From positions 1,882,501 through 1,946,500 of the forward strand of contig NZ_AP024452.1 in NCBI RefSeq assembly GCF_016865485.1: 64,000 nt of DNA, read 5' to 3'. The stretch's first letter is position 1; the number at the start of each line of letters is the position of its first letter. Of the stretch, positions 1-64,000 are shown piece by piece. The DNA comes from Luteitalea sp. TBR-22. Its GTDB lineage: Bacteria; Acidobacteriota; Vicinamibacteria; Vicinamibacterales; Vicinamibacteraceae. The position numbers and the translations under genes are program-made. Under the pieces are notes generated by a model. The model was not told the DNA's origin. It made no database searches and worked only from the letters and a program-made list of their open reading frames with translations.

Positions 1-1083
1 GGGTTGTTCACGCCGGGCGAACGGGTGCGCCTCCGGATCATCAACGGGTCGGCGATGACGTACTTCGACGTCCGCATCCCGGGGCTGAAGCTCACGGTCG
101 TCGCCGCCGATGGCCTGCCGGTGCGCCCGGTGACGGTGGACGAGTTCCGCATCGCGGTCGCCGAGACGTACGACGTGATCGTCGAGCCGGCGGGGCAGGA
201 GGCGTTCACGATCGTCGCCCAGGCCATGGATCGGACCGGGCAGGCGGTGGGCACGCTCGCGACGCGCGAGGGCCTGCGCGCGCCGGTGCCGCCGCTCGAT
301 CCGCGGCCCGTGTTGTCGATGGACGACATGGGGCACGGGGGGCATGGGGGGCACCCCTCGACTTCGCCCGGGCCAGGTGGAACGCCGAACGCGGCCGCAC
401 AGACGCCGGCCGACCCGCACGCCGGCCACGCGATGCCGCCGGCCGCCGACCCGCACGCCGGCCACGCGATGCCGCCGGCTGCCGATCCGCACGCGAGGCA
501 TGTGATGCCGCAGGGCGGAGGCGGGCACGACATGCACGGCGGCGGCATGGTGTCGCATCCGGCCAACGAGCAGGGCAACCCGCTCGTCGACATGCAGACG
601 ATGGCCCCGACCTCGCGCTTCGACGACCCGGGGATCGGGCTGCGCGACAACGGCCGGCGCGTGCTGACGTACGGCGATCTCGCCAGTCCCTTCGACGACC
701 CCGACGGCCGCGCCCCGTCGCGCACCATCGAACTGCACCTCACCGGGCACATGGAGAAGTTCGCCTGGTCGTTCAACGGGCAGAAGTTCTCCGACGCCGA
801 GCCGATCCGCCTTACCTACGGCGAGCGCGTGCGCATCGTGCTGGTGAACGACACGATGATGACGCACCCCATCCACCTGCACGGCATGTGGAGCGACCTG
901 GAGGACGAGGCCGGCAACTTCAAGGTGCGCAAGCACACGATCGACATGCCGCCGGGCAGCCGGCGGAGCTATCGCGTGACCGCCGATGCCCTCGGGCGCT
1001 GGGCCTACCACTGCCACATGCTCTTCCACATGGAGACGGGCATGATGCGCGAGGTGCACGTCGTGGAAGGGGCGCAGTCGTGA
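1..1083 (+). CDS. copA: CopA-type multicopper oxidase, C-terminal part (5' truncated by window)
   Basis: The reading frame is open from base 1, so only the C-terminal 360 residues are present. The last cupredoxin domain carries the type 1 and trinuclear copper ligands HPIHLHG (about residue 290) and WAYHCHMLFHMETGM (near the C-terminus). This pattern is that of CopA/PcoA periplasmic Cu(I) oxidases involved in copper tolerance. Between domains is a His/Met-rich linker (about residues 108-185) with three tandem copies of a DPHAGHAMPPAA-like unit, probably extra copper-binding sites. The stop codon overlaps the GTG start of copB (GTGA), so the two form an operon. The signal peptide and first domains lie outside the window. 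The family call is firm; the substrate is inferred. Confidence 0.9.
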   Translation, partial: GLFTPGERVRLRIINGSAMTYFDVRIPGLKLTVVAADGLPVRPVTVDEFRIAVAETYDVIVEPAGQEAFTIVAQAMDRTGQAVGTLATREGLRAPVPPLDPRPVLSMDDMGHGGHGGHPSTSPGPGGTPNAAAQTPADPHAGHAMPPAADPHAGHAMPPAADPHARHVMPQGGGGHDMHGGGMVSHPANEQGNPLVDMQTMAPTSRFDDPGIGLRDNGRRVLTYGDLASPFDDPDGRAPSRTIELHLTGHMEKFAWSFNGQKFSDAEPIRLTYGERVRIVLVNDTMMTHPIHLHGMWSDLEDEAGNFKVRKHTIDMPPGSRRSYRVTADALGRWAYHCHMLFHMETGMMREVHVVEGAQS

Positions 1084-2012
1084 GGACGCGCCCAGTCCCC
1101 GTGAGGCGGGCGTCCGCAGTCGGGAGTCGGCGGCTGGTGGCCCTGATCGCCGTGTCGTGGTTGTGGGCCGCGCCGGCCGCGGCGCAGCAGGCCGATCCCC
1201 ACGCGGGGCATCACATGCCGGCGGCACCGACCGCGGCCGCGTCAGGGACGGACCAGGAACGCACGTCGCCGAAGGGGCACCTCGAATCGGCGCCGCCGCC
1301 CGCGAGCGTCATCCTCCCGCCGTGGGTGCCGGAGATCACCGACGAGATGCGTCGCGCCGCAGTCCCCGCGCCGCACGGCCACGAGGCGCACGACCGTCGC
1401 ACGAACGCCTTCGTGCTGTTCGATCGCCTGGAATGGCAGTCGGGCGGGGCCGAAGGCCTGGCGTGGGGCAACCGCGGCTGGGTGGGCGGCGACATCAACC
1501 GCGCCTGGTTCCGCACCGAGGGCGAGGGCGGCGACGATGGGGTCGGCGAGGCCGACGTGGAGCTGCTCTACGGCCGGGCCGTGCACCGCTGGTGGGACGT
1601 CGTCGGCGGCGTGAGGCAGGACATCCGCCCCGACGCGCGCACGTGGCTCGCCGTCGGCGTCCAGGGGCTGGCCCCGTACTTCTTCGAAGTGGAAGCCACC
1701 GCCTACGTGTCCGACGGCGGCCGCACCGCGGCGCGGTTCGAGGTGGAGTACGAGCTGCTGCTCACCAACCGGCTCATCCTGCAGCCTCGCGGCGAGATCA
1801 CGCTGTTCGGCAAGGACGACCCCGAGGCTGGCGTCGGGGCCGGCCTCAGCACCGGCGAGATCGGGATGCGGCTGCGCTACGAGTTCAGGCGGGAGTTCGC
1901 GCCCTACCTCGGCGTGTCGTGGGTGCGCGCCTTCGGCGACACGCGGCAGCTCGATGCCGATGCCCCGGCGGGCGCGCCGCGCCTGGTCCTGGGCGTCAGG
2001 ACCTGGTTCTAG
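1080..2012 (+). CDS. copB: CopB-type outer-membrane copper resistance protein
   Basis: A 310-residue protein that starts at a GTG overlapping the copA stop. An N-terminal signal peptide (LVALIAVSWLWAAPAAAQQ) is followed by a His/Met-rich stretch (DPHAGHHMPAAP) like the CopA linker. The C-terminal 210 residues, from about LEWQSGGAEGLAWGNRGWVG to the terminal VLGVRTWF, have the alternating aromatic pattern of the CopB/PcoB outer-membrane barrel. The last residue is Phe, as expected for a BamA substrate. CopB is thought to bind or pass copper at the outer membrane together with CopA. The start could also be the GTG at 1101, which leaves the signal peptide intact. Confidence 0.88.
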   Translation: MRTRPVPVRRASAVGSRRLVALIAVSWLWAAPAAAQQADPHAGHHMPAAPTAAASGTDQERTSPKGHLESAPPPASVILPPWVPEITDEMRRAAVPAPHGHEAHDRRTNAFVLFDRLEWQSGGAEGLAWGNRGWVGGDINRAWFRTEGEGGDDGVGEADVELLYGRAVHRWWDVVGGVRQDIRPDARTWLAVGVQGLAPYFFEVEATAYVSDGGRTAARFEVEYELLLTNRLILQPRGEITLFGKDDPEAGVGAGLSTGEIGMRLRYEFRREFAPYLGVSWVRAFGDTRQLDADAPAGAPRLVLGVRTWF

Positions 2013-2038
2013 GTCCGACCGGTGCGCATCCAGGGTAG

Positions 2039-2059
2039 GGCGCGGTCTCCGACCGCGCC
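2039..2059. repeat. GC-rich palindrome, copy 1 of a dispersed element
   Basis: A perfect 9-bp inverted repeat, GGCGCGGTC-TCC-GACCGCGCC, sits between the copB stop and the convergent DUF4136 gene. The same 21 bases recur at 7289-7309. It could act as a bidirectional terminator hairpin here, but the other copy sits upstream of a gene, so it is better seen as a REP-like dispersed palindrome. Confidence 0.75.
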
Positions 2060-2066
2060 GCTGCCA

Positions 2067-2654
2067 TCACTTCTTGATCTTCGGGTAGTGCTTCTTGAAC
2101 AGGTCGCCGACCGCCTTCGAGATGGCGGCGTTGCGCTCGGCGTCGCTCCGGCGCAGGTCGATGTTGGCCTGCGCCATGCCGCGCCACACCACCACCTTGT
2201 CCTTCTGCGAGTAGAGGTCGATGACCAGCGAGCCCTTCTCGGCGATGTCGTACGAGGTCGCCAGGCCACTGAACGGCGGCAGGCCCCATTCCATCGTCGG
2301 CGCCATGAACTGGCCCATCTTCTGCGACGCGACGTCGGGCCCGATCAGGATGTAGTAGGTGACCTTGATGTCGGCCGACTCGAGCGGCGCCGGCGTGTAC
2401 TGGCGGGCGCGCAGCTCGCGGTCGATCGAGCTGACGATCGGCGGGTTCCACAGCGTCAGCCAGCGATCCGGGTTCGGATCGGTCACCTGCAGCATCTTCA
2501 ACTCGCCGGTCGGCGTCGTCCACGCGTACGTGAACGGGCCGGCGAACGAGAACCGCTCGTTGACGTTGACCGACAGCTTGACCTTCTGGGCCATGACGAG
2601 CGAACTGGCCACCAGCACGAGCGCCGCCGCCACTACCAACCGCATCCTGCGCAT
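2067..2654 (-). CDS. DUF4136-like exported protein
   Basis: A 195-residue protein with an N-terminal signal peptide (MRRMRLVVAAALVLVASSLV then MAQ). The body has the DUF4136 pattern: a beta-rich core, WxNP (TLWNPPIVSSIDREL), a middle KVTYYILIG strand, and a C-terminal helix DAERNAAISKAVGDLFKKHYP. Family members are small periplasmic proteins or lipoproteins of unknown function; this one has no lipobox Cys. I chose the ATG at 2654 because GGGGAGG lies about 11 nt upstream; an ATG eight codons earlier is possible. It follows the sialidase-like gene on the same strand with a 44-nt gap and may be cotranscribed with it. Confidence 0.75.
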   Translation of the reverse strand: MRRMRLVVAAALVLVASSLVMAQKVKLSVNVNERFSFAGPFTYAWTTPTGELKMLQVTDPNPDRWLTLWNPPIVSSIDRELRARQYTPAPLESADIKVTYYILIGPDVASQKMGQFMAPTMEWGLPPFSGLATSYDIAEKGSLVIDLYSQKDKVVVWRGMAQANIDLRRSDAERNAAISKAVGDLFKKHYPKIKK

Positions 2655-2698
2655 TGTCAGCACATCCTCCCCGAGCATTTGAACACGGATGAACCGAT

Positions 2699-3730
2699 TC
2701 ACCGGGGAACGACCCTGGTAACCACCGCCCCGGCCTGCTCGAAGGCAACGAGCGTGTGGGCCGGGAAGGCAGCGACCACCGGGTGCGCGCCAGGGCCGAG
2801 TCCCTCTGCCGACGTGCCGCGCTGCAGCACCACCCTGCCGTTGGCCGCGATGAAGGCCACGTCGGGCCCGGCGTCGGCGCGGGCGCCCACTGCCGGGTCC
2901 TTGCCCACGCCGAGCGCCTGCTCCGGCGCCGCGACACTGGTCAGGTAGACGCGATCCTCGCGTCTCCACGTGCTGACCCGGCCTCCCGGTCCATCGGCGA
3001 GGCCGCCGCCATCCATCGGGCAGGCATCGAGGTGCCACGTGCCGGTGCCCTGCTTGACGGGCTCGGCGAAGGTCCGGCCGTCCGGGGACGTGGTGACGTA
3101 CATGTCGCGATTGCCGGCGATGTGATTGCGGAACAACACGTCGAAGCCCGTCGCGCTGCCTGCCACCGACGGATGGCAGCACTGGCAGATGGTGGTGTCG
3201 GGCGAGGCGTACACGAGCGTGTCGGACCGCCACGTGCGGCCCTGATCGTCCGACACGGCCCCGTACAGCCGCGTGCCCTTCTCGCGCAGGTCCAGCCAGG
3301 TGACCAGCACGGTGCCATCGGGACGCGCGGCCATGCCGTGCAGGCCCTCGCGCGCCGCGCCGGGCACGTCGTTGATCACCTCGGGGCCCGACCACGTGCG
3401 ACCGTGGTCGGTGGAGCGGAACGCCAGCACGTCGCCGTCCTTGCCGCCGCCCTGCGCGCCTGCGATCAGCGTGACGATGATGGCGTCGGCGGCGAGGGTC
3501 ACGCGCGGGCCGCGGTGGCGACCGGCAGACATGTGGCCCGCCACCTCGATCGCCGTCGCCTCGGCGAACGTGCGTCCCGCGTCGGTGGAGCGAAGGACGC
3601 CGACCCGCGTGCCGCGCGCCACGACGAGCACGACCTCGTCGCCGCGGGTCGCCAGTTGGGGTTGCGTGCCGGGAACGGGCGCGGGAGCCGGGAGCAGCAG
3701 CGTGAGCAGCGCGAGCAGGGACGTGAGCAC
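2699..3730 (-). CDS. sialidase-like BNR-repeat exported protein
   Basis: A 343-residue protein beginning at GTG with a hydrophobic signal peptide (MLTSLLALLTLLLPAPAPV). It contains four Asp-box (BNR) motifs, STDAGRTF, STDHGRTW, SDDQGRTW and SPDGRTF, as in six-bladed sialidase propellers. Catalytic sialidase residues are not evident, so enzymatic activity is uncertain. A Cys cluster, ICQCCHP around residue 185, and a later LDACPMDGGG motif are unusual and could bind a metal or form disulfides. It sits between copper genes (copAB) and the SCO chaperone, on the same strand as SCO, so a role linked to copper or cytochrome biogenesis is conceivable but unproven. Confidence 0.7.
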   Translation of the reverse strand: MLTSLLALLTLLLPAPAPVPGTQPQLATRGDEVVLVVARGTRVGVLRSTDAGRTFAEATAIEVAGHMSAGRHRGPRVTLAADAIIVTLIAGAQGGGKDGDVLAFRSTDHGRTWSGPEVINDVPGAAREGLHGMAARPDGTVLVTWLDLREKGTRLYGAVSDDQGRTWRSDTLVYASPDTTICQCCHPSVAGSATGFDVLFRNHIAGNRDMYVTTSPDGRTFAEPVKQGTGTWHLDACPMDGGGLADGPGGRVSTWRREDRVYLTSVAAPEQALGVGKDPAVGARADAGPDVAFIAANGRVVLQRGTSAEGLGPGAHPVVAAFPAHTLVAFEQAGAVVTRVVPR

Positions 3731-3768
3731 AGATGCATGGTAGCCCCATCCATGCCCCCATCAGTTAG

Positions 3769-3838
3769 CCGTCGACCTTGAGGTCGACGGTCAGCGATGT
3801 GCGGCAGGATGCCTGAGCGTCGACGTGAACGTCGACGC
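3769..3838. repeat. two adjacent GTCGAC-type hairpins
   Basis: Two perfect 9-bp-stem palindromes lie between the SCO and sialidase-like genes: CCGTCGACC-TTGA-GGTCGACGG at 3769-3790 and GCGTCGACG-TGAA-CGTCGACGC at 3817-3838. They share the GTCGAC core and tetraloop size. They may terminate the SCO transcript or belong to the same family of dispersed palindromes as the GCGTCGGCC hairpin at 17145. No T-run follows. Confidence 0.7.
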
Positions 3839-3863
3839 CCACGAACAGGGTCATGGAGGCGGC

Positions 3864-4718
3864 TTACCGCTGCAGGGCCGTCAGGACCTCATCGGGCTCC
3901 CAACCGTTGCCGCGCCAGATCTCGCTCACCCGCCCGTCGGGCCCGACCAGCGCGGTGGCGAGCGTGTGGTCGAGGAGCACGCCGTTGGTCTCGACGTGCA
4001 CGGCGAAGGCGCGCATCAGCACCTTGACCTGCTCGGGCGCGCCCGTCACGAATCGCCACCGGGCAGGATCGGCCTGCATGGCGCTGGCGTATGCCTGCAG
4101 CACCGTGGGCGTGTCGAAGGCGGGATCGAGGCTGACCGCGACCAGGCGGACGTCGGCCAGCGCTGGGTCGGCGGCGATCGCCCGTTGCAGGAACTGGAAG
4201 CGCTTGACCATGAGCGGACAGAAGTTGGGCTGGGGGCAGCGCGTGAAGATGAAGGTGACCGCCGTCCGGTGGCCCGTCCACGCGTCGGCGCCGAACGGGG
4301 CGCCCGCCTGATCCACCAGCGCCGCGGCGGGCACGGCATCGCCCTCGCGCAGGCGGCCGACCGTCGAGGTGCCGGCCCGTGCGGCGCTCGCGACCGCCTC
4401 GTCGCGTCCGACGACGGTCACGTCTCGCGCGATCAACGCGGCGTCGTCGACCAGCAGGGTGAACGTCACGCGGTCGCCGGGGCGGACGGCCGGCGCGCCG
4501 GGTGCCAACCGGAACGGCATCGTCATCGCGGGCATGTAGCCGACGATGTCCTCGTGCGCGACGGTCATGGTGCCGTCGCCACGCGCGAGCGTCACCACGC
4601 CGCGCACCGGGTAGCCGGGGCCCGCCGAGGCCACCGCGCGTCCCTGGCGCGTCCGCGCCACCACCACGGTCACGGTCATCAGCACGAGGAGCAGCACGAG
4701 CAGGCGTCGCGTCGTCAT
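3864..4718 (-). CDS. CusF-like plus SCO1/SenC copper chaperone
   Basis: A 284-residue membrane-anchored or exported protein with an N-terminal hydrophobic segment (LLVLLLVLMTVTVVVA). Residues about 35-85 form a CusF/CopC-like copper-binding segment (YPVRGVVTL through GYMPAMTMPF, with a Met-rich MPAMTM). The rest is a SCO1/SenC thioredoxin fold with the metal motif CPQPNFC and a distal His in VLLDHTLA. SCO proteins deliver copper to CuA centres, and the neighbouring NosZ has a CuA site, so it probably serves NosZ. I chose the inner ATG at 4718: the upstream ATG (4766) would place a palindromic operator inside the gene. The operator centre is 41.5 nt from this ATG, suggesting a near-leaderless transcript. 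Confidence 0.88.
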   Translation of the reverse strand: MTTRRLLVLLLVLMTVTVVVARTRQGRAVASAGPGYPVRGVVTLARGDGTMTVAHEDIVGYMPAMTMPFRLAPGAPAVRPGDRVTFTLLVDDAALIARDVTVVGRDEAVASAARAGTSTVGRLREGDAVPAAALVDQAGAPFGADAWTGHRTAVTFIFTRCPQPNFCPLMVKRFQFLQRAIAADPALADVRLVAVSLDPAFDTPTVLQAYASAMQADPARWRFVTGAPEQVKVLMRAFAVHVETNGVLLDHTLATALVGPDGRVSEIWRGNGWEPDEVLTALQR

Positions 4719-4750
4719 GCGGCAAGTGTGCGCGCGAGGGGGCCGTCGAT

Positions 4751-4768
4751 CTTTGCGCTCGCGCAAAG
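4751..4768. promoter_or_regulatory. CRP/FNR-type operator between SCO and azurin-nosZ
   Basis: A perfect inverted repeat CTTTGCG-CTCG-CGCAAAG with FNR-box geometry (5-bp half-sites TTGCG/CGCAA, 4-bp spacer). The centre at 4759.5 is 41.5 bp upstream of base 4801, just before the azurin ribosome site, and also 41.5 bp from the SCO ATG on the other strand. This is the class II activator position in both directions. Weak -10 candidates are GAGACT at 4790-4795 (plus) and CACACT at 4730-4725 (minus). The same box precedes the RIC gene at 16385. Binding by the local CRP/FNR protein is inferred. Confidence 0.7.
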
Positions 4769-4815
4769 ACGCGGGGCTGGCCCCCGGCGGAGACTGCGGG
4801 ACAGGAAGGAACCCA

Positions 4816-5331
4816 ATGACCCGCTACTTCGCCCTCATCGTCCTGCTCCTGGCCGCCCTCGGGGTCGGCTGTACCTCATCTCCCGAGTCGCCAGCCGCCC
4901 CGGCTGCCGGCGCTCCTGCCGCTGCCGCGGCGCCCGTCGTCCACGACGGCCGTGCCATCGAGATCACCGGCACCGACACCATGAAGTTCAGCGTCACCGA
5001 GATCACTGCCAAGCCCGGCGAGAAGCTGAGCGTCACGCTGGTGAACATCGGGACGACCCCGAAATTCTCGATGGGGCACAACTGGGTGCTCTTGGCCAGC
5101 GGCGTCGACGTGATGAAGTTCCTGCTGACCGCCGCCGAGGCCACCACCACCGACTACGTACCGCGCGCCACCGCCGCCGACCAGATCCTCGCGGCGACCA
5201 AGCTGCTCGGGCCGAAGGAACGCGACACGGTCACGTTCACGGCCCCCTCCACCCCCGGCCGCTACGACTTCCTCTGTTCCTTCCCCGGGCACTACCAGGT
5301 CGGCATGCGCGGCGTGCTGATCGTGCAGTAG
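4816..5331 (+). CDS. azurin-like cupredoxin (probable lipoprotein electron carrier)
   Basis: A 171-residue protein with a signal peptide ending in a loose lipobox (LLLAALGVGC) and an Ala/Pro-rich linker to about residue 38. The remainder is an azurin fold with copper ligands visible: His in FSMGHNWV, then Cys, His and Met in FLCSFPGHYQVGM. Azurins carry electrons in the periplasm; being directly upstream of nosZ (32-nt gap), this one probably feeds electrons to N2O reduction. The ATG at 4816 is preceded by AGGAAGGA at an ideal distance. Transcription likely starts near 4801 under the palindrome at 4751-4768. Confidence 0.9.
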   Translation: MTRYFALIVLLLAALGVGCTSSPESPAAPAAGAPAAAAAPVVHDGRAIEITGTDTMKFSVTEITAKPGEKLSVTLVNIGTTPKFSMGHNWVLLASGVDVMKFLLTAAEATTTDYVPRATAADQILAATKLLGPKERDTVTFTAPSTPGRYDFLCSFPGHYQVGMRGVLIVQ

Positions 5332-5363
5332 CCCATCTCCGCCCACCCCAAGGACCCCTGACC

Positions 5364-7232
5364 ATGTCTACACGCCATCACCTCGTCGCTGGCAGCGCCC
5401 TTGCCCTCGCGCTCGCCGCCACCGCCGGCTGCAACCCTCCCGGCAGCAGCAAGGCCACCCAGGGCGATGCCTCCGTCGCCTCCCAGTCCTACGTCGCGCC
5501 AGGCGCGAAGGACGAGTACTACCTGTTCTACTCGGGCGGCCACTCCGGGCAGGTGTACGTCGCCGGCCTGCCGTCGATGCGGCACATCTCGACGATCCCG
5601 GTATTTGCGCCCTATCCGGCCACCGGCTACGGCTTCGACGAGGAGTCGAAGGCGATGATGGGCAGGTTCACCTGGGGCGACGTCCATCACCCCGGGCTGT
5701 CGCAGACCGGCGGCAAATACGACGGGCGCTGGCTGTTCGTCAACGACAACGCCAACAACCGCATCGCCCGCGTCGACCTGCGCGACTTCAAGACCAGGCA
5801 GATCCTCGGGCCGATTCCCAATTCGAGTGGGAACCACGGTTCCTCGTTCGTGACCGAGAACAGCGAGTACGTGCTCGTCGCGACCCGCTTCTCGGTGCCG
5901 CTGCCCAAGGGCCGCTACGCCGACCCGGCCAACTACCAGACCGAGTTCAACGGCATGGTGAGCGGCATCAGGGTCGACCCGAAGACCGGCGAGATGTCGG
6001 TGGGCTGGCAGGTGCTGACGCCGCCCTTCAACTGGGACCTCGGCTCGACGGGCAAGGGGCCGAGCTCGGGCTGGGCGTTCTGGACCTCCTACAACTCGGA
6101 GATGGCCCACGAGACGCTCGAGGCGACATCCACCCAGGGCGAGCGTGACTACGCGGCCATCGTCAACTGGCGCGCTGCCGAGCAGGCGGTCAAGGACGGC
6201 AAGGCGACGATGATGGACGGCGTGCCGGTGATCGACCCGGCCAAGGTGCCTGGCGTCCTGTACTTCCTCGCGGTGCCGAAGTCGCCGCATGGCATCGACA
6301 CCGACCCGTCGGGCCGCTGGATCGCCGCCTCCGGCAAGCTGCAGCCGGTCACCAGCGTCTTCGACTTCGAGAAGATCCAGAAGGCCATTGCCTCGAAGAC
6401 CTTCGAGGGCGAGGTGCGCGGCATTCCGGTGATCAAGCACGACGCGGTGATCGAGGGCGAGGTGCCGGTGGGCCTCGGCCCCCTGCACACCCAGTACGAC
6501 GGCAAGGGCAATGCGTACACGTCGCTGTACGTCGAGTCGGCGGTCGCCAAGTGGAGCCTGCCGCCCTGGAACGACGCGCAGAAGAAGGACCTCAACAGCA
6601 TCGTCCTCGACAAGATCCCGGTGCAGTTCAACATCGGCCACCTGGTCATCGGCGGCAGCGACACCAAGGAGCCGTACGGCAAGTACCTCGTCGCCATGAA
6701 CAAGCTCTCGAAGGGGCGGCACGTGTCGGTGGGGCCGTCGCAGCCCGAGAGCAGCCAGCTGATCGACATCAGCGGCAAGAAGATGCAGATGCTGTACGAG
6801 GCCTACACCGAGCCCGAGCCGCACTTCGCGCAGATCCTCAAGGCCGACGCCATCGCGCCCATCGAGGTGTATCCAAAGGCCGAGAACACCAACCCGAACG
6901 CCGTGTGGGACGCGTCGCAGGCCGGCATCACGCGCAGCGGCAACAAGGTCGAAGTCAAGATGGTGGCGATTCGCAGCCGCTTCATCCCCGACAAGATCGA
7001 GGTCAAGGCGGGTGACGAGGTGACCATCCACGTCACCAACGTCGAGCAGACCACCGACATGATCCACGGCCTCGGGATCATCGAGCACGACATGAACGTG
7101 GTGATCGACCCGGGCGAGACCAAGACGGCGAAGTTCGTCGCCGGCAAGCCTGGCGTGTACGCCTTCTATTGCACCAACTTCTGCTCGGCGCTGCATCAGG
7201 AGATGCAGGGGTACCTGGCAGTGAAACCGTAA
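5364..7232 (+). CDS. nosZ: nitrous oxide reductase, clade II (Sec-type)
   Basis: A 622-residue enzyme that reduces N2O to N2 in the periplasm. The N-terminal propeller carries CuZ-cluster histidines in GDVHHPGLS, KSPHGIDTDP, GPLHTQYDGKGNAYTSL and FNIGHLVI. The C-terminal cupredoxin domain has the CuA motif YCTNFCSALHQEMQGYL, plus the upstream CuA His in DMIHGLGI. The signal peptide has no twin-arginine motif (MSTRHHLVAGSALALALAAT), typical of clade II, and is followed by a Cys that might be lipidated (ATAGC, an imperfect lipobox). The organisation nosZ-membrane protein-nosD-F-Y also fits clade II. No nosR or nosL is seen. AAGGA lies upstream of the ATG. Confidence 0.96.
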   Translation: MSTRHHLVAGSALALALAATAGCNPPGSSKATQGDASVASQSYVAPGAKDEYYLFYSGGHSGQVYVAGLPSMRHISTIPVFAPYPATGYGFDEESKAMMGRFTWGDVHHPGLSQTGGKYDGRWLFVNDNANNRIARVDLRDFKTRQILGPIPNSSGNHGSSFVTENSEYVLVATRFSVPLPKGRYADPANYQTEFNGMVSGIRVDPKTGEMSVGWQVLTPPFNWDLGSTGKGPSSGWAFWTSYNSEMAHETLEATSTQGERDYAAIVNWRAAEQAVKDGKATMMDGVPVIDPAKVPGVLYFLAVPKSPHGIDTDPSGRWIAASGKLQPVTSVFDFEKIQKAIASKTFEGEVRGIPVIKHDAVIEGEVPVGLGPLHTQYDGKGNAYTSLYVESAVAKWSLPPWNDAQKKDLNSIVLDKIPVQFNIGHLVIGGSDTKEPYGKYLVAMNKLSKGRHVSVGPSQPESSQLIDISGKKMQMLYEAYTEPEPHFAQILKADAIAPIEVYPKAENTNPNAVWDASQAGITRSGNKVEVKMVAIRSRFIPDKIEVKAGDEVTIHVTNVEQTTDMIHGLGIIEHDMNVVIDPGETKTAKFVAGKPGVYAFYCTNFCSALHQEMQGYLAVKP

Positions 7233-7237
7233 CCAAC

Positions 7238-7309
7238 GGCTCGAGGCTCAGGGCTCACCGCTCAGAGAGCCGGGTCGCAGACGGGGAGGGCGCGGTCTCC
7301 GACCGCGCC
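7238..7309. repeat. dispersed repeats between nosZ and the next nos gene
   Basis: Two repeat types lie in the 122-bp gap. At 7238-7270 is a short CTCAGGGCTC-type direct repeat also found at 16300-16370 and 22022-22089. At 7289-7309 is the 21-bp palindrome GGCGCGGTC-TCC-GACCGCGCC, identical to that at 2039-2059. They may attenuate or process the nos transcript, lowering downstream expression relative to nosZ; this is inference. Confidence 0.65.
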
Positions 7310-7354
7310 GCCACCCGCACCCAACTCACCGCCCCTGCACGCGGAGTACGCACC

Positions 7355-7984
7355 ATGAACGCCCGCATCGTCAGCATGAATCGCCTCCTCGATCGTCCCC
7401 TCAGCATGCCCGGGCGGTTGCTGCTGCTGGTCGGGGTCGTGCTCCTGGTCGTCGGCGCGACGCTGCCGCTGTGGCGCATCTCGCTGGTCGCCCCGCAGTA
7501 CGAGGAAGGCCTGACCCTCGACATGTACACCTACCGGATCGCGGCCGGCAACAACGGACAGGACCTGGCCGAGATCAACACGCTGAACCACTACATCGGC
7601 ATGAAGCCGATTGCCGAGGCCGACTTCCTCGAGATGAAGGTGCTGCCGTTCGCCATCGGCGTGTTCGCGCTGTTCGGCCTGCGCGCCGTGGTGGTGGGGC
7701 GCGTGATGAGCCTGGTGGACCTCGGCGTGTCGTTCTTGTACTTCGGCGCCTTCTCGCTGGGCAGCTTCGCGTATCGCCTGTACAGCTACGGCCACCAGCT
7801 CAGTCCGCACGCGCCGATGAAGATCACGCCGTTCATGCCGGTGGTGATCGGGTCGCAGCAGATTGCCAACTTCGTGCAGACCAGCCTGCCGCTGGCCGGC
7901 ACGTTCTGCATGGGCGCGTTCCTCGTGCTGGTGTGCGCGGCCTTGTGGCACTCGGTGCGCGGGGCCGGGCGCGAGGTGGCGTGA
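7355..7984 (+). CDS. nos-cluster integral membrane protein (NosB-like position)
   Basis: A 209-residue membrane protein with about four hydrophobic segments: near residues 18-40 (LLLLVGVVLLVVGATLPL), 95-115, 120-145 and 180-205. A soluble loop (about 42-95) lies between the first two segments. It occupies the place between nosZ and nosD where clade II nos operons carry the membrane protein NosB, which is needed for N2O respiration in Wolinella. I assign it by position and topology, not by a recognised motif. GCGGAG precedes the ATG, and the stop overlaps the nosD start, so translation is coupled. Confidence 0.65.
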   Translation: MNARIVSMNRLLDRPLSMPGRLLLLVGVVLLVVGATLPLWRISLVAPQYEEGLTLDMYTYRIAAGNNGQDLAEINTLNHYIGMKPIAEADFLEMKVLPFAIGVFALFGLRAVVVGRVMSLVDLGVSFLYFGAFSLGSFAYRLYSYGHQLSPHAPMKITPFMPVVIGSQQIANFVQTSLPLAGTFCMGAFLVLVCAALWHSVRGAGREVA

Positions 7985-9348
7985 TGCGACGCGCCGCGAT
8001 CCTCGCCACCGCAGCGCTGGTCGTCGTCGCCGGCGCCGCCGCCCGCGCGGTGCGGTCGCCGGGCGCCCTGGTCACGTCGGCGCCGCCGGTGGCGACCGTG
8101 GCGCAGGACACTCGCCCCGACCGTGGCGACTGGCTCCGCGCCCGCCTGGCCGATGCGCCGGCCGGCAGCGTGCTGGTCGTTCCGGCCGGTCGCTACCTCG
8201 GGCCCTTCGTCCTCGACCGGCCCCTGCACCTGCGCGCCGACGGCGCGGCACACCTGCAAGGCGATGCCCGGACCCACACCGTAGCGGTGCGGGCTGCCGA
8301 CGTGACCGTCGAGGGCTTCGAGATCACCGGCTCGGGCATGGACTTGTCGAAGGATCACGCCGCGATCCACGTCACCGGCGCCCGCGCCGTGATCATCGAC
8401 AACCGCATCCACGACGCGCTGCACGGCGTGTACGTGCGGCAGGCCGACGACGTGCGCGTGGAGCACAACACCATCCTCGGCACCGAGACCGCACAGGCGC
8501 CCCTCGACCCGTTCGCCACGAAGGCCTCGCCGACCGGCGGGGAGTTGTGCGACATCGATCTGAACCAGAACCAGCGGGGCAATGGCGTGCACGTGTGGAA
8601 CTCGCGCCGGGTGCAGGTGGCCCGCAACACCATCCGCCACACCCGCGACGGCGTCTACTTCTCGTTCGTGGACGACAGCGACGTGCGCGGCAACCTCGTC
8701 GAGGGCGTACGCTACGGCCTGCACTACATGTACTCGGACCACAACCGGTTCGAGGACAACCGCTTCCGCGACAACGCGGCCGGCGCGGCGCTGATGTCGT
8801 CCAAGCACATCCTGCTGCGGCGCAACGTGTTCGAGGCCAACCGCAACCACCGGGCGTACGGCATCCTGCTGCAGACCGTCGAGTTCTCGACCCTCGACCG
8901 CAACCGCATCGACGGCAACACGACCGGCGTGTTCATCGAGGGCGGGACCGGCAACCTGCTCGAGGGCAACACGGTGGCGCGCAACCACGTCGGCGTGCAC
9001 GTTTCGGACAGCTCCGACGGCAATCGCTTCACGGCCAATGCCTTCGTCGGCAACCTGCACGCCGTCGAGACGTCGGGCGGCACGTTCTCGAGCAGCTGGG
9101 CGCGCAACGGCCGCGGCAACTACTGGGACGACGCCGTGCACCTCGATCTCGGGCACGACGGCATCGCCGACCTGCCGCACCGCGAGCTCGACCTGTTCGG
9201 CCGCCTGCGGCGCAACTTCCCGTCCATCGGCCTGCTCGCCGGCAGTCCCGGCGAGCGGCTCCTTCGATTCGTCCACGCGCGCCTGGCCCTGCCCGGCGTG
9301 CCCGGCGTCGTCGATCCGGCGCCGCTCGTCTCGCCCGACCAGCCATGA
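7984..9348 (+). CDS. nosD: NosD, periplasmic copper-cluster maturation factor
   Basis: A 454-residue exported protein with a signal peptide at residues 1-20. From about residue 50 to 400 it is a right-handed parallel beta-helix built of CASH-type repeats rich in VxxNxI and GVYV/GVHV motifs, for example DNRIHDALHGVYVRQADDVR and RNTIRHTRDGVYFSFVDDSD. NosD works with the NosFY ABC transporter to assemble the CuZ cluster of NosZ. The start overlaps the preceding stop, and its own stop overlaps the nosF ATG (ATGA). Length and repeat number match the family. Confidence 0.93.
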   Translation: MRRAAILATAALVVVAGAAARAVRSPGALVTSAPPVATVAQDTRPDRGDWLRARLADAPAGSVLVVPAGRYLGPFVLDRPLHLRADGAAHLQGDARTHTVAVRAADVTVEGFEITGSGMDLSKDHAAIHVTGARAVIIDNRIHDALHGVYVRQADDVRVEHNTILGTETAQAPLDPFATKASPTGGELCDIDLNQNQRGNGVHVWNSRRVQVARNTIRHTRDGVYFSFVDDSDVRGNLVEGVRYGLHYMYSDHNRFEDNRFRDNAAGAALMSSKHILLRRNVFEANRNHRAYGILLQTVEFSTLDRNRIDGNTTGVFIEGGTGNLLEGNTVARNHVGVHVSDSSDGNRFTANAFVGNLHAVETSGGTFSSSWARNGRGNYWDDAVHLDLGHDGIADLPHRELDLFGRLRRNFPSIGLLAGSPGERLLRFVHARLALPGVPGVVDPAPLVSPDQP

Positions 9349-10034
9349 TCACCTTCTCAGGAGTCACCAAGCGCTTCGGCCGTGCGCGCGTCCTCGACGG
9401 GCTCGCGTTCGACGCCCACCCCGGGCAGGTCACGCTGCTCGTCGGCGCCAACGGCAGCGGCAAGACGACGAGCCTGCGCCTGCTCGCCGGGCTCTCGCGC
9501 CCCGACGCGGGCCAGGTGCGCATCGCCGGTGCCGACATCGCGCGCGAGTCGGACGAGGCGCTGGCGCGGCTCTCGTTCCTGCCGCAGTCGCCACGTTTCC
9601 ACGCGCGCCTGACGGCCGGCGAGATCCTCCGCTTCTATGCCCGCCTGCGTGGTCTGGACGCCGACCGCGTCGACGAAGTGGAAGCCCGCTGGAACCTTGC
9701 CGAGGTGCGCGACCAGCCGACCGGGCGGTTGTCGGGGGGCACGCGACAGCGCCTGGCGCTCGCGGTGCTGGCCCTGCCCGAGGCGCCGGTGCTGGTGCTC
9801 GACGAGCCGGGCCTGTCGCTCGACCCGGACTGGCGGAGGTTCCTGCACGCCGAGCTGCACGGCGCCGCCCAGCGCGGCGCCACGGTGCTCGTGGCCACGC
9901 ACCTGCTCGGCGAGTGGGACGGCAAGGCCGATCGGTGCCTGGTGCTCGAACGCGGCCGCATCTCCCGTGAACTGCCGCCGTCGCGCCTGCGCGAGGCGTT
10001 CCCGTTCGCTCCGGTACTCGCCCAGGTCGGCTAG
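9345..10034 (+). CDS. nosF: NosF, ABC transporter ATPase
   Basis: A 229-residue ATP-binding cassette protein. The Walker A motif is VGANGSGKTTSLRLLAG (near residue 33), the Q-loop is LPQSPRF, the signature is GRLSGGTRQRLALA, the Walker B is VLVLDEPGLSLD and the switch His is in VATHLLGEW. It is the cytoplasmic energiser of the NosDFY complex that supports CuZ maturation. The ATG overlaps the nosD stop; nosY follows 9 nt after the stop. The family is clear, and the substrate (sulfur- or copper-related) is not visible in the sequence. Confidence 0.93.
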   Translation: MITFSGVTKRFGRARVLDGLAFDAHPGQVTLLVGANGSGKTTSLRLLAGLSRPDAGQVRIAGADIARESDEALARLSFLPQSPRFHARLTAGEILRFYARLRGLDADRVDEVEARWNLAEVRDQPTGRLSGGTRQRLALAVLALPEAPVLVLDEPGLSLDPDWRRFLHAELHGAAQRGATVLVATHLLGEWDGKADRCLVLERGRISRELPPSRLREAFPFAPVLAQVG

Positions 10035-10043
10035 GAGATTCCG

Positions 10044-10841
10044 ATGGCCATCGCCCGCCGCTTCCCGACGTTCGCCGCCGCCTTCCACCGTGAGCTGGCC
10101 GAACATCGCCTGAACCGCTTCCTGCACGTGCACCTCGGCCTGTGTGCCGCGATCGGCCTGCTGCCGTTGCTCACGCCCGACGCGGCTGCCGCGTCGGCCG
10201 TCGCGTGGGTGTTGCAGGGCACGCTCTATTGCCTGTCGTTGTCGTCGCTGCTGCTCGGTGTGAGCGCCGCGCAGGGCGATGCCGACGAGTTCCCGCTGAT
10301 CTTCACGCAGCCGGCCGCGCGGGGCGCGTGGCTGGCGGGCAAGGCGACGGCGCTTGCGGCGATGCTGGCCCCGGCGTCGCTCGTGCTGGTGCTGCCGGCG
10401 GCGGCGATCGGCGGCGTCTCGCTGGTGCTGGGCGCGGTGGCGCTCGCGGCGGCTGGCACGTCGATCGTGCTCGGCGCGATCGGCCTCGCGCTCGGCCTGT
10501 GGGTGCGCGACCACGTGCGCGGCCTGCTCGCGGCGCTCGCCGCGTGGTTCGGTCTGCTGTTCGGCGTCGACCTGCTGCTGCTGGCCGTCTCCGGCGCACC
10601 GGTGGTCCAGGCTCATCCCGTGGCGTGGGCGCTCCCACTCATGCTCAATCCGTTGTCGGCGTTGCGGGTCACGATGATGTTCGGGCTCGAGCAGACGGCG
10701 CCGGCCGTCATCGGTGCCGATCCGCTCGTGTCGTGGTGGCTGGCGCACGGCGTGGCGTGGCTCGTGGGACTCGGCGCGACGTGGATTGCCGCCTCGTTGT
10801 GGGTGGCGCTGGCGGGGGCGCGTCGTGCGGTCGACGCCTGA
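10044..10841 (+). CDS. nosY: NosY, ABC transporter permease
   Basis: A 265-residue membrane protein with about six transmembrane helices and no large soluble domain, as in NosY permeases. The N-terminal cytoplasmic segment (FPTFAAAFHRELAEHRLNRF) and a first loop with GDADEFPLIFTQPAARGAWL resemble the NosY pattern in which the permease contacts the NosF ATPase. AGGAG lies 6 nt upstream of the ATG. With nosD and nosF it completes the NosDFY module. The gene ends just before a tandem-repeat spacer. Confidence 0.88.
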   Translation: MAIARRFPTFAAAFHRELAEHRLNRFLHVHLGLCAAIGLLPLLTPDAAAASAVAWVLQGTLYCLSLSSLLLGVSAAQGDADEFPLIFTQPAARGAWLAGKATALAAMLAPASLVLVLPAAAIGGVSLVLGAVALAAAGTSIVLGAIGLALGLWVRDHVRGLLAALAAWFGLLFGVDLLLLAVSGAPVVQAHPVAWALPLMLNPLSALRVTMMFGLEQTAPAVIGADPLVSWWLAHGVAWLVGLGATWIAASLWVALAGARRAVDA

Positions 10842-10854
10842 GGAACGAACACGG

Positions 10855-10900
10855 GAGTCGGGAGTCGGGAATCGGGAGTCGGGAGTCGGGGGGGGGGCGG
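10855..10900. repeat. CGGGAGT heptad tandem repeat
   Basis: Between nosY and the next gene is a run of about five CGGGAGT/CGGGAAT units followed by a poly-G tract (10887-10896). A related low-complexity run of CGACTGC units lies at 20740-20785. This is a slippage-prone repeat. It sits directly upstream of the GTG start of the following gene and supplies its only G-rich ribosome-site-like sequence, so its length could affect expression. Confidence 0.7.
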
Positions 10901-10905
10901 GAGGC

Positions 10906-12213
10906 GTGAAAACCGAACCTGATGGTCGGCAGGCGCAGCCGCCGGCGTCGGCGCGTTGGCGGCTGATGCCGGCGCCGACGCTCCCGCTGGCGTACTTCGG
11001 GCTCGCCCACGTGGCGCTTGGCCTGGCCGCCGGAGTGCTGGCCCTGTGGCCCGACCTGCCCGGCGCGTTCCACTTCCACCCGCGGATGGTCGCGGTACTC
11101 CACCTGGTGACACTCGGCTGGATCTCGGCGTCCATCCTGGGCGCGTTCTACATCGTGGCGCCGCTCGCCTTCGGGATGCCGTTCGCGGTGGGCCTTGCCG
11201 ACCACGTCGCGTTCGGCGCGTTCTGGAGTGGCGTCGCGGCGATGATCGGCGGCTTCTGGCTCGGGCGCTACGACGTGGTCGGGATGGGCGCGGTCGGTGT
11301 CGTCGGCGCCATCGCGTACGTCGGTGCACGAGCGATTCGTGGCCTGCGTGTCGCGCGCTTGCCCGCGGGTGTGGCGCTCCACATCGTGCTCGCGTTCCTC
11401 AACATGGTTGGCGCCGGGGCGTTCGGGCTGTGGGTCGCGCTGGCCCGCGCGTCGGGTACGCTGGCGATGTCGCCACTGGCGGTGGCCGCGGCGCACGCGC
11501 ACCTGGCCGTGCTCGGCTGGGGCGTCATGATGGTGATCGGCGTCTCGTACCGGCTCGTGCCGATGTTCCTGCCGGCGGCGATGCCCGACAGCCCACGCCT
11601 GGCGTACAGCGCCATCGGACTCGAGTGCGGGACGCTGTGGATCGCTGGCGCGCTGCTCGCCGGCGCGCCGACCTGGCCCGGCGCGCTGCTGGTGCTGCTG
11701 GGACTGGCCGCCTTCGTACGCGAGGTGCGTGGCGTGCTGGCACATCGGAGGCCGCGTCCGGCGGAGATGGCGGGGCGCGACTGGGCGACGTGGCAGACAC
11801 ACGCGGCGATGGCGTGGCTGGGCGTGGCGATCGTCGCCGGCGGCGTCGGCCTGGTGCGGGGGATGTCGCCGGGGCTCGCGTGGGTCTACGGCCTTGCGGG
11901 CGTGCTCGGGTTCCTCGCCCAGATGGTGGTCGGCATCCAGGGGCGGCTGCTGCCGCTGCACGCGTGGTATCGCGCCATGCACGCGCTGGGCGGCCAGCCG
12001 CCGTCGCGATCGTCGCACCGGCTGGCCCGGCCGGCATTCACGCTCGGCATCCTGCTCGCCTGGCTGGCCGCGCTGCCTTTGCTCGCGGTGGGATTGGTGC
12101 AGGGGCAGCCCGTGGTGATCCGCCTCGGCGCCCTGATCCTCGCTTTGTCGGTCGTCGCGCAGGCGGTCCACATGGCGCTCATCGCCCGAGCCGCCCTGGT
12201 CGATCTCGACTGA
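10906..12213 (+). CDS. haem-copper oxidase subunit I-like / NnrS-like membrane protein
   Basis: A 435-residue polytopic protein with about twelve hydrophobic segments. The segment FHFHPRMVAVLHLVTLGWIS and the later AAHAHLAVLGWGVMMVIGVS have His residues spaced like haem or copper ligands in the haem-copper oxidase subunit I superfamily and the NnrS family. It lacks the complete set of six canonical ligands that I could confirm, so catalytic oxidase activity is doubtful. Its place at the end of the nos cluster suggests a role in NO or copper/haem handling. The GTG start at 10906 has a G-rich run too close for a normal ribosome site; the ATG at 10966 is an alternative. Confidence 0.65.
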   Translation: MKTEPDGRQAQPPASARWRLMPAPTLPLAYFGLAHVALGLAAGVLALWPDLPGAFHFHPRMVAVLHLVTLGWISASILGAFYIVAPLAFGMPFAVGLADHVAFGAFWSGVAAMIGGFWLGRYDVVGMGAVGVVGAIAYVGARAIRGLRVARLPAGVALHIVLAFLNMVGAGAFGLWVALARASGTLAMSPLAVAAAHAHLAVLGWGVMMVIGVSYRLVPMFLPAAMPDSPRLAYSAIGLECGTLWIAGALLAGAPTWPGALLVLLGLAAFVREVRGVLAHRRPRPAEMAGRDWATWQTHAAMAWLGVAIVAGGVGLVRGMSPGLAWVYGLAGVLGFLAQMVVGIQGRLLPLHAWYRAMHALGGQPPSRSSHRLARPAFTLGILLAWLAALPLLAVGLVQGQPVVIRLGALILALSVVAQAVHMALIARAALVDLD

Positions 12214-12235
12214 TCAGCCTGCGGGCGGGCGACCG

Positions 12236-13483
<1,248 letters not shown>

Positions 13484-13514
13484 TCAGGAATCGCCCGAAG
13501 CGGTCCCGCTCGCG

Positions 13515-14399
13515 TCAGGACAGGCGCAGCGTGTCGATCAGGGCGGCGAGTGCGGGCGGTTGCTGTCGTCGGCTCGGGTAGTACAGGTAGAAGCCCGGGA
13601 ACGGTGGGCACCAGTCCTCGAGGACGCGGACCAGCGCGCCGCTCTCGAGGTGCGGGCGGACGTCCTGCTCGAGCGCGAAGGCGAGTCCGAGCCCGTCGAG
13701 GGCCGCGAGGATGGTCAGGCCGATGTCGTCGGTGTCCAGCGGACCGCTCACGCCGACGGTGATCGACTCGTCGCCCCGCTCGAATTCCCAGCGATAGATC
13801 CCCTCCAGGCCCATGCGGATGTTGATGCACTGGTGGCGGGTGAGGTCGCGCGGCGAGAGGGGCGCCGGATGCGCGGCGAGGTAGCGTGGGGACGCGACGA
13901 TGGCGGCGCGCTGGTCGGGAGACACCCGCACGGCGATCATGTCGCGCTCGATGAACTCCCCCAGATGGACGCCGGCGTCGAAGCGCCCAGCGACGATGTC
14001 GAGGCGGCTGTCGTCGGTGGTGACGTCGAGCACCACGTCCGGATAGGCCGCGTTGAAGGCGGCGAGGCGTGGCGCCAGCACCATGCGGGCGGCGAGCCTG
14101 GGGATGAGCAGTCGCACCCGACCGGCGGGACGATCGCGCAACTGGGACACGTCCTCGAGCACCCGGTCGATGTCGCCGAGCGCCGGCGCGAGTCGCTCGA
14201 GCAACTGCGATCCGGCCTCGGTGGGCGAGACGCTGCGCGTCGTGCGCGAGAGCAGGCGCACGCCGAGGCGCTCCTCGAGCGCGCGCATCGCATGGCTCAG
14301 GGCCGACGCCGACACGCCGAGCCGCTTGGCGGCGCGCGTGAAGCTCCGTTCCTCGGCGACGGCAACGAAGGCGGCCAGCGCTCCCAGTTCCGCACGCAT
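13515..14399 (-). CDS. LysR-family transcriptional regulator
   Basis: A 294-residue protein with the LysR winged helix-turn-helix at residues 1-60 (FVAVAEERSFTRAAKRLGVS, then ALEERLGVRLLSRTTRSVSP). The C-terminal half is a periplasmic-binding-like inducer domain (from about residue 88, GRVRLLIPRLAARMVLAPRL, to the end). Such regulators often control the neighbouring oxidoreductase; here aldo/keto reductase genes flank it on both sides on the same strand, so they are the likely targets. The ATG at 14399 opens directly at the first conserved helix. Confidence 0.9.
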   Translation of the reverse strand: MRAELGALAAFVAVAEERSFTRAAKRLGVSASALSHAMRALEERLGVRLLSRTTRSVSPTEAGSQLLERLAPALGDIDRVLEDVSQLRDRPAGRVRLLIPRLAARMVLAPRLAAFNAAYPDVVLDVTTDDSRLDIVAGRFDAGVHLGEFIERDMIAVRVSPDQRAAIVASPRYLAAHPAPLSPRDLTRHQCINIRMGLEGIYRWEFERGDESITVGVSGPLDTDDIGLTILAALDGLGLAFALEQDVRPHLESGALVRVLEDWCPPFPGFYLYYPSRRQQPPALAALIDTLRLS

Positions 14400-14436
14400 G
14401 GGCCGATTATGCCCGCTCGGCACGGCGTCGTGACCG

Positions 14437-16265
<1,829 letters not shown>

Positions 16266-16299
16266 CGGCCGTCAGAGTCTCACGAACGCGGGCTCACGG

Positions 16300-16370
16300 C
16301 TCAGGACTCGAGGCTCGGAAGGCTGCCAACTCTTCAGAATGCCCTTTGAGCCCTGAGCCCTGAGCCGTCA
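16300..16370. repeat. GGCTCA-type inverted repeat cluster
   Basis: The divergent spacer between the CRP/FNR and RIC genes holds GGGCTCACGGCTCAGGACTC on one side and GAGCCCTGAGCCCTGAGCC on the other, forming an imperfect hairpin with a loop of about 30 nt. The same repeat family is at 7238-7270 and 22022-22089. The position between divergent genes argues against a simple terminator; it is a dispersed repeat of unknown role. Confidence 0.7.
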
Positions 16371-16384
16371 CCCAGCACCTGGAG

Positions 16385-16400
16385 TTTGCGCTCGCGCAAC
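16385..16400. promoter_or_regulatory. CRP/FNR-type operator upstream of the RIC gene
   Basis: TTTGCG-CTCG-CGCAAC, the same core and even the same CTCG spacer as the operator at 4751-4768. The centre (16392.5) is 41.5 bp from base 16434, and TAGCCT at 16422-16427 is a plausible -10 box. The predicted transcript would begin within a base of the ATG at 16435, which has no ribosome site, suggesting a leaderless mRNA. Confidence 0.68.
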
Positions 16401-16434
16401 GACGGGGCGACGACGACCCGGTAGCCTCGGCGAC

Positions 16435-17145
16435 ATGGTCATCTCCCCCGAATCCACCGTCGCCGACATCGCCACCCAGGCGCCGGCCACCATCGCCATC
16501 TTCCAGCGCCACCAGATCGACTTCTGCTGTGGCGGCCGGCAACCGCTCGGCACCGTGTGCGCCGAGCGCGGGATCAACGCCGACCTGCTCGTCACCGAGC
16601 TGGTCGCCGCCGCCACCCCGGCCAACGCCGAGCCGACGTGGGCCGATGCGACGCTCACCGCGCTGGTCGGTCACATCCAGCAGCGCTACCACGCGCACCT
16701 GCGGCAGGAGCTGCCGCGCCTGGCGGCCATGGTGGACAAGGTGGTCAGTCGCCACGGCGACCACCTGCCCGACGTGCTGCCGCCGCTGCAGGAGACCTTC
16801 GCGGCCCTGACCGAGGAACTGCTCACCCACATGGAGAAGGAGGACCGCGTCCTCTTCCCGTTCATCGTGGGCCTCGACCAGGGCCGGCCGGTGACGCCCG
16901 AGACCGCCGAGTGGATCGCCGCGCCGATCTCGGTGATGGAAGCGGAGCACGAGTCGGCCGGCGCCGCGCTCGCCACGATGCGGCAGCTCACTGACGATTA
17001 CACGCCACCGGAGTGGGCCTGTCCGACGTTCCGCGGCCTGTACTTCGGCCTGTCGCAGTTCGAGACGGACATGCACCTGCACGTCCATCTCGAGAACCAC
17101 ATCCTGTTCCCGCGCGCCGCGCAGTTGGCGGCGAGGCGAGCCTAG
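16435..17145 (+). CDS. ytfE: RIC family di-iron (Fe-S cluster) repair protein
   Basis: A 236-residue protein of the YtfE/ScdA family, which repairs iron-sulfur clusters damaged by nitric oxide or oxidants. The N-terminal ScdA_N domain has the signature IDFCCGG (residues about 29-35). The C-terminal hemerythrin-like four-helix bundle supplies di-iron ligands in YHAHLRQELP, LTHMEKEDRVLFP, EAEHESAG and MHLHVHLENHILFPRA. It is divergent from the CRP/FNR gene and preceded by the shared operator, fitting induction by nitrogen oxides. The ATG has no clear ribosome site. Confidence 0.93.
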   Translation: MVISPESTVADIATQAPATIAIFQRHQIDFCCGGRQPLGTVCAERGINADLLVTELVAAATPANAEPTWADATLTALVGHIQQRYHAHLRQELPRLAAMVDKVVSRHGDHLPDVLPPLQETFAALTEELLTHMEKEDRVLFPFIVGLDQGRPVTPETAEWIAAPISVMEAEHESAGAALATMRQLTDDYTPPEWACPTFRGLYFGLSQFETDMHLHVHLENHILFPRAAQLAARRA

Positions 17146-17164
17146 CGTCGGCCAAGGCCGACGC
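17145..17164. terminator. perfect hairpin after the RIC gene
   Basis: GCGTCGGCC-AA-GGCCGACGC begins at the last base of the RIC stop codon and lies between two convergent genes. The 9-bp stem could end both transcripts. No T-run follows, and the stem resembles the GTCGAC palindromes at 3769-3838, so it may equally be a dispersed repeat. Confidence 0.55.
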
Positions 17165-17217
17165 CTACACCTGGGAGACCCAGCAACCGTCGGCGCCCTC
17201 GCCCTAACTCTGTCGGT

Positions 17218-18024
17218 TCAATACCGCCCGTAGATTTCGAGCGCCTTGAGCATCGACTTCTCGCGCTGGATGATCGGCACCATCTTCGACTCGCGCGCAT
17301 CGTAGTCCTTCAGGAGCGCCACGACCTGGTCGGCGGCGCCCTGCGGGACCACCACCACGCCGTCGGCATCGCCGACGATGTAGTCGCCGGGGTGGACCAT
17401 GATGTCGGCGCAGCGCACAGGCGTCTGCTTCGACACGCTCACCATCCGGCCCACCGAGGTGGCCGGGCTGATGCGTCGCGAGAACACCTTGTGGCCCATC
17501 GCGCGGATCTCGGTCACGTCGCGGACCGCACCGTCGATGACCGTGCCTTCCAGTCCGCGCGCCACGGCCGTCGTCGCCATCAGGTTGCCCATCGCGGCGA
17601 TTTCGAGCCCGTCCTCCATCACGTACACCAGCACGCTGCCGGCCGGCGCCTCGTCGAGGATCTGCAGCAGGTAGTTGGGGTAGGTGCGCGTATCGCTCTT
17701 GAGCACCGGGCGCATGAGCGCCGTCCAGGCGCGGCCGACGATCTTGCCGGCGCTGATCGGCTTCATGTCCGACGACATCCAGCCGCGGGCGCCGGTGGCC
17801 GCCTCGACCGCGTCGGCGATATTGCCGGTGCTGTTCTCCGGCTTCCGGAGGGCCGCGATCACGGCGTCCGGAGTCAGCGCAGGCGCCGGCGTCGACGCGG
17901 GCGCCTGGGTCGCCACGGGCGCGGCTGGCGTGGCCTGCGGCGCGGACGAGGGAGCAGTGAGAACGGGGGCGGCCACCGCGGCGAGGGCGGCGACGACGGC
18001 GGCGACGAGCGAACGGGTGGTCAT
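17218..18024 (-). CDS. exported RraA-like / HMG aldolase-family protein
   Basis: A 268-residue protein with a signal peptide (MTTRSLVAAVVAALAAVAAP) and an Ala/Pro/Thr-rich linker to about residue 50. The rest is an RraA-like fold with the family glycine-rich and Arg/Asp motifs LEGTVIDGAVRDVTEIRAMG and VHPGDYIVGDADGVVVVP. Members cleave 4-hydroxy-4-methyl-2-oxoglutarate or oxaloacetate with a divalent metal; the RDVTEI Arg-Asp pair suggests catalysis is possible. Export is unusual and fits the divergently placed exported hydrolase, RidA and PLP genes. AGGAGG precedes the ATG at 18024; TATAGC (18058-18053) is a possible -10. Confidence 0.82.
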   Translation of the reverse strand: MTTRSLVAAVVAALAAVAAPVLTAPSSAPQATPAAPVATQAPASTPAPALTPDAVIAALRKPENSTGNIADAVEAATGARGWMSSDMKPISAGKIVGRAWTALMRPVLKSDTRTYPNYLLQILDEAPAGSVLVYVMEDGLEIAAMGNLMATTAVARGLEGTVIDGAVRDVTEIRAMGHKVFSRRISPATSVGRMVSVSKQTPVRCADIMVHPGDYIVGDADGVVVVPQGAADQVVALLKDYDARESKMVPIIQREKSMLKALEIYGRY

Positions 18025-18169
18025 GGGAAACGGGGCCTCCTGGCGCCCCTGTGCTATAACACGCGGCCATCGGTCGCCACCACGGTTCGCGTGCCCTGCG
18101 CCCTCGCGCGCGGCATGCCCGACCTGCCCGGGGCAGGTGCTGCGTGCGTGCTGTCCGGAGGAGACCCCG

Positions 18170-19489
18170 TTGCCCACCCGTCTGCGATCCCTGCTTCCCT
18201 TCGTCCTGGCTGGACTGGCTGCGCTGTGCGCGGTCGAGGCGTCGGCGCAACCCTACGCGCTGCTCATCAAGGGGGGCCACGTCATCGATCCGAAGAACGG
18301 CCGCGACGGCGTGATGGACGTCGCCATCGCCGACGGCAAGGTCGCCGAGGTCGCCGCCTCGATCGATGCCGCGAAGGCCAGGAAGGTCGTCGACGCCACC
18401 GGCCTGTACGTGACGCCAGGCCTGATCGACATCCACGCGCACGTGTTCTTCGGCACCGAGCCCGACGCCTACCTGAGCAACGGCCTGGTGGCCGTGCCGC
18501 CCGACAGCCACTCGTTCCGCAGCGGCCAGACGACGCTGGTGGACGTCGGCGGCGCCGGCTGGCGCAACTTCGCGCAGTTCAAGACCAACATCATCGACAC
18601 GTCGAAGACCCGCGTGCTGTCGTTCCTGAACATCGTGGGGTCGGGGATGAAGGGCGGTCCGGTCGAGCAGAACCTGGGCGACATGGACGCCAAGCTGACC
18701 GCCCTGCGCATCAAGCAGCATCCGGGGCTGATCGTCGGCATCAAGGTCGCGCACTTCCAGGGCTCCGAGTGGGATCCGGTCGACCGCGCCGTGCAGGCCG
18801 GCACCGACGCCAACGTGCCCGTCATGATCGACTTCGGCGGCAACAACCCGCCGCTGTCGCTCGACGACCTCCTGAACAAGCACCTGCGCCCGGGCGACAT
18901 CTTCACGCACATGTACGCCCACGTCCGTGGCCGCATGCCCATCGTGAACGAGCGTGGGCAGGTCGAGCCGTACGTGATCGCGGCGCGCAAGCGCGGGGTC
19001 ATCTTCGACGTCGGCCACGGTGGCGGCTCGTTCCTCTGGCGGCAGGCCGTGCCGGCCACCAGGCAGGGGTTCTACCCGGACGTGATCAGCACCGACTTGC
19101 ACACCGGCAGCATGAACGGCGGCATGAAGGACATCCTCAACACGATGTCCAAGCTGCTGAACCTCGGCATGCCGCTGGCCGACGTGATCAAGGCCAACAC
19201 CGCCAGGGCCGCCTCGGTCATCAAGCGTGAGGACCTCGGGCACCTCGGGGTCGGCAGCGAGGCCGACCTCGCCGTGTTTGCGGTCCGCAAGGGCGAGTTC
19301 GGCTTCATCGACTCGTCGGGCGGGCGCATGCCCGGCACGCAGAAGCTGGAGTGCGAACTGACGCTGCGCGCCGGACAGGTGGTGTGGGACCTCAACGGCC
19401 GCGCCGCGGCCGACTGGGCGACGATGCCGACCGAGCCGCAGGGCGGCAACGCCACGCGCCCGCGCCGCACGTCGTCGCAGGAGCAGTGA
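18170..19489 (+). CDS. exported amidohydrolase/deacetylase-family metallohydrolase
   Basis: A 439-residue protein. I chose the TTG at 18170 because GGAGGA lies 7 nt upstream and it opens a good signal peptide (SLLPFVLAGLAALCAVEASA). The amidohydrolase barrel has metal motif DIHAHVF, a central Lys/His in GIKVAHFQGSEW, a His in THMYAHVRGR and the catalytic Asp in ISTDLHTGSMNG. It resembles the EF_0837/AHA_3915 group, often encoded beside selA-related PLP enzymes, as here. The likely reaction is hydrolysis of an N-acyl or cyclic amide outside the cytoplasm. Its stop overlaps the RidA gene start. Confidence 0.85.
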   Translation: MPTRLRSLLPFVLAGLAALCAVEASAQPYALLIKGGHVIDPKNGRDGVMDVAIADGKVAEVAASIDAAKARKVVDATGLYVTPGLIDIHAHVFFGTEPDAYLSNGLVAVPPDSHSFRSGQTTLVDVGGAGWRNFAQFKTNIIDTSKTRVLSFLNIVGSGMKGGPVEQNLGDMDAKLTALRIKQHPGLIVGIKVAHFQGSEWDPVDRAVQAGTDANVPVMIDFGGNNPPLSLDDLLNKHLRPGDIFTHMYAHVRGRMPIVNERGQVEPYVIAARKRGVIFDVGHGGGSFLWRQAVPATRQGFYPDVISTDLHTGSMNGGMKDILNTMSKLLNLGMPLADVIKANTARAASVIKREDLGHLGVGSEADLAVFAVRKGEFGFIDSSGGRMPGTQKLECELTLRAGQVVWDLNGRAAADWATMPTEPQGGNATRPRRTSSQEQ

Positions 19490-20652
19490 TGCGCGCCGGG
19501 ACGATCGCGCTCGCCGTCGCGCTGGCCTGCGTGGCGCTGCCCGCGCAGGCGCAGCGACGGGTGATCCGGCCGGAGGGCGCCCCGACCGATCGTCCGTACT
19601 CGCCGGGCATCCAGGTCGGGCAGACGCTGTACATCTCGGGTCAGCTCGGCCTGCCCGGCACCGGCCCGACGCCCGCGACGATGGACGCGCAGGCCCGGCA
19701 GGCGATGGACGGGATCGGCGCCGTGCTGAAGGCGGCCGGCCTCGGCTACGAGCACCTCGTGAAGTGCCAGGTGTACCTGGCCAACATGGATGACTACGCC
19801 GCGATGAACGCCGCGTACCAGTCCTACTTCAAGGGCCGGGTGCCGGCCCGCACGACAATCCAGGCCGCGGCGCTGCCGTCGAAGGCGGGCGTGGAGATCG
19901 GCTGCATCGCCTACGCCGACCTCGCATCGATCTCGGTCGTGACCCCGCCCGCCGGCACGCTGCCCGCGCCGCTCGGCCCGTATTCGCCGGCCGTCTGGGC
20001 CGGCGACACCCTGTACCTGTCGGGCATGGGCGGGCAGAATCCGGCCACGAAGGCGGTGGCCGAGGACGTGCCCGGGCAGGTGACGCAGACCATCGCCAAC
20101 ATCTCGACGACGTTGAAGGCGGCGTCGCTCGAGTTGCGTGACGTCGTGTCCACGCAGGGCTACCTGACGCGCCTGGACGAAGTGGGGCAGTATCCGCCGG
20201 CCTTCACCGCGGCGTTCGCGCCACTGCCGCTGCCGGCGCGCGGGCTGGTGGTGGTGCCGCGCCTGCCGGGACCCATCCGCGCGGAGCTGACGTTTGTGGC
20301 CGTCCGCCCGACCGTCAAGCGCGAGCCCATCGGCGATGTCGAGAAGCCGCACGCCATCAAGGCGGGGGCCACGTTGTACGCCGGTCCGGAGGAAGCGCCC
20401 GACGCCGGGACGACGACAGAGGCTCAGGCGCGTGAGACTTTCGCCTACCTGCGTGGCACCCTGAGCGAGGCGGGACTGACGATGCGAGACGTCGCGTCGG
20501 TGACGGTGTACCTCAGCGACCTGGCCGACATGCCGGCGATGAACGCCGTGTTCAAGGAGACGTTCCCCGTCGATCCACCGGCGCGCGTGACCCTGCAGGT
20601 CCAGCCGGAAGGAAAGGAACGGATTCGCGTCGCGCTGATCGCCGCACGCTGA
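19489..20652 (+). CDS. exported protein with three tandem RidA domains
   Basis: A 387-residue protein with a signal peptide (residues 1-21, cleavage after PAQAQ). Three YjgF/RidA domains follow: about 23-135, 140-262 and 265-387. RidA hydrolyses reactive enamine/imine intermediates from PLP enzymes, using a conserved Arg. The Arg is present in each domain (PARTTIQ, PARGLVV, PARVTLQ). The partner Glu is present in domains 1 and 2 (VEIGC, AELTF) but replaced in domain 3 (RIRVAL). Three domains in one chain would mimic the RidA trimer. It overlaps the metallohydrolase stop and precedes the PLP enzyme, so a coupled pathway is likely. Confidence 0.88.
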   Translation: MRAGTIALAVALACVALPAQAQRRVIRPEGAPTDRPYSPGIQVGQTLYISGQLGLPGTGPTPATMDAQARQAMDGIGAVLKAAGLGYEHLVKCQVYLANMDDYAAMNAAYQSYFKGRVPARTTIQAAALPSKAGVEIGCIAYADLASISVVTPPAGTLPAPLGPYSPAVWAGDTLYLSGMGGQNPATKAVAEDVPGQVTQTIANISTTLKAASLELRDVVSTQGYLTRLDEVGQYPPAFTAAFAPLPLPARGLVVVPRLPGPIRAELTFVAVRPTVKREPIGDVEKPHAIKAGATLYAGPEEAPDAGTTTEAQARETFAYLRGTLSEAGLTMRDVASVTVYLSDLADMPAMNAVFKETFPVDPPARVTLQVQPEGKERIRVALIAAR

Positions 20653-20739
20653 TGCCTGACGTTTGACGATTGATGCACGGTAGCGGCGACGACCCAGAGG
20701 CGACAGGCCGCCTGCAGGCCGCAGCCCGCAGCCGTTTGG

Positions 20740-20785
20740 ACTGCCGACCGACTGCCGACCGACTGCCGACCGCCGACTGCCGGCC
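20740..20785. repeat. CGACTGC low-complexity tandem repeat
   Basis: The spacer between the triple-RidA and PLP genes (20653-20802) holds several ACTGCCGACCG units in tandem. It resembles the heptad run at 10855-10900 in structure. No function is apparent. Confidence 0.7.
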
Positions 20786-20802
20786 ATGATCCAGGAGCCC
20801 TC

Positions 20803-22002
20803 ATGCTGACCCGACGTACCTTCTTCGAGCGCCTGTCCACGCTGCCCCTGGTGGGCGGCTTCCTCGGCGGCGCCGCCACCAGCGCCGCGGCGGCCACGCC
20901 GATGACGCGCGACTACTTCAAGGAACTCGGCGTCCGGCCGTTCATCAACGCGGCGGGCACCTACACCGACATGACCGCGTCGCTGATGCCGCCCGAGGTG
21001 ATGGCGGCCATCAACTACGCGTCGAAGCATTACGTGCCGCTCAACGAGCTGCACGACAAGGTGGGCGAGCGCATCGCGACGCTCGTGAAGGCGGAGGCGG
21101 CGCTGGTGTCGTCGGGCGCCGCGTCGGCCATCACGCTCGGCACGGCCGGCGTGCTCACCGGCGGCGACCCGCAGAAGGTGATCGACCTGCCGAACCTGGC
21201 GGGCATGAAGAGCGAGGTCATCATGCTGAAGTCGCATCGCTTCGGCTACGACCATGCGGTGCGCAACTGCGGCGTGAAGATCGTCGAGGTGGAGACGGCC
21301 GCCGAACTCGAGAAGGCGATCAACCCGCAGACGGCGATGATGCTCTTCTACAACAACAACAACTCGGTCGGGCAGGTGCGCGACGAGGAGTTCGTGCGTC
21401 TCGGCAAGAAGCACGGCATCCCGACGATGAACGACTGCGCGGCAGACGTGCCGCCGGTCGAGAACCTCTGGAAGTACACGGCGATGGGCTTCGATCTGGT
21501 GTGCTTCTCTGGCGGCAAGGGCATCCGCGGCCCGCAGAGCGCCGGGCTGCTGCTCGGGCGCAAGGACCTGATCAAGGCGGCGCGCGCCAATGCGGCGCCC
21601 AACGGCAACTCCATCGGCCGCGGCATGAAAGTGAACAAGGAGGAGATGCTGGGCATGCTGGCCGCGATCGAGCGCTTCGTGAAGCTCGACCACGCAGCCC
21701 TCGACCGCGAGTACACCCGTCGCGCCGAACTGATCCTCAAGAGCCTCGCCGGGCTGCCGGGCATCACGGCCGGCATCACCGTGCCCGAAGTGGCCAACCA
21801 CGTGCCTCACGTGGAGATCAAGATCGACGCGGCGGCCGCCGGGATCACCGGCCCCGAGATCTCGAAGAAGCTCCGCGAGGGCACGCCGTCGATCGGCGTC
21901 CGTCCGGGCGACGACCTCATGATCGGCGTGTGGATGATGCAGCCCGGCGACGAGGTCGTCGTCGCCCGCCGGCTGAAGGAAGTGATCACGAAGAAGGCGT
22001 GA
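20803..22002 (+). CDS. Tat-exported selA-related PLP enzyme
   Basis: A 399-residue protein. The N-terminus is a twin-arginine signal (TRRTFFERLSTLPLVGGFLG). The body matches the selA-related PLP family that includes D-glucosaminate-6-phosphate ammonia-lyase: LGVRPFINAAGTYTDMT at about 44, AALVSSGAASAITLG at about 100, and the PLP-lysine in LVCFSGGKGIRGPQSAGLLL at about 237. Tat export would allow it to leave the cell folded with PLP bound. It probably eliminates ammonia from an amino acid or amino-sugar acid, releasing an enamine that the adjacent RidA proteins could hydrolyse. The exact substrate is unknown. Confidence 0.85.
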   Translation: MLTRRTFFERLSTLPLVGGFLGGAATSAAAATPMTRDYFKELGVRPFINAAGTYTDMTASLMPPEVMAAINYASKHYVPLNELHDKVGERIATLVKAEAALVSSGAASAITLGTAGVLTGGDPQKVIDLPNLAGMKSEVIMLKSHRFGYDHAVRNCGVKIVEVETAAELEKAINPQTAMMLFYNNNNSVGQVRDEEFVRLGKKHGIPTMNDCAADVPPVENLWKYTAMGFDLVCFSGGKGIRGPQSAGLLLGRKDLIKAARANAAPNGNSIGRGMKVNKEEMLGMLAAIERFVKLDHAALDREYTRRAELILKSLAGLPGITAGITVPEVANHVPHVEIKIDAAAAGITGPEISKKLREGTPSIGVRPGDDLMIGVWMMQPGDEVVVARRLKEVITKKA

Positions 22003-22021
22003 ACCTCTGCCTTCTTCGTGG

Positions 22022-22089
22022 CTCAGGACTCAGGGCTCAAGGCAAGAAACAAGTCAGAAGGCTTTCTGAGCCCTGAGCCTTGAGCCCTG
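22022..22089. repeat. GGCTCA-type inverted repeat between convergent genes
   Basis: CAGGGCTCAAGGC (22031-22043) pairs perfectly with GCCTTGAGCCCTG (22077-22089) across a 33-nt loop. The hairpin sits between the PLP gene and the convergent RidA gene and could end both transcripts. Relatives are at 7238 and 16300, so it is also a dispersed repeat. Confidence 0.7.
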
Positions 22090-22099
22090 CGCCTTCTCG

Positions 22100-22591
22100 T
22101 CAGAGCGCCGCGATGCAGTCCATCTCCACCAGCGACTTGCCGGGGATGCCGCCGTACGCGGCAATCGTCGTGCGGACCGGCGGGTTGGCGCCGAAGCGGC
22201 CGCGGAACACCTCGTTCATCGCCGCGTAGTCCTGCAGGTCGTGCAGGTACACGTTCACCTTCAGCACCTTCTCCATCGACGAGCCGGCCTTCTTCAGCTC
22301 GCTCTCCAGGGCGTCGAGCACCTTCGCCGTGTGCAGCTTGATGTCGCCTTCCTCGTGGTAGCCCTTGCCGGCCACGAACACGAGCCCGCCCGTGTGGACC
22401 TTGACTGCCGAGAAGAGCGGCGCCTGCTTCGGCGCCTCGGCCTGCTGGGCGGCATCGGGGATCGTCACGGTGGCGCCGCCCGGGGCGGCGTGGGCCTTGC
22501 CGCCGAAGAGCCCGGCGGCGGTGGCGCCGGCCGCGGCGAGGAGTGAACGGAAGGCGGAACGACGCGAGGACACGGGCTGGGTGGCTGGCAC
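22100..22591 (-). CDS. exported single-domain RidA protein
   Basis: A 163-residue protein with a twin-arginine-like N-terminus (SSRRSAFRSLLAAAGATAAG). The RidA domain spans about residues 55-163 and keeps the catalytic Arg (VRTTIAAYGGIP) and Glu (LVEMDCIAA). The GTG at 22591 was chosen because AGGAG lies 8 nt upstream and an earlier ATG gives an implausible leader. It converges on the PLP enzyme gene and probably shares the extracytoplasmic imine-hydrolysis task with the triple-RidA protein. Confidence 0.85.
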   Translation of the reverse strand: MPATQPVSSRRSAFRSLLAAAGATAAGLFGGKAHAAPGGATVTIPDAAQQAEAPKQAPLFSAVKVHTGGLVFVAGKGYHEEGDIKLHTAKVLDALESELKKAGSSMEKVLKVNVYLHDLQDYAAMNEVFRGRFGANPPVRTTIAAYGGIPGKSLVEMDCIAAL

Positions 22592-22737
22592 GCGAGAATC
22601 TCCTGGGTTGGTCGGGGGGAGGCAGGCCTGTCTGACGGCCCGAGAATAGCCGCGCCCTGCGCCGCCGGCAAGCCTTCCCAACAGCGGCGTGGACATGGCG
22701 GGCAATTTCGACTACGTTGGGCGCGTTCCATCGAACT

Positions 22738-22771
22738 GAAACGGCGCACCGATTCGAGGGCGCGCCGTTTC
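22738..22771 (+). promoter_or_regulatory. hairpin in the 5' leader of the TonB receptor gene
   Basis: A perfect 10-bp stem, GAAACGGCGC and GCGCCGTTTC, with a 14-nt loop, lies about 100 nt upstream of the receptor GTG. A second weaker inverted repeat (about 22780-22840) follows before the ribosome site. It may be a leader RNA structure or attenuator. The rest of 22592-22868 shows nothing I can name. Confidence 0.45.
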
Positions 22772-22868
22772 GGATGTGCGTTCGCTCTCCGGCGGTTGGT
22801 CTGGCACGAGCCACGGCTCTGGCCACGAACGGAGCGAGCGCCGCCCCCCGTCCGAGGAGGATGTCCGC

Positions 22869-25800
22869 GTGCTCCGAGCCCTGAGTTCCGCCGTTCTGGC
22901 ACTCCTGTTGTCCACACCCGCGTTCGCGCAGCTCGCTTCGCAAACCGGCCTGATCGGCACCGTCACCGACTCGGGCGGCGGCATCCTGCCGGGCGCCACC
23001 GTCACGGCGGTGAACACGGGCACGCAGGCGACCCTCACCGGCGTGACCAACGAGGCCGGCGTCTACCAGTTCAACGCGGTGCCGATTGGCACGTACGAAA
23101 TCACGATCAGCCTCCAGGGCTTCCAGACCTTCAAGGCGACCAACGTCCGGGTCGGATCCAATCAGGTCGCCCGCCAGGACGCGGTGCTCGCCGTGGGCGA
23201 CCTGTCTGAGACGATCACCGTCGAGGCGGCCAACACGACGGTCCAGACCGACCGCGCCGCGGTGTCGCAGACGGTCGAGGCGCGCGCGGTCACCGACCTG
23301 CCGTCGAGCGGCCGCAACGTCTGGCAGATGGCCTCGACGACGCCCGGCGTGCTGCGCGGCAACACGACCGACATCGGCCTGTCGTTCCGCGGCGCCGGCC
23401 AGCGCGAGATCCAGAACAGCCTGACCATGGACGGCATCAACGCCACGTCCAACCTGCTCGCGATGACCAGCATGCGGCCGATGGCCGACGCGGTGCAGGA
23501 AGTGGCGGTGCAGACAGGGAGCACGTCGGCCGAGTACGGGTCGTACCTGGGCGTGCACGTCAACGTGGTGACCAAGGCGGGCACCAACCTGTTCCACGGC
23601 GCGCTGTTCGAGTACTTCCAGGACGACGCGCTCGAGAGCCGCGGGTACTTCGACAACCCGAACCTGCCCGAGCCGCCCAAGCGCAGCAACCAGTACGGCA
23701 TGCAGTTCGACGGCCCCGTGATCATCCCGGGCCTCTACAACGGCCGCAACAAGACGTTCTTCATGGGCGCCTACGAGGGGCAGCGGTCCAACCGCACCAC
23801 GAGCCCGATCGGCTCGGTGCCGACCGAGAAGATGCGGCGTGGCGACTTCAGCGAGATCGCGACCCAGATCGTCAACCCGTACACGAAGGTGCCGTACCCG
23901 GGGAACCAGATCCCGCTGTCGCAGTTCTCCGACGAGGCCGTCCGCCTGATGCAGTACTTCCCGCTGCCGACCGGCCCCGGCACGGCCAACAACTACCAGG
24001 GCCCCGTCCTCACCGAGACCGAGGTCGACCAGATCCTCGCCCGCGTCGACCAGAACATCACCAACTCGGCCCGCATGTACGTGCGCTACAACTGGGTGGA
24101 TGCCTTCGACGGCTTCGGCGCGCTCAGCCCGACGCAGGGCCTGTACCAGCCGCGCGTCAACAAGAACACGCTGGTGTCGTACCAGCAGACGCTGTCGCCG
24201 ACCCTGCTCAACGACTTCCGCATCGGCTACCACCGCATCGACTTCGACTCGCTGAACAACTTCACGCTGGACGGCAACACGACGGCCGGCGCCGACATCG
24301 GCATCCCCGGCTTCGACGGCGACGTCAAGTACAACAACCCCGGCATCCCCACCATCGGCATCACCGCGTTCAGCGGCCTCGGCAACGGCGGCACCAACTG
24401 GTACCAGTTCGACACCACGTTCCAGATGTCGAACGTGCTGTCGTGGACGAAGGGCAAGCACAACATCCGCACGGGCTTCGACCTGCGCAAGATGGCCACG
24501 GGGCGACGAGCGGCCAACAGCCCGCGCGGCGCGTTCAACTTCAACGGGCAGATGACCGGCTACTCGGTGGCCGACTTCCTCGTCGGCGTGCCGATCTCGG
24601 TGACCACGCCGGTCAACCAGGTGCAGGGGCACGTGGGGCAGTGGCGCAACGGCTTCTTCATCAACGACGTGTGGCAGGCGACGCGGAACATGACGCTGAG
24701 CCTCGGCCTGCGGTACGAGCGCAACACGCCGGTGCAGACCTACGAGGGCTACGCGTCGATGCTCGACGCCTCGCAGACGCAGATCATCCCGACGTCGTTC
24801 CCGGCCGTCGGCTTCGAGTTCCACGAGCCCAACACGAAGGACTGGGGGCCGCGCCTCGGCGCCACCTACCGCCTGACCGACAAGACCGTGCTGCGGGCCG
24901 GCTGGGGCATCTACTACAACCCCAACCAGATGAACTCGTTCACGTTCCTCACCAACAACCCGCCGATCGCCGCCGAGTTCACCTTCAACAACAACCCGGC
25001 CAACCCGACGCTGTCGTTCGATCAGCCGTTCGGTACCGTCGGCCCCGGCGGGCCGCCGAACATGATCACGCCGAACCGGCGCATGCCGAACGCCACGAAG
25101 AACCAGTGGAGCGCCGACCTGCAGCACGAGATCTTCGGCAGCACCGTCGTCGAGCTGCAGTACCTGGCCTCGCGTACCAAGAACCTCGATCGGAGCTACT
25201 ACAACAACACGCCGCTGCCGGGGCCGGGCGCGATCGATCCCCGGCGCCCGAACCAGTTGTTCCGCGACATCCGCACCATCCAGAACGACCTCATCGCCAA
25301 CTACGACTCGGTGGCGGTGGTGGCGCGTCGCCGCATGACCAACGGGTTCCTGCTCAACGCGCACTACACCTGGTCCAAGACGCGCGACATGGCCACCCAC
25401 TCCAACGGCGGCGGCCGCATCGTCAACAACTACGACATCTGGAGCGATTACGGCCCGGCCAACTGGGACGTGCCGCACCGCCTCGTGGTGAGCTACGTGT
25501 GGGACATGCCGTTCTTCCGTGACTCGGACAACTACTTCCTGCGCGGCATCGTCGGCGGCTGGCAGATTGCGGGCGTCACGACGATCCAGAGCGGCACGCC
25601 GCTCAACGTGACGATCCAGCCTGACCGCGCCAACACGGGCCAGCCCAACCAGCGGCCGAACCTGGTGAACGCCAACGTGACCCTGAGCTGCCAGGCCAAC
25701 CCGAACGGCCTCGGCCTGGTCGGCTGCATCGACCCTGCGGCCTTCGCGTTGCCGGACCCGTTCACCTACGGCAACACGCCGCGCAACTACCTGCGCGGGC

Positions 25801-26009
25801 CGAAGTACAGCCAGACCGACGTGTCGTTCATGAAGAACTTCGCCACCGGCGGCCGCTCGCGCATCCAGCTTCGTGCCGAGGTGTTCAACCTGTTCAACCA
25901 GGTGAACTGGGGCGCCCCGGGCACGACGTTCGGCGCCGCCAACTTCGGCATCATCGCGTCGGCCGACACGATGCGCCGCGCCGAGCTCGGTGTGAAGTTC
26001 CTGTTCTAG
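22869..26009 (+). CDS. Oar-like TonB-dependent receptor with carboxypeptidase-like N-terminal domain
   Basis: A 1046-residue outer-membrane protein. A signal peptide (SSAVLALLLSTPAFAQ) is followed by a carboxypeptidase-regulatory-like domain (about 25-105, GLIGTVTDSGGGILPGATVT). Next come a plug domain (about 120-230, with LTMDGINATSNL and SAEYGSYLGVHVNVVTKAGT) and a 22-strand-type barrel ending in aromatic Phe (ELGVKFLF). No TonB box is obvious. Such receptors are abundant in acidobacteria and import large nutrients or act in secretion. The GTG is preceded by GAGGAGG. Adjacent to the exported catabolic cluster, it may import that substrate. Confidence 0.92.
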   Translation: MLRALSSAVLALLLSTPAFAQLASQTGLIGTVTDSGGGILPGATVTAVNTGTQATLTGVTNEAGVYQFNAVPIGTYEITISLQGFQTFKATNVRVGSNQVARQDAVLAVGDLSETITVEAANTTVQTDRAAVSQTVEARAVTDLPSSGRNVWQMASTTPGVLRGNTTDIGLSFRGAGQREIQNSLTMDGINATSNLLAMTSMRPMADAVQEVAVQTGSTSAEYGSYLGVHVNVVTKAGTNLFHGALFEYFQDDALESRGYFDNPNLPEPPKRSNQYGMQFDGPVIIPGLYNGRNKTFFMGAYEGQRSNRTTSPIGSVPTEKMRRGDFSEIATQIVNPYTKVPYPGNQIPLSQFSDEAVRLMQYFPLPTGPGTANNYQGPVLTETEVDQILARVDQNITNSARMYVRYNWVDAFDGFGALSPTQGLYQPRVNKNTLVSYQQTLSPTLLNDFRIGYHRIDFDSLNNFTLDGNTTAGADIGIPGFDGDVKYNNPGIPTIGITAFSGLGNGGTNWYQFDTTFQMSNVLSWTKGKHNIRTGFDLRKMATGRRAANSPRGAFNFNGQMTGYSVADFLVGVPISVTTPVNQVQGHVGQWRNGFFINDVWQATRNMTLSLGLRYERNTPVQTYEGYASMLDASQTQIIPTSFPAVGFEFHEPNTKDWGPRLGATYRLTDKTVLRAGWGIYYNPNQMNSFTFLTNNPPIAAEFTFNNNPANPTLSFDQPFGTVGPGGPPNMITPNRRMPNATKNQWSADLQHEIFGSTVVELQYLASRTKNLDRSYYNNTPLPGPGAIDPRRPNQLFRDIRTIQNDLIANYDSVAVVARRRMTNGFLLNAHYTWSKTRDMATHSNGGGRIVNNYDIWSDYGPANWDVPHRLVVSYVWDMPFFRDSDNYFLRGIVGGWQIAGVTTIQSGTPLNVTIQPDRANTGQPNQRPNLVNANVTLSCQANPNGLGLVGCIDPAAFALPDPFTYGNTPRNYLRGPKYSQTDVSFMKNFATGGRSRIQLRAEVFNLFNQVNWGAPGTTFGAANFGIIASADTMRRAELGVKFLF

Positions 26010-26022
26010 TTCGCGTGCAGTT

Positions 26023-26073
26023 CCGGGAATGCCGGAATGTCGAGGTCTTCGGACCCCACATCCGGCATCCCGG
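26023..26073 (+). terminator. probable terminator hairpin after the TonB receptor
   Basis: CCGGGAATGCCGGAATGT (26023-26040) pairs with ACATCCGGCATCCCGG (26058-26073), leaving two bulged A residues and a 17-nt loop. It starts 13 nt after the stop codon. A short ATT-containing stretch follows rather than a true T-run. Confidence 0.55.
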
Positions 26074-26191
26074 CATTCGTCATTTCGCCCCTCAGACCTG
26101 ATCGCCCACTGCCGACCGCCGCCCCGACGGCAATCCCGCATCGTCGGCGGAGCATTCGCGTAAGCCATCGTTTCCATGGGACGATCAGCCG

Positions 26192-26692
26192 ATGAAAGCC
26201 GTGCTGACCGTCTTTTCGCTCATCCATGGACTCGTCGCCCTCCTGTTCGCCAGCGCCGCGCTCCTGCTGATCGTGATCGCGGCTCGCGTGGGATGGCAGG
26301 CGCTCATGAGCGGCGTGGACCGCAGTGCCGCGCAGCAGATCATCGAGGCCGTCGGCGTGCTCGCTGCCGCCGTCGTCGCGCTGCAGATCGCGCAGACGGT
26401 CGCGGAGGAGGAGGTCGTGCGCGAGGCACACATCAGCGGGCCGACCCGCGTGCGTCGTTTCCTGTCGCGCTTCCTCGTGGTGGTGGTCGTGGCACTGGCG
26501 ATCGAGGGGCTCGTCGCCGTGTTCAAGTCGGCGGGTGACCCATCACAGATGCTGGCGGCGTCAGTCCTCGTCCTGTCGACCGGCGCGCTGCTGGCGGGAT
26601 GGGGCGTGTTCGTGCGCATGAATCGCTATGCGGAGGAACTGGAGCCGGAAGCGATGGCCGAGGCCACGCGCGAGGACGCCAAGCTCGCGTGA
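26192..26692 (+). CDS. small four-helix membrane protein of unknown function
   Basis: A 166-residue protein with four predicted membrane segments: about 4-31 (VLTVFSLIHGLVALLFASAA), 48-68, 89-110 (FLVVVVVALAIEGLVAVF) and 118-138. The C-terminal tail is acidic (EELEPEAMAEATRED). I do not recognise a named family; the topology is loosely like PsiE-type proteins. It stands alone between two hairpins, on the strand of the TonB receptor. Confidence 0.65.
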   Translation: MKAVLTVFSLIHGLVALLFASAALLLIVIAARVGWQALMSGVDRSAAQQIIEAVGVLAAAVVALQIAQTVAEEEVVREAHISGPTRVRRFLSRFLVVVVVALAIEGLVAVFKSAGDPSQMLAASVLVLSTGALLAGWGVFVRMNRYAEELEPEAMAEATREDAKLA

Positions 26693-26702
26693 CTGCCACG
26701 CC

Positions 26703-26740
26703 GTCACGCCACGAGCCACCTTTCGGCTCGTGGCGGTGAC
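26703..26740 (+). terminator. long hairpin after the small membrane protein gene
   Basis: GTCACGCCACGAGCC and GGCTCGTGGCGGTGAC form a 15-bp stem with one bulge and a 7-nt loop, beginning 11 nt after the stop codon. It is a likely transcription terminator, although no T-run follows. Confidence 0.55.
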
Positions 26741-26909
26741 GACGCAGTCGAGGCCGCTCCGTGACGCCCGTCGCTCGGTCACGGATCCTCTTGCAGTCAG
26801 GGCGACAGCAGAGCCATGATTGGCGCTCCCAACGGCTGAGGTAACGCCTTGCGCGCCGAGCATGATGCCGGCGCGCCACAAGGCTCCCCCACGCGCAGGA
26901 GCGCCGACG

Positions 26910-27503
26910 ATGGTCCGAGGACACAGAGTGGGCAGGCGCATGGGCACCATCTGCCTGACGGCCCTGTCGCTGTTGCCGATCGCCGCCGCCGCGCAACCGC
27001 CACGCGCGCGCCCACCGGTCGAGGAGATTTTCATCCTGCGCTCGGTGCGCCTCTCGCGGCAGGCGCCCAGCGACTTCTGCGGGGCGTCGGGCCTCGGAGT
27101 GACGACGCCGGTCGCCGAGGATCGCTACGAGTTCAGGGCAGTGGCGACCGACGCCGCGACCGGTCGGGTGACGAGCGTGAACGGAGCCCGAGTCGGCACG
27201 TTGCAGGCGTGCCTCGGCACGACGGCCGACGCGAGGGTCGGCGACTTCCACGCGTGGGGTGAAGTCGGGGGCATGCCGCTGCTGGCGCGCGGGCAGTGTC
27301 GCGTGACCGGGGAGGGTGTGCCTGAAGCCGGGCTCACGCTCTACGCGGGCCAGTTCGATCTGTCCGGACTGCCTCCTGAGTATGTCGATGGCCGGTTGAC
27401 CACCAACACGGTTCAGGGGCGGACGCCGGTGGGTGCCAACAGCGATCCGCCCGGTTACACACAGCCCTCGATCGCGACCATCCGCCTGTGGAAGAAGCGA
27501 TAA
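26910..27503 (+). CDS. exported protein of unknown function
   Basis: A 197-residue protein with an N-terminal signal (GTICLTALSLLPIAAAAQ). I do not recognise the family. The mature part is beta-rich, with three Cys (DFCGASG, QACLGT, GQCRVTGEG) that could form disulfides, and it ends in RLWKKR. The ATG at 26910 follows AGGAG; an ATG 30 nt later is also possible. The 3' end, including the codons for the terminal WKKR, is part of a duplicated segment that recurs at 28776. Confidence 0.6.
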   Translation: MVRGHRVGRRMGTICLTALSLLPIAAAAQPPRARPPVEEIFILRSVRLSRQAPSDFCGASGLGVTTPVAEDRYEFRAVATDAATGRVTSVNGARVGTLQACLGTTADARVGDFHAWGEVGGMPLLARGQCRVTGEGVPEAGLTLYAGQFDLSGLPPEYVDGRLTTNTVQGRTPVGANSDPPGYTQPSIATIRLWKKR

Positions 27504-27597
27504 CGACGGCAGCGCGTGGGCTCGCTCCTGTTCAGGAGGCAGTCATGACAGTTCGGTTCTTCACGATGGCCATGGCCATCGGTGTGAGCGCGCTTGC
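27488..27597 (+). repeat. direct repeat flanking the esterase gene, copy 1
   Basis: Two blocks are repeated about 1.25-1.3 kb downstream: the terminal codons of the preceding gene (GTGGAAGAAGCGATA at 27488-27502) and the first 17 codons of the next gene (27545-27597). Copy 2 is at 28776-28853, where the intervening spacer is shorter. The repeats bracket the esterase and a mini-ORF. Confidence 0.8.
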
Positions 27598-28612
27598 GGA
27601 GGTGCAGGCGCACTGGTCGGCCGGGTGGGCCGTCCTGTGCGACGCCCTCCACGCCCTCGGCGACAACGACCTGCAGCGCACCGTCACCAGCCGTGGGCAG
27701 GCCCTGCAGGTCGCGCAACTCGAGGGGCCGCGGCACCGGGGCAGGTCACCAGGGTCGTCGCTGCTGTGGGGCCTGCTGCTCGCGCTGTGCACGGCAGGAC
27801 TCGCCGCAGCCCAGTCGCCTCCGGCGGGCGCCTCGACCTCGGCGTCGGCGCAAGCCACGCCCGCAGCGCCTGGCGTCGTGCTCGCGCACACCGAGCACCG
27901 GACGATCAGCTCGAGCGCGATCGGCCAGCGCTACGAGCTGCTGGTGTCGCTGCCCGAGGACTACGCCACGTCCGGCCGGGCCTATCCGGTGCTCTACGTG
28001 CTGGACGGCTGGCATTTTCCGCTTCTGGCCTTCCTCCAGAACAACATTGCCGTCTCCAAGCGGATGCCGCCGGTCATCAGCGTGACCATCAGCCACGGAC
28101 CAACAGACGCCAAGGCGTTACGCGACAGGGACTTCACCCCCAAGCCGATGGCCAACAAGCGTGGGTCGGGCGGGGGCGCGGCGTTCCTCGCGTTCCTCGA
28201 GCGGGAGCTGATCCCGTGGGTCGATCGCACGTACCGGACCGTGCCCACCGACCGCGCGATCCTGGGGCACTCGCTCGGCGGCCTGTTTGCGCTGTACGCC
28301 GTCGGGCAGCGGCCGGCGCTGTTCCAGCGGGTCGTCGCGGCCAGTCCGGCGTGGCTGCCCGACAACGCCGAAGTCATCGCCTCGCTCGAGAGCCTGCGCT
28401 CGGGCGGCGCCCCTGTCCGCCTCGACATCTCGATTGGCGACGAGGAGCCGGGCGTTGCCAACGTCGCGGCCTTCGCCGCTCGGCTCGACCAGGCCAGGCT
28501 GCCGAACCTGACCCATCGCTTCACGGTGTATCAGGGCGAGAACCACAACTCGGTGCGGTTCGCATCGATTCCTAACGGGCTCTACTGGCTCTATCGCGCA
28601 GGGCACCCATGA
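27545..28612 (+). CDS. exported alpha/beta-hydrolase, putative esterase family
   Basis: A 355-residue protein. From about residue 115 it is a PF00756-type esterase with nucleophile Ser in LGHSLGGLFALYAVG, catalytic His in YQGENHNSVRF and YPVLYVLDGWHFP before it. The first 17 residues (TVRFFTMAMAIGVSAL) nearly duplicate the leader of the PQQ dehydrogenase at 28802. A second signal-peptide-like segment (LLWGLLLALCTAGLAAAQ) at about 75-93 suggests the original start was further in, and that the present N-terminus was grafted by recombination. AGGAGG precedes the ATG. The substrate is unknown. Confidence 0.8.
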   Translation: MTVRFFTMAMAIGVSALAEVQAHWSAGWAVLCDALHALGDNDLQRTVTSRGQALQVAQLEGPRHRGRSPGSSLLWGLLLALCTAGLAAAQSPPAGASTSASAQATPAAPGVVLAHTEHRTISSSAIGQRYELLVSLPEDYATSGRAYPVLYVLDGWHFPLLAFLQNNIAVSKRMPPVISVTISHGPTDAKALRDRDFTPKPMANKRGSGGGAAFLAFLERELIPWVDRTYRTVPTDRAILGHSLGGLFALYAVGQRPALFQRVVAASPAWLPDNAEVIASLESLRSGGAPVRLDISIGDEEPGVANVAAFAARLDQARLPNLTHRFTVYQGENHNSVRFASIPNGLYWLYRAGHP

Positions 28613-28761
28613 CGTCGATGACCCGCGCACGGATGGCCGCCATGCTTGCGCGTGGAGTCCTCGCCGTGGCGCAGGCGCAGGCCCCCGCGGGCCGTACGCC
28701 GATCGATGACCTGCCACCCGCAGAGCCGATCAACTGGCGCGTGCAGAAACTCGTTCCATGA
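28609..28761 (+). CDS. 50-codon mini-ORF, possible gene remnant
   Basis: The ATG overlaps the esterase stop (ATGA). The product would have a signal-like start (TRARMAAMLARGVLAVAQAQ) and a short tail (DDLPPAEPINWRVQKLVP). I see no family. It may be the 5' remnant of a deleted exported protein, left beside the direct repeat at 28776. Confidence 0.3.
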   Translation: MTSMTRARMAAMLARGVLAVAQAQAPAGRTPIDDLPPAEPINWRVQKLVP

Positions 28762-28775
28762 CAGCCATGCCGAAC

Positions 28776-28853
28776 GTGGAAGAAGCGATAGCGGAGGCAT
28801 CATGAGAGTCCGGTTCTTCGCGATGGCCATGGCCATCGGTGTGAGCGCGCTTG
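28776..28853 (+). repeat. direct repeat flanking the esterase gene, copy 2
   Basis: GTGGAAGAAGCGATA (28776-28790) repeats the last codons of the gene ending at 27503. Bases 28802-28853 repeat the leader of the esterase gene with about four mismatches. Here the block supplies the ribosome site and signal peptide of the PQQ dehydrogenase. Confidence 0.8.
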
Positions 28854-30787
28854 TCGGTGTGGCAGCGGTCCAGGACGCGGACTCGAGCTGGCCGACGTAT
28901 GGCGGCAGCCCGGCCAGCCTGAAGTACGCGCCGCTCGACCAGATCGACCGCACCAATGCTGGCGCGCTGACGATCGCGTGGCGCTGGCGATCGATCGACG
29001 AGGACACGAAGCAGGAGGTCGGCGTACGGCCGTGGCTCTTCGAAGCGACGCCGCTGCTGATCGGCCGCACCTTGTACCTGAGCACGGGACTCGGCCAGAT
29101 GGCCGCCGTCGACGCGGCGACGGGCCGGACAATCTGGACGCACGACCCGAAGACCTACCGCAACCGCGTCACGCTGTATGGCTTCACCCACAGGGGCGTG
29201 GCCTACTGGCCCGGCGCACCTGGTGTCGGCGCGCGCATCCTCATGGGCACGGTCGACGGCTACCTGCTCGCCGTCGACGCGGACACCGGCAAGCCGTCGG
29301 CAGGCTTCGGGCGCGAGGGACGCGTCGACCTGCTCGAGGAATGGCCAGGTGTCGAGCGGCGCCTCTACACGGTCACGTCCCCGCCGATGGTGGTGGGCAA
29401 CGTCGCCGTGGTGGGCTCGGGCCTGTCCGATGCGATCAGCCCGACCAAGGGGCAGCCCCCTGGCGACGTCCGCGGTTTCGATGTGCGCACGGGACGACGA
29501 CTCTGGACCTTCCACTCGGTGCCGCGTGCCGGGGAAGTCGGCCGTGACACCTGGGAGGAGCGATCCCTGCAGTCGCCGCGCGGGGTCAGCGCGTGGACGC
29601 TTTTCAGCGCCGACGAGGCCCTCGGCTACGTCTACGTGCCCTTCAGCGCGCCGGCGAGCGACTACTACGGCGGCGATCGCCACGGCGACAACCTGTTCGG
29701 ATCCAGCATCGTGTGCCTCGAGGCGGCCACGGGCAAGCGCGTGTGGCATTTCCAGACGACGCGCCACGACGTGTGGGACTACGACCCACCCGCAGCGCCC
29801 ATCCTGACCGACCTCACAGTGCAGGGGCGACGCGTCAAGGCGCTCGTGCAGGTCGGCAAGACCGGCTTCGTGTTCGTCCTGGATCGCGTCACGGGTGCGC
29901 CTGTGTGGCCGGTGGTCGATCGCCCTGTTCCGCAGGGCGGCGTGGATGGCGAGTTGCCCGCCAAGGCGCAGCCCGTACCGACGCGGCCGCTGCCCATCGA
30001 TCGCCAGGGCGCCAGCGAGGCGGACCTCATCGACTTCACGCCAGCCCTGCGGGCGCAGGCCCTCGAGATCTTCCGCACGTACGACAGCGGGCCGCTCTAC
30101 ACACTGCCCTCGATGCGCGGCGCCATCTCGCTGCCGGGCGCGCAGGGCGGCGCCAGTTGGGCCGGCGCGGCCTTCGATCCCGAGACGCAGATGCTCTACG
30201 TGCCGTCGATCACGCGCCCCACCGTCGTCACGATCTACCCGAAGGATGATCCGCGATTTGCCGACCGCGACACCACCGATCGGTACCACGGCTACCGCCA
30301 AGTCCTGCTCGGTCCTGAAGGGCTGCCCCTGTTCAAGCCACCGTTCGGGCGCATCACCGCGATCGACATGGGAACGGGCGACCACCGCTGGATGATCCCG
30401 AGCGGCGAGGGGCCGCGTGACCATCCGGCGCTCCGCGACCTGAAGCTGCCGCGCCTCGGGTGGCCGCTCCGCACGTTCGTGCTGGCCACCCGCACGTTGC
30501 TGTTCGCAGCGCAGGAAGGACCTGTGGGGCCAGAGCGCAGCGCGGACGGCCACCTGGAGGCCGATCACACGGTGCGTGACGCCAGCCTGCGGGCCTACGA
30601 CAAGGCGACGGGCGCCGACGTCGCGCGCATCGACCTGCCGGCCAATGCCACCGGATCGCCCATGACCTACATGGTGGGCGGCCGTCAATTCATCGTCGTC
30701 GCCGTTGGCGGGTCGAACCTGCCGGCGGAACTCGTGGCGCTCGCGCTCGACCCGGGGCTGCGACGCCCTCAGGCACCGGCCCGCTGA
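28802..30787 (+). CDS. PQQ-dependent dehydrogenase (membrane/periplasmic quinoprotein), paralogue 1
   Basis: A 661-residue exported protein with an N-terminal leader (FFAMAMAIGVSALVGVAAV). The body is an eight-bladed quinoprotein propeller beginning WPTYGGSPASLKYAPLDQID, with repeated W-motifs such as AVDAATGRTIWTHDP, AVDADTGKPSAGFG and CLEAATGKRVWHFQTT. It oxidises alcohols or sugars with pyrroloquinoline quinone and passes electrons to quinone or cytochrome. The substrate cannot be read from sequence. GGAGG precedes the ATG. The next gene is a paralogue, 12 nt away. Confidence 0.88.
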   Translation: MRVRFFAMAMAIGVSALVGVAAVQDADSSWPTYGGSPASLKYAPLDQIDRTNAGALTIAWRWRSIDEDTKQEVGVRPWLFEATPLLIGRTLYLSTGLGQMAAVDAATGRTIWTHDPKTYRNRVTLYGFTHRGVAYWPGAPGVGARILMGTVDGYLLAVDADTGKPSAGFGREGRVDLLEEWPGVERRLYTVTSPPMVVGNVAVVGSGLSDAISPTKGQPPGDVRGFDVRTGRRLWTFHSVPRAGEVGRDTWEERSLQSPRGVSAWTLFSADEALGYVYVPFSAPASDYYGGDRHGDNLFGSSIVCLEAATGKRVWHFQTTRHDVWDYDPPAAPILTDLTVQGRRVKALVQVGKTGFVFVLDRVTGAPVWPVVDRPVPQGGVDGELPAKAQPVPTRPLPIDRQGASEADLIDFTPALRAQALEIFRTYDSGPLYTLPSMRGAISLPGAQGGASWAGAAFDPETQMLYVPSITRPTVVTIYPKDDPRFADRDTTDRYHGYRQVLLGPEGLPLFKPPFGRITAIDMGTGDHRWMIPSGEGPRDHPALRDLKLPRLGWPLRTFVLATRTLLFAAQEGPVGPERSADGHLEADHTVRDASLRAYDKATGADVARIDLPANATGSPMTYMVGGRQFIVVAVGGSNLPAELVALALDPGLRRPQAPAR

Positions 30788-30799
30788 GGGGCAGGCATC

Positions 30800-32785
30800 A
30801 TGCAAAAGAGCCTCTGGAGCTACTTCACGTCGTCTTCGTCCGGGTTCGTGCTGCTCGCGCTGCTCGTCGCCGGCCTCGGCGTCGGCGCATCGCAGCAGAC
30901 GCCCGGGATTGGGAAGGGCGAGTGGCGCGCCTACGGCGGCGACCTCCACGGCACCAAGTACTCGCCGCTGAACGAGATCGATGCCGGCAACGCCAAGGAC
31001 CTGCGCGTCGCCTGGCGGTGGACCTCGCCAGACAACGCAGTGGTCGCCACGCAGCCCGGGCTGCACCTCAACCTGTTCGAGGGCACGCCCGTCGCGCTCG
31101 ATGGGCATCTCTTCGTCGCGACCGGTCTCCACCAGGTCGCGAGCATCGACGGCCGGACGGGCGCGACGCGCTGGGTCCACGACCCCGGCCTCTACAGGCG
31201 CGGCACGCCGCAGCGATTGGGCTGGGTACACCGGGGCGTCGCGCTCTGGGCGGCGGGTCGCCGCGTGTTCCATGCCACCGGCGAGGGCTACCTACTCGCG
31301 CTCGATGCCGACACCGGCAAGCCCGTCCCGGGGTTCGGCGCCGATGGGCGGGTCGATCTGCTCGCCGGGCTTCGCCGTCCGGTCGCGCGGTTCGAGTTCG
31401 GCGTCAACTCTCCGCCGATCGTCGTCGGCGAGGTCGTGGTGGTCGGCTCGTTCGTGCAGGACGGCTGGCTCAAGAAGGAGGGTCCCCCGGGCGACGTTCG
31501 CGGCTACGACGCGCGCACCGGCCGCCTGCTCTGGACGTTCCACACGGTGCCCGACGCCGGCGAGTTCGGCACCGACACCTGGCTCGAGGAGTCGTGGAAG
31601 TACAGCGGCAGCACGAACGTGTGGACCGTGATGAGCGCCGACGAGGCGCTCGGCCTCGTCTATCTCCCCACGAGCACGCCGACCAACGACCACTACGGCG
31701 GCCATCGGCCCGGCGACAACCTGTTTGCCGAGAGTGTCGTGGCGCTGGACGCCAGGACGGGGAAGCGCCGGTGGCACTTCCAGGCGGTGCACCACGGCAT
31801 CTGGGACTACGACCTCCCCGCTGCGCCCGTGCTCGCCGATGTGACGATTGGCGGTCGACCACGCAAGGTGCTGGCGCAGGTGTCCAAGCAGGCCTTCGTG
31901 TACGTCCTCGATCGAGAGACGGGCGTGCCGATCTGGCCCATCGAGGAGCGACCCGTCGCGCCATCGACGGTGCCGGGCGAAGTCCTGTCGCGCACCCAGC
32001 CGTTCCCGACTCGGCCGGCGCCGTTCGACCGACAGGGGATCACCGTCGACGATCTCATCGACTTCACGCCCGCCCTGCGGCGCGAGGCCACCGACATCCT
32101 GAGCCGCTTCGACAGCGGGCCGCTCTTCACGCCGATCTCGGAGCGGGGCGCCGTGGTCATGCCGGGCGCCGTCGGCGGCGCGAGCTGGGCAGGCGCGGGT
32201 CTCGACCCCGAGTCGGGCCGCCTGTTCGTGCCGTCGGTCAGCATCCCGTACGTCATGCGGTCGCGGGCGCTCGACCCCACCCGGTCGGACATGCGCTACG
32301 CGTCGTTCGGCCTCGACCGAGTCCCCCTCGGCGGTCCGCAGGGGCTTCCCCTCACCAAGCCGCCGTACGGCCGCATCACGGCCATCGATCTCGGCACCGG
32401 CGAGCACGCGTGGGTCATGCCGCACGGCACGGGACCGCGCGACCATCCAGCGCTGGCGTCGATGCAGTTGCCGCGGCTCGGCTGGCCCGCGCGCGGGTTC
32501 GTGCTCGTCACGCGCACGCTGCTCTTCGCGGCACAGGAGCCGGAGATCAGGGGTGGTTACTCGGCCGAGACCAACGCGTGGGTGTACACCGCACGCACGC
32601 GGACGCCGCTGTTGAGCGCGTTCGACAAGCGCACCGGAGAACTCCTGGGCGAGCTCGCCCTGCCCGCCAACGCCGGCGGTTCACCGATGACGTTTTCCGC
32701 CGGCGGGAGACAGTACATCGTCGTGCCCGTGGGCGGCGGAGGTGTGCCAGCCGAACTCGTGGCGTTGTCGCTCGGCGGAAAGTAG
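30800..32785 (+). CDS. PQQ-dependent dehydrogenase, paralogue 2
   Basis: A 661-residue quinoprotein, the same length as its upstream neighbour and clearly a tandem duplicate. It starts with a hydrophobic segment (GFVLLALLVAGLGVGASQQ), then WRAYGGDLHGTKYSPLNEID and propeller W-motifs (SIDGRTGATRWVHDP, ALDARTGKRRWHFQAV). Paralogue 2 has DNLFAESVV where paralogue 1 has DNLFGSSIV, and a different leader, so the duplicates probably act on different substrates. The two genes form an operon with the VOC gene. Confidence 0.88.
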   Translation: MQKSLWSYFTSSSSGFVLLALLVAGLGVGASQQTPGIGKGEWRAYGGDLHGTKYSPLNEIDAGNAKDLRVAWRWTSPDNAVVATQPGLHLNLFEGTPVALDGHLFVATGLHQVASIDGRTGATRWVHDPGLYRRGTPQRLGWVHRGVALWAAGRRVFHATGEGYLLALDADTGKPVPGFGADGRVDLLAGLRRPVARFEFGVNSPPIVVGEVVVVGSFVQDGWLKKEGPPGDVRGYDARTGRLLWTFHTVPDAGEFGTDTWLEESWKYSGSTNVWTVMSADEALGLVYLPTSTPTNDHYGGHRPGDNLFAESVVALDARTGKRRWHFQAVHHGIWDYDLPAAPVLADVTIGGRPRKVLAQVSKQAFVYVLDRETGVPIWPIEERPVAPSTVPGEVLSRTQPFPTRPAPFDRQGITVDDLIDFTPALRREATDILSRFDSGPLFTPISERGAVVMPGAVGGASWAGAGLDPESGRLFVPSVSIPYVMRSRALDPTRSDMRYASFGLDRVPLGGPQGLPLTKPPYGRITAIDLGTGEHAWVMPHGTGPRDHPALASMQLPRLGWPARGFVLVTRTLLFAAQEPEIRGGYSAETNAWVYTARTRTPLLSAFDKRTGELLGELALPANAGGSPMTFSAGGRQYIVVPVGGGGVPAELVALSLGGK

Positions 32786-32808
32786 TCGGCGGTGGATTGG
32801 ACGGGCAC

Positions 32809-33282
32809 ATGATTGCAGGCGCGCGCTATGGCCACACCAACCTGATTGCCACCGATTGGCGTCGGCTGGCGCAGTTCTATCAGGAGCTGTTCGGCTGCAC
32901 ACCGGTCCCGCCGGAACGCGATTACGGGGGACCGGATCTCGAGCGCGGAACAGGTGTGCCTGGCGCGGCACTTCGCGGCGTGCACCTGCGACTGCCGGGG
33001 CACGGCCCCGATGGCCCGACGCTCGAGATCTTCAACTACACCATCCTGCGCGACAGGCCAGACGCGGCGGTCAATCGCCCGGGCTTCGGTCACATCGCTT
33101 TCGTCGTGGACGACGTCAATGCCGCTCGCGAGGCGGTGCTCGCCGCAGGAGGGCAGCCGATTGGCGAAGTCGTCACCTTGACCACTACCGTTGGCGCCCG
33201 ACTGACCTGGGTGTACGTCACCGACCCCGAGGGCAACATCATCGAGTTGCAGAGCCGAGTCCTGACGGGCATGGGATCGTGA
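32809..33282 (+). CDS. VOC-family (glyoxalase/dioxygenase-like) protein
   Basis: A 157-residue cytoplasmic protein with the paired beta-alpha-beta-beta-beta modules of the vicinal-oxygen-chelate family: ARYGHTNLIATDWRRLAQFY with metal His, LEIFNYTIL with Glu/Asn, FGHIAFVVDDVNAAREAV with the second His, and VYVTDPEGNIIELQSR with the terminal Glu. It probably binds a divalent metal. Substrate unknown. It follows the second PQQ dehydrogenase by 23 nt. A TTG at 32797 is an alternative start. Confidence 0.8.
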   Translation: MIAGARYGHTNLIATDWRRLAQFYQELFGCTPVPPERDYGGPDLERGTGVPGAALRGVHLRLPGHGPDGPTLEIFNYTILRDRPDAAVNRPGFGHIAFVVDDVNAAREAVLAAGGQPIGEVVTLTTTVGARLTWVYVTDPEGNIIELQSRVLTGMGS

Positions 33283-33308
33283 GTCGGCGGACTGTTGGAG
33301 GGCGTTCC

Positions 33309-33443
33309 ATGCCGATGTGGCGTGTCCCAGCTGCCCTGGTCACCCTGGTTGTCGCAGGCGCGCGGGCGCGCTGGGCCTGGCGTCGGTCTGCCGTCGCTGA
33401 GCGGGAACCTCGCGGGGCCGTCCAACGTCCCGGAACACCATGA
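33309..33443 (+). other. 44-codon ORF, probable remnant
   Basis: The stretch between the VOC gene and 33493 holds an ORF that starts with a signal-like segment (MWRVPAALVTLVVAGARA) and then turns into Arg-rich sequence. I see no family and no strong ribosome site. It may be the decayed start of another exported protein. Confidence 0.25.
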
Positions 33444-33492
33444 CTCGTTCCGAGCGATTGGATGGGCAGCTTTCACGAGAGAGGCGGCAGGC

Positions 33493-34032
33493 ATGACGAC
33501 CGGACACGCGTGCCTGCTACTGATGTTCACCCTGGTTTGTTCGGCCGCTGGCCTGCAGGCACAGGAGAAGGTCACCGAACGCACCGTGAAGCTGGCGGCG
33601 GGAGCGCAGCCGCCGCAGGCCACGATCTCGGACGTGGCCTGGCTGGAAGGCCGCTGGGCCGGCTCCGCACTTGGCGGCGAGACCGAGGAGATCTGGAGCG
33701 GTCCGAAGGCCGGGGCGATGATGGGGATGTATCGCCTGGTGCGTGAGGGCAAGGTCGTCTTCTACGAGATGCAAGCGCTCGTCGAGGAAGGCGGCAGCCT
33801 CGTCCTGCGACTGAAGCACTTCCACGCCAATCTCGCCGGGTGGGAGGAGAAGGCGACGACCGTCGACTTCCCCCTCGTGGCCCTCCGTGACGGGGTGGTC
33901 CAGTTCGAGGGCATGTCCATGCACCGCGACGGCGCCGACAAGCTGATCGTGTATCTCGCCATCCAGGCCAGGGACGGCACGGTGCGCGAGGAGACGTTCC
34001 GCTACACGAAAGTCCGGCCCCCGATGCCATGA
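33493..34032 (+). CDS. exported DUF6265-like protein
   Basis: A 179-residue protein with a signal peptide (residues 1-22, LLLMFTLVCSAAGLQAQ). The mature part has the DUF6265-type lipocalin-like pattern: ISDVAWLEGRWAG, EIWSGPKAGAMMGMYRLV, FYEMQALVEEGGSLVLRLKHF and a C-terminal ETFRYTKV. Function unknown; such proteins resemble small beta-barrel binding proteins. A weak GGCAGG site precedes the ATG. It is the last gene before the kinase region. Confidence 0.7.
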   Translation: MTTGHACLLLMFTLVCSAAGLQAQEKVTERTVKLAAGAQPPQATISDVAWLEGRWAGSALGGETEEIWSGPKAGAMMGMYRLVREGKVVFYEMQALVEEGGSLVLRLKHFHANLAGWEEKATTVDFPLVALRDGVVQFEGMSMHRDGADKLIVYLAIQARDGTVREETFRYTKVRPPMP

Positions 34033-34065
34033 TCTGCCCGGGCGGGCGAGACTCGGAGCTGCAGC

Positions 34066-34081
34066 TATACTTGAGCTTCGC
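34066..34081 (+). promoter_or_regulatory. promoter of the plus-strand kinase operon
   Basis: TATACT (34066-34071) is followed by exactly 10 nt and the TTG that opens the first kinase-like reading frame. The minus-strand operon has TATAAT at 55015-55010 with the same 10-nt gap to a CTG. A transcript would start 3-4 nt before the start codon, so both operons appear near-leaderless with non-ATG starts. No -35 box is evident. Confidence 0.55.
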
Positions 34082-34294
34082 TTGTCCCTGCCTCCCGGTA
34101 CACGTCTCGGTGCGTATGAGGTCACCGCCCCGCTCGGCGTGGGCGGCCCGCCTGCGCTCGCGCGTGATTCGGGCGAGCTTCGGCGAGGTCTCGTCCGCCG
34201 TCGCCGCGAAGCGGCTTCGGCGAGACCACGCCATAGCTCCGCTCGAATGGCAGCCGAGCGGAGGCGGGCCGTCGCCCAGAAGAGGCCACGATGA
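34082..34294 (+). pseudogene. truncated kinase leader ORF A
   Basis: The first 22 codons read SLPPGTRLGAYEVTAPLGVGG, the N-terminus of the local kinases up to the glycine loop. The frame then runs into palindromic, Arg-rich repeat sequence (GLVRRRREAASARPRHSSAR) and ends at a TGA overlapping the ATG of kinase 1. It is 70 residues long and homologous along its whole length to ORF C (51956-52165). No kinase activity is possible. It may survive as a translated leader that couples initiation of kinase 1, or it may be a recombination scar. Confidence 0.7.
34145..34290 (+). repeat. palindromic repeat element inside kinase leader ORF A
   Basis: About 145 bp following the glycine-loop codons are shared with 51960-52105 (other strand). 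The element contains a 9-bp hairpin CTCCGCTCG/CGAGCGGAG (34237-34245 and 34255-34263) and a GGTCTCG/CGAGACC inverted repeat. A shorter relative is at 42560-42632. Confidence 0.7.
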
Positions 34295-37131
34295 TCGGCA
34301 CGCGTCTTGGCCCTTATCAGGTCGTGGCCAAACTGGGCGAAGGCGGAATGGGTGAGGTGTATCGCGCCACCGACACGAACCTGAAGCGGCAGGTGGCGAT
34401 CAAGGTGCTGCCGGCTGCGGTGGCGGCCGATGGCGATCGTCTCGCTCGCTTCCAGCGCGAAGCCGAGGTCCTCGCTGCACTCAACCACCCGAACATCGCG
34501 GCGATCTACGGGCTCGAGAAGACGCCCGAGTGCACGGCGCTCGTGATGGAACTGGTCGAGGGCGAGGACCTGTCGCAGCGCATCGACCGCCTTCGCGCCC
34601 GGGGCGCGTCGGCGGGGCAGGCCGCGATGCCGCTCGACGAGGCATTGCCGATCGCCAGGCAGATCGCCGAAGCCCTCGAAGCCGCGCACGAGCAGGGGAT
34701 CGTCCATCGCGACCTGAAGCCCGCCAACATCAAGGTGCGCGAGGACGGCACGGTGAAGGTGCTGGACTTCGGTCTCGCCAAAGCGCTCGGACCCGAAGGG
34801 CCGAGCGCGACGGCGGGCGGCGTGAGCGCGTCGATGTCGCCGACGATGACCTCGCCCGCCATGACGGCGATGGGCATGATTCTCGGCACGGCGGCCTACA
34901 TGGCGCCGGAGCAGGCGCGGGGCCGCGCGGTCGACAGGCGGGCCGACATCTGGGCGTTCGGCGTGGTGGTGTTCGAGATGCTGGCCGGCCAGCGCGCCTT
35001 CCCCGGCGACGACCTCACGGACACACTCGCGGCCGTCGTCAAGCTCGAACCGGCATGGGAGTCCCTGCCGCCAGGCGTGCCCGACCGGGTACGACGCGTG
35101 CTGCACGCCTGCCTGCGGAAGGACCCGCGGCAGCGGCTCGGCGACATGCAGAGTGTGCGCCTCGCGCTCGACGGCGCGTTCGAGACGACGGTGTCCCAGG
35201 CCGCCGCGTCGGCGCCATCGGCGCTGGCGCAGCGGTCCCTGGTGGCGCGCGCGCTGCCGTGGGCGATCGCCAGCGTGGCGGTCCTGATCGCGGGCGTGCT
35301 GCTGATGTTCTGGGCGCCCTGGCGGCCGGCACCCGTGCCCACGCCGCGCAAGGTGCTCGCCAGCATCGGCGCGGACGCGTCGCTGCCGACCAGCCCCGGC
35401 GCGTCGGCGATTCTGTCGCCGGACGGCACAACCCTCGCGTTCGTCGCGCGACAGGCAGGCTCGGCGCGGCTCTTCATCCGCACGCTCGACCAGTTGCAGG
35501 CCGTCCCGCTCGCCGGCACCGAAGGCGCCGAGGATCCGTTCTTCTCGCCGGACGGCCAATGGCTGGCGTTCTTCGCCGACGGCGCGCTGAAGAAGATCTC
35601 GGTGGCCGGGGGCGCCGCGGTCACGATTTGCGACGCCGTGGAGCACTTCGGCGGCACGTGGACCGACAGCGACACGATTGTCTTCAACCGGTCGGGCGCA
35701 CCCACCGCAAGGCTGATGCGCGTCTCGGCGGCCGGGGGCAAACCGGAGATCTTCGGCGTGCTCAGCCCTGGCGCCGGCAGGCAGCGGTGGCCCCAGGCGC
35801 TGCCGGGCGGTCAGGCGGTGCTGTACAGCGAGCACTCGCCCTTCGCGACCAACTGGGACACGGCCAACCTCGTCGTGGCCCCAGTGTCGGGCGGGGCGCC
35901 GAAGGTGGTGGTCCGCGGCGGGTACTTTGGCCGGTACGTGCCGAGCGGGCCTGGCTCGCCGAAGCGCGGCGAGCGCGAAGGCGGCCATCTGATCTACCTG
36001 CACCAGGGCACGGTCTTCGCGGTGCCCTTCGATCCCACTCGCCTCGAAACGGTGGGCCCGGCGATGCCGGCGCTCGAAGGCGTCGCCACATTTCCGAACC
36101 CAGGCGGCGGAAAACTGGCGGTGTCGTCCGAGGGCACGCTCGTGTATGTGCCCGGCACGGCCGTGTCGGGCGAGCGCCCGATCGAGTGGCTGACGCGCGA
36201 CGGCAAGGCGGCGGTGCTGCGTGCGACGAAGGCCCAATGGTCCAATCCGCGCTTCTCGCCGAATGGCGAGAAGCTGGCGCTCGACATCTCCGACGGCCAG
36301 CAGCGCGACATCTGGGTGTACGACTGGGCGCGGGACACGCTGACGCAATTGACCTTCGAGCCCGGGGAGGATCGCTTTCCGGTCTGGACGCCCGACGGCC
36401 GGCGCCTCGTGTTTGGGTCGGATCGCGCCAAGGCCGGCACCTTCAATCTGTACTGGGCCAACGCCGACGGCACGGGCGAGGTCACGCGGCTGACCGACAG
36501 CCCGGAAACCCACTCGCAAGGATCCTCCTGGCATCCAAGCGGCAAGTTCCTCGCTTTCCAGGCCGCCCGCGGCGCCGGCAACGGCGTCGACCTGATGATC
36601 CTGCCGATGGAGGGGGACGCCACGCGCGGGTGGACGCCCGGCACGCCCACGGTATTCCTGGGCTCGCCGGCCAACGAAACGACACCGACGTTCTCGCCGG
36701 ACGGCCGCTGGATCGCGTACACCTCGAGTGAGCGCGGCGGCGTCGGCGATATCTACGTGCGCCCATTCCCCGGCCCCGGCGGCCCCTGGCGCGTCTCCAC
36801 GGGGGGCGGTCGCTTTCCGCGGTGGTCGGCCACGGCACCCGAGTTGTTGTTCGTCGCGCGAGAAGGCACGATCACGGCCGCACGGTACGCCGTCGTGGGC
36901 GACTCCTTCCGCGCCGACACGCCGCAGGTCTGGACGCCGACGAGCATTCAGGCGGTGGCTCCCGGGAACAGCGGGTACGCGTTGCATCCTGACGGCAAGC
37001 GGGTCGCGGCCGCCGCAGTCGCCGACGACAGCGAAGGCGTCGCCAATGACAAGGTCGTGTTCTTCTTCAACTTCGGGGCGTATCTGAAAAGGATCGCCCC
37101 GGGGGGCCAGACAGGGGTGCCGGAGTCATGA
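34291..37131 (+). CDS. receptor Ser/Thr kinase with beta-propeller sensor, kinase 1
   Basis: A 946-residue kinase. The cytoplasmic catalytic domain (about 8-280) has glycine loop [16 protein letters not shown] lysine near 39, HRDLKPAN near 138, DFG near 157 and APEQARG near 204. A single membrane helix follows at about 322-345 (AIASVAVLIAGVLLMFW). The extracytoplasmic remainder is a WD40/TolB-like (PD40) propeller with repeats such as FSPDGQWLAFF, FSPNGEKLALDI and WTPDGRRLVFGSD. It probably senses an external ligand and phosphorylates cytoplasmic targets. It is translationally linked to ORF A and kinase 2 by 4-bp overlaps. Confidence 0.92.
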   Translation: MIGTRLGPYQVVAKLGEGGMGEVYRATDTNLKRQVAIKVLPAAVAADGDRLARFQREAEVLAALNHPNIAAIYGLEKTPECTALVMELVEGEDLSQRIDRLRARGASAGQAAMPLDEALPIARQIAEALEAAHEQGIVHRDLKPANIKVREDGTVKVLDFGLAKALGPEGPSATAGGVSASMSPTMTSPAMTAMGMILGTAAYMAPEQARGRAVDRRADIWAFGVVVFEMLAGQRAFPGDDLTDTLAAVVKLEPAWESLPPGVPDRVRRVLHACLRKDPRQRLGDMQSVRLALDGAFETTVSQAAASAPSALAQRSLVARALPWAIASVAVLIAGVLLMFWAPWRPAPVPTPRKVLASIGADASLPTSPGASAILSPDGTTLAFVARQAGSARLFIRTLDQLQAVPLAGTEGAEDPFFSPDGQWLAFFADGALKKISVAGGAAVTICDAVEHFGGTWTDSDTIVFNRSGAPTARLMRVSAAGGKPEIFGVLSPGAGRQRWPQALPGGQAVLYSEHSPFATNWDTANLVVAPVSGGAPKVVVRGGYFGRYVPSGPGSPKRGEREGGHLIYLHQGTVFAVPFDPTRLETVGPAMPALEGVATFPNPGGGKLAVSSEGTLVYVPGTAVSGERPIEWLTRDGKAAVLRATKAQWSNPRFSPNGEKLALDISDGQQRDIWVYDWARDTLTQLTFEPGEDRFPVWTPDGRRLVFGSDRAKAGTFNLYWANADGTGEVTRLTDSPETHSQGSSWHPSGKFLAFQAARGAGNGVDLMILPMEGDATRGWTPGTPTVFLGSPANETTPTFSPDGRWIAYTSSERGGVGDIYVRPFPGPGGPWRVSTGGGRFPRWSATAPELLFVAREGTITAARYAVVGDSFRADTPQVWTPTSIQAVAPGNSGYALHPDGKRVAAAAVADDSEGVANDKVVFFFNFGAYLKRIAPGGQTGVPES

Positions 37132-39770
37132 CCCTGTCTGCCGGCACGCGCCTTGGCCCGTATCAGGTCGTCGCCAAACTGGGCGAAGGCGGAATGGGCG
37201 AGGTGTATCGGGCCACCGACACGAACCTGAAACGCCAGGTCGCGATCAAGGTGCTACCGGCGTCGGTGGCCGCCGATGTCGATCGCCTCGCTCGCTTTCA
37301 GCGCGAAGCGGAAGTCCTCGCCGCACTCAACCACCCGAACATCGCGGCGATCTACGGGCTGGAGAAGGCGCCCGAGTGCACGGCGCTGGTGATGGAGTTG
37401 GTCGAGGGCGAGGACCTGTCGCAGCGCATCGCCCGCCTTCGCGCCCAGGGCGCTTCGGCGGGGCAGGCCGGAATGCTGCTGGACGAAGCGTTGCCCATCG
37501 CGCGGCAGATCGCCGAGGCCCTCGAAGCCGCGCACGAGCAGGGCATCATCCATCGCGATCTCAAGCCCGCGAACATCAAGGTGCGCGCCGACGGCACGGT
37601 GAAGGTGCTGGACTTCGGTCTCGCCAAGGCGCTGGAGCCCGCCGGCGCGACGGCGGGCGGCAGCGCGTCGATGTCGCCGACGATGACCTCACCGGCGATG
37701 ACCGCGATGGGGATGATCCTCGGTACGGCGGCCTACATGGCGCCCGAGCAGGCGCGGGGCCGCGCGGTCGACAAACGCGCCGACATCTGGGCGTTTGGCG
37801 TGGTGCTCTACGAGATGCTGACCGGCGCGCGCGCGTTCGAAGGGGAAGACATCTCGATCACGCTCGCGAGCGTGCTGAAGGAAGACGTCGACTGGGACGC
37901 GCTGCCGAAGGATGTGCCTGCCGCACTCCGGCGGCTGTTGCGGCGCTGCCTCGAGAAGGATCCGAAGCGGCGCCTGCAGGCGATCGGTGAAGCGCGGTTC
38001 GCCATCGAGGAACTCCAGAGCGGGGCCGCGCGTGACGCGACCGACGCGCCGACCATGTCGGCGCGTCGGGCAAGCGGCGTCGCGTGGAAGGTCGCGGCGG
38101 CCGTCTTCGCCGTCGCCTCCGGCGTGCTCGGCGTCGTTGCGGTCCTCCACTTCCGCGAAGTACGGCCGGCTCGGGACGTCGTGCGCTTCCAGATCCCGGC
38201 GCCCAACGGTCATCAGACCGGGGCTCTCAAGCTGTCGCCCGACGGCCGCCGAGCCGCCTTCGTCGAGACTGGTCCCGGCGGCCCGGTCCTCTGGATGCAC
38301 TCGCTGGAATCGTCCTCGTCATGGCCCCTGCCCGGCACGGAGCGGGTCGGCGCCTTCTTGATCTGGTCTCCGGACAGTCAGTTCATCGCCTTCATGGCCG
38401 ATGGCAAGCTGAAGAAGGTGGCGGCATCGGGTGGACAGCCGCAGTCGATCGCGGATGTCTCCGGCTTCTTCGGCGGCGCGTGGAGTCGCACGGACGTCAT
38501 CCTCTTCGGATCACGTCAAGGCATCATGCAGGTGCCGGCGGCGGGGGGAACCCCGGTCTTGCTCCTGCCTCTCGACGCACCCCGCAACGAATTCGTGCAG
38601 CGCTGGCCCGGGTTCCTGCCAGACGGACGCCATGTCGTGTACTGGAGCAACGACCGAGGCATCTACGTGGGTTCTCTGGATCGCGCCGACGCACCGAAGC
38701 GCGTGGTGGACGCGGCCGATACGCTGGCTGGCTACGTGGCGTCGCCTGACGGTGGCAGGGGGTACCTGCTCTTCGGACGCGCTGGCTCGCTGATGGCGCA
38801 GGCGTTCGACGTCGAGCGGCTCGAGACCGTGGGCGAGGCCGTGACGATCTCGTCAGACATCGGTCCGTGGCCCGCGTCGGCCTCGGAAAACGGCGTCCTG
38901 GCCTACCAGGGTCAGGGCATGCCCGGCGCGTTTCAACTCACGTGGCTGGATCGAGCAGGCACGACGCTTGGCGTCGAGTCGCTCCCGGGCGCCCTGCAGG
39001 CGCCGAGCCTTTCGCGGGACGGCAGGCGCGTGGCCATCGAAGGACGCGTGTCGGAGAACACCGACGTGTGGGTGATCGACCTGGCGCGTGGCACGACGAC
39101 GCGTGTCACCGACGACCCTGGCGCGGACACTCGTCCCGTGTTCTCGCCCGACGGCAGCCGCGTCGCCTTCACACGCGCGAACGTGATGTATCAGAAATCT
39201 GCCAACGGCAGCGGCGCCGAGGAGCGACTGGGCGAGGGAGAAACCACCGACTGGTCCCCGGACGGACGGTTCATCAGTTTCATCCAGGGTGGCGACCTGT
39301 GGGCGCTGCCGCTCGCAGGCGACCGCACGCCGGTGCGCCTCGCCGAAGGCCGGTTCAACGATCGACGCGGGCGGTTCTCGCCCGACGGCAAGTGGATCGC
39401 CTACGAGTCGAACCTGTCGAACCGCTTCGAGATCTACCTGCAGCCGTTTCCGTCGACCGGCGAACGCATGCAGATCTCGGTGAACGGCGGCGACTCCGCC
39501 TACTGGCGCGGCGATGGCAGGGAACTCTTCTTTCGCGCGCCCGATGACACCATCATGGCGGTGGACATCACCCCCGGCTCCGTGCCTCAGCCGACGGCGC
39601 CGCGCGCCGTGTTCCGGCTGCCGGCCAACATCAACAACGGCCGCTTCGTGGTGGCGCCAGATGGCCAGCGGTTCCTGATGCCGCTCGAAGTGCAGAAGAC
39701 CACCCCAGCGCCCATGATGGTGACGCTCAACTGGATCGAAGAGCTGAAGGCGCGGGCGCCGGTGAAGTGA
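37128..39770 (+). CDS. receptor Ser/Thr kinase with beta-propeller sensor, kinase 2
   Basis: An 880-residue kinase, start ATGA overlapping the kinase 1 stop. The catalytic domain is nearly identical in sequence to kinase 1 through the activation loop ([17 protein letters not shown]), then diverges ([20 protein letters not shown]). The membrane helix is at about 318-340 ([19 protein letters not shown]). The propeller repeats ([36 protein letters not shown]) share little with kinase 1 beyond the PD40 pattern, so the sensors differ. It ends [14 protein letters not shown], a C-terminal motif shared with kinases 3 and 4. Confidence 0.92.
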
Positions 39771-42499
39771 TGGCCCTCTCCGTAGGCACACGTCTCGGCC
39801 CCTACGAGGTGACCGGCCCGCTCGGTGTGGGCGGAATGGGCGAGGTGTATCGCGCCACCGACACGAACCTGAAGCGCCAGGTCGCGCTCAAGGTGCTGCC
39901 GGCCGCGGTGGCGGCCGATGTCGAGCGCCTTGCCCGCTTCCAGCGCGAAGCGGAAGTGCTCGCCGCGCTCAACCATCCAAACATCGCCGGCATCTACGGG
40001 CTGGAAAAGACGCCCGAGTGCACGGCGCTGGTGATGGAGTTGGTCGAGGGCGAGGACCTGTCGCAGCGCATCGCCCGCCTCCGCGCCCCTGGCGCTTCGG
40101 CGGGGCAGGCCGGAATGCCGATCGACGAGGTGCTGCCGATCGCCAGGCAGATCGCCGAGGCCCTCGAAGCCGCGCACGAGCAGGGCATCATCCATCGCGA
40201 TCTCAAGCCCGCGAACATCAAGGTGCGGGCCGACGGCACGGTGAAGGTGCTCGACTTCGGGTTGGCGAAAGCGCTGGAGCCGGTGGGCCCAGCGGCGTCG
40301 GGCGTGAGCGCCTCGATGTCGCCGACGCTCACGACGCCGGCGATGACCGCGATGGGGATGATTCTTGGCACCGCCGCCTACATGGCGCCCGAGCAGGCGA
40401 GGGGTAAGGCGGTCGACAAGCGCGCCGACATCTGGGCCTTCGGCGCGGTGGTGTTCGAGATGCTGGCCGGACAGCGCGCTTTCCCCGGCGACGACCTCAC
40501 CGACACGCTCGCGGCCGTCGTCAAGCTGGAACCGGGGTGGGAGGCGCTGCCGCCCGACGTGCCCGACCGGGTGCGACGCGTGCTGCACGCCTGTCTGCGG
40601 AAGGACCCGCGACAGCGGCTCGGCGACATGCAGAGCGTGCGTCTCGCGCTCGAGGGCGCGTTCGACACCGCGCCCGTCGTCGCCCCCGTCGTTGCCCCGA
40701 CGCCACCGCGTCCGTGGTGGCGGCGAGCGTTACCGATCGCGGCGGCGGCCCTGGGGGCCTCCGTCCTCACGGGCGGCGCCATGTGGATGACCCGGCCGAC
40801 GGCGCCGGCCGGCGTGGTCTCGCGCTTCGTGGTGCCCTTCGAGCAAGGCCTGCAGGGCAGTTCCACTCCCCCCATCGCGATCTCGCCGGATGGCACCCGC
40901 ATCGCGTATGCGGCGCTTCCTGGGCGGCAGATCTTCGTCCGCGCGATCGGCGCACTCGCCGCGCGACCCATCACCGAGGCGCGCCCCGCTCTCCCACGGG
41001 CACTCGCGTTCTCCCCGCAGGGCGACTGGATTGCGTACCTCGATCCGACAGACTCGGCGATCAAGCGAGTCGAAGTGACGGGTGGCGCCCCGATCACGGT
41101 CTGCACGACGCCGTCCGATGTGTATGCCATCGAATGGAGCGGCGACAGCCTCGTGTATGCCAGAGACGAGGGCGGCATCATGCGGGTGCCGGCCTCTGGC
41201 GGGGAGCCGCAACAGCTCATCGCCCTCGGAAAGCATGAAGTAGCTGCTGCTCCGCGCCTGTTGGACGATGGCCGCGTCCTGTTCTCGTTGGCCGAGCGGA
41301 CGCCAGCGGGAATGACGGGGCCCGCCCGCGTCGTGCTCCAGAAGCCGGGCGAGTCCACGCGCACCACGCTGGTGGACAACGGCTACGCTCCACGGTACCT
41401 CCCCACAGGGCACCTGGTGTACGGGGCCGACGACGTCCTGTTCGGGCGCACGTTCAACCTGGCCACAGGCGCGGTGGGAGGCGCCGTCTCGCTCGTCGAG
41501 GGCATCGGGCGATACGACGTGTCGGCGACGGGCTCGTTGGTCCACGTGACGGGCCCGGTGAGCGCCATTGGCCAACGGACGCAGCGCACGATCGCCCTCA
41601 TCGATCGTGCCGGCAAGGCTGAAGCCCTCGGGATTCCTCCGGGGCCGTTTGGAACTCCCCGCATGTCACCCGACGGCCGGCGCGTGGCGTTCGAGGTCAA
41701 CGACACCCGCGACGCGTCCATCTGGGTGTACGACATCGGCGCTGGCCGCTCGGCGAGACGGCTCACGTTCGGCGGCCGCGACCGCTTTCCGGTGTGGTCG
41801 TACGACAGCCAGCGCGTGATCTTCCAGTCGGATCGTGAGGGCGACCTTGGCCTCTTCTGGCAACGCGCCGACGGCGCGGGTGCGGCCGAGCGGCTGACGA
41901 GACCCGACAGGGGCGTGGCCCATGAGGCGCAGTCGGCCTCGCGCGACGGCCGCTGGTTGTTGATGGACCAGACCGCGGACGGGAAGACGTCGCTGATGGT
42001 CCTGTCCCTCGGGGACAAGTCGACCACGCCCTTTGGCGGCGTGGTCTCGACGCGGCCGACGGGCGCGATCTTCTCGCCGGACGACCGCTGGGTGGCGTAC
42101 TCGACACGCGACACGGCCCGCACATCGAACGTCGTGTTCGTGCAGCCGTTTCCGGCCACGGGCGCAAAGGTCCAGATCTCGCCCGACACCGAGGACGGTC
42201 ACCATCAGGTCTGGTCATCGGACGGCAAGGAGCTCTACTACACCCCGGGGGGAGGCGATCGGTTGACGGCCGTGACCGTGACGGCCTCGCAGGGATTCGC
42301 CTTCGGCCCTGCGCCCCCGGTCGTGCGGCTCTTCGTGAACGCCGCACCGACAAACGCACGCACGTTCGACGTGGCGCGCGATGGCCAACGATTCCTGGGG
42401 CTGCTGACGCCGGACGCCCTGAACGCAAACGCCTCGGCCCGTCCGGAGATTCGCATCGTGCTCAACTGGTTCGAAGAGCTGAAGGCGCGGGTGAAGTGA
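39770..42499 (+). CDS. receptor Ser/Thr kinase with beta-propeller sensor, kinase 3
   Basis: A 909-residue kinase. The ATG at 39770 overlaps the kinase 2 stop (TGATG); a GTG one codon earlier is possible. The catalytic motifs match kinase 1, with VALKVLP instead of VAIK. The C-lobe [20 protein letters not shown] is like kinase 1, not kinase 2, pointing to mosaic exchange among paralogues. The helix is at about 318-340 ([20 protein letters not shown]). The propeller has [24 protein letters not shown] and [12 protein letters not shown]. It ends [13 protein letters not shown], then runs into leader ORF B. Confidence 0.92.
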
Positions 42500-42636
42500 C
42501 GGCCCTCTCGTCAGGCATGCGTCTCAGCCCGTATGAGGTGACCTCCAAGCTGGGCGAAGGCGGCCCCTCCTTCGCAGAGCGCTCGCGTTGCTCGCAGCTT
42601 CGGTGGGTCCGCCGAAGCCAGTCGAGGAGTCGATGA
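42496..42636 (+). pseudogene. truncated kinase leader ORF B
   Basis: A 46-codon frame that begins at a GTG overlapping the kinase 3 stop. It encodes a kinase N-terminus (RLSPYEVTSKLGEGG), breaks off at the glycine loop, and continues through a short palindromic stretch (PSFAERSRCSQLRWVRRSQS). Its TGA overlaps the ATG of kinase 4. It shares the CCCCTCCTTCGC junction with ORF C. The arrangement repeats that of ORFs A and C: kinase stop, leader ORF, next kinase, all with 4-bp overlaps. Confidence 0.7.
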
Positions 42637-45398
42637 TGGTGCCTGAGACTCTCGGTCCCTATCGACTCCTCGGCAAGATTGGCGAAGGCGGAATGGGCGA
42701 GGTGTATCGGGCCACCGACACGAACCTGAAGCGGCAGGTCGCGATCAAGGTGCTGCCGGCGTCCGTGGCGGCCGATGCGGATCGCCTCGCTCGCTTCCAG
42801 CGCGAAGCCGAGGTGCTCGCCGTCCTCAACCACCCCAACATCGCGGCCATCTACGGGCTGGAGAAGACGCCCGAGTGCACGGCGCTCGTGATGGAACTGG
42901 TCGAGGGGGAGGACCTGTCGCAGCGCATCGCCCGCCTTCGCGCCCAGGGCGCTTCGGCGGGGCAGGCCGGAATGCCGATCGACGAAGTGCTGCCGATCGC
43001 CAGGCAGATCGCCGAGGCCCTCGAGGCCGCCCACGAGCAGGGCATCATCCACCGCGACCTGAAGCCGGCCAACATCAAGGTCCGCGCCGACGGCACGGTG
43101 AAGGTGCTCGACTTCGGTCTCGCCAAAGCGCTCGGGCCCGAAGGGCCGAGCGCGACGGCGGGCGGCGTGAGCGCCTCGATGTCGCCGACGCTCACCACGT
43201 CGGCCATGACCGCAATGGGGATGATTCTTGGCACCGCCGCCTACATGGCCCCAGAGCAGGCGCGGGGCCGCGCGGTCGACAGGCGTGCCGACATCTGGGC
43301 GTTCGGTGTGGTGCTCTACGAGATGCTCACCGGACGGCGCGCGTTCGAGGGCGAAGACATCTCGGTCACGCTCGCCAACGTGATCAAGGACGATCCGACG
43401 TGGGAGGCGCTGCCTCCCGACGTGCCCGTTCGGGTGCGACGCGTGTTGCAGGCCTGTCTGCGGAAGGATCCGCGGCAGCGCCTCGGCGACATGCAGAGCA
43501 TCCGTCTGGCGCTCGATGGCGCGTTCGAGGTGGTGGTCGAGCGGACCGGCGCCACGAATGCGCCGCGGCCGGCGCCTCCGCTGTGGCGCCGCGCAGCACC
43601 GTGGGCCGCGGGTCTCCTGGCTGCAGTCGCGTCGGGCGTCGGGGCCTGGCAGTTCAAGCCGGTCTCGCCACAGCCGGTGATCCGGACCGCCCACACGCTG
43701 CCGGTCGGGCAGTCCTTCAGGGGCACTGGTCGTCGCTACCTCGCGATCGCGCCCGACGGCAGTCGGTTCGTCTACAACGCCACAGGCGGTTTGTACGTCC
43801 GCGACATGGATGCCCTCGAGGCCAGGCTCATTCCCGGTACCGAGGGCGCCGGCCACAGCATCGTGTTTTCACCGGACGGGCAGTCGTTGGCCTACTTCCA
43901 GCCTGGAAACACGGCCACGGGTGGGCAGGTGAAGCGGATCGCGATTGCCGGCGGCGCGGCGACGGTGCTCACGACGGCAAGGACGCCATTCGGCATGAGT
44001 TGGAGTGACGACGGGACGATCCTGTACAGCGCGGGCAGCGAGATCCTGCAGGTGTCGGCCAACGGTGGAGAGCCGGAACGGGTGGCGACGGCCGACCCCG
44101 GGTTCGTGGCGATCGATCCGCAGCGGCTGCCCGGCACGGACTGGGTGCTCTTCTCCCTCCAGCCCGAGAGCGGTACGAGCCGCGAAAGCGTGACCGCTGC
44201 CACCAGGATCGCGGCCGCGTCGCGGTCGGGCGAACTACGCACCATCCGGACCGGAGGCACCAGCGCCCGATACCTGGCGACGGGGCACGTGCTCTACACG
44301 ACGAACGCGACCGTCCATGCCGCGCCCTTCGACGTCAGGACGCTCCAGTTCACGGGCCGGCCAGTGCCGGTCGTGGACGGCGTCGAGGTGTCGTCGAGCG
44401 GTCAGGCCGAGTTCGACGTCTCGTCGAACGGCACCCTGGTCTACGTGCCAGGCACCCAGCAGTCAGGAGTGGCGCGGATGCTCGCGCAGTCGGACCGCGC
44501 CGGGACCCGCGTCGAGTCGATCTCGCCGGTCGGCGCCTACGACAGCGTGCGCGCGTCGCACGATGGCAGGCGTCTCGCGGTGGGGTCCGACGATGGGAAG
44601 GAGGCGATCATCTGGATCCACGATCGCGGCGCCAGGAGCGCGATGCGGAGGCTGACCTTCGACGGGCGCAACCGGTTCCCCGTCTGGTCGCCTGACGACC
44701 GGCGCATCGCGTTCCAGTCGGAACGGGACGGCCGGGCGGGCATCGTCGTGAAACAGGCCGATGGCACGGGCGAGGCCGTGCGGCTCACGACGCCGAAGGA
44801 CGGTGAGAGTCATGTGCCCGAGTCCTGGTCACCCGACGGCAGGTACCTGTCGTTCGACGTGGTCGCTGGCCGTGAGCACTCGCTCTGGATCCTGACCCTC
44901 GCGGACGGGACCATGGCACGCTTCAGCGATAGACGATCGGCCGAGCCGTTCGGGTCCGGCTTCTCGCCCGATGGCCGATGGCTCGCCTATCATGCGCTGC
45001 CGGGGGGCGAGTCGCCGTTGACGGCTGCCAGCGGTGTCTATGTCGAGTCCTTTCCAGCGACGGGAGCGCGCTACCAGGCCCCCAAGCTGGAGCGCGACTT
45101 CCAGCCAGTGTGGTCGCCGGACGGCAAGGAGTTGCTGTACGTGCCCAGCCTCGCCAGCAGGCGCCTCGCGATCACGCGCGTGTCGGTGGGATCGGGCGTC
45201 ACGTTCGGCGATCCCGAACTCGTCCCGTTCGATATGGCGGCTGGCCACCTGTCGGCCAGGTGGCGGGCCTTCGACGTGCTGCCAGGTGGTGGGCTCGTCG
45301 GGTTGATCCCTCCGGCGTCGACTGAACAGGGCCGCTTCTCCATTCGGTACGTCGTCAACTGGTTCGAGGAATTGCAGAAGCTCGTGCCAGTGAAATAG
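42633..45398 (+). CDS. receptor Ser/Thr kinase with beta-propeller sensor, kinase 4
   Basis: A 921-residue kinase starting at the first of two adjacent ATGs. The N-terminus (VPETLGPYRLLGKIGEGGMG) differs from the others before the glycine loop, then the catalytic domain is again nearly identical. The C-lobe (GEDISVTLANVIKDDPTWEA) resembles kinase 2. The membrane helix is at about 322-342 (APWAAGLLAAVASGVGAW). Propeller repeats include FSPDGQSLAYFQ, WSPDDRRIAFQSE and [12 protein letters not shown]. It ends VVNWFEELQKLVPVK and closes the plus-strand operon. Confidence 0.92.
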   Translation: MMVPETLGPYRLLGKIGEGGMGEVYRATDTNLKRQVAIKVLPASVAADADRLARFQREAEVLAVLNHPNIAAIYGLEKTPECTALVMELVEGEDLSQRIARLRAQGASAGQAGMPIDEVLPIARQIAEALEAAHEQGIIHRDLKPANIKVRADGTVKVLDFGLAKALGPEGPSATAGGVSASMSPTLTTSAMTAMGMILGTAAYMAPEQARGRAVDRRADIWAFGVVLYEMLTGRRAFEGEDISVTLANVIKDDPTWEALPPDVPVRVRRVLQACLRKDPRQRLGDMQSIRLALDGAFEVVVERTGATNAPRPAPPLWRRAAPWAAGLLAAVASGVGAWQFKPVSPQPVIRTAHTLPVGQSFRGTGRRYLAIAPDGSRFVYNATGGLYVRDMDALEARLIPGTEGAGHSIVFSPDGQSLAYFQPGNTATGGQVKRIAIAGGAATVLTTARTPFGMSWSDDGTILYSAGSEILQVSANGGEPERVATADPGFVAIDPQRLPGTDWVLFSLQPESGTSRESVTAATRIAAASRSGELRTIRTGGTSARYLATGHVLYTTNATVHAAPFDVRTLQFTGRPVPVVDGVEVSSSGQAEFDVSSNGTLVYVPGTQQSGVARMLAQSDRAGTRVESISPVGAYDSVRASHDGRRLAVGSDDGKEAIIWIHDRGARSAMRRLTFDGRNRFPVWSPDDRRIAFQSERDGRAGIVVKQADGTGEAVRLTTPKDGESHVPESWSPDGRYLSFDVVAGREHSLWILTLADGTMARFSDRRSAEPFGSGFSPDGRWLAYHALPGGESPLTAASGVYVESFPATGARYQAPKLERDFQPVWSPDGKELLYVPSLASRRLAITRVSVGSGVTFGDPELVPFDMAAGHLSARWRAFDVLPGGGLVGLIPPASTEQGRFSIRYVVNWFEELQKLVPVK

Positions 45399-45446
45399 GG
45401 ATCGCGCCGCGTCCCTCCACCGCGCTCGGGACGCCTTGCCGCCCCC

Positions 45447-45926
45447 TTACCGCTTCGCTCGCCGCTGGCGCCGCGGCGGTGGTTCGTCTGGAGCAGGAAG
45501 ACCCGGCACCGGGACCGACACGACCGTCAGCCCGTCGATGCCCGTGAAGTCCTTCGGATTGCACGTGTACAAAGGCAGGCCGTTGGCTAGGGCCGTCGCG
45601 GCGATCATCGCGTCGTACGCGCGCGGTTTGACCGCCCGGCCGCTCTGTCGCAGCGCCAGGGCGACGCGACCAAAGGCACGAGCCGCAGGAACGTCGAACG
45701 GAAGCGGATCGAAATCCGATTCGGCCTGTTGTACGTGTGATTGGCGCGCGGCCCGATCCGCGTCCGTCGTCGCCACGAGAGGACCGACGGAGAGCTCGGC
45801 GAGGGTGACCGTGGTGATGAGCGGCTCCACCGGGAGTACGTGTTCATCCTCGATGCGTGGCAGCAGGATCACGGTGCTGGTGTCGAGGATGCCACGTTCG
45901 TGACGAACGCGTGCTCGCGTCGTCAC
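45447..45926 (-). CDS. vapC: PIN-domain toxin, VapC family
   Basis: A 159-residue PIN-domain ribonuclease. The acidic residues expected at the active site are visible: Asp in RGILDTSTVI (near residue 17), Glu in TVTLAELSVG, and Asp in PRAYDAMIAATALANGLPL. The last strand and NPKDF motif (YTCNPKDFTGI) are typical of VapC. The GTG start overlaps the antitoxin stop. It would cleave RNA, often initiator tRNA, when not bound by the antitoxin. Location between two kinase arrays is unexplained. Confidence 0.85.
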   Translation of the reverse strand: MTTRARVRHERGILDTSTVILLPRIEDEHVLPVEPLITTVTLAELSVGPLVATTDADRAARQSHVQQAESDFDPLPFDVPAARAFGRVALALRQSGRAVKPRAYDAMIAATALANGLPLYTCNPKDFTGIDGLTVVSVPVPGLPAPDEPPPRRQRRAKR

Positions 45927-46159
45927 AGCGACGAATCCAGCGTGTCGTCGATGTCGGCCTTCAATCGCGCGGCATCGACGTGGGCCAGCCCCCGCCACCG
46001 GCTCAGCAACGCAGAAGCGCGAAGCGGACGTCGTGCCAGGGGCCTGAGTTCGGCGACCGGGTGCCCATCGCGAGTCACCGTCAGCGACTCACCTCGTTCG
46101 ACGCGATCGAGCACGCGCCCGCCGTCATTGCGCAATTCCCGGACGGTGACTTCGACCAT
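45923..46159 (-). CDS. vapB: Phd/YefM-type antitoxin of the VapC pair
   Basis: A 78-residue protein. The N-terminus (EVTVRELRNDGGRVLDRVER, then ESLTVTRDGHPVAELRPL) is the Phd/YefM DNA-binding fold. The C-terminal tail (AARLKADIDDTLDSSL) is the toxin-binding part. It precedes and overlaps the toxin gene, the normal order for such modules, and would repress its own promoter. The ATG is at 46159. Confidence 0.85.
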   Translation of the reverse strand: MVEVTVRELRNDGGRVLDRVERGESLTVTRDGHPVAELRPLARRPLRASALLSRWRGLAHVDAARLKADIDDTLDSSL

Positions 46160-46198
46160 GGCTCAATGTATCACCGGTGAGACTGTCGGTCCAGCCGC

Positions 46199-46333
46199 TC
46201 ATCCGATCGCGCGCGCCTGTCGGCAACGCCGAGACCACGGCGCCTTCGTCAAGGTCTCGCGGGCGCCCACACGTGTCCCGCCGTCACCCAGCTTGGCCAC
46301 GACGTGATACGGACCAATGGCGTTCCCGATCAC
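46199..46333 (-). pseudogene. truncated kinase leader ORF E
   Basis: A 44-codon frame starting at GTG (46333) reads GNAIGPYHVVAKLGDGG, a kinase N-terminus cut at the glycine loop, followed by unrelated sequence. Its start overlaps the stop of a 24-codon frame (46330-46404) ending LALAQRRPRP, similar to the AVAQKRPR end of ORFs A and C. So a whole leader-plus-kinase unit once lay here and its kinase has been lost. Confidence 0.65.
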
Positions 46334-46423
46334 GGCCGTGGCCTCCGCTGGGCCAGGGCAAGGCCTTCACGGAGCGTGGCCGTCACTTCATCCGGCCGGG
46401 CCATCGCCGACCGGCCGTGTTCG

Positions 46424-46552
46424 TCACTCGACGGCGTAGCGAAGTGTCGCCACGTCGCGATCGAGCTTGGTGTCGCGCGCGCGGAAGACGGCGCCCATAC
46501 CGCCTTCGCCCAGCTTGGCCACGACCTGGTACGGACCAATGGTCGTGCCCAT
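46424..46552 (-). pseudogene. truncated kinase leader ORF D
   Basis: Two bases after the kinase 5 stop an ATG opens a 42-codon frame, [20 protein letters not shown] then VFRARDTKLDRDVATLRYAV, which retains the glycine loop but ends before the VAIK lysine. It is the start of an eighth kinase, nearly all of which has been deleted. The RARDTKLDRDV variant differs from the [11 protein letters not shown] of the other kinases, so it descends from a distinct paralogue. Confidence 0.7.
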
Positions 46553-46554
46553 GC

Positions 46555-49226
<2,672 letters not shown>

Positions 49227-49230
<4 letters not shown>

Positions 49231-51959
49231 GGCGTCAGCGGCACCTGCCGCCGCAAGTGGTCGGCGAAGTTCTGGAGCATGACGATCAGATGCTCTGCCT
49301 GGCGAGGCTGGGCGGGCCCTTCAGGGATCAGCGCCGCGACGCGCTTGCCGTCGGGGGCGAGATCCCAATCCGTGCCGCCGAACGAGGCCATCCACACCCG
49401 GGGTTTGTCGGCAACGAAGCTGGGCCCGTTCACGGTGTAGCTGACGGTCATCAGCTGGTCGCCGGACTGGTAGACCAACTCGCGTCCGGTGCGCGACCAC
49501 TGTGGAGAGGTGCCGCCACTATTGGAGATCTGCCACTTGCCTGTCCTGAGCGAAGTCGAAGGGCCGCCTTGTCCGGTCGAAGGTGAGGGGAACGGACGGA
49601 CATACACCTCTCTCCGTCCCGATTCGTCCGAGCTGTACGCCAGCCAGCGGCCGTCGGGCGAGAACGACGGATGTTGGTCGCTGAACGTGCTCGTGAAGAA
49701 CCGTTCCGGCGTCCCGGCCTTCAACTGGCCGCCCTGGTCGTCCAGGGGAACGGTCCAGATCTGGGAATACATCCCCTGGCCGGTGAAGTAGGCCAGCCGC
49801 TTGCCATCAGGCATCAAGGACTGCGGATAGAAATCCGTCTTGCTTGCCACCAACACGTGCGGCGGACTGCCGCCGTCCGCTCGCGCCTGGAAGATGCCTT
49901 GAACGGTCTTGTGGAATACGACGTATTGGCCGTCCAGGCTCCACGCCGGCCAAGCATTGGCGCCGCCAAACGTCAAGCGCGTCAGCGCATCGCGCCGTGC
50001 CTCGTACACCCAGACGTCGTGATTGGATCCATCCCTGATGACAAGCGCGACGCGCGTGCCGTCCGGAGACAGTCGCACGTCCTGATACGCGCCGGGAGTG
50101 GCCCGCAGTGGCTCCTTGTTGCCGGCCGCGTCGAGCCATTGAACCGTGGTCATCACCGCGGCCCCTCGGGTGGCTCGGCGATAGATGACGGTCCCCGAGG
50201 GGGAGACGGCCAGCTGGCCACCACCGGTCGAAGGGTTGTAGGCGACATCGTCCAACACGGGCACCGCCGTGCCTCGCGTCTCCAGCGTGGCGACGTCGAA
50301 GGGGATCGCGAACGTCGTGGCCCTGTTGGTATAGAGCAGATGACCGATGCCAGTGGACGACGGCAGGTAGCGGGGGGATGTGCCGCCTCGGACGAGGATC
50401 TTTCTGCGGCTATCCGCCAGTGTCACGACCTCGATGGTGAACGCGTCCAGGCTGGTGCCGGGATTGCCCGCGCAGAACAGGAGCGCCTTCCCACCAGGCA
50501 GGGCTTGCGGTTGAACGAGGTTGACGTCGCCCCGAGCCACCACGACCTTGGGCGTCCCCCCAGCGGCGGGAAGCTGCAGCAGTCCCTCGCCCGACGCATC
50601 GGCCACGAAGATGCTGCCATCTTCAGCCCAACTCCCGCCGGCGAAGATGGCGCTGACGTCTCCCAGCGGGACGACGGCGCCGCCGTCCACCGAGATCTTC
50701 TTGACCGTGCGGCCAACGGCGAAGCCGACCCACTGCCCATCCGGGGAGAAAAATGGATTCGCGGCGCCCTCCGTGCCCGGAAGCTCGGTGGCCCCGGATT
50801 GATCCAGGCGACGGGTGAACAGACGGCTTGGCGTGCCGGAGACGTAGACCAGTCGCATGCCATCCGGTGAGATGACGACAGTGCTTCCGCCGCTTCCGTT
50901 GGGGAAGGCCACCTCCGCGCCCAGATCGACATCCAGCCGCAGGAGCGGCCGATTCGTCGGCGTCTCCGCGCGCCACAAGGCCCACACCGCCGCGCCCAGC
51001 GCCACAACCAACACCGCAGCTACGGCCGGGAGCGCGCGCGCGAAGAGGGACCGTGGCGCGGCCACCGGGGGGGGCGCCACGTCTGCTGGTGCCGCGGTTT
51101 CAAACGCGCCCTCCAGCGCCAGGCGCACATCGCGGATGTCACCCACGCGTTGCTTCGGGTCCTTGCGCAGGCACAGGCGCAGCGCCTGACTGACCCGGGC
51201 AGGCACCGTCGGCGGCAGCGCGTCCCACGGCGGTTCCAGCCGCACGACCGCGCCCAGCACTTCGGTCGTGTCCTCGCCGTCGAACGCGCGCCGGCCCGTC
51301 AGCATCTCGTACAGCACGACGCCGAATGCCCAGATGTCGGCGCGCCGATCGACGGCCTTGCCGCGCGCCTGCTCGGGCGCCATGTAGGCCGCGGTGCCGA
51401 GAATCATGCCCATCTGCGTCATCGCGGGCGAGGTCATCGTCGGCGACATCGACGCGCTGACGCCCGCCGTCGCGCTCGCCCCTTCGGTCGCGAGCGCTTT
51501 GGCGAGGCCGAAGTCGAGCACCTTCACCGTGCCGTCGGGCCGCACCTTGATGTTGGCGGGCTTGAGATCGCGATGGATGATGCCCTGCTCGTGCGCGGCT
51601 TCGAGCGCCTCGGCGATCTGCCTGGCGATCGGCAACGCCTCATCGAGAGCAATCGCGCCCCGAGTGATGCGCTGCGAGAGGTCCTCGCCCTCGACCAGTT
51701 CCATCACGAGGGCGGTGAGGCCGTCGCTCTCTTCGAGCCCGTAGATCGCCGCGATGTTGGGGTGATTGAGCGACGCGAGCACCTCGGCTTCGCGCTGGAA
51801 CCGCGCGAGCCGCTCGCGATCCGCGGCGACTGCTGCTGGCAGGATCTTGATCGCTACCTGTCGCTTCAGCCTGGTGTCGGTCGCCCGATAGACCTGTCCC
51901 ATTCCGCCTTCGCCCAGTTTGGCCACGACCTGATATGGGCCAAGGCCCGTGCCGATCAT
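49227..51959 (-). CDS. receptor Ser/Thr kinase with beta-propeller sensor, kinase 6
   Basis: A 910-residue kinase whose ATG overlaps the TGA of leader ORF C. Catalytic domain close to kinase 5. Membrane helix at about 309-330 ([20 protein letters not shown]). Propeller motifs include [24 protein letters not shown] and [13 protein letters not shown]. Near residue 800 the strand that in kinase 5 reads SFPTSGNKWQ reads [22 protein letters not shown], an in-frame insertion of about 13 residues encoded by a repeat (49538-49586). The insertion lies in a propeller loop and probably leaves the fold intact. Confidence 0.92.
49538..49586. repeat. small palindromic repeat inserted in frame in kinase 6
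   Basis: The block contains TGTCCTGAGCGAAGTCGAAG followed by a second GTCCGGTCGAAGG arm. On the coding strand it adds [13 protein letters not shown]; on the other strand it would read PVLSEVEG. Short repeats coding for STSLRT or LSEVEG are known in many unrelated bacterial genomes. Comparison with kinase 5 shows the insertion is about 39 bp and keeps the frame. Confidence 0.65.
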
Positions 51960-52161
51960 CGTGGCCTCTTCCGGGCGACGGCCCGCCTCCGCTCGGCTGC
52001 CATTCGAGCGGAGCTATGGCGTGGTCTCGCCGAAGCCGCTTCGCGGCGACGGCGGACGAGACCTCGCCGAAGCTCGCGCAACGCGCGAGCGAAGGAGGGG
52101 CCACCTTCGCCGAGGAGGGCGGTCACTTGATACGAGCCGAGACGCGTGCCGGGCGCGAGGC

Positions 52162-52165
<4 letters not shown>
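51956..52165 (-). pseudogene. truncated kinase leader ORF C
   Basis: A 69-codon frame. The ATG overlaps the kinase 7 stop, and the TGA overlaps the kinase 6 start. It encodes [21 protein letters not shown], identical in style to the kinase 5 N-terminus, then the Arg-rich palindromic element also in ORF A (GLVRRRREAASARPRHSSAR). The conservation of frame and overlap in two operons on opposite strands suggests duplication of a complete leader-kinase unit. Confidence 0.7.
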
Positions 52166-54999
<2,834 letters not shown>

Positions 55000-55017
55000 A
55001 GGTGTCGCGATTATACA
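55000..55017 (-). promoter_or_regulatory. promoter of the minus-strand kinase operon
   Basis: On the minus strand TGTATAAT (TATAAT at 55015-55010) is followed by 10 nt and the CTG of kinase 7. Geometry is the same as at 34066. The transcript would begin about 3-4 nt before the start codon. Confidence 0.6.
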
Positions 55018-55071
55018 GATGAGCGAACTCGCGCCCGGCGCGTCCCCTGACGCCGTTCCGCCCGTCCTCAC

Positions 55072-55388
55072 CCCTCACCGATCCTCACCTACGGTAGCAG
55101 CGCGGCGGTCCCACGACGCACGGATCCAGATTGCGTGCCGGGGGGAGTACAATCGGACCGTTTAACTCAGCAATATCCGGACTCCGAAGCTGATGGACCG
55201 GCAACACGCCCAACGCGTGGCCGTCGTCCCCTGCTTCAACGGCTTCCATGCTCGCGCCCCGCGTGACCGTGAAGTGGCTCGTGACGACGAGGTCGACGCG
55301 CCTCCAGTCGGTGCCTCGGCCTCGTGCTGCAGGCGTTCCGCGATAACCTGAGCCGCCACTGGACACCGAACGCCTGGAGGAGGCCCTG
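55072..55388. other. intergenic region between kinase 7 and the NTF2-like gene
   Basis: No gene is apparent. TACAAT at 55148-55153 is a possible -10 for the plus-strand operon that follows, giving a leader of about 230 nt. Weak reading frames on both strands look non-coding. Confidence 0.5.
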
Positions 55389-55811
55389 ATGACACGCGAT
55401 GAGGTGCTGGTGGTGCTCGATCGACGTCGCGACGCACTGGCCAACCGCGACATGGCGGCGTTTGCCGAGCTGTTTGACGCCAACGCCCGTCTCGAGAGCC
55501 CGCTCGCCGGTGCGGTGACCGGGCGAGAGGCGATCGCGGAGGGCACCCGCCTCTTCTACAAGGCCTTTCCCGATGCGGTCGTGACCGAAGAGCCCCCGAT
55601 CATCGACGGCACGCGCGCCGTGATCGTCGCCGAGGCGGTCGGTACCCACGTCGGGAGCATCATGGGCCTCGAACCGAGCGGCCGTCCGTTCCGCTTCGCC
55701 TTGACCTTCGTGCTCGAGTTCGACAGGGACCTCATCGTGCGCGAGCGACGCATCTACGACTTCACCGGACTGCTCGTGCAGATCGGCGTGCTGAGGGCGA
55801 AACCCGCGTGA
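55389..55811 (+). CDS. SnoaL/NTF2-like protein
   Basis: A 140-residue single-domain protein with the alpha+beta cone of the NTF2-like superfamily: an N-terminal helix (DRRRDALANRDMAAFAELFD), GREAIAEGTRLFYKAFPDAV and beta strands ending ERRIYDFTGLLVQIGVL. This matches SnoaL-like proteins with nuclear receptor-like pockets; enzymatic function is unknown. GGAGGAGG precedes the ATG. Its stop overlaps the start of the FHA-phosphatase gene (GTGA), so the two are probably co-regulated. Confidence 0.8.
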   Translation: MTRDEVLVVLDRRRDALANRDMAAFAELFDANARLESPLAGAVTGREAIAEGTRLFYKAFPDAVVTEEPPIIDGTRAVIVAEAVGTHVGSIMGLEPSGRPFRFALTFVLEFDRDLIVRERRIYDFTGLLVQIGVLRAKPA

Positions 55812-57421
55812 GTGCCCCACGACTGAGCGTTCCCGATCCTGGGGGGATGCGCCTGATTCCCGTCGACAAGGCCACCTTTCTCGTCGGGCGGCGCACGACG
55901 GCCGACCTGCAGATGATGCGCGAGGACGTGTCGCGCGAACATGCGCGCATCGAACGCACGGGTGACCAGTGCGTGGTGTCGGACCTGGGCTCCCGCTCCG
56001 GGACGTTCGTCAACGACGAGCCCCTGACCGCGCCGCGCGTGCTGGTCCATGGCGACCGCATTCGCTTCGGCCGCACCGGCGCGGCCGAAGTGACCTTCCT
56101 GACCGACGAAGGCTCCGTGATCGGCCTCACCGAGGGGGGGCCTGCGGAGATGTCCGATCTCCGGCAGATGGCGGCGATCCTCAACGGCCTGCGGGCGCTC
56201 GGCTCGGGTCGCGTGCTCGACGAGGTGCTGGCGCTGGTGCTCGGGTCGGCGCTCGAGGTGACCGGAGCCGAACGTGGATTCATCATGCTGGCGACGCCGG
56301 CCGGCGCGCTCGAGTTCCGAACCGGCCGCACGAAGAGCGGGGCCGAGTTGTCGGGCCCGTCCTTCACGACGAGCCAGAAGATCCCGCACGAGGTCTTTGC
56401 GACAAACCGGAGCCGGATCGTTTCGGACCTGATGGACGGCGACCTCGCCGGGGCCCACGGCCGCACGATCGCCACGGGCATCCGTCACGTGCTGTGCGTG
56501 CCCCTGCGGGTGGTGCCGTTCGGTCCCTCGTCGGGGCAGACGGCTGACCGGGTGATTGGCGTGCTGTACCTCGACGGGCGCGAGCGGGGCCGGCTGCTGT
56601 CCACGACGACCGTGACGTCCCTCGAGGCGTTCGCCACGCAGGCCGCCCTCGCCATCGAGAGCGCACGGTTGTATGCCGAGTCGGCGGAGAAGGCCAGGAC
56701 CGACCGCGATCTCAAGGTGGCCGCCGAGATCCAGCGGGCCCTGCTGCCCGAGCCGCGCTGGCGGGGCGCGACGCTCGATCTCGCGGCCAGCACGACGCCG
56801 TGTCGCACCGTCGGTGGCGACCTGTTCGACTACCTCGAACTCGGCGAGGGTGTCGTGGGATTCGCCCTGGGCGACGTGGCGGGCAAGGGGCCGCCGGCAG
56901 CGATCCTGGCGGCGACGGTGCAAAGCCACTTCGCGGCCCACGCGCCGATTGCCTCCGATCCGGCCGACCTGATGACGCGCCTCAATCGAGCGCTGTTGCG
57001 GCGCGCCGTCGAGGCACGATTCGCGACGATGTTCTACGGAGTCCTGTCGCCGAGTGGTGAACTCGCCTACACCAATGCCGGGCAGGAACCGCCGATCGTC
57101 GTGCGCGCCGACGGCACACTGACGTCCCTGGACGTGGGAGGTCCGGTGCTGGGCCTGCTGCCGGCCGCGTCGTACCAGTGGGCCCGTCTCTCCCTCGCGC
57201 CGGGGGACATCGTCCTGGTCTGCAGTGACGGCGTGACCGAGGCGCGCAATCCGGCTGGTGACGAGTATGGCCTCGGCCGACTGTCGGCGCTGCTGGCCTC
57301 CGCGCACGGCGGCGACCCTGACGATCTCGTCGCGATGGTGCTGGCGTCGGTGAACGAGTTCGCCGGGACCGAACCGCAGGGCGACGACGTGACCCTGATG
57401 GCGGTGCGGTACCGGGGATAG
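55808..57421 (+). CDS. FHA-GAF-SpoIIE (PP2C-type) phosphatase
   Basis: A 537-residue signalling protein. FHA domain at about 15-105 (VGRRTTADLQM, SREHARIER, SRSGTFVNDEPL) binds phosphothreonine. GAF domain at about 125-300 (LEVTGAERGFIML to SLEAFATQAALAIESARLY). The C-terminal SpoIIE/PP2C phosphatase at about 315-537 has metal Asp residues in VGGDLFDY, LGDVAGKG, CSDGVTEAR and GDDVTLMAVR. It would dephosphorylate Ser/Thr proteins in response to phosphothreonine partners and a GAF ligand. Near seven receptor kinases, it is a plausible counter-enzyme. Confidence 0.93.
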   Translation: MSAPRLSVPDPGGMRLIPVDKATFLVGRRTTADLQMMREDVSREHARIERTGDQCVVSDLGSRSGTFVNDEPLTAPRVLVHGDRIRFGRTGAAEVTFLTDEGSVIGLTEGGPAEMSDLRQMAAILNGLRALGSGRVLDEVLALVLGSALEVTGAERGFIMLATPAGALEFRTGRTKSGAELSGPSFTTSQKIPHEVFATNRSRIVSDLMDGDLAGAHGRTIATGIRHVLCVPLRVVPFGPSSGQTADRVIGVLYLDGRERGRLLSTTTVTSLEAFATQAALAIESARLYAESAEKARTDRDLKVAAEIQRALLPEPRWRGATLDLAASTTPCRTVGGDLFDYLELGEGVVGFALGDVAGKGPPAAILAATVQSHFAAHAPIASDPADLMTRLNRALLRRAVEARFATMFYGVLSPSGELAYTNAGQEPPIVVRADGTLTSLDVGGPVLGLLPAASYQWARLSLAPGDIVLVCSDGVTEARNPAGDEYGLGRLSALLASAHGGDPDDLVAMVLASVNEFAGTEPQGDDVTLMAVRYRG

Positions 57422-57437
57422 GCAATCAGCGCGCTCG

Positions 57438-57530
57438 CGAGTTGTCGGGCGACACCATGTCGGGGACGATCGACATGGGTGAGGACCGCAGCGCCACGTT
57501 CACCGCGCGGCGCGTCGCGAGCGCAATAGC
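57438..57530 (+). pseudogene. duplicated 3' fragment of a PLP-lipocalin gene
   Basis: Reads ELSGDTMSGTIDMGEDRSAT then FTARRVASA, matching the last 30 residues of the gene at 58005-59648 with one or two changes. It has no start codon of its own and continues into unrelated sequence. It is a leftover of a tandem copy or recombination event. Confidence 0.8.
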
Positions 57531-57578
57531 CGACGGCCGCTCGGCGCGGCGAGCCCGACATGCGACAGGACGTGCGAC

Positions 57579-57914
57579 ATGTACGAGACCAGGTCCCAGC
57601 CAGTGATCGCGCGCGCCCGGTTCGTCAGGCGGCTCGTACAGCACGCCGTGATGGCCGTCGGCTTCCTCGCGGTGTCGCTGCTCATCGGCATGGTGGGGTA
57701 CTCGAGGTTCGAGCACCTCACGCCGCTCGACGCGTTCCTCAACGCGGCCATGCTGCTCGGCGGCATGGGACCGGTCAACATGCCGGTCACGCCGGCGGGC
57801 AAGCTGTTCGCCGGCCTGTACGCCCTCTACGCCGGCCTGGTGTTCCTGGTCACCGCAGCGCTGATCTTCACTCCCCTGGTCCATCGGCTCCTGCACCGGC
57901 TCCACGCCGACTGA
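57579..57914 (+). CDS. small membrane protein with two or three helices
   Basis: A 111-residue protein with hydrophobic segments at about 21-42 (LVQHAVMAVGFLAVSLLIG) and 81-101 (FAGLYALYAGLVFLVTAALI). A loop between them reads LTPLDAFLNAAMLLGGMGPV. The helix-loop-helix shape and MLLGGMGP loop recall two-helix ion-channel-like proteins, but the K+ selectivity sequence is absent. Function unknown. It is not clearly linked to neighbours. Confidence 0.65.
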   Translation: MYETRSQPVIARARFVRRLVQHAVMAVGFLAVSLLIGMVGYSRFEHLTPLDAFLNAAMLLGGMGPVNMPVTPAGKLFAGLYALYAGLVFLVTAALIFTPLVHRLLHRLHAD

Positions 57915-58004
57915 GGAGAGCCGGGGCGGCCGCAGCCATCCCCGAGGTCCGGCCGCGCGAGCCGGGCGTGCCGCGCGCGGCGCCCGTCGGGTACCATCCG
58001 ACGC

Positions 58005-59648
58005 ATGCCTCCCTCGACCTCGCCCGCCGGCTGGAGCCGGCGGCAGATCTTCCGCGCCGCGCAGGCGCTCGGCCTCGGTTCGCTCGTGCCCGGTTCCGCG
58101 GTCGCGGCATCGCAGGGGGCGGCAGGCGCGCGTCGTGCCACGGCTGCGCCCGTGGTGCCCGCCGGGCCGTCAGGGAAGGAGCTGTACGCCAGCCTCGGCG
58201 TGCGGCCGATCATCAACGCGCGGGGCACGTTCACGATCATCGGCGGCTCGGTGGAACTGCCGGAGGTGCGCGCTGCGAAGGCGGCGGCAAACCAGCACTA
58301 CGCCAACTTCGAGGAGTTGATGGAGGCGGCGGGGAAGCGGCTCGCCGAGCTGACCGGCGCCGAGTGGGGCATGGTGAGCTCCGGCTGCGCGGCGGCGATC
58401 TCGCACGCGACGGCCGCATGCGTGGCGGGCGGCAATCCCGACCTGCACGTGCGGCTGCCTGATCTCACTGGCTTCGCGAAGACGGAAGTCATCATCCCGA
58501 CGCACTCGCGCAACGTCTACGACGCCGCCGTCCGCGCCGTGGGCGTCACCATCGTCGAGGTCGACACGCCGGAGCAACTCGCGCTGGCGATCGGGCCGAA
58601 GACGGCGATGATCTACTTCTTCACGACGCCGCGCAACGAAACGGGACCGATGTCGCTCGAGAACATCGCGCGCATCGCCAGGCCGCAGGGCGTGCCGATC
58701 ATGGTGGATGCGGCGGCCGAGATCCTCACCGTGCCCAACATCCACCTGCAGCGGGGTGCGACGCTGGTGGGCTACAGCGGCGGCAAGATCCTCCGCGGGC
58801 CGCAGACGGCGGGGATCCTGCTCGGGCGCAAGGACCTCGTGCAGGCCGCCTGGATGCACAGCGCGCCGCACCATGGCTACGCGCGGGCGATGAAGGTGGG
58901 CCGCGAGGAGGTCGTGGCGATGCTCGTCGCCGTGGAGCGGTGGGTCAAGGGCGATCGCGCTGCGGAGTGGGCCGAGTGGGTGCGGCAGGCGGAGGTCATC
59001 GCCGCCGCGGCCGGCCGCGTGCCTGGCGTGACGGTGACCGTGGCGCGCGAGCCGTGGGAAGACCGGTCCAATCGCAGCCCGCGCGTGACGCTGCGGTGGG
59101 ACGCGGCCACCATCGGCCTGACCGGACAGCAGGCGGTGGACATCCTCTACAACGAGGAGCCGCGCATCACGGTGGGCGGTGCGTCTGGCGCCCGCCAGGG
59201 CGAGCCGGGCGACGCGGGCCTCACGCTGGCCACGTCGATGCTGCAGCCCGGCGACGAGACGATCGTCGGCGAGCGACTGCGGGCCGTACTCTCGGCCAAG
59301 CGGACGCTCGTGCCACCACCGGCTGCCGTGGCGCCGGCGGGCGAGGTCAGCGGGCAGTGGCGCGTCGAGATTGTGTACGTCGCCTCGCGCAGCACGCACA
59401 TCCTGCAGCTCCGCCAGCGAGGCGCGACAATCGAGGGATCGCACCAGGGTGATCTCGTCACGCGCGACCTGTCGGGGACGATGGACGGGGCGAAGGTGAC
59501 GTTCACGAGCCGCATCACCGAGCGGACCGGGAGTGCGCTGAACTACCGGTTCACGGGCGAGCTGTCGGGCGACACCATGTCGGGCACGATCGACATGGGC
59601 GAGTACCGCAGTGCGACGTTCACGGCGCGGCGCGTCGCCAGCGCCTGA
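58005..59648 (+). CDS. Tat-exported selA-related PLP enzyme with C-terminal lipocalin-like domain
   Basis: A 547-residue protein. Tat signal at the N-terminus (SRRQIFRAAQALGLGSLVPG). PLP domain at about 55-430 with LGVRPIINARGTFTIIGG, WGMVSSGCAAAISHATAACV and the PLP-lysine in GYSGGKILRGPQTAGILLGR. The last 100 residues (VSGQWRVEIVYVASRSTHIL to DMGEYRSATFTARRV) form a beta-rich, lipocalin-like module. The PLP half is paralogous to the enzyme at 20803-22002. Fusion to a small-molecule-binding domain in the periplasm is unusual and suggests a delivered or retained substrate. Confidence 0.85.
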   Translation: MPPSTSPAGWSRRQIFRAAQALGLGSLVPGSAVAASQGAAGARRATAAPVVPAGPSGKELYASLGVRPIINARGTFTIIGGSVELPEVRAAKAAANQHYANFEELMEAAGKRLAELTGAEWGMVSSGCAAAISHATAACVAGGNPDLHVRLPDLTGFAKTEVIIPTHSRNVYDAAVRAVGVTIVEVDTPEQLALAIGPKTAMIYFFTTPRNETGPMSLENIARIARPQGVPIMVDAAAEILTVPNIHLQRGATLVGYSGGKILRGPQTAGILLGRKDLVQAAWMHSAPHHGYARAMKVGREEVVAMLVAVERWVKGDRAAEWAEWVRQAEVIAAAAGRVPGVTVTVAREPWEDRSNRSPRVTLRWDAATIGLTGQQAVDILYNEEPRITVGGASGARQGEPGDAGLTLATSMLQPGDETIVGERLRAVLSAKRTLVPPPAAVAPAGEVSGQWRVEIVYVASRSTHILQLRQRGATIEGSHQGDLVTRDLSGTMDGAKVTFTSRITERTGSALNYRFTGELSGDTMSGTIDMGEYRSATFTARRVASA

Positions 59649-59694
59649 GGGGCACCCGGCTGATTCCAACATGCCTGCGAAAGGACGCACTGCG

Positions 59695-60201
59695 ATGACG
59701 AGACCCCGGTTCGTGTTGGTGGTGCTGGCCGTGCTTGCGATCGGAGGCTGCTCTGGGCCGACGCCGGACTCCGCGCGTCCACCTGCGGCGGTCGGCGACC
59801 GGGCCGTGGTCGAGCGGGCGACCGGCGCCTTTCACCAGGCACTCCGCACCAACGACCTCGAGGCGTTCATGGCTCACGTGGCCGAGGACGTCGTCTTCAT
59901 GCCGCCAGGGGAGCCTGCCGTGCGCGGCCGCGACGCCGTGCGCACGTGGATGACGGGCTTCCTCGCGCAGTACAAGACCACGGCGCTGACGCTTGCCGAT
60001 CGTGAGGTGATGGTCGGCAACGGGTGGGCCGTGGAGCTGGGGACGTTCGAATGGGCGTTGCAGCCGGCCGGCGGAGGCGCCGTCGTGATCGACCGCGGCA
60101 ACTACATGCAGGTGTGGAAGGAACAGCCCGACGGAACCTGGCGATTCTCGCGCGAGGTCTACAACAGCGCCGTGCCGCCGGCACCGGCCGGGGCCAAATA
60201 G
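59695..60201 (+). CDS. SgcJ/DUF4440-like NTF2-family lipoprotein
   Basis: A 168-residue lipoprotein with a good lipobox (VLAIGGC, residues 13-19). The body is an NTF2-like fold of the DUF4440/SgcJ type: a first helix (VVERATGAFHQALRTNDLEA), FMAHVAEDVVFMPPGEPAVR and a C-terminal strand YMQVWKEQPDGTWRFSREVY. Function unknown. It follows the Tat PLP gene by 46 nt on the same strand and may share its transcript. AAAGGA lies upstream of the ATG; an ATG at 59671 is an alternative. Confidence 0.8.
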   Translation: MTRPRFVLVVLAVLAIGGCSGPTPDSARPPAAVGDRAVVERATGAFHQALRTNDLEAFMAHVAEDVVFMPPGEPAVRGRDAVRTWMTGFLAQYKTTALTLADREVMVGNGWAVELGTFEWALQPAGGGAVVIDRGNYMQVWKEQPDGTWRFSREVYNSAVPPAPAGAK

Positions 60202-60378
60202 CGCTGCGCCTCTGCGAAGGGACGCCGCGGCGACCAGTCGGCGTCCGGCGTGGTCAGGACTGCCACCTGCTGGTGGCGCCATCATCGCGATTTCTGCACA
60301 GCCCGACGCGCGCGGTTGACCGAGCGCGTGGCCGTCGCGGGTGTCGAGCCTGGCACGGCTCTCGCTGCATCGCCGGGC

Positions 60379-61362
60379 GTGAGTGGTGGGGACCGGGAGC
60401 GACCGCGTACGTTGATGGAGGTGGTGCGCGCGACGCTCCGGGCCAGGCACTACTCGCCGCGCACCGAAGACGCGTATGTCGGGTGGATCCGGCGCTTCGT
60501 CCGCTTCCATGGCTGGAAGCACCCGCGGACGCTGGGGGAGCCCGAGGTGACGATGTTCCTGACGTCGCTGGCGGTGCAGGGGCGGGTGGCGGCCTCGACG
60601 CAGAACCAGGCGCTCAGTGCGCTGCTCTTTCTCTACACCGGCGTTCTCGGGCTCGAGTTCGACTGGCTGCAGGGACTGGTGCGCGCCAGGCGCCCGGCGC
60701 GCATGCCGGTCGTGCTGACGCGCGACGAGGTCCGGCAGGTGCTGGCGCAACTGCAGGGCACCGAGTGGCTCATCGCGTCGTTGCTCTACGGTGGCGGGCT
60801 GCGCCTGCTCGAGTGCCTCACGCTCCGGATCAAGGACGTCGACCTTGCGAGTCGCGAGCTGCGGATTCGTGATGGGAAGGGCCGCAAGGATCGGGTCACG
60901 GTGGTACCCGGGCGGCTCGTGCCGGCGCTGGCGGCGCGCCTCGACGAGAGTCGCGTGTTGCACGGCCGCGACCTCGGGGCCGGGGCGGGTTGGGTGTCGC
61001 TGCCGGATGCGTTGGACCGGAAGTATCCGCGTGCCGGGCGTGAGCTCGGGTGGCAGTGGGTGTTTCCGGCGACGCGGACGTACCTCGACGTCGCGACAAG
61101 GCAGCGTCGTCGGCATCATATTCATGAGACGGTGGTGCAGCGGGCGGTCAAGCAGGCGGTGACGCGTGCCGGTCTCGCGAAGGCAGCCAGTTGCCACACG
61201 CTCCGGCACTCGTTTGCCACGCACCTTCTACAGTCGGGCTACGACATCCGGACGATCCAGGAGCTGCTCGGCCACCGTGACGTCAGCACGACGATGATCT
61301 ACACGCACGTATTGAACGCGGGCGGCCGTGGCGTGCGGAGTCCGCTTGACGACCTTCCCTGA
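60379..61362 (+). CDS. intI: integron integrase (IntI family)
   Basis: A 327-residue tyrosine recombinase that joins attI and attC sites. N-terminal SAM-like domain: [20 protein letters not shown]. Catalytic region: Arg in [19 protein letters not shown], Lys in GKGRKDRV, box [22 protein letters not shown], then [18 protein letters not shown] with the nucleophile Tyr. The IntI-specific extra helix lies between them ([20 protein letters not shown], then [19 protein letters not shown]) and separates it from XerC/D. I chose GTG 60379 to keep the RPRTL motif before the first helix; ATG 60415 is also possible. It reads toward the cassette array, the reverse of class 1 integrons. The 180 bp upstream show no clear LexA box. 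Confidence 0.95.
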
Positions 61363-61494
61363 GGCGTGCAGCATATCCACATACACAGACCAGTCCATTC
61401 ACGCCGCCGCGCTGCTGCCGTCGTCCGCCAACTCCCTCCGTTCGGACAACTTGTCGCGCTCAGCGGGTTGCCGTCGGCCCGGAATAGGCTGCGT

Positions 61495-61531
61495 GAGTGA
61501 TGACTGGCCTGCGGGTTACTACACGTTAGGC
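61495..61531 (+). other. attI-like recombination site (first junction)
   Basis: GTTAGGC at 61525-61531 has the core-site consensus and the same last seven bases as the attC sites. It has no matching GCCTAAC arm or 75-bp stem, so it is the primary attI side rather than an attC. It lies 163 nt after intI. Cassette 1 starts at T61526. The limits of attI upstream are not known. Confidence 0.7.
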
Positions 61532-61571
61532 AGGCAGAACTTGCGTGGCCATCGGCCGTGCGCCATTGGCG

Positions 61572-61577
61572 TATACT
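61572..61577 (+). promoter_or_regulatory. promoter of the toxin-antitoxin cassette
   Basis: TATACT ends 6 nt before the toxin ATG at 61584, so transcription would start at or next to the start codon (leaderless). It is inside cassette 1, so the pair can be expressed wherever the cassette sits. No -35 match is obvious. Confidence 0.55.
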
Positions 61578-61583
61578 CATCTC

Positions 61584-61901
61584 ATGCGGTTCGTCGAGAC
61601 GCCGATCTTCACCAAGGTCATCGGCGGACTGCTCGACGATGAGGAATACCGGTCGTTGCAATCCTCCCTGATGCTGCGGCCCGACCAAGGGCCGATCGTG
61701 AGGGGCTCGGGAGGCGTGCGTAAAGTGCGCTGGGGTCGAGCCGGTGCCGGGAAGCGCGGCAGCCTACGCGTGCTGTACTACTGGGCGCCCCGCCCATCGG
61801 TGGTCTACATGTTGTACGCCTACGCGAAGAACGAGCAGGGCGATCTCACGCCGGCGCAGGTGCGCGCGCTTGCCGCCCTCGTTCGAGAGGAGTTCAAGTG
61901 A
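61584..61901 (+). CDS. higB: RelE/HigB-like toxin, cassette 1
   Basis: A 105-residue protein. RelE/HigB-type pattern: FVETPIFTKVIGGLLDDEEY, LMLRPDQGPIVRGSGGVRKV, RWGRAGAGKRGSLRVLYYW and VVYMLYAYAKNEQGDLTPAQ. Family members are ribosome-dependent mRNA nucleases. The toxin gene comes first, as in HigBA modules, and overlaps the antitoxin start. Such pairs stabilise integron arrays against loss. The first ATG after TATACT is the start; an upstream frame extension lacks support. Confidence 0.85.
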   Translation: MRFVETPIFTKVIGGLLDDEEYRSLQSSLMLRPDQGPIVRGSGGVRKVRWGRAGAGKRGSLRVLYYWAPRPSVVYMLYAYAKNEQGDLTPAQVRALAALVREEFK

Positions 61902-62203
61902 AAGAGGCGGCATTCCAGGAACTTCTAGGCAGCGTTCGCCAGGCGGGACGGATTCGGCGAGGCACGCTGAAGCCTGCCCGGACGACGGTGTTCCGCCCCG
62001 CAGACATCAAGGCGGTCCGGGCCAAACTCGGCACATCGCAGCCGGAGTTCGCGGTCATGATCGGTGTGAGCGTCGCCACGCTCCGGAACTGGGAGCAGGG
62101 GCGGCGCATACCCGAGGGCCCGGCGCTTGCCCTGCTCCGAGTGGCGGCCAAGCATCCCGACATCGTCATCGATGCGTTGCACGGCAGGCGCGGGGCTGCC
62201 TAA
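61898..62203 (+). CDS. higA: HigA-like HTH antitoxin, cassette 1
   Basis: A 101-residue protein with GTG start overlapping the toxin stop (GTGA). The HTH domain spans about residues 35-85: PADIKAVRAKLGTSQPEFAV, IGVSVATLRNWEQGRRIPEG. This is the XRE/HigA type that binds toxin and operator. The stop codon TAA (62201-62203) lies inside the attC arm GCCTAAC, so gene and recombination site are fused without spacer. Confidence 0.87.
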   Translation: MKEAAFQELLGSVRQAGRIRRGTLKPARTTVFRPADIKAVRAKLGTSQPEFAVMIGVSVATLRNWEQGRRIPEGPALALLRVAAKHPDIVIDALHGRRGAA

Positions 62204-62272
62204 CCGCCGCTTGCAGCCGACGGCGCCTGGCGCGATCCTGAGGCGCCGCGGCTGAAGCGGAGCACGTTAGGC
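62198..62272 (+). other. attC site 1
   Basis: 75 bp from GCCTAAC (62198-62204) to GTTAGGC (62266-62272). Inner arms CCGCTTGCAGCCG and CGGCTGAAGCGG pair except for one extra G, the extrahelical base typical of attC. The stem continues through GGCGCC/GGCGCC to a terminal loop. Differs from attC 3 at two positions. Cleavage is expected after G62266. Confidence 0.9.
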
Positions 62273-62349
62273 ATCGAGGGAAGCTGCTGGATCATGGTGC
62301 ACATTCAGCATGAGCGGCGAGTGCGCCCGGATTCAGCTGAAGGAAAGCA

Positions 62350-62787
62350 ATGGCACTAGCGCGTCATCACCGAACCAGCATCGCCCTTGGTGGGGTGTCT
62401 GGAATCGTGCAGCCGCTGCTGCTGGCAATCGACCCCATTACGCCGCACTACAGTGACAAGCTGCTGCTGCAGCTCTGCATATTCGGTCTGGTTGCACCGA
62501 GCATCCTCGGTGTACTCAACAGGGCGCTGGGCTCGGCGATCAACAAGCCAGTCGCAACGAAGCCGGCTGGACATTCGCCGGCGTCCACGCGTCAGGCTAG
62601 CTCCATTTTCATAGCCGCAGCATGGGGCGTGGCCTTCGGCCTGTCTGGATTTGCCTGGTACAAGGTCGGCGTCATTCCGAAGGCAGCGTTGATTGTGGCC
62701 GGCTTCTTTGGCTCGGCCGGCCTTGGCTTCCTGATGGCGTACCTCTTGGGCCTGGGCGTCACGAGTTCCGAAGACGCTGATGCCTAA
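62350..62787 (+). CDS. small membrane protein, cassette 2
   Basis: A 145-residue protein with about four hydrophobic segments: about 10-27, 38-60 (LLLQLCIFGLVAPSILGVLN), 85-104 (IFIAAAWGVAFGLSGFAWYK) and 113-136 (ALIVAGFFGSAGLGFLMAYL). I do not recognise a family. AAGGAAAG precedes the ATG. Its TAA stop lies inside the next attC arm (GCCTAAC). It is the only gene of cassette 2 (62267-62850). Confidence 0.75.
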   Translation: MALARHHRTSIALGGVSGIVQPLLLAIDPITPHYSDKLLLQLCIFGLVAPSILGVLNRALGSAINKPVATKPAGHSPASTRQASSIFIAAAWGVAFGLSGFAWYKVGVIPKAALIVAGFFGSAGLGFLMAYLLGLGVTSSEDADA

Positions 62788-62856
62788 CTACCGCTTGCAG
62801 CCGACGGCGCCCGGCGCGATCCTGAGGCGCCGCGGCTGAAGCGGAACACGTTAGGC
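62782..62856 (+). other. attC site 2
   Basis: 75 bp, GCCTAAC (62782-62788) to GTTAGGC (62850-62856). Same inner arms and extrahelical G as attC 1; differences are in the spacer after the first arm (TA for CG), one loop base and one base next to the last arm. The downstream core follows A-ACAC. Confidence 0.9.
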
Positions 62857-62902
62857 AGAACCCAACGCAAGTGCCGTTAGTCGGTAGCACTTCGGAGGTC
62901 TG

Positions 62903-63175
62903 GTGACTGCCAAGCAATGGCCAGCGTGGTGGGCTTGGGAGCTCGAACTCAGTCCGCACCTTGCGAAGCGGATGGTGGATCGCGGCTTCACCGAGGTGGA
63001 ACTGCGTCGGATGCTCGAGTACGCACAAGGACACGAATCCGACGTCGTCGAGGGCCGATTCGTGGTCGCGGTGCGGCACGCCGGCCGACCGTGGGAGGTC
63101 ATCGTCGAGCCGGACGGCGAACGGCGACTGCTGGTGGTCGTTACGGCGTATCCTGTGGAGCGAGACACGCCATGA
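62903..63175 (+). CDS. DUF4258-like protein, cassette 3
   Basis: A 90-residue protein with GTG start after GGAGG. The pattern LSPHLAKRMVDRGFTEVELR, MLEYAQGHESDVVEGRFVVA and RHAGRPWEVIVEPDGERRLL is that of DUF4258, distantly RelE-like. Such proteins are suspected toxins. It overlaps the next small gene (ATGA), as TA pairs do. Activity is inference. Confidence 0.75.
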   Translation: MTAKQWPAWWAWELELSPHLAKRMVDRGFTEVELRRMLEYAQGHESDVVEGRFVVAVRHAGRPWEVIVEPDGERRLLVVVTAYPVERDTP

Positions 63176-63441
63176 GAGAGCCCTACCTCGAGGTCACGTT
63201 TCGGCATGGCCGGCCGCTGGCGGCGTACTACTACCTTCCTCGCGAGGTCGGCGAGAAGAGCGTGCGGACCCGCCGCGTGGAGCCGGGGCTGGTCATCGAC
63301 TACGCGAGCGACGGGTCGGCCATCGGCATCGAAATCACGGCTCCGATGCAGTTGTCCTTGTCCACCCTCAACGCGGTGCTGGCGGAGTTGGGACATGCGC
63401 CCGCCAGTGAAGCGGATCTGGCGCCTCTCGCTGCCGCATGA
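63172..63441 (+). CDS. DUF2283-like protein, cassette 3
   Basis: An 89-residue protein. LEVTFRHGRPLAAYYYLPRE, VEPGLVIDYASDGSAIGIEI and QLSLSTLNAVLAELG fit the DUF2283 pattern, a small beta-rich fold often encoded beside DUF4258 or RelE-like genes. It is probably the partner (possibly antitoxin) of the preceding protein. Its stop is 20 nt before the attC arm. Confidence 0.75.
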   Translation: MREPYLEVTFRHGRPLAAYYYLPREVGEKSVRTRRVEPGLVIDYASDGSAIGIEITAPMQLSLSTLNAVLAELGHAPASEADLAPLAAA

Positions 63442-63463
63442 AGAGTAGTGGGCAGGGGCATCT

Positions 63464-63538
63464 GCCTAACCGCCGCTTGCAGCCGACGGCGCCCGGCGCG
63501 ATCATGAGGCGCCGCGGCTGAAGCGGAGCACGTTAGGC
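63464..63538 (+). other. attC site 3
   Basis: 75 bp, GCCTAAC (63464-63470) to GTTAGGC (63532-63538). Identical to attC 1 except two bases in or near the terminal loop. The spacing from attC 2 is 682 bp. The next cassette starts at 63533. Confidence 0.9.
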
Positions 63539-63548
63539 CGTGCAGACA

Positions 63549-64000
63549 ATGGCGATATGGAGAGGCCCTCGGATGCGGTGGACAATGGGTATTCGAGTCG
63601 CGCTGACCGTCTGCGTGCTGTTGACTGCGGCCACATCGCTTACGGCGCAGCAATCATGGACGTGCTCAAAGCCCCCAGTTGAGCCGTGTGCTAGACGGCA
63701 TGGCCGATTATCGAGTCAGAATGGCATCCCGCTCAGGCTCTGGCTGATCGGAACAAGGCGGGTGTTCGCCGTAGCGAATTCAATCGACTGGCTACCATCA
63801 GAGATCCGGCCGTATCTCGACATGACGTCTGAAGACCACAGCTACATCTATGGTGACTTCGTCGTCTGCCCACTGGAACTCGATGCGCCCGGAAACATGA
63901 GACAAGCCTGCCTCACCGGTGCTGAGAAACTGGTTGTGCAGCCACTCCGTCGGCCAGGGCCTTCGTTCCGTATTCTCTCGACCTGGCCAACCGGCGATCA
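63549..64000 (+). CDS. exported protein, cassette 4 (3' truncated by window)
   Basis: An open frame from ATG 63549 to the window end (150 codons seen, no stop). A signal peptide follows a short Arg-containing start (RVALTVCVLLTAATSLTAQ). The mature part has paired Cys (WTCSKPPVEPCARR, VVCPLELDAPGNMRQACLTG) and LRLWLIGTRRVFAVANSIDW, SEDHSYIYGDF. I know similar exported proteins of unknown function with IW-IGTKR and YGDFEVCP motifs from other integron cassettes; none has a known role. Alternative starts are ATG 63573 and 63585. Confidence 0.7.
   Translation, partial: MAIWRGPRMRWTMGIRVALTVCVLLTAATSLTAQQSWTCSKPPVEPCARRHGRLSSQNGIPLRLWLIGTRRVFAVANSIDWLPSEIRPYLDMTSEDHSYIYGDFVVCPLELDAPGNMRQACLTGAEKLVVQPLRRPGPSFRILSTWPTGD

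Follow-up and report, generated by a model that had tools for sequence, protein, structure and literature searches.

RidA is normally a symmetric homotrimer, and its active sites are therefore not mutable one at a time. A gene of Luteitalea sp. TBR-22, which encodes three RidA domains in a single chain, raises the question whether the sites of such a fused trimer have remained equal, and in which reaction they would be used. The gene is contained in a stretch of 64,000 nucleotides of contig NZ_AP024452.1 (positions 1,882,501 to 1,946,500), here called the window; all positions are counted from its first letter. An earlier note on this DNA had proposed a pseudo-trimer with unequal sites, in which the catalytic Arg is present in every domain and the partner Glu is missing from the third, and had considered the architecture as new.

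The open reading frame starts with ATG at 19489 and ends with a stop codon at 20650-20652 (Table 1). The stop codon of the preceding amidohydrolase gene overlaps the start (TGATG), and a ribosome site (AGGAG) precedes the ATG; scans of the region from 17 to 23 kb for promoters and terminators found none. The Pfam profile PF01042 matched three stretches and scored 213.8 bits over the whole protein (cut-off 27.3), and TIGR00004 of NCBIfam scored 206.4 bits (curated cut-off 106.25). By profile the product belongs to the RidA/YjgF-YER057c-UK114 family, and the exact coordinates of the reading frame bear out the earlier statement that three RidA domains are contained in one polypeptide. It is thus a 3x-RidA, which is defined by three tandem RidA domains in one polypeptide; these fusions were named, and presumed to be covalent trimers, by Niehaus et al. 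2015 (PMC4433059).

The idea of a new architecture is ruled out by that description and by how common triple-Rids are in the window's order, where 87 of 162 genomes have them; the fold has other single-chain relatives in AtzD and chorismatase. What is new is a detail of a known architecture, namely a cleft with both its faces degenerate, in a cassette of exported enzymes. Compared, by description, with 3x-RidA of the type of EF_0115 from Enterococcus faecalis, the three tandem domains and the presumed covalent trimer are shared, whereas the export signal, the lineage-specific degenerate cleft and the linkage to a DgaE-like lyase distinguish the protein studied here. Four triple-Rid reading frames are present in the window's genome. 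Over the phylum as a whole they are rarer: 35 of 297 genomes gave a match, some of the weaker matches covering one domain only. The phylum that includes G317 (a Phycisphaerales genome) had triple-Rids in 2/199 genomes, the class that includes G318 (a Lysobacteraceae genome) in none of 274, and plasmids gave no match. Distant triples may have been missed in these searches, since the query alignment was drawn from the window's order.

Table 1. Positions of the exported triple-RidA, its domains and the adjoining genes in the window.
Feature	Position	Strand	Remarks
Amidohydrolase/deacetylase-family metallohydrolase (EF_0837/PRK09237 type)	18170..19489	+	~439 aa from TTG (start by inspection); NF006689; PDB relatives 8je0, 2ogj
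Exported triple-RidA (3x-RidA)	19489..20652	+	387 aa; PF01042 x3; AlphaFold2 pLDDT 94.4, pTM 0.93
Signal peptide MRAGTIALAVALACVALPAQA	19489..19551	+	Predicted from sequence; orthologues keep an export signal, some lipoprotein-like
Rid domain 1	19555..19923	+	Tyr17, Gly31, Asn88, Arg105 (19849), Pro114 and Glu120 (19894) present; Asn56 replaced by Gly
Rid domain 2	19924..20319	+	Tyr17, Gly31, Asn56, Pro114, Arg105 (20239) and Glu120 (20284) present; Asn88 replaced by Pro
Rid domain 3	20320..20649	+	Arg105 (20584) and Asn88 present; Glu120 replaced by Arg (20626); without Tyr17, Gly31, Asn56, Pro114
DgaE/SelA-like PLP ammonia-lyase	20803..22002	+	Twin-arginine signal MLTRRTFFERLS...; Schiff-base Lys kept (SGGKG)
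Stand-alone RidA, convergent	22100..22705	-	Twin-arginine signal SSRRSAFRSLLAAAGATAAGLFGGKAHA; PF01042, 64.5 bits; open frame, true start uncertain
TonB-dependent/Oar-like outer-membrane barrel (OMP_b-brl_4)	22776..26009	+	PF25183, 711 bits; syntenic

A structural model was obtained with AlphaFold2 from an alignment of 19 sequences. Its single domains matched RidA chains, the best of them at 1.2-2 Å, and the best match of the whole chain was chorismatase, with 273-275 residues aligned across all three domains and Z values of ~25 (for 4bps 273 residues, 2.8 Å and Z 25.4, covering model residues 23-365). This likeness is one of fold; no chorismatase family was among the matches listed in the Pfam and NCBIfam scans of the triple-Rid; AtzD was absent among the structural matches listed for the model. 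Model and match support a predicted compact barrel of three domains, i.e., a covalent pseudo-trimer. The fused chain might instead resemble a string of beads, assembling with other chains rather than within itself, the barrel being a predicted one; but the pTM of 0.93 was obtained with a single chain, the match to chorismatase, itself a single chain, preserves the order of the domains, and the cyclic pattern of residue losses described below also speaks against beads, which makes such an arrangement very improbable.

Residues were numbered according to E. coli TdcF, and seven residues of the pocket were compared (Y17, G31, N56, N88, R105, P114, E120). In the cleft of the RidA trimer, Arg105 and residue 107 are contributed by one subunit and Glu120 by the neighbouring subunit (PMC4960622; PMC1884159), and Asn88 is thought to orient Arg105 (PMC1884159). 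The full set of seven is present in none of the three domains (Table 1). Glu120 was confirmed to be missing from domain 3 alone; beyond the earlier note, this domain is also without Tyr17, Gly31, Asn56 and Pro114, and domain 2 is without Asn88. The subfamily of the window's protein has nine members (in G000-G005, in G598, and two in G601). All nine have Arg, Gln or Lys at the Glu120 position of domain 3 and have lost Asn88 of domain 2, and since the same pattern recurs in every member found, it is not due to chance. Arg105 of domain 2 was kept in seven of nine, with Val or Thr in the relatives in G004 and G003; the claim of a catalytic Arg in each domain therefore holds for the protein itself and fails as a statement about conservation.

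For comparison of residue losses, 103 distinct triple-Rids were extracted and grouped into 38 clusters at 60% identity. The Arg side of a domain was taken as R105 or N88, and in five rows where the automatic alignment broke down, Gln was entered manually at the Glu120 position of domain 3. Among the 38 clusters, loss on the Arg side of domain 2 coincided with loss of Glu in domain 3 (7/7 versus 2/31, p = 2.9e-6), and loss on the Arg side of domain 3 with loss of Glu in domain 1 (7/13 versus 0/25, p = 1.4e-4); no significant co-loss was seen for pairs taken backward (i-1) or within the same domain. The independent-pairs test of treekit was underpowered, and a rate-fitted simulation on the tree was therefore used in its stead. 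It gave P values of 0.0175 (domain 2/Glu3), 0.0045 (domain 3/Glu1) and 0.077 (third pair) for the forward pairs, of 0.47, about 0.18 and 1.0 for the backward pairs, and of 1.0, 1.0 and 0.24 within domains. Independent events of co-loss were rare: judged by eye on the tree, each of two sites had about four such lineages.

Over the 103 triple-Rids, loss on the Arg side of domain i is thus accompanied by loss of the Glu of the following domain (i+1), but not of the preceding one (i-1), which suggests a cyclic order R1/E2, R2/E3, R3/E1; this order and the geometry between domains are based on the co-loss statistics and the chorismatase match. On the basis of this order, R2/E3 looks like a site that is dead as a whole in the window's subfamily, and the other two sites look intact. 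Apparently, evolution has shut down one of three shared active sites and kept two. The unequal pseudo-trimer that had been proposed is well in line with the pTM of the model, the chorismatase match over three domains and this co-degeneration, the last of which points to two good sites and one dead.

Replacement by Ala at the equivalent of Glu120 had little effect in Salmonella RidA (PMC4433059), and loss of Glu alone therefore need not kill a site. If Glu120 is dispensable, all three clefts might work, the third consisting of the Arg of domain 2, which is after all retained in seven of nine subfamily members, and a remodelled partner, perhaps with another substrate. We regard this as unlikely, since the R2/E3 cleft is also without Asn88 in nine of nine members and without Arg in two, and domain 3 is without Gly31, Tyr17 and Pro114; losses on both faces of a cleft look like relaxed constraint.

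According to the two-site reading, which we prefer, the three domains would fold as one covalent pseudo-trimer with clefts between domains, each being formed in cyclic fashion by Arg105/Asn88 of one domain (i) and Glu120/Gly31 of the next (i+1); R1/E2 and R3/E1 would be intact, and R2/E3, degenerate on both sides, would probably be structural only by now. The single-domain enamine/imine deaminases of the RidA/YjgF/UK114 family (TdcF, AtRidA, HRSP12) have the same fold, Arg105/Glu120 clefts as found here at two of three positions, and a PLP enzyme as neighbour, but they are homotrimers, whereas the triple-Rid is one chain, asymmetric and exported.

Elsewhere it is the R3/E1 cleft that was lost, with the Arg side missing from domain 3 and Glu from domain 1, namely in the lineages L035, L066, L067, L073, L152, L155 and L169, the last of which has lost R2/E3 in addition. 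With natural triple fusions lacking either site, it should be directly testable how much each cleft contributes and whether Glu120 is needed.

Export was judged from the sequences themselves. A hydrophobic N-terminal stretch is present in 95 of the 103 triple-Rids, versus 11 of 32 single-domain Rids from the fetched loci, several of these 11 being copies of the exported neighbour RidA. That neighbour, the stand-alone RidA, possesses both Arg105 and Glu120, is conserved in G001-G004, and would be a second exported RidA of the cluster. The amidohydrolase carries a Sec-type signal peptide and scored 444 bits with NF006689 (cut-off 371). Among the listed titles and abstracts of a literature search, no description of an exported RidA was found.

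The order of amidohydrolase, triple-Rid and DgaE-like genes is conserved in G000-G004, with 71-87% identity of the partner genes, and extends to the barrel gene in G000, G001, G002 and G004; G003 has a short, partly rearranged contig, on which the four enzyme genes are still present. Two paralogous triple-Rids (G000:C1:5640381 and G001:C1:1594680) also adjoin DgaE-like genes. When loci were collected independently in the phylum via the DgaE-like family, about 11 of 30 had a Rid gene within 1.6 kb, the chance expectation being ~1% by our own estimate (about ten Rid loci in a genome of 6.5 Mb). No DgaE-like neighbour was present in the fetched stretch around three members of the subfamily, namely those in G005 and G598 and, of the two in G601, L151. 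In the main 3x-Rid clade the neighbours are mixed, without a single pathway, and include 2-thiouracil desulfurase/DUF1722, radical SAM, a PALP-type PLP enzyme and amidase. In L151 and L153, two relatives from outside the window's family, the place of the amidohydrolase beside the window-type triple-Rid is taken by a PIG-L-type deacetylase.

Could the pseudo-trimer have taken on another reaction, or the binding of a ligand, in the way of chorismatases or of the cyanuric acid hydrolase family? Chorismatase is the best whole-chain match (4bps, 5a3k; one chain spanning all three model domains, Z 25), but it shares only ~11% identity, its chemistry is different, and the likeness stays at the level of the fold. 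AtzD, with its Toblerone fold, likewise evolved by concatenation of three YjgF-like units and then acquired a new function (PMC3758960), but it has four-stranded units, an active site in the central barrel and a metal site. The sequence of the triple-Rid is clearly that of a RidA (TIGR00004, 206 bits versus a cut-off of 106), two complete Arg/Glu clefts have been retained, and the repeated linkage to PLP lyases is as expected of an imine deaminase; repurposing thus appears improbable, although less so than the string of beads.

The lyase belongs to the same PLP family as DGL/DgaE, but its score with TIGR01437 (196.6 bits) is below the curated cut-off of 385.3, another profile gave 184.5 versus 600 bits, and it has a Tat signal. 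In an alignment to DGL (7lc0/7lce), His162-His163 were replaced by Asn-Asn, the proton donor His163 thus being Asn; the same replacement was found in six loci, those of the window's lyase and of five relatives. DGL removes water from its substrate, His163 protonates the enamine, and an H163A variant stays active and releases the enamine (PMC9529869). The idea that, in the DgaE-like family at large, loss of the His pair explains the Rid neighbour was rejected: among loci found without Rid bias, 2 of 7 with His-His have a Rid neighbour versus about 1/4 of the others, i.e., no association was seen.

Deacetylation and deamination with participation of a RidA are known from the ong pathway of Pseudoalteromonas (OngB-OngC-OngD) for 2-acetamido-2-deoxy-gluconate, an oxidised chitin monomer, in which OngD is an essential RidA of unknown role (PMC9537276). 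Deacetylase, PLP deaminase and RidA are thus present in both systems, but the ong pathway is cytoplasmic, its RidA has a single domain, and its deacetylase and deaminase are annotated as D-aminoacylase and D-amino acid deaminase. The cluster of the window looks like a pathway for breakdown of amino compounds outside the inner membrane. A secreted deacetylase-type amidohydrolase would free an amino acid or amino-sugar acid, the Tat-signal DgaE-like lyase would act on the freed compound and release a 2-enamine/2-imine, and the two live clefts of the triple-Rid would hydrolyse this in the periplasm to a 2-keto acid and ammonia. We infer for the triple-Rid a deaminase activity, its substrate and a periplasmic location, and for the PLP enzyme the release of free enamine. 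By analogy, the substrate could be guessed to be an N-acylated D-amino acid or amino-sugar acid, because of the amidohydrolase family and because relatives in G598 and G601 have PIG-L deacetylases next to them.

That an exported two-cleft 3x-RidA pseudo-trimer hydrolyses the enamine or imine of the neighbouring lyase in the periplasm is considered reasonably probable. The more far-reaching notion of a periplasmic make-and-dispose pathway for free enamines, in which a lyase without the His pair would feed the asymmetric two-site RidA, together with the second RidA bearing a Tat signal, is put forward tentatively, with some doubt. If it is true, RidA would be an obligatory member of a pathway outside the cytoplasm instead of controlling damage inside it. 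More generally, a role in a catabolic pathway of the envelope is suggested for RidA by the export signals together with the DgaE-like neighbour.

Several other observations concern the surroundings of these genes. A protein with ScdA_N and hemerythrin parts (RIC/YtfE type; 16435-17145, +) is encoded 5' of the cluster and is syntenic in G001, G002 and G004. The window contains a second DgaE/SelA-like PLP enzyme (58005-59648, +; frame of 547 aa) with Pro-Arg at the positions of His162-163; neither a Rid nor an amidohydrolase gene lies within 1.6 kb of it. G001 and G002 have a similar gene, located just downstream of the TonB-type barrel. Two-domain Rids were found directly beside DgaE-like genes in L210 (G096) and L212 (G219), possibly an intermediate of the triple fusion. 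In L136 (G601:C6) a triple-Rid gene shares one base with the overlapping gene for a PALP-type PLP enzyme, a classical source of RidA substrate, whose fold is that of threonine dehydratase and serine racemase.
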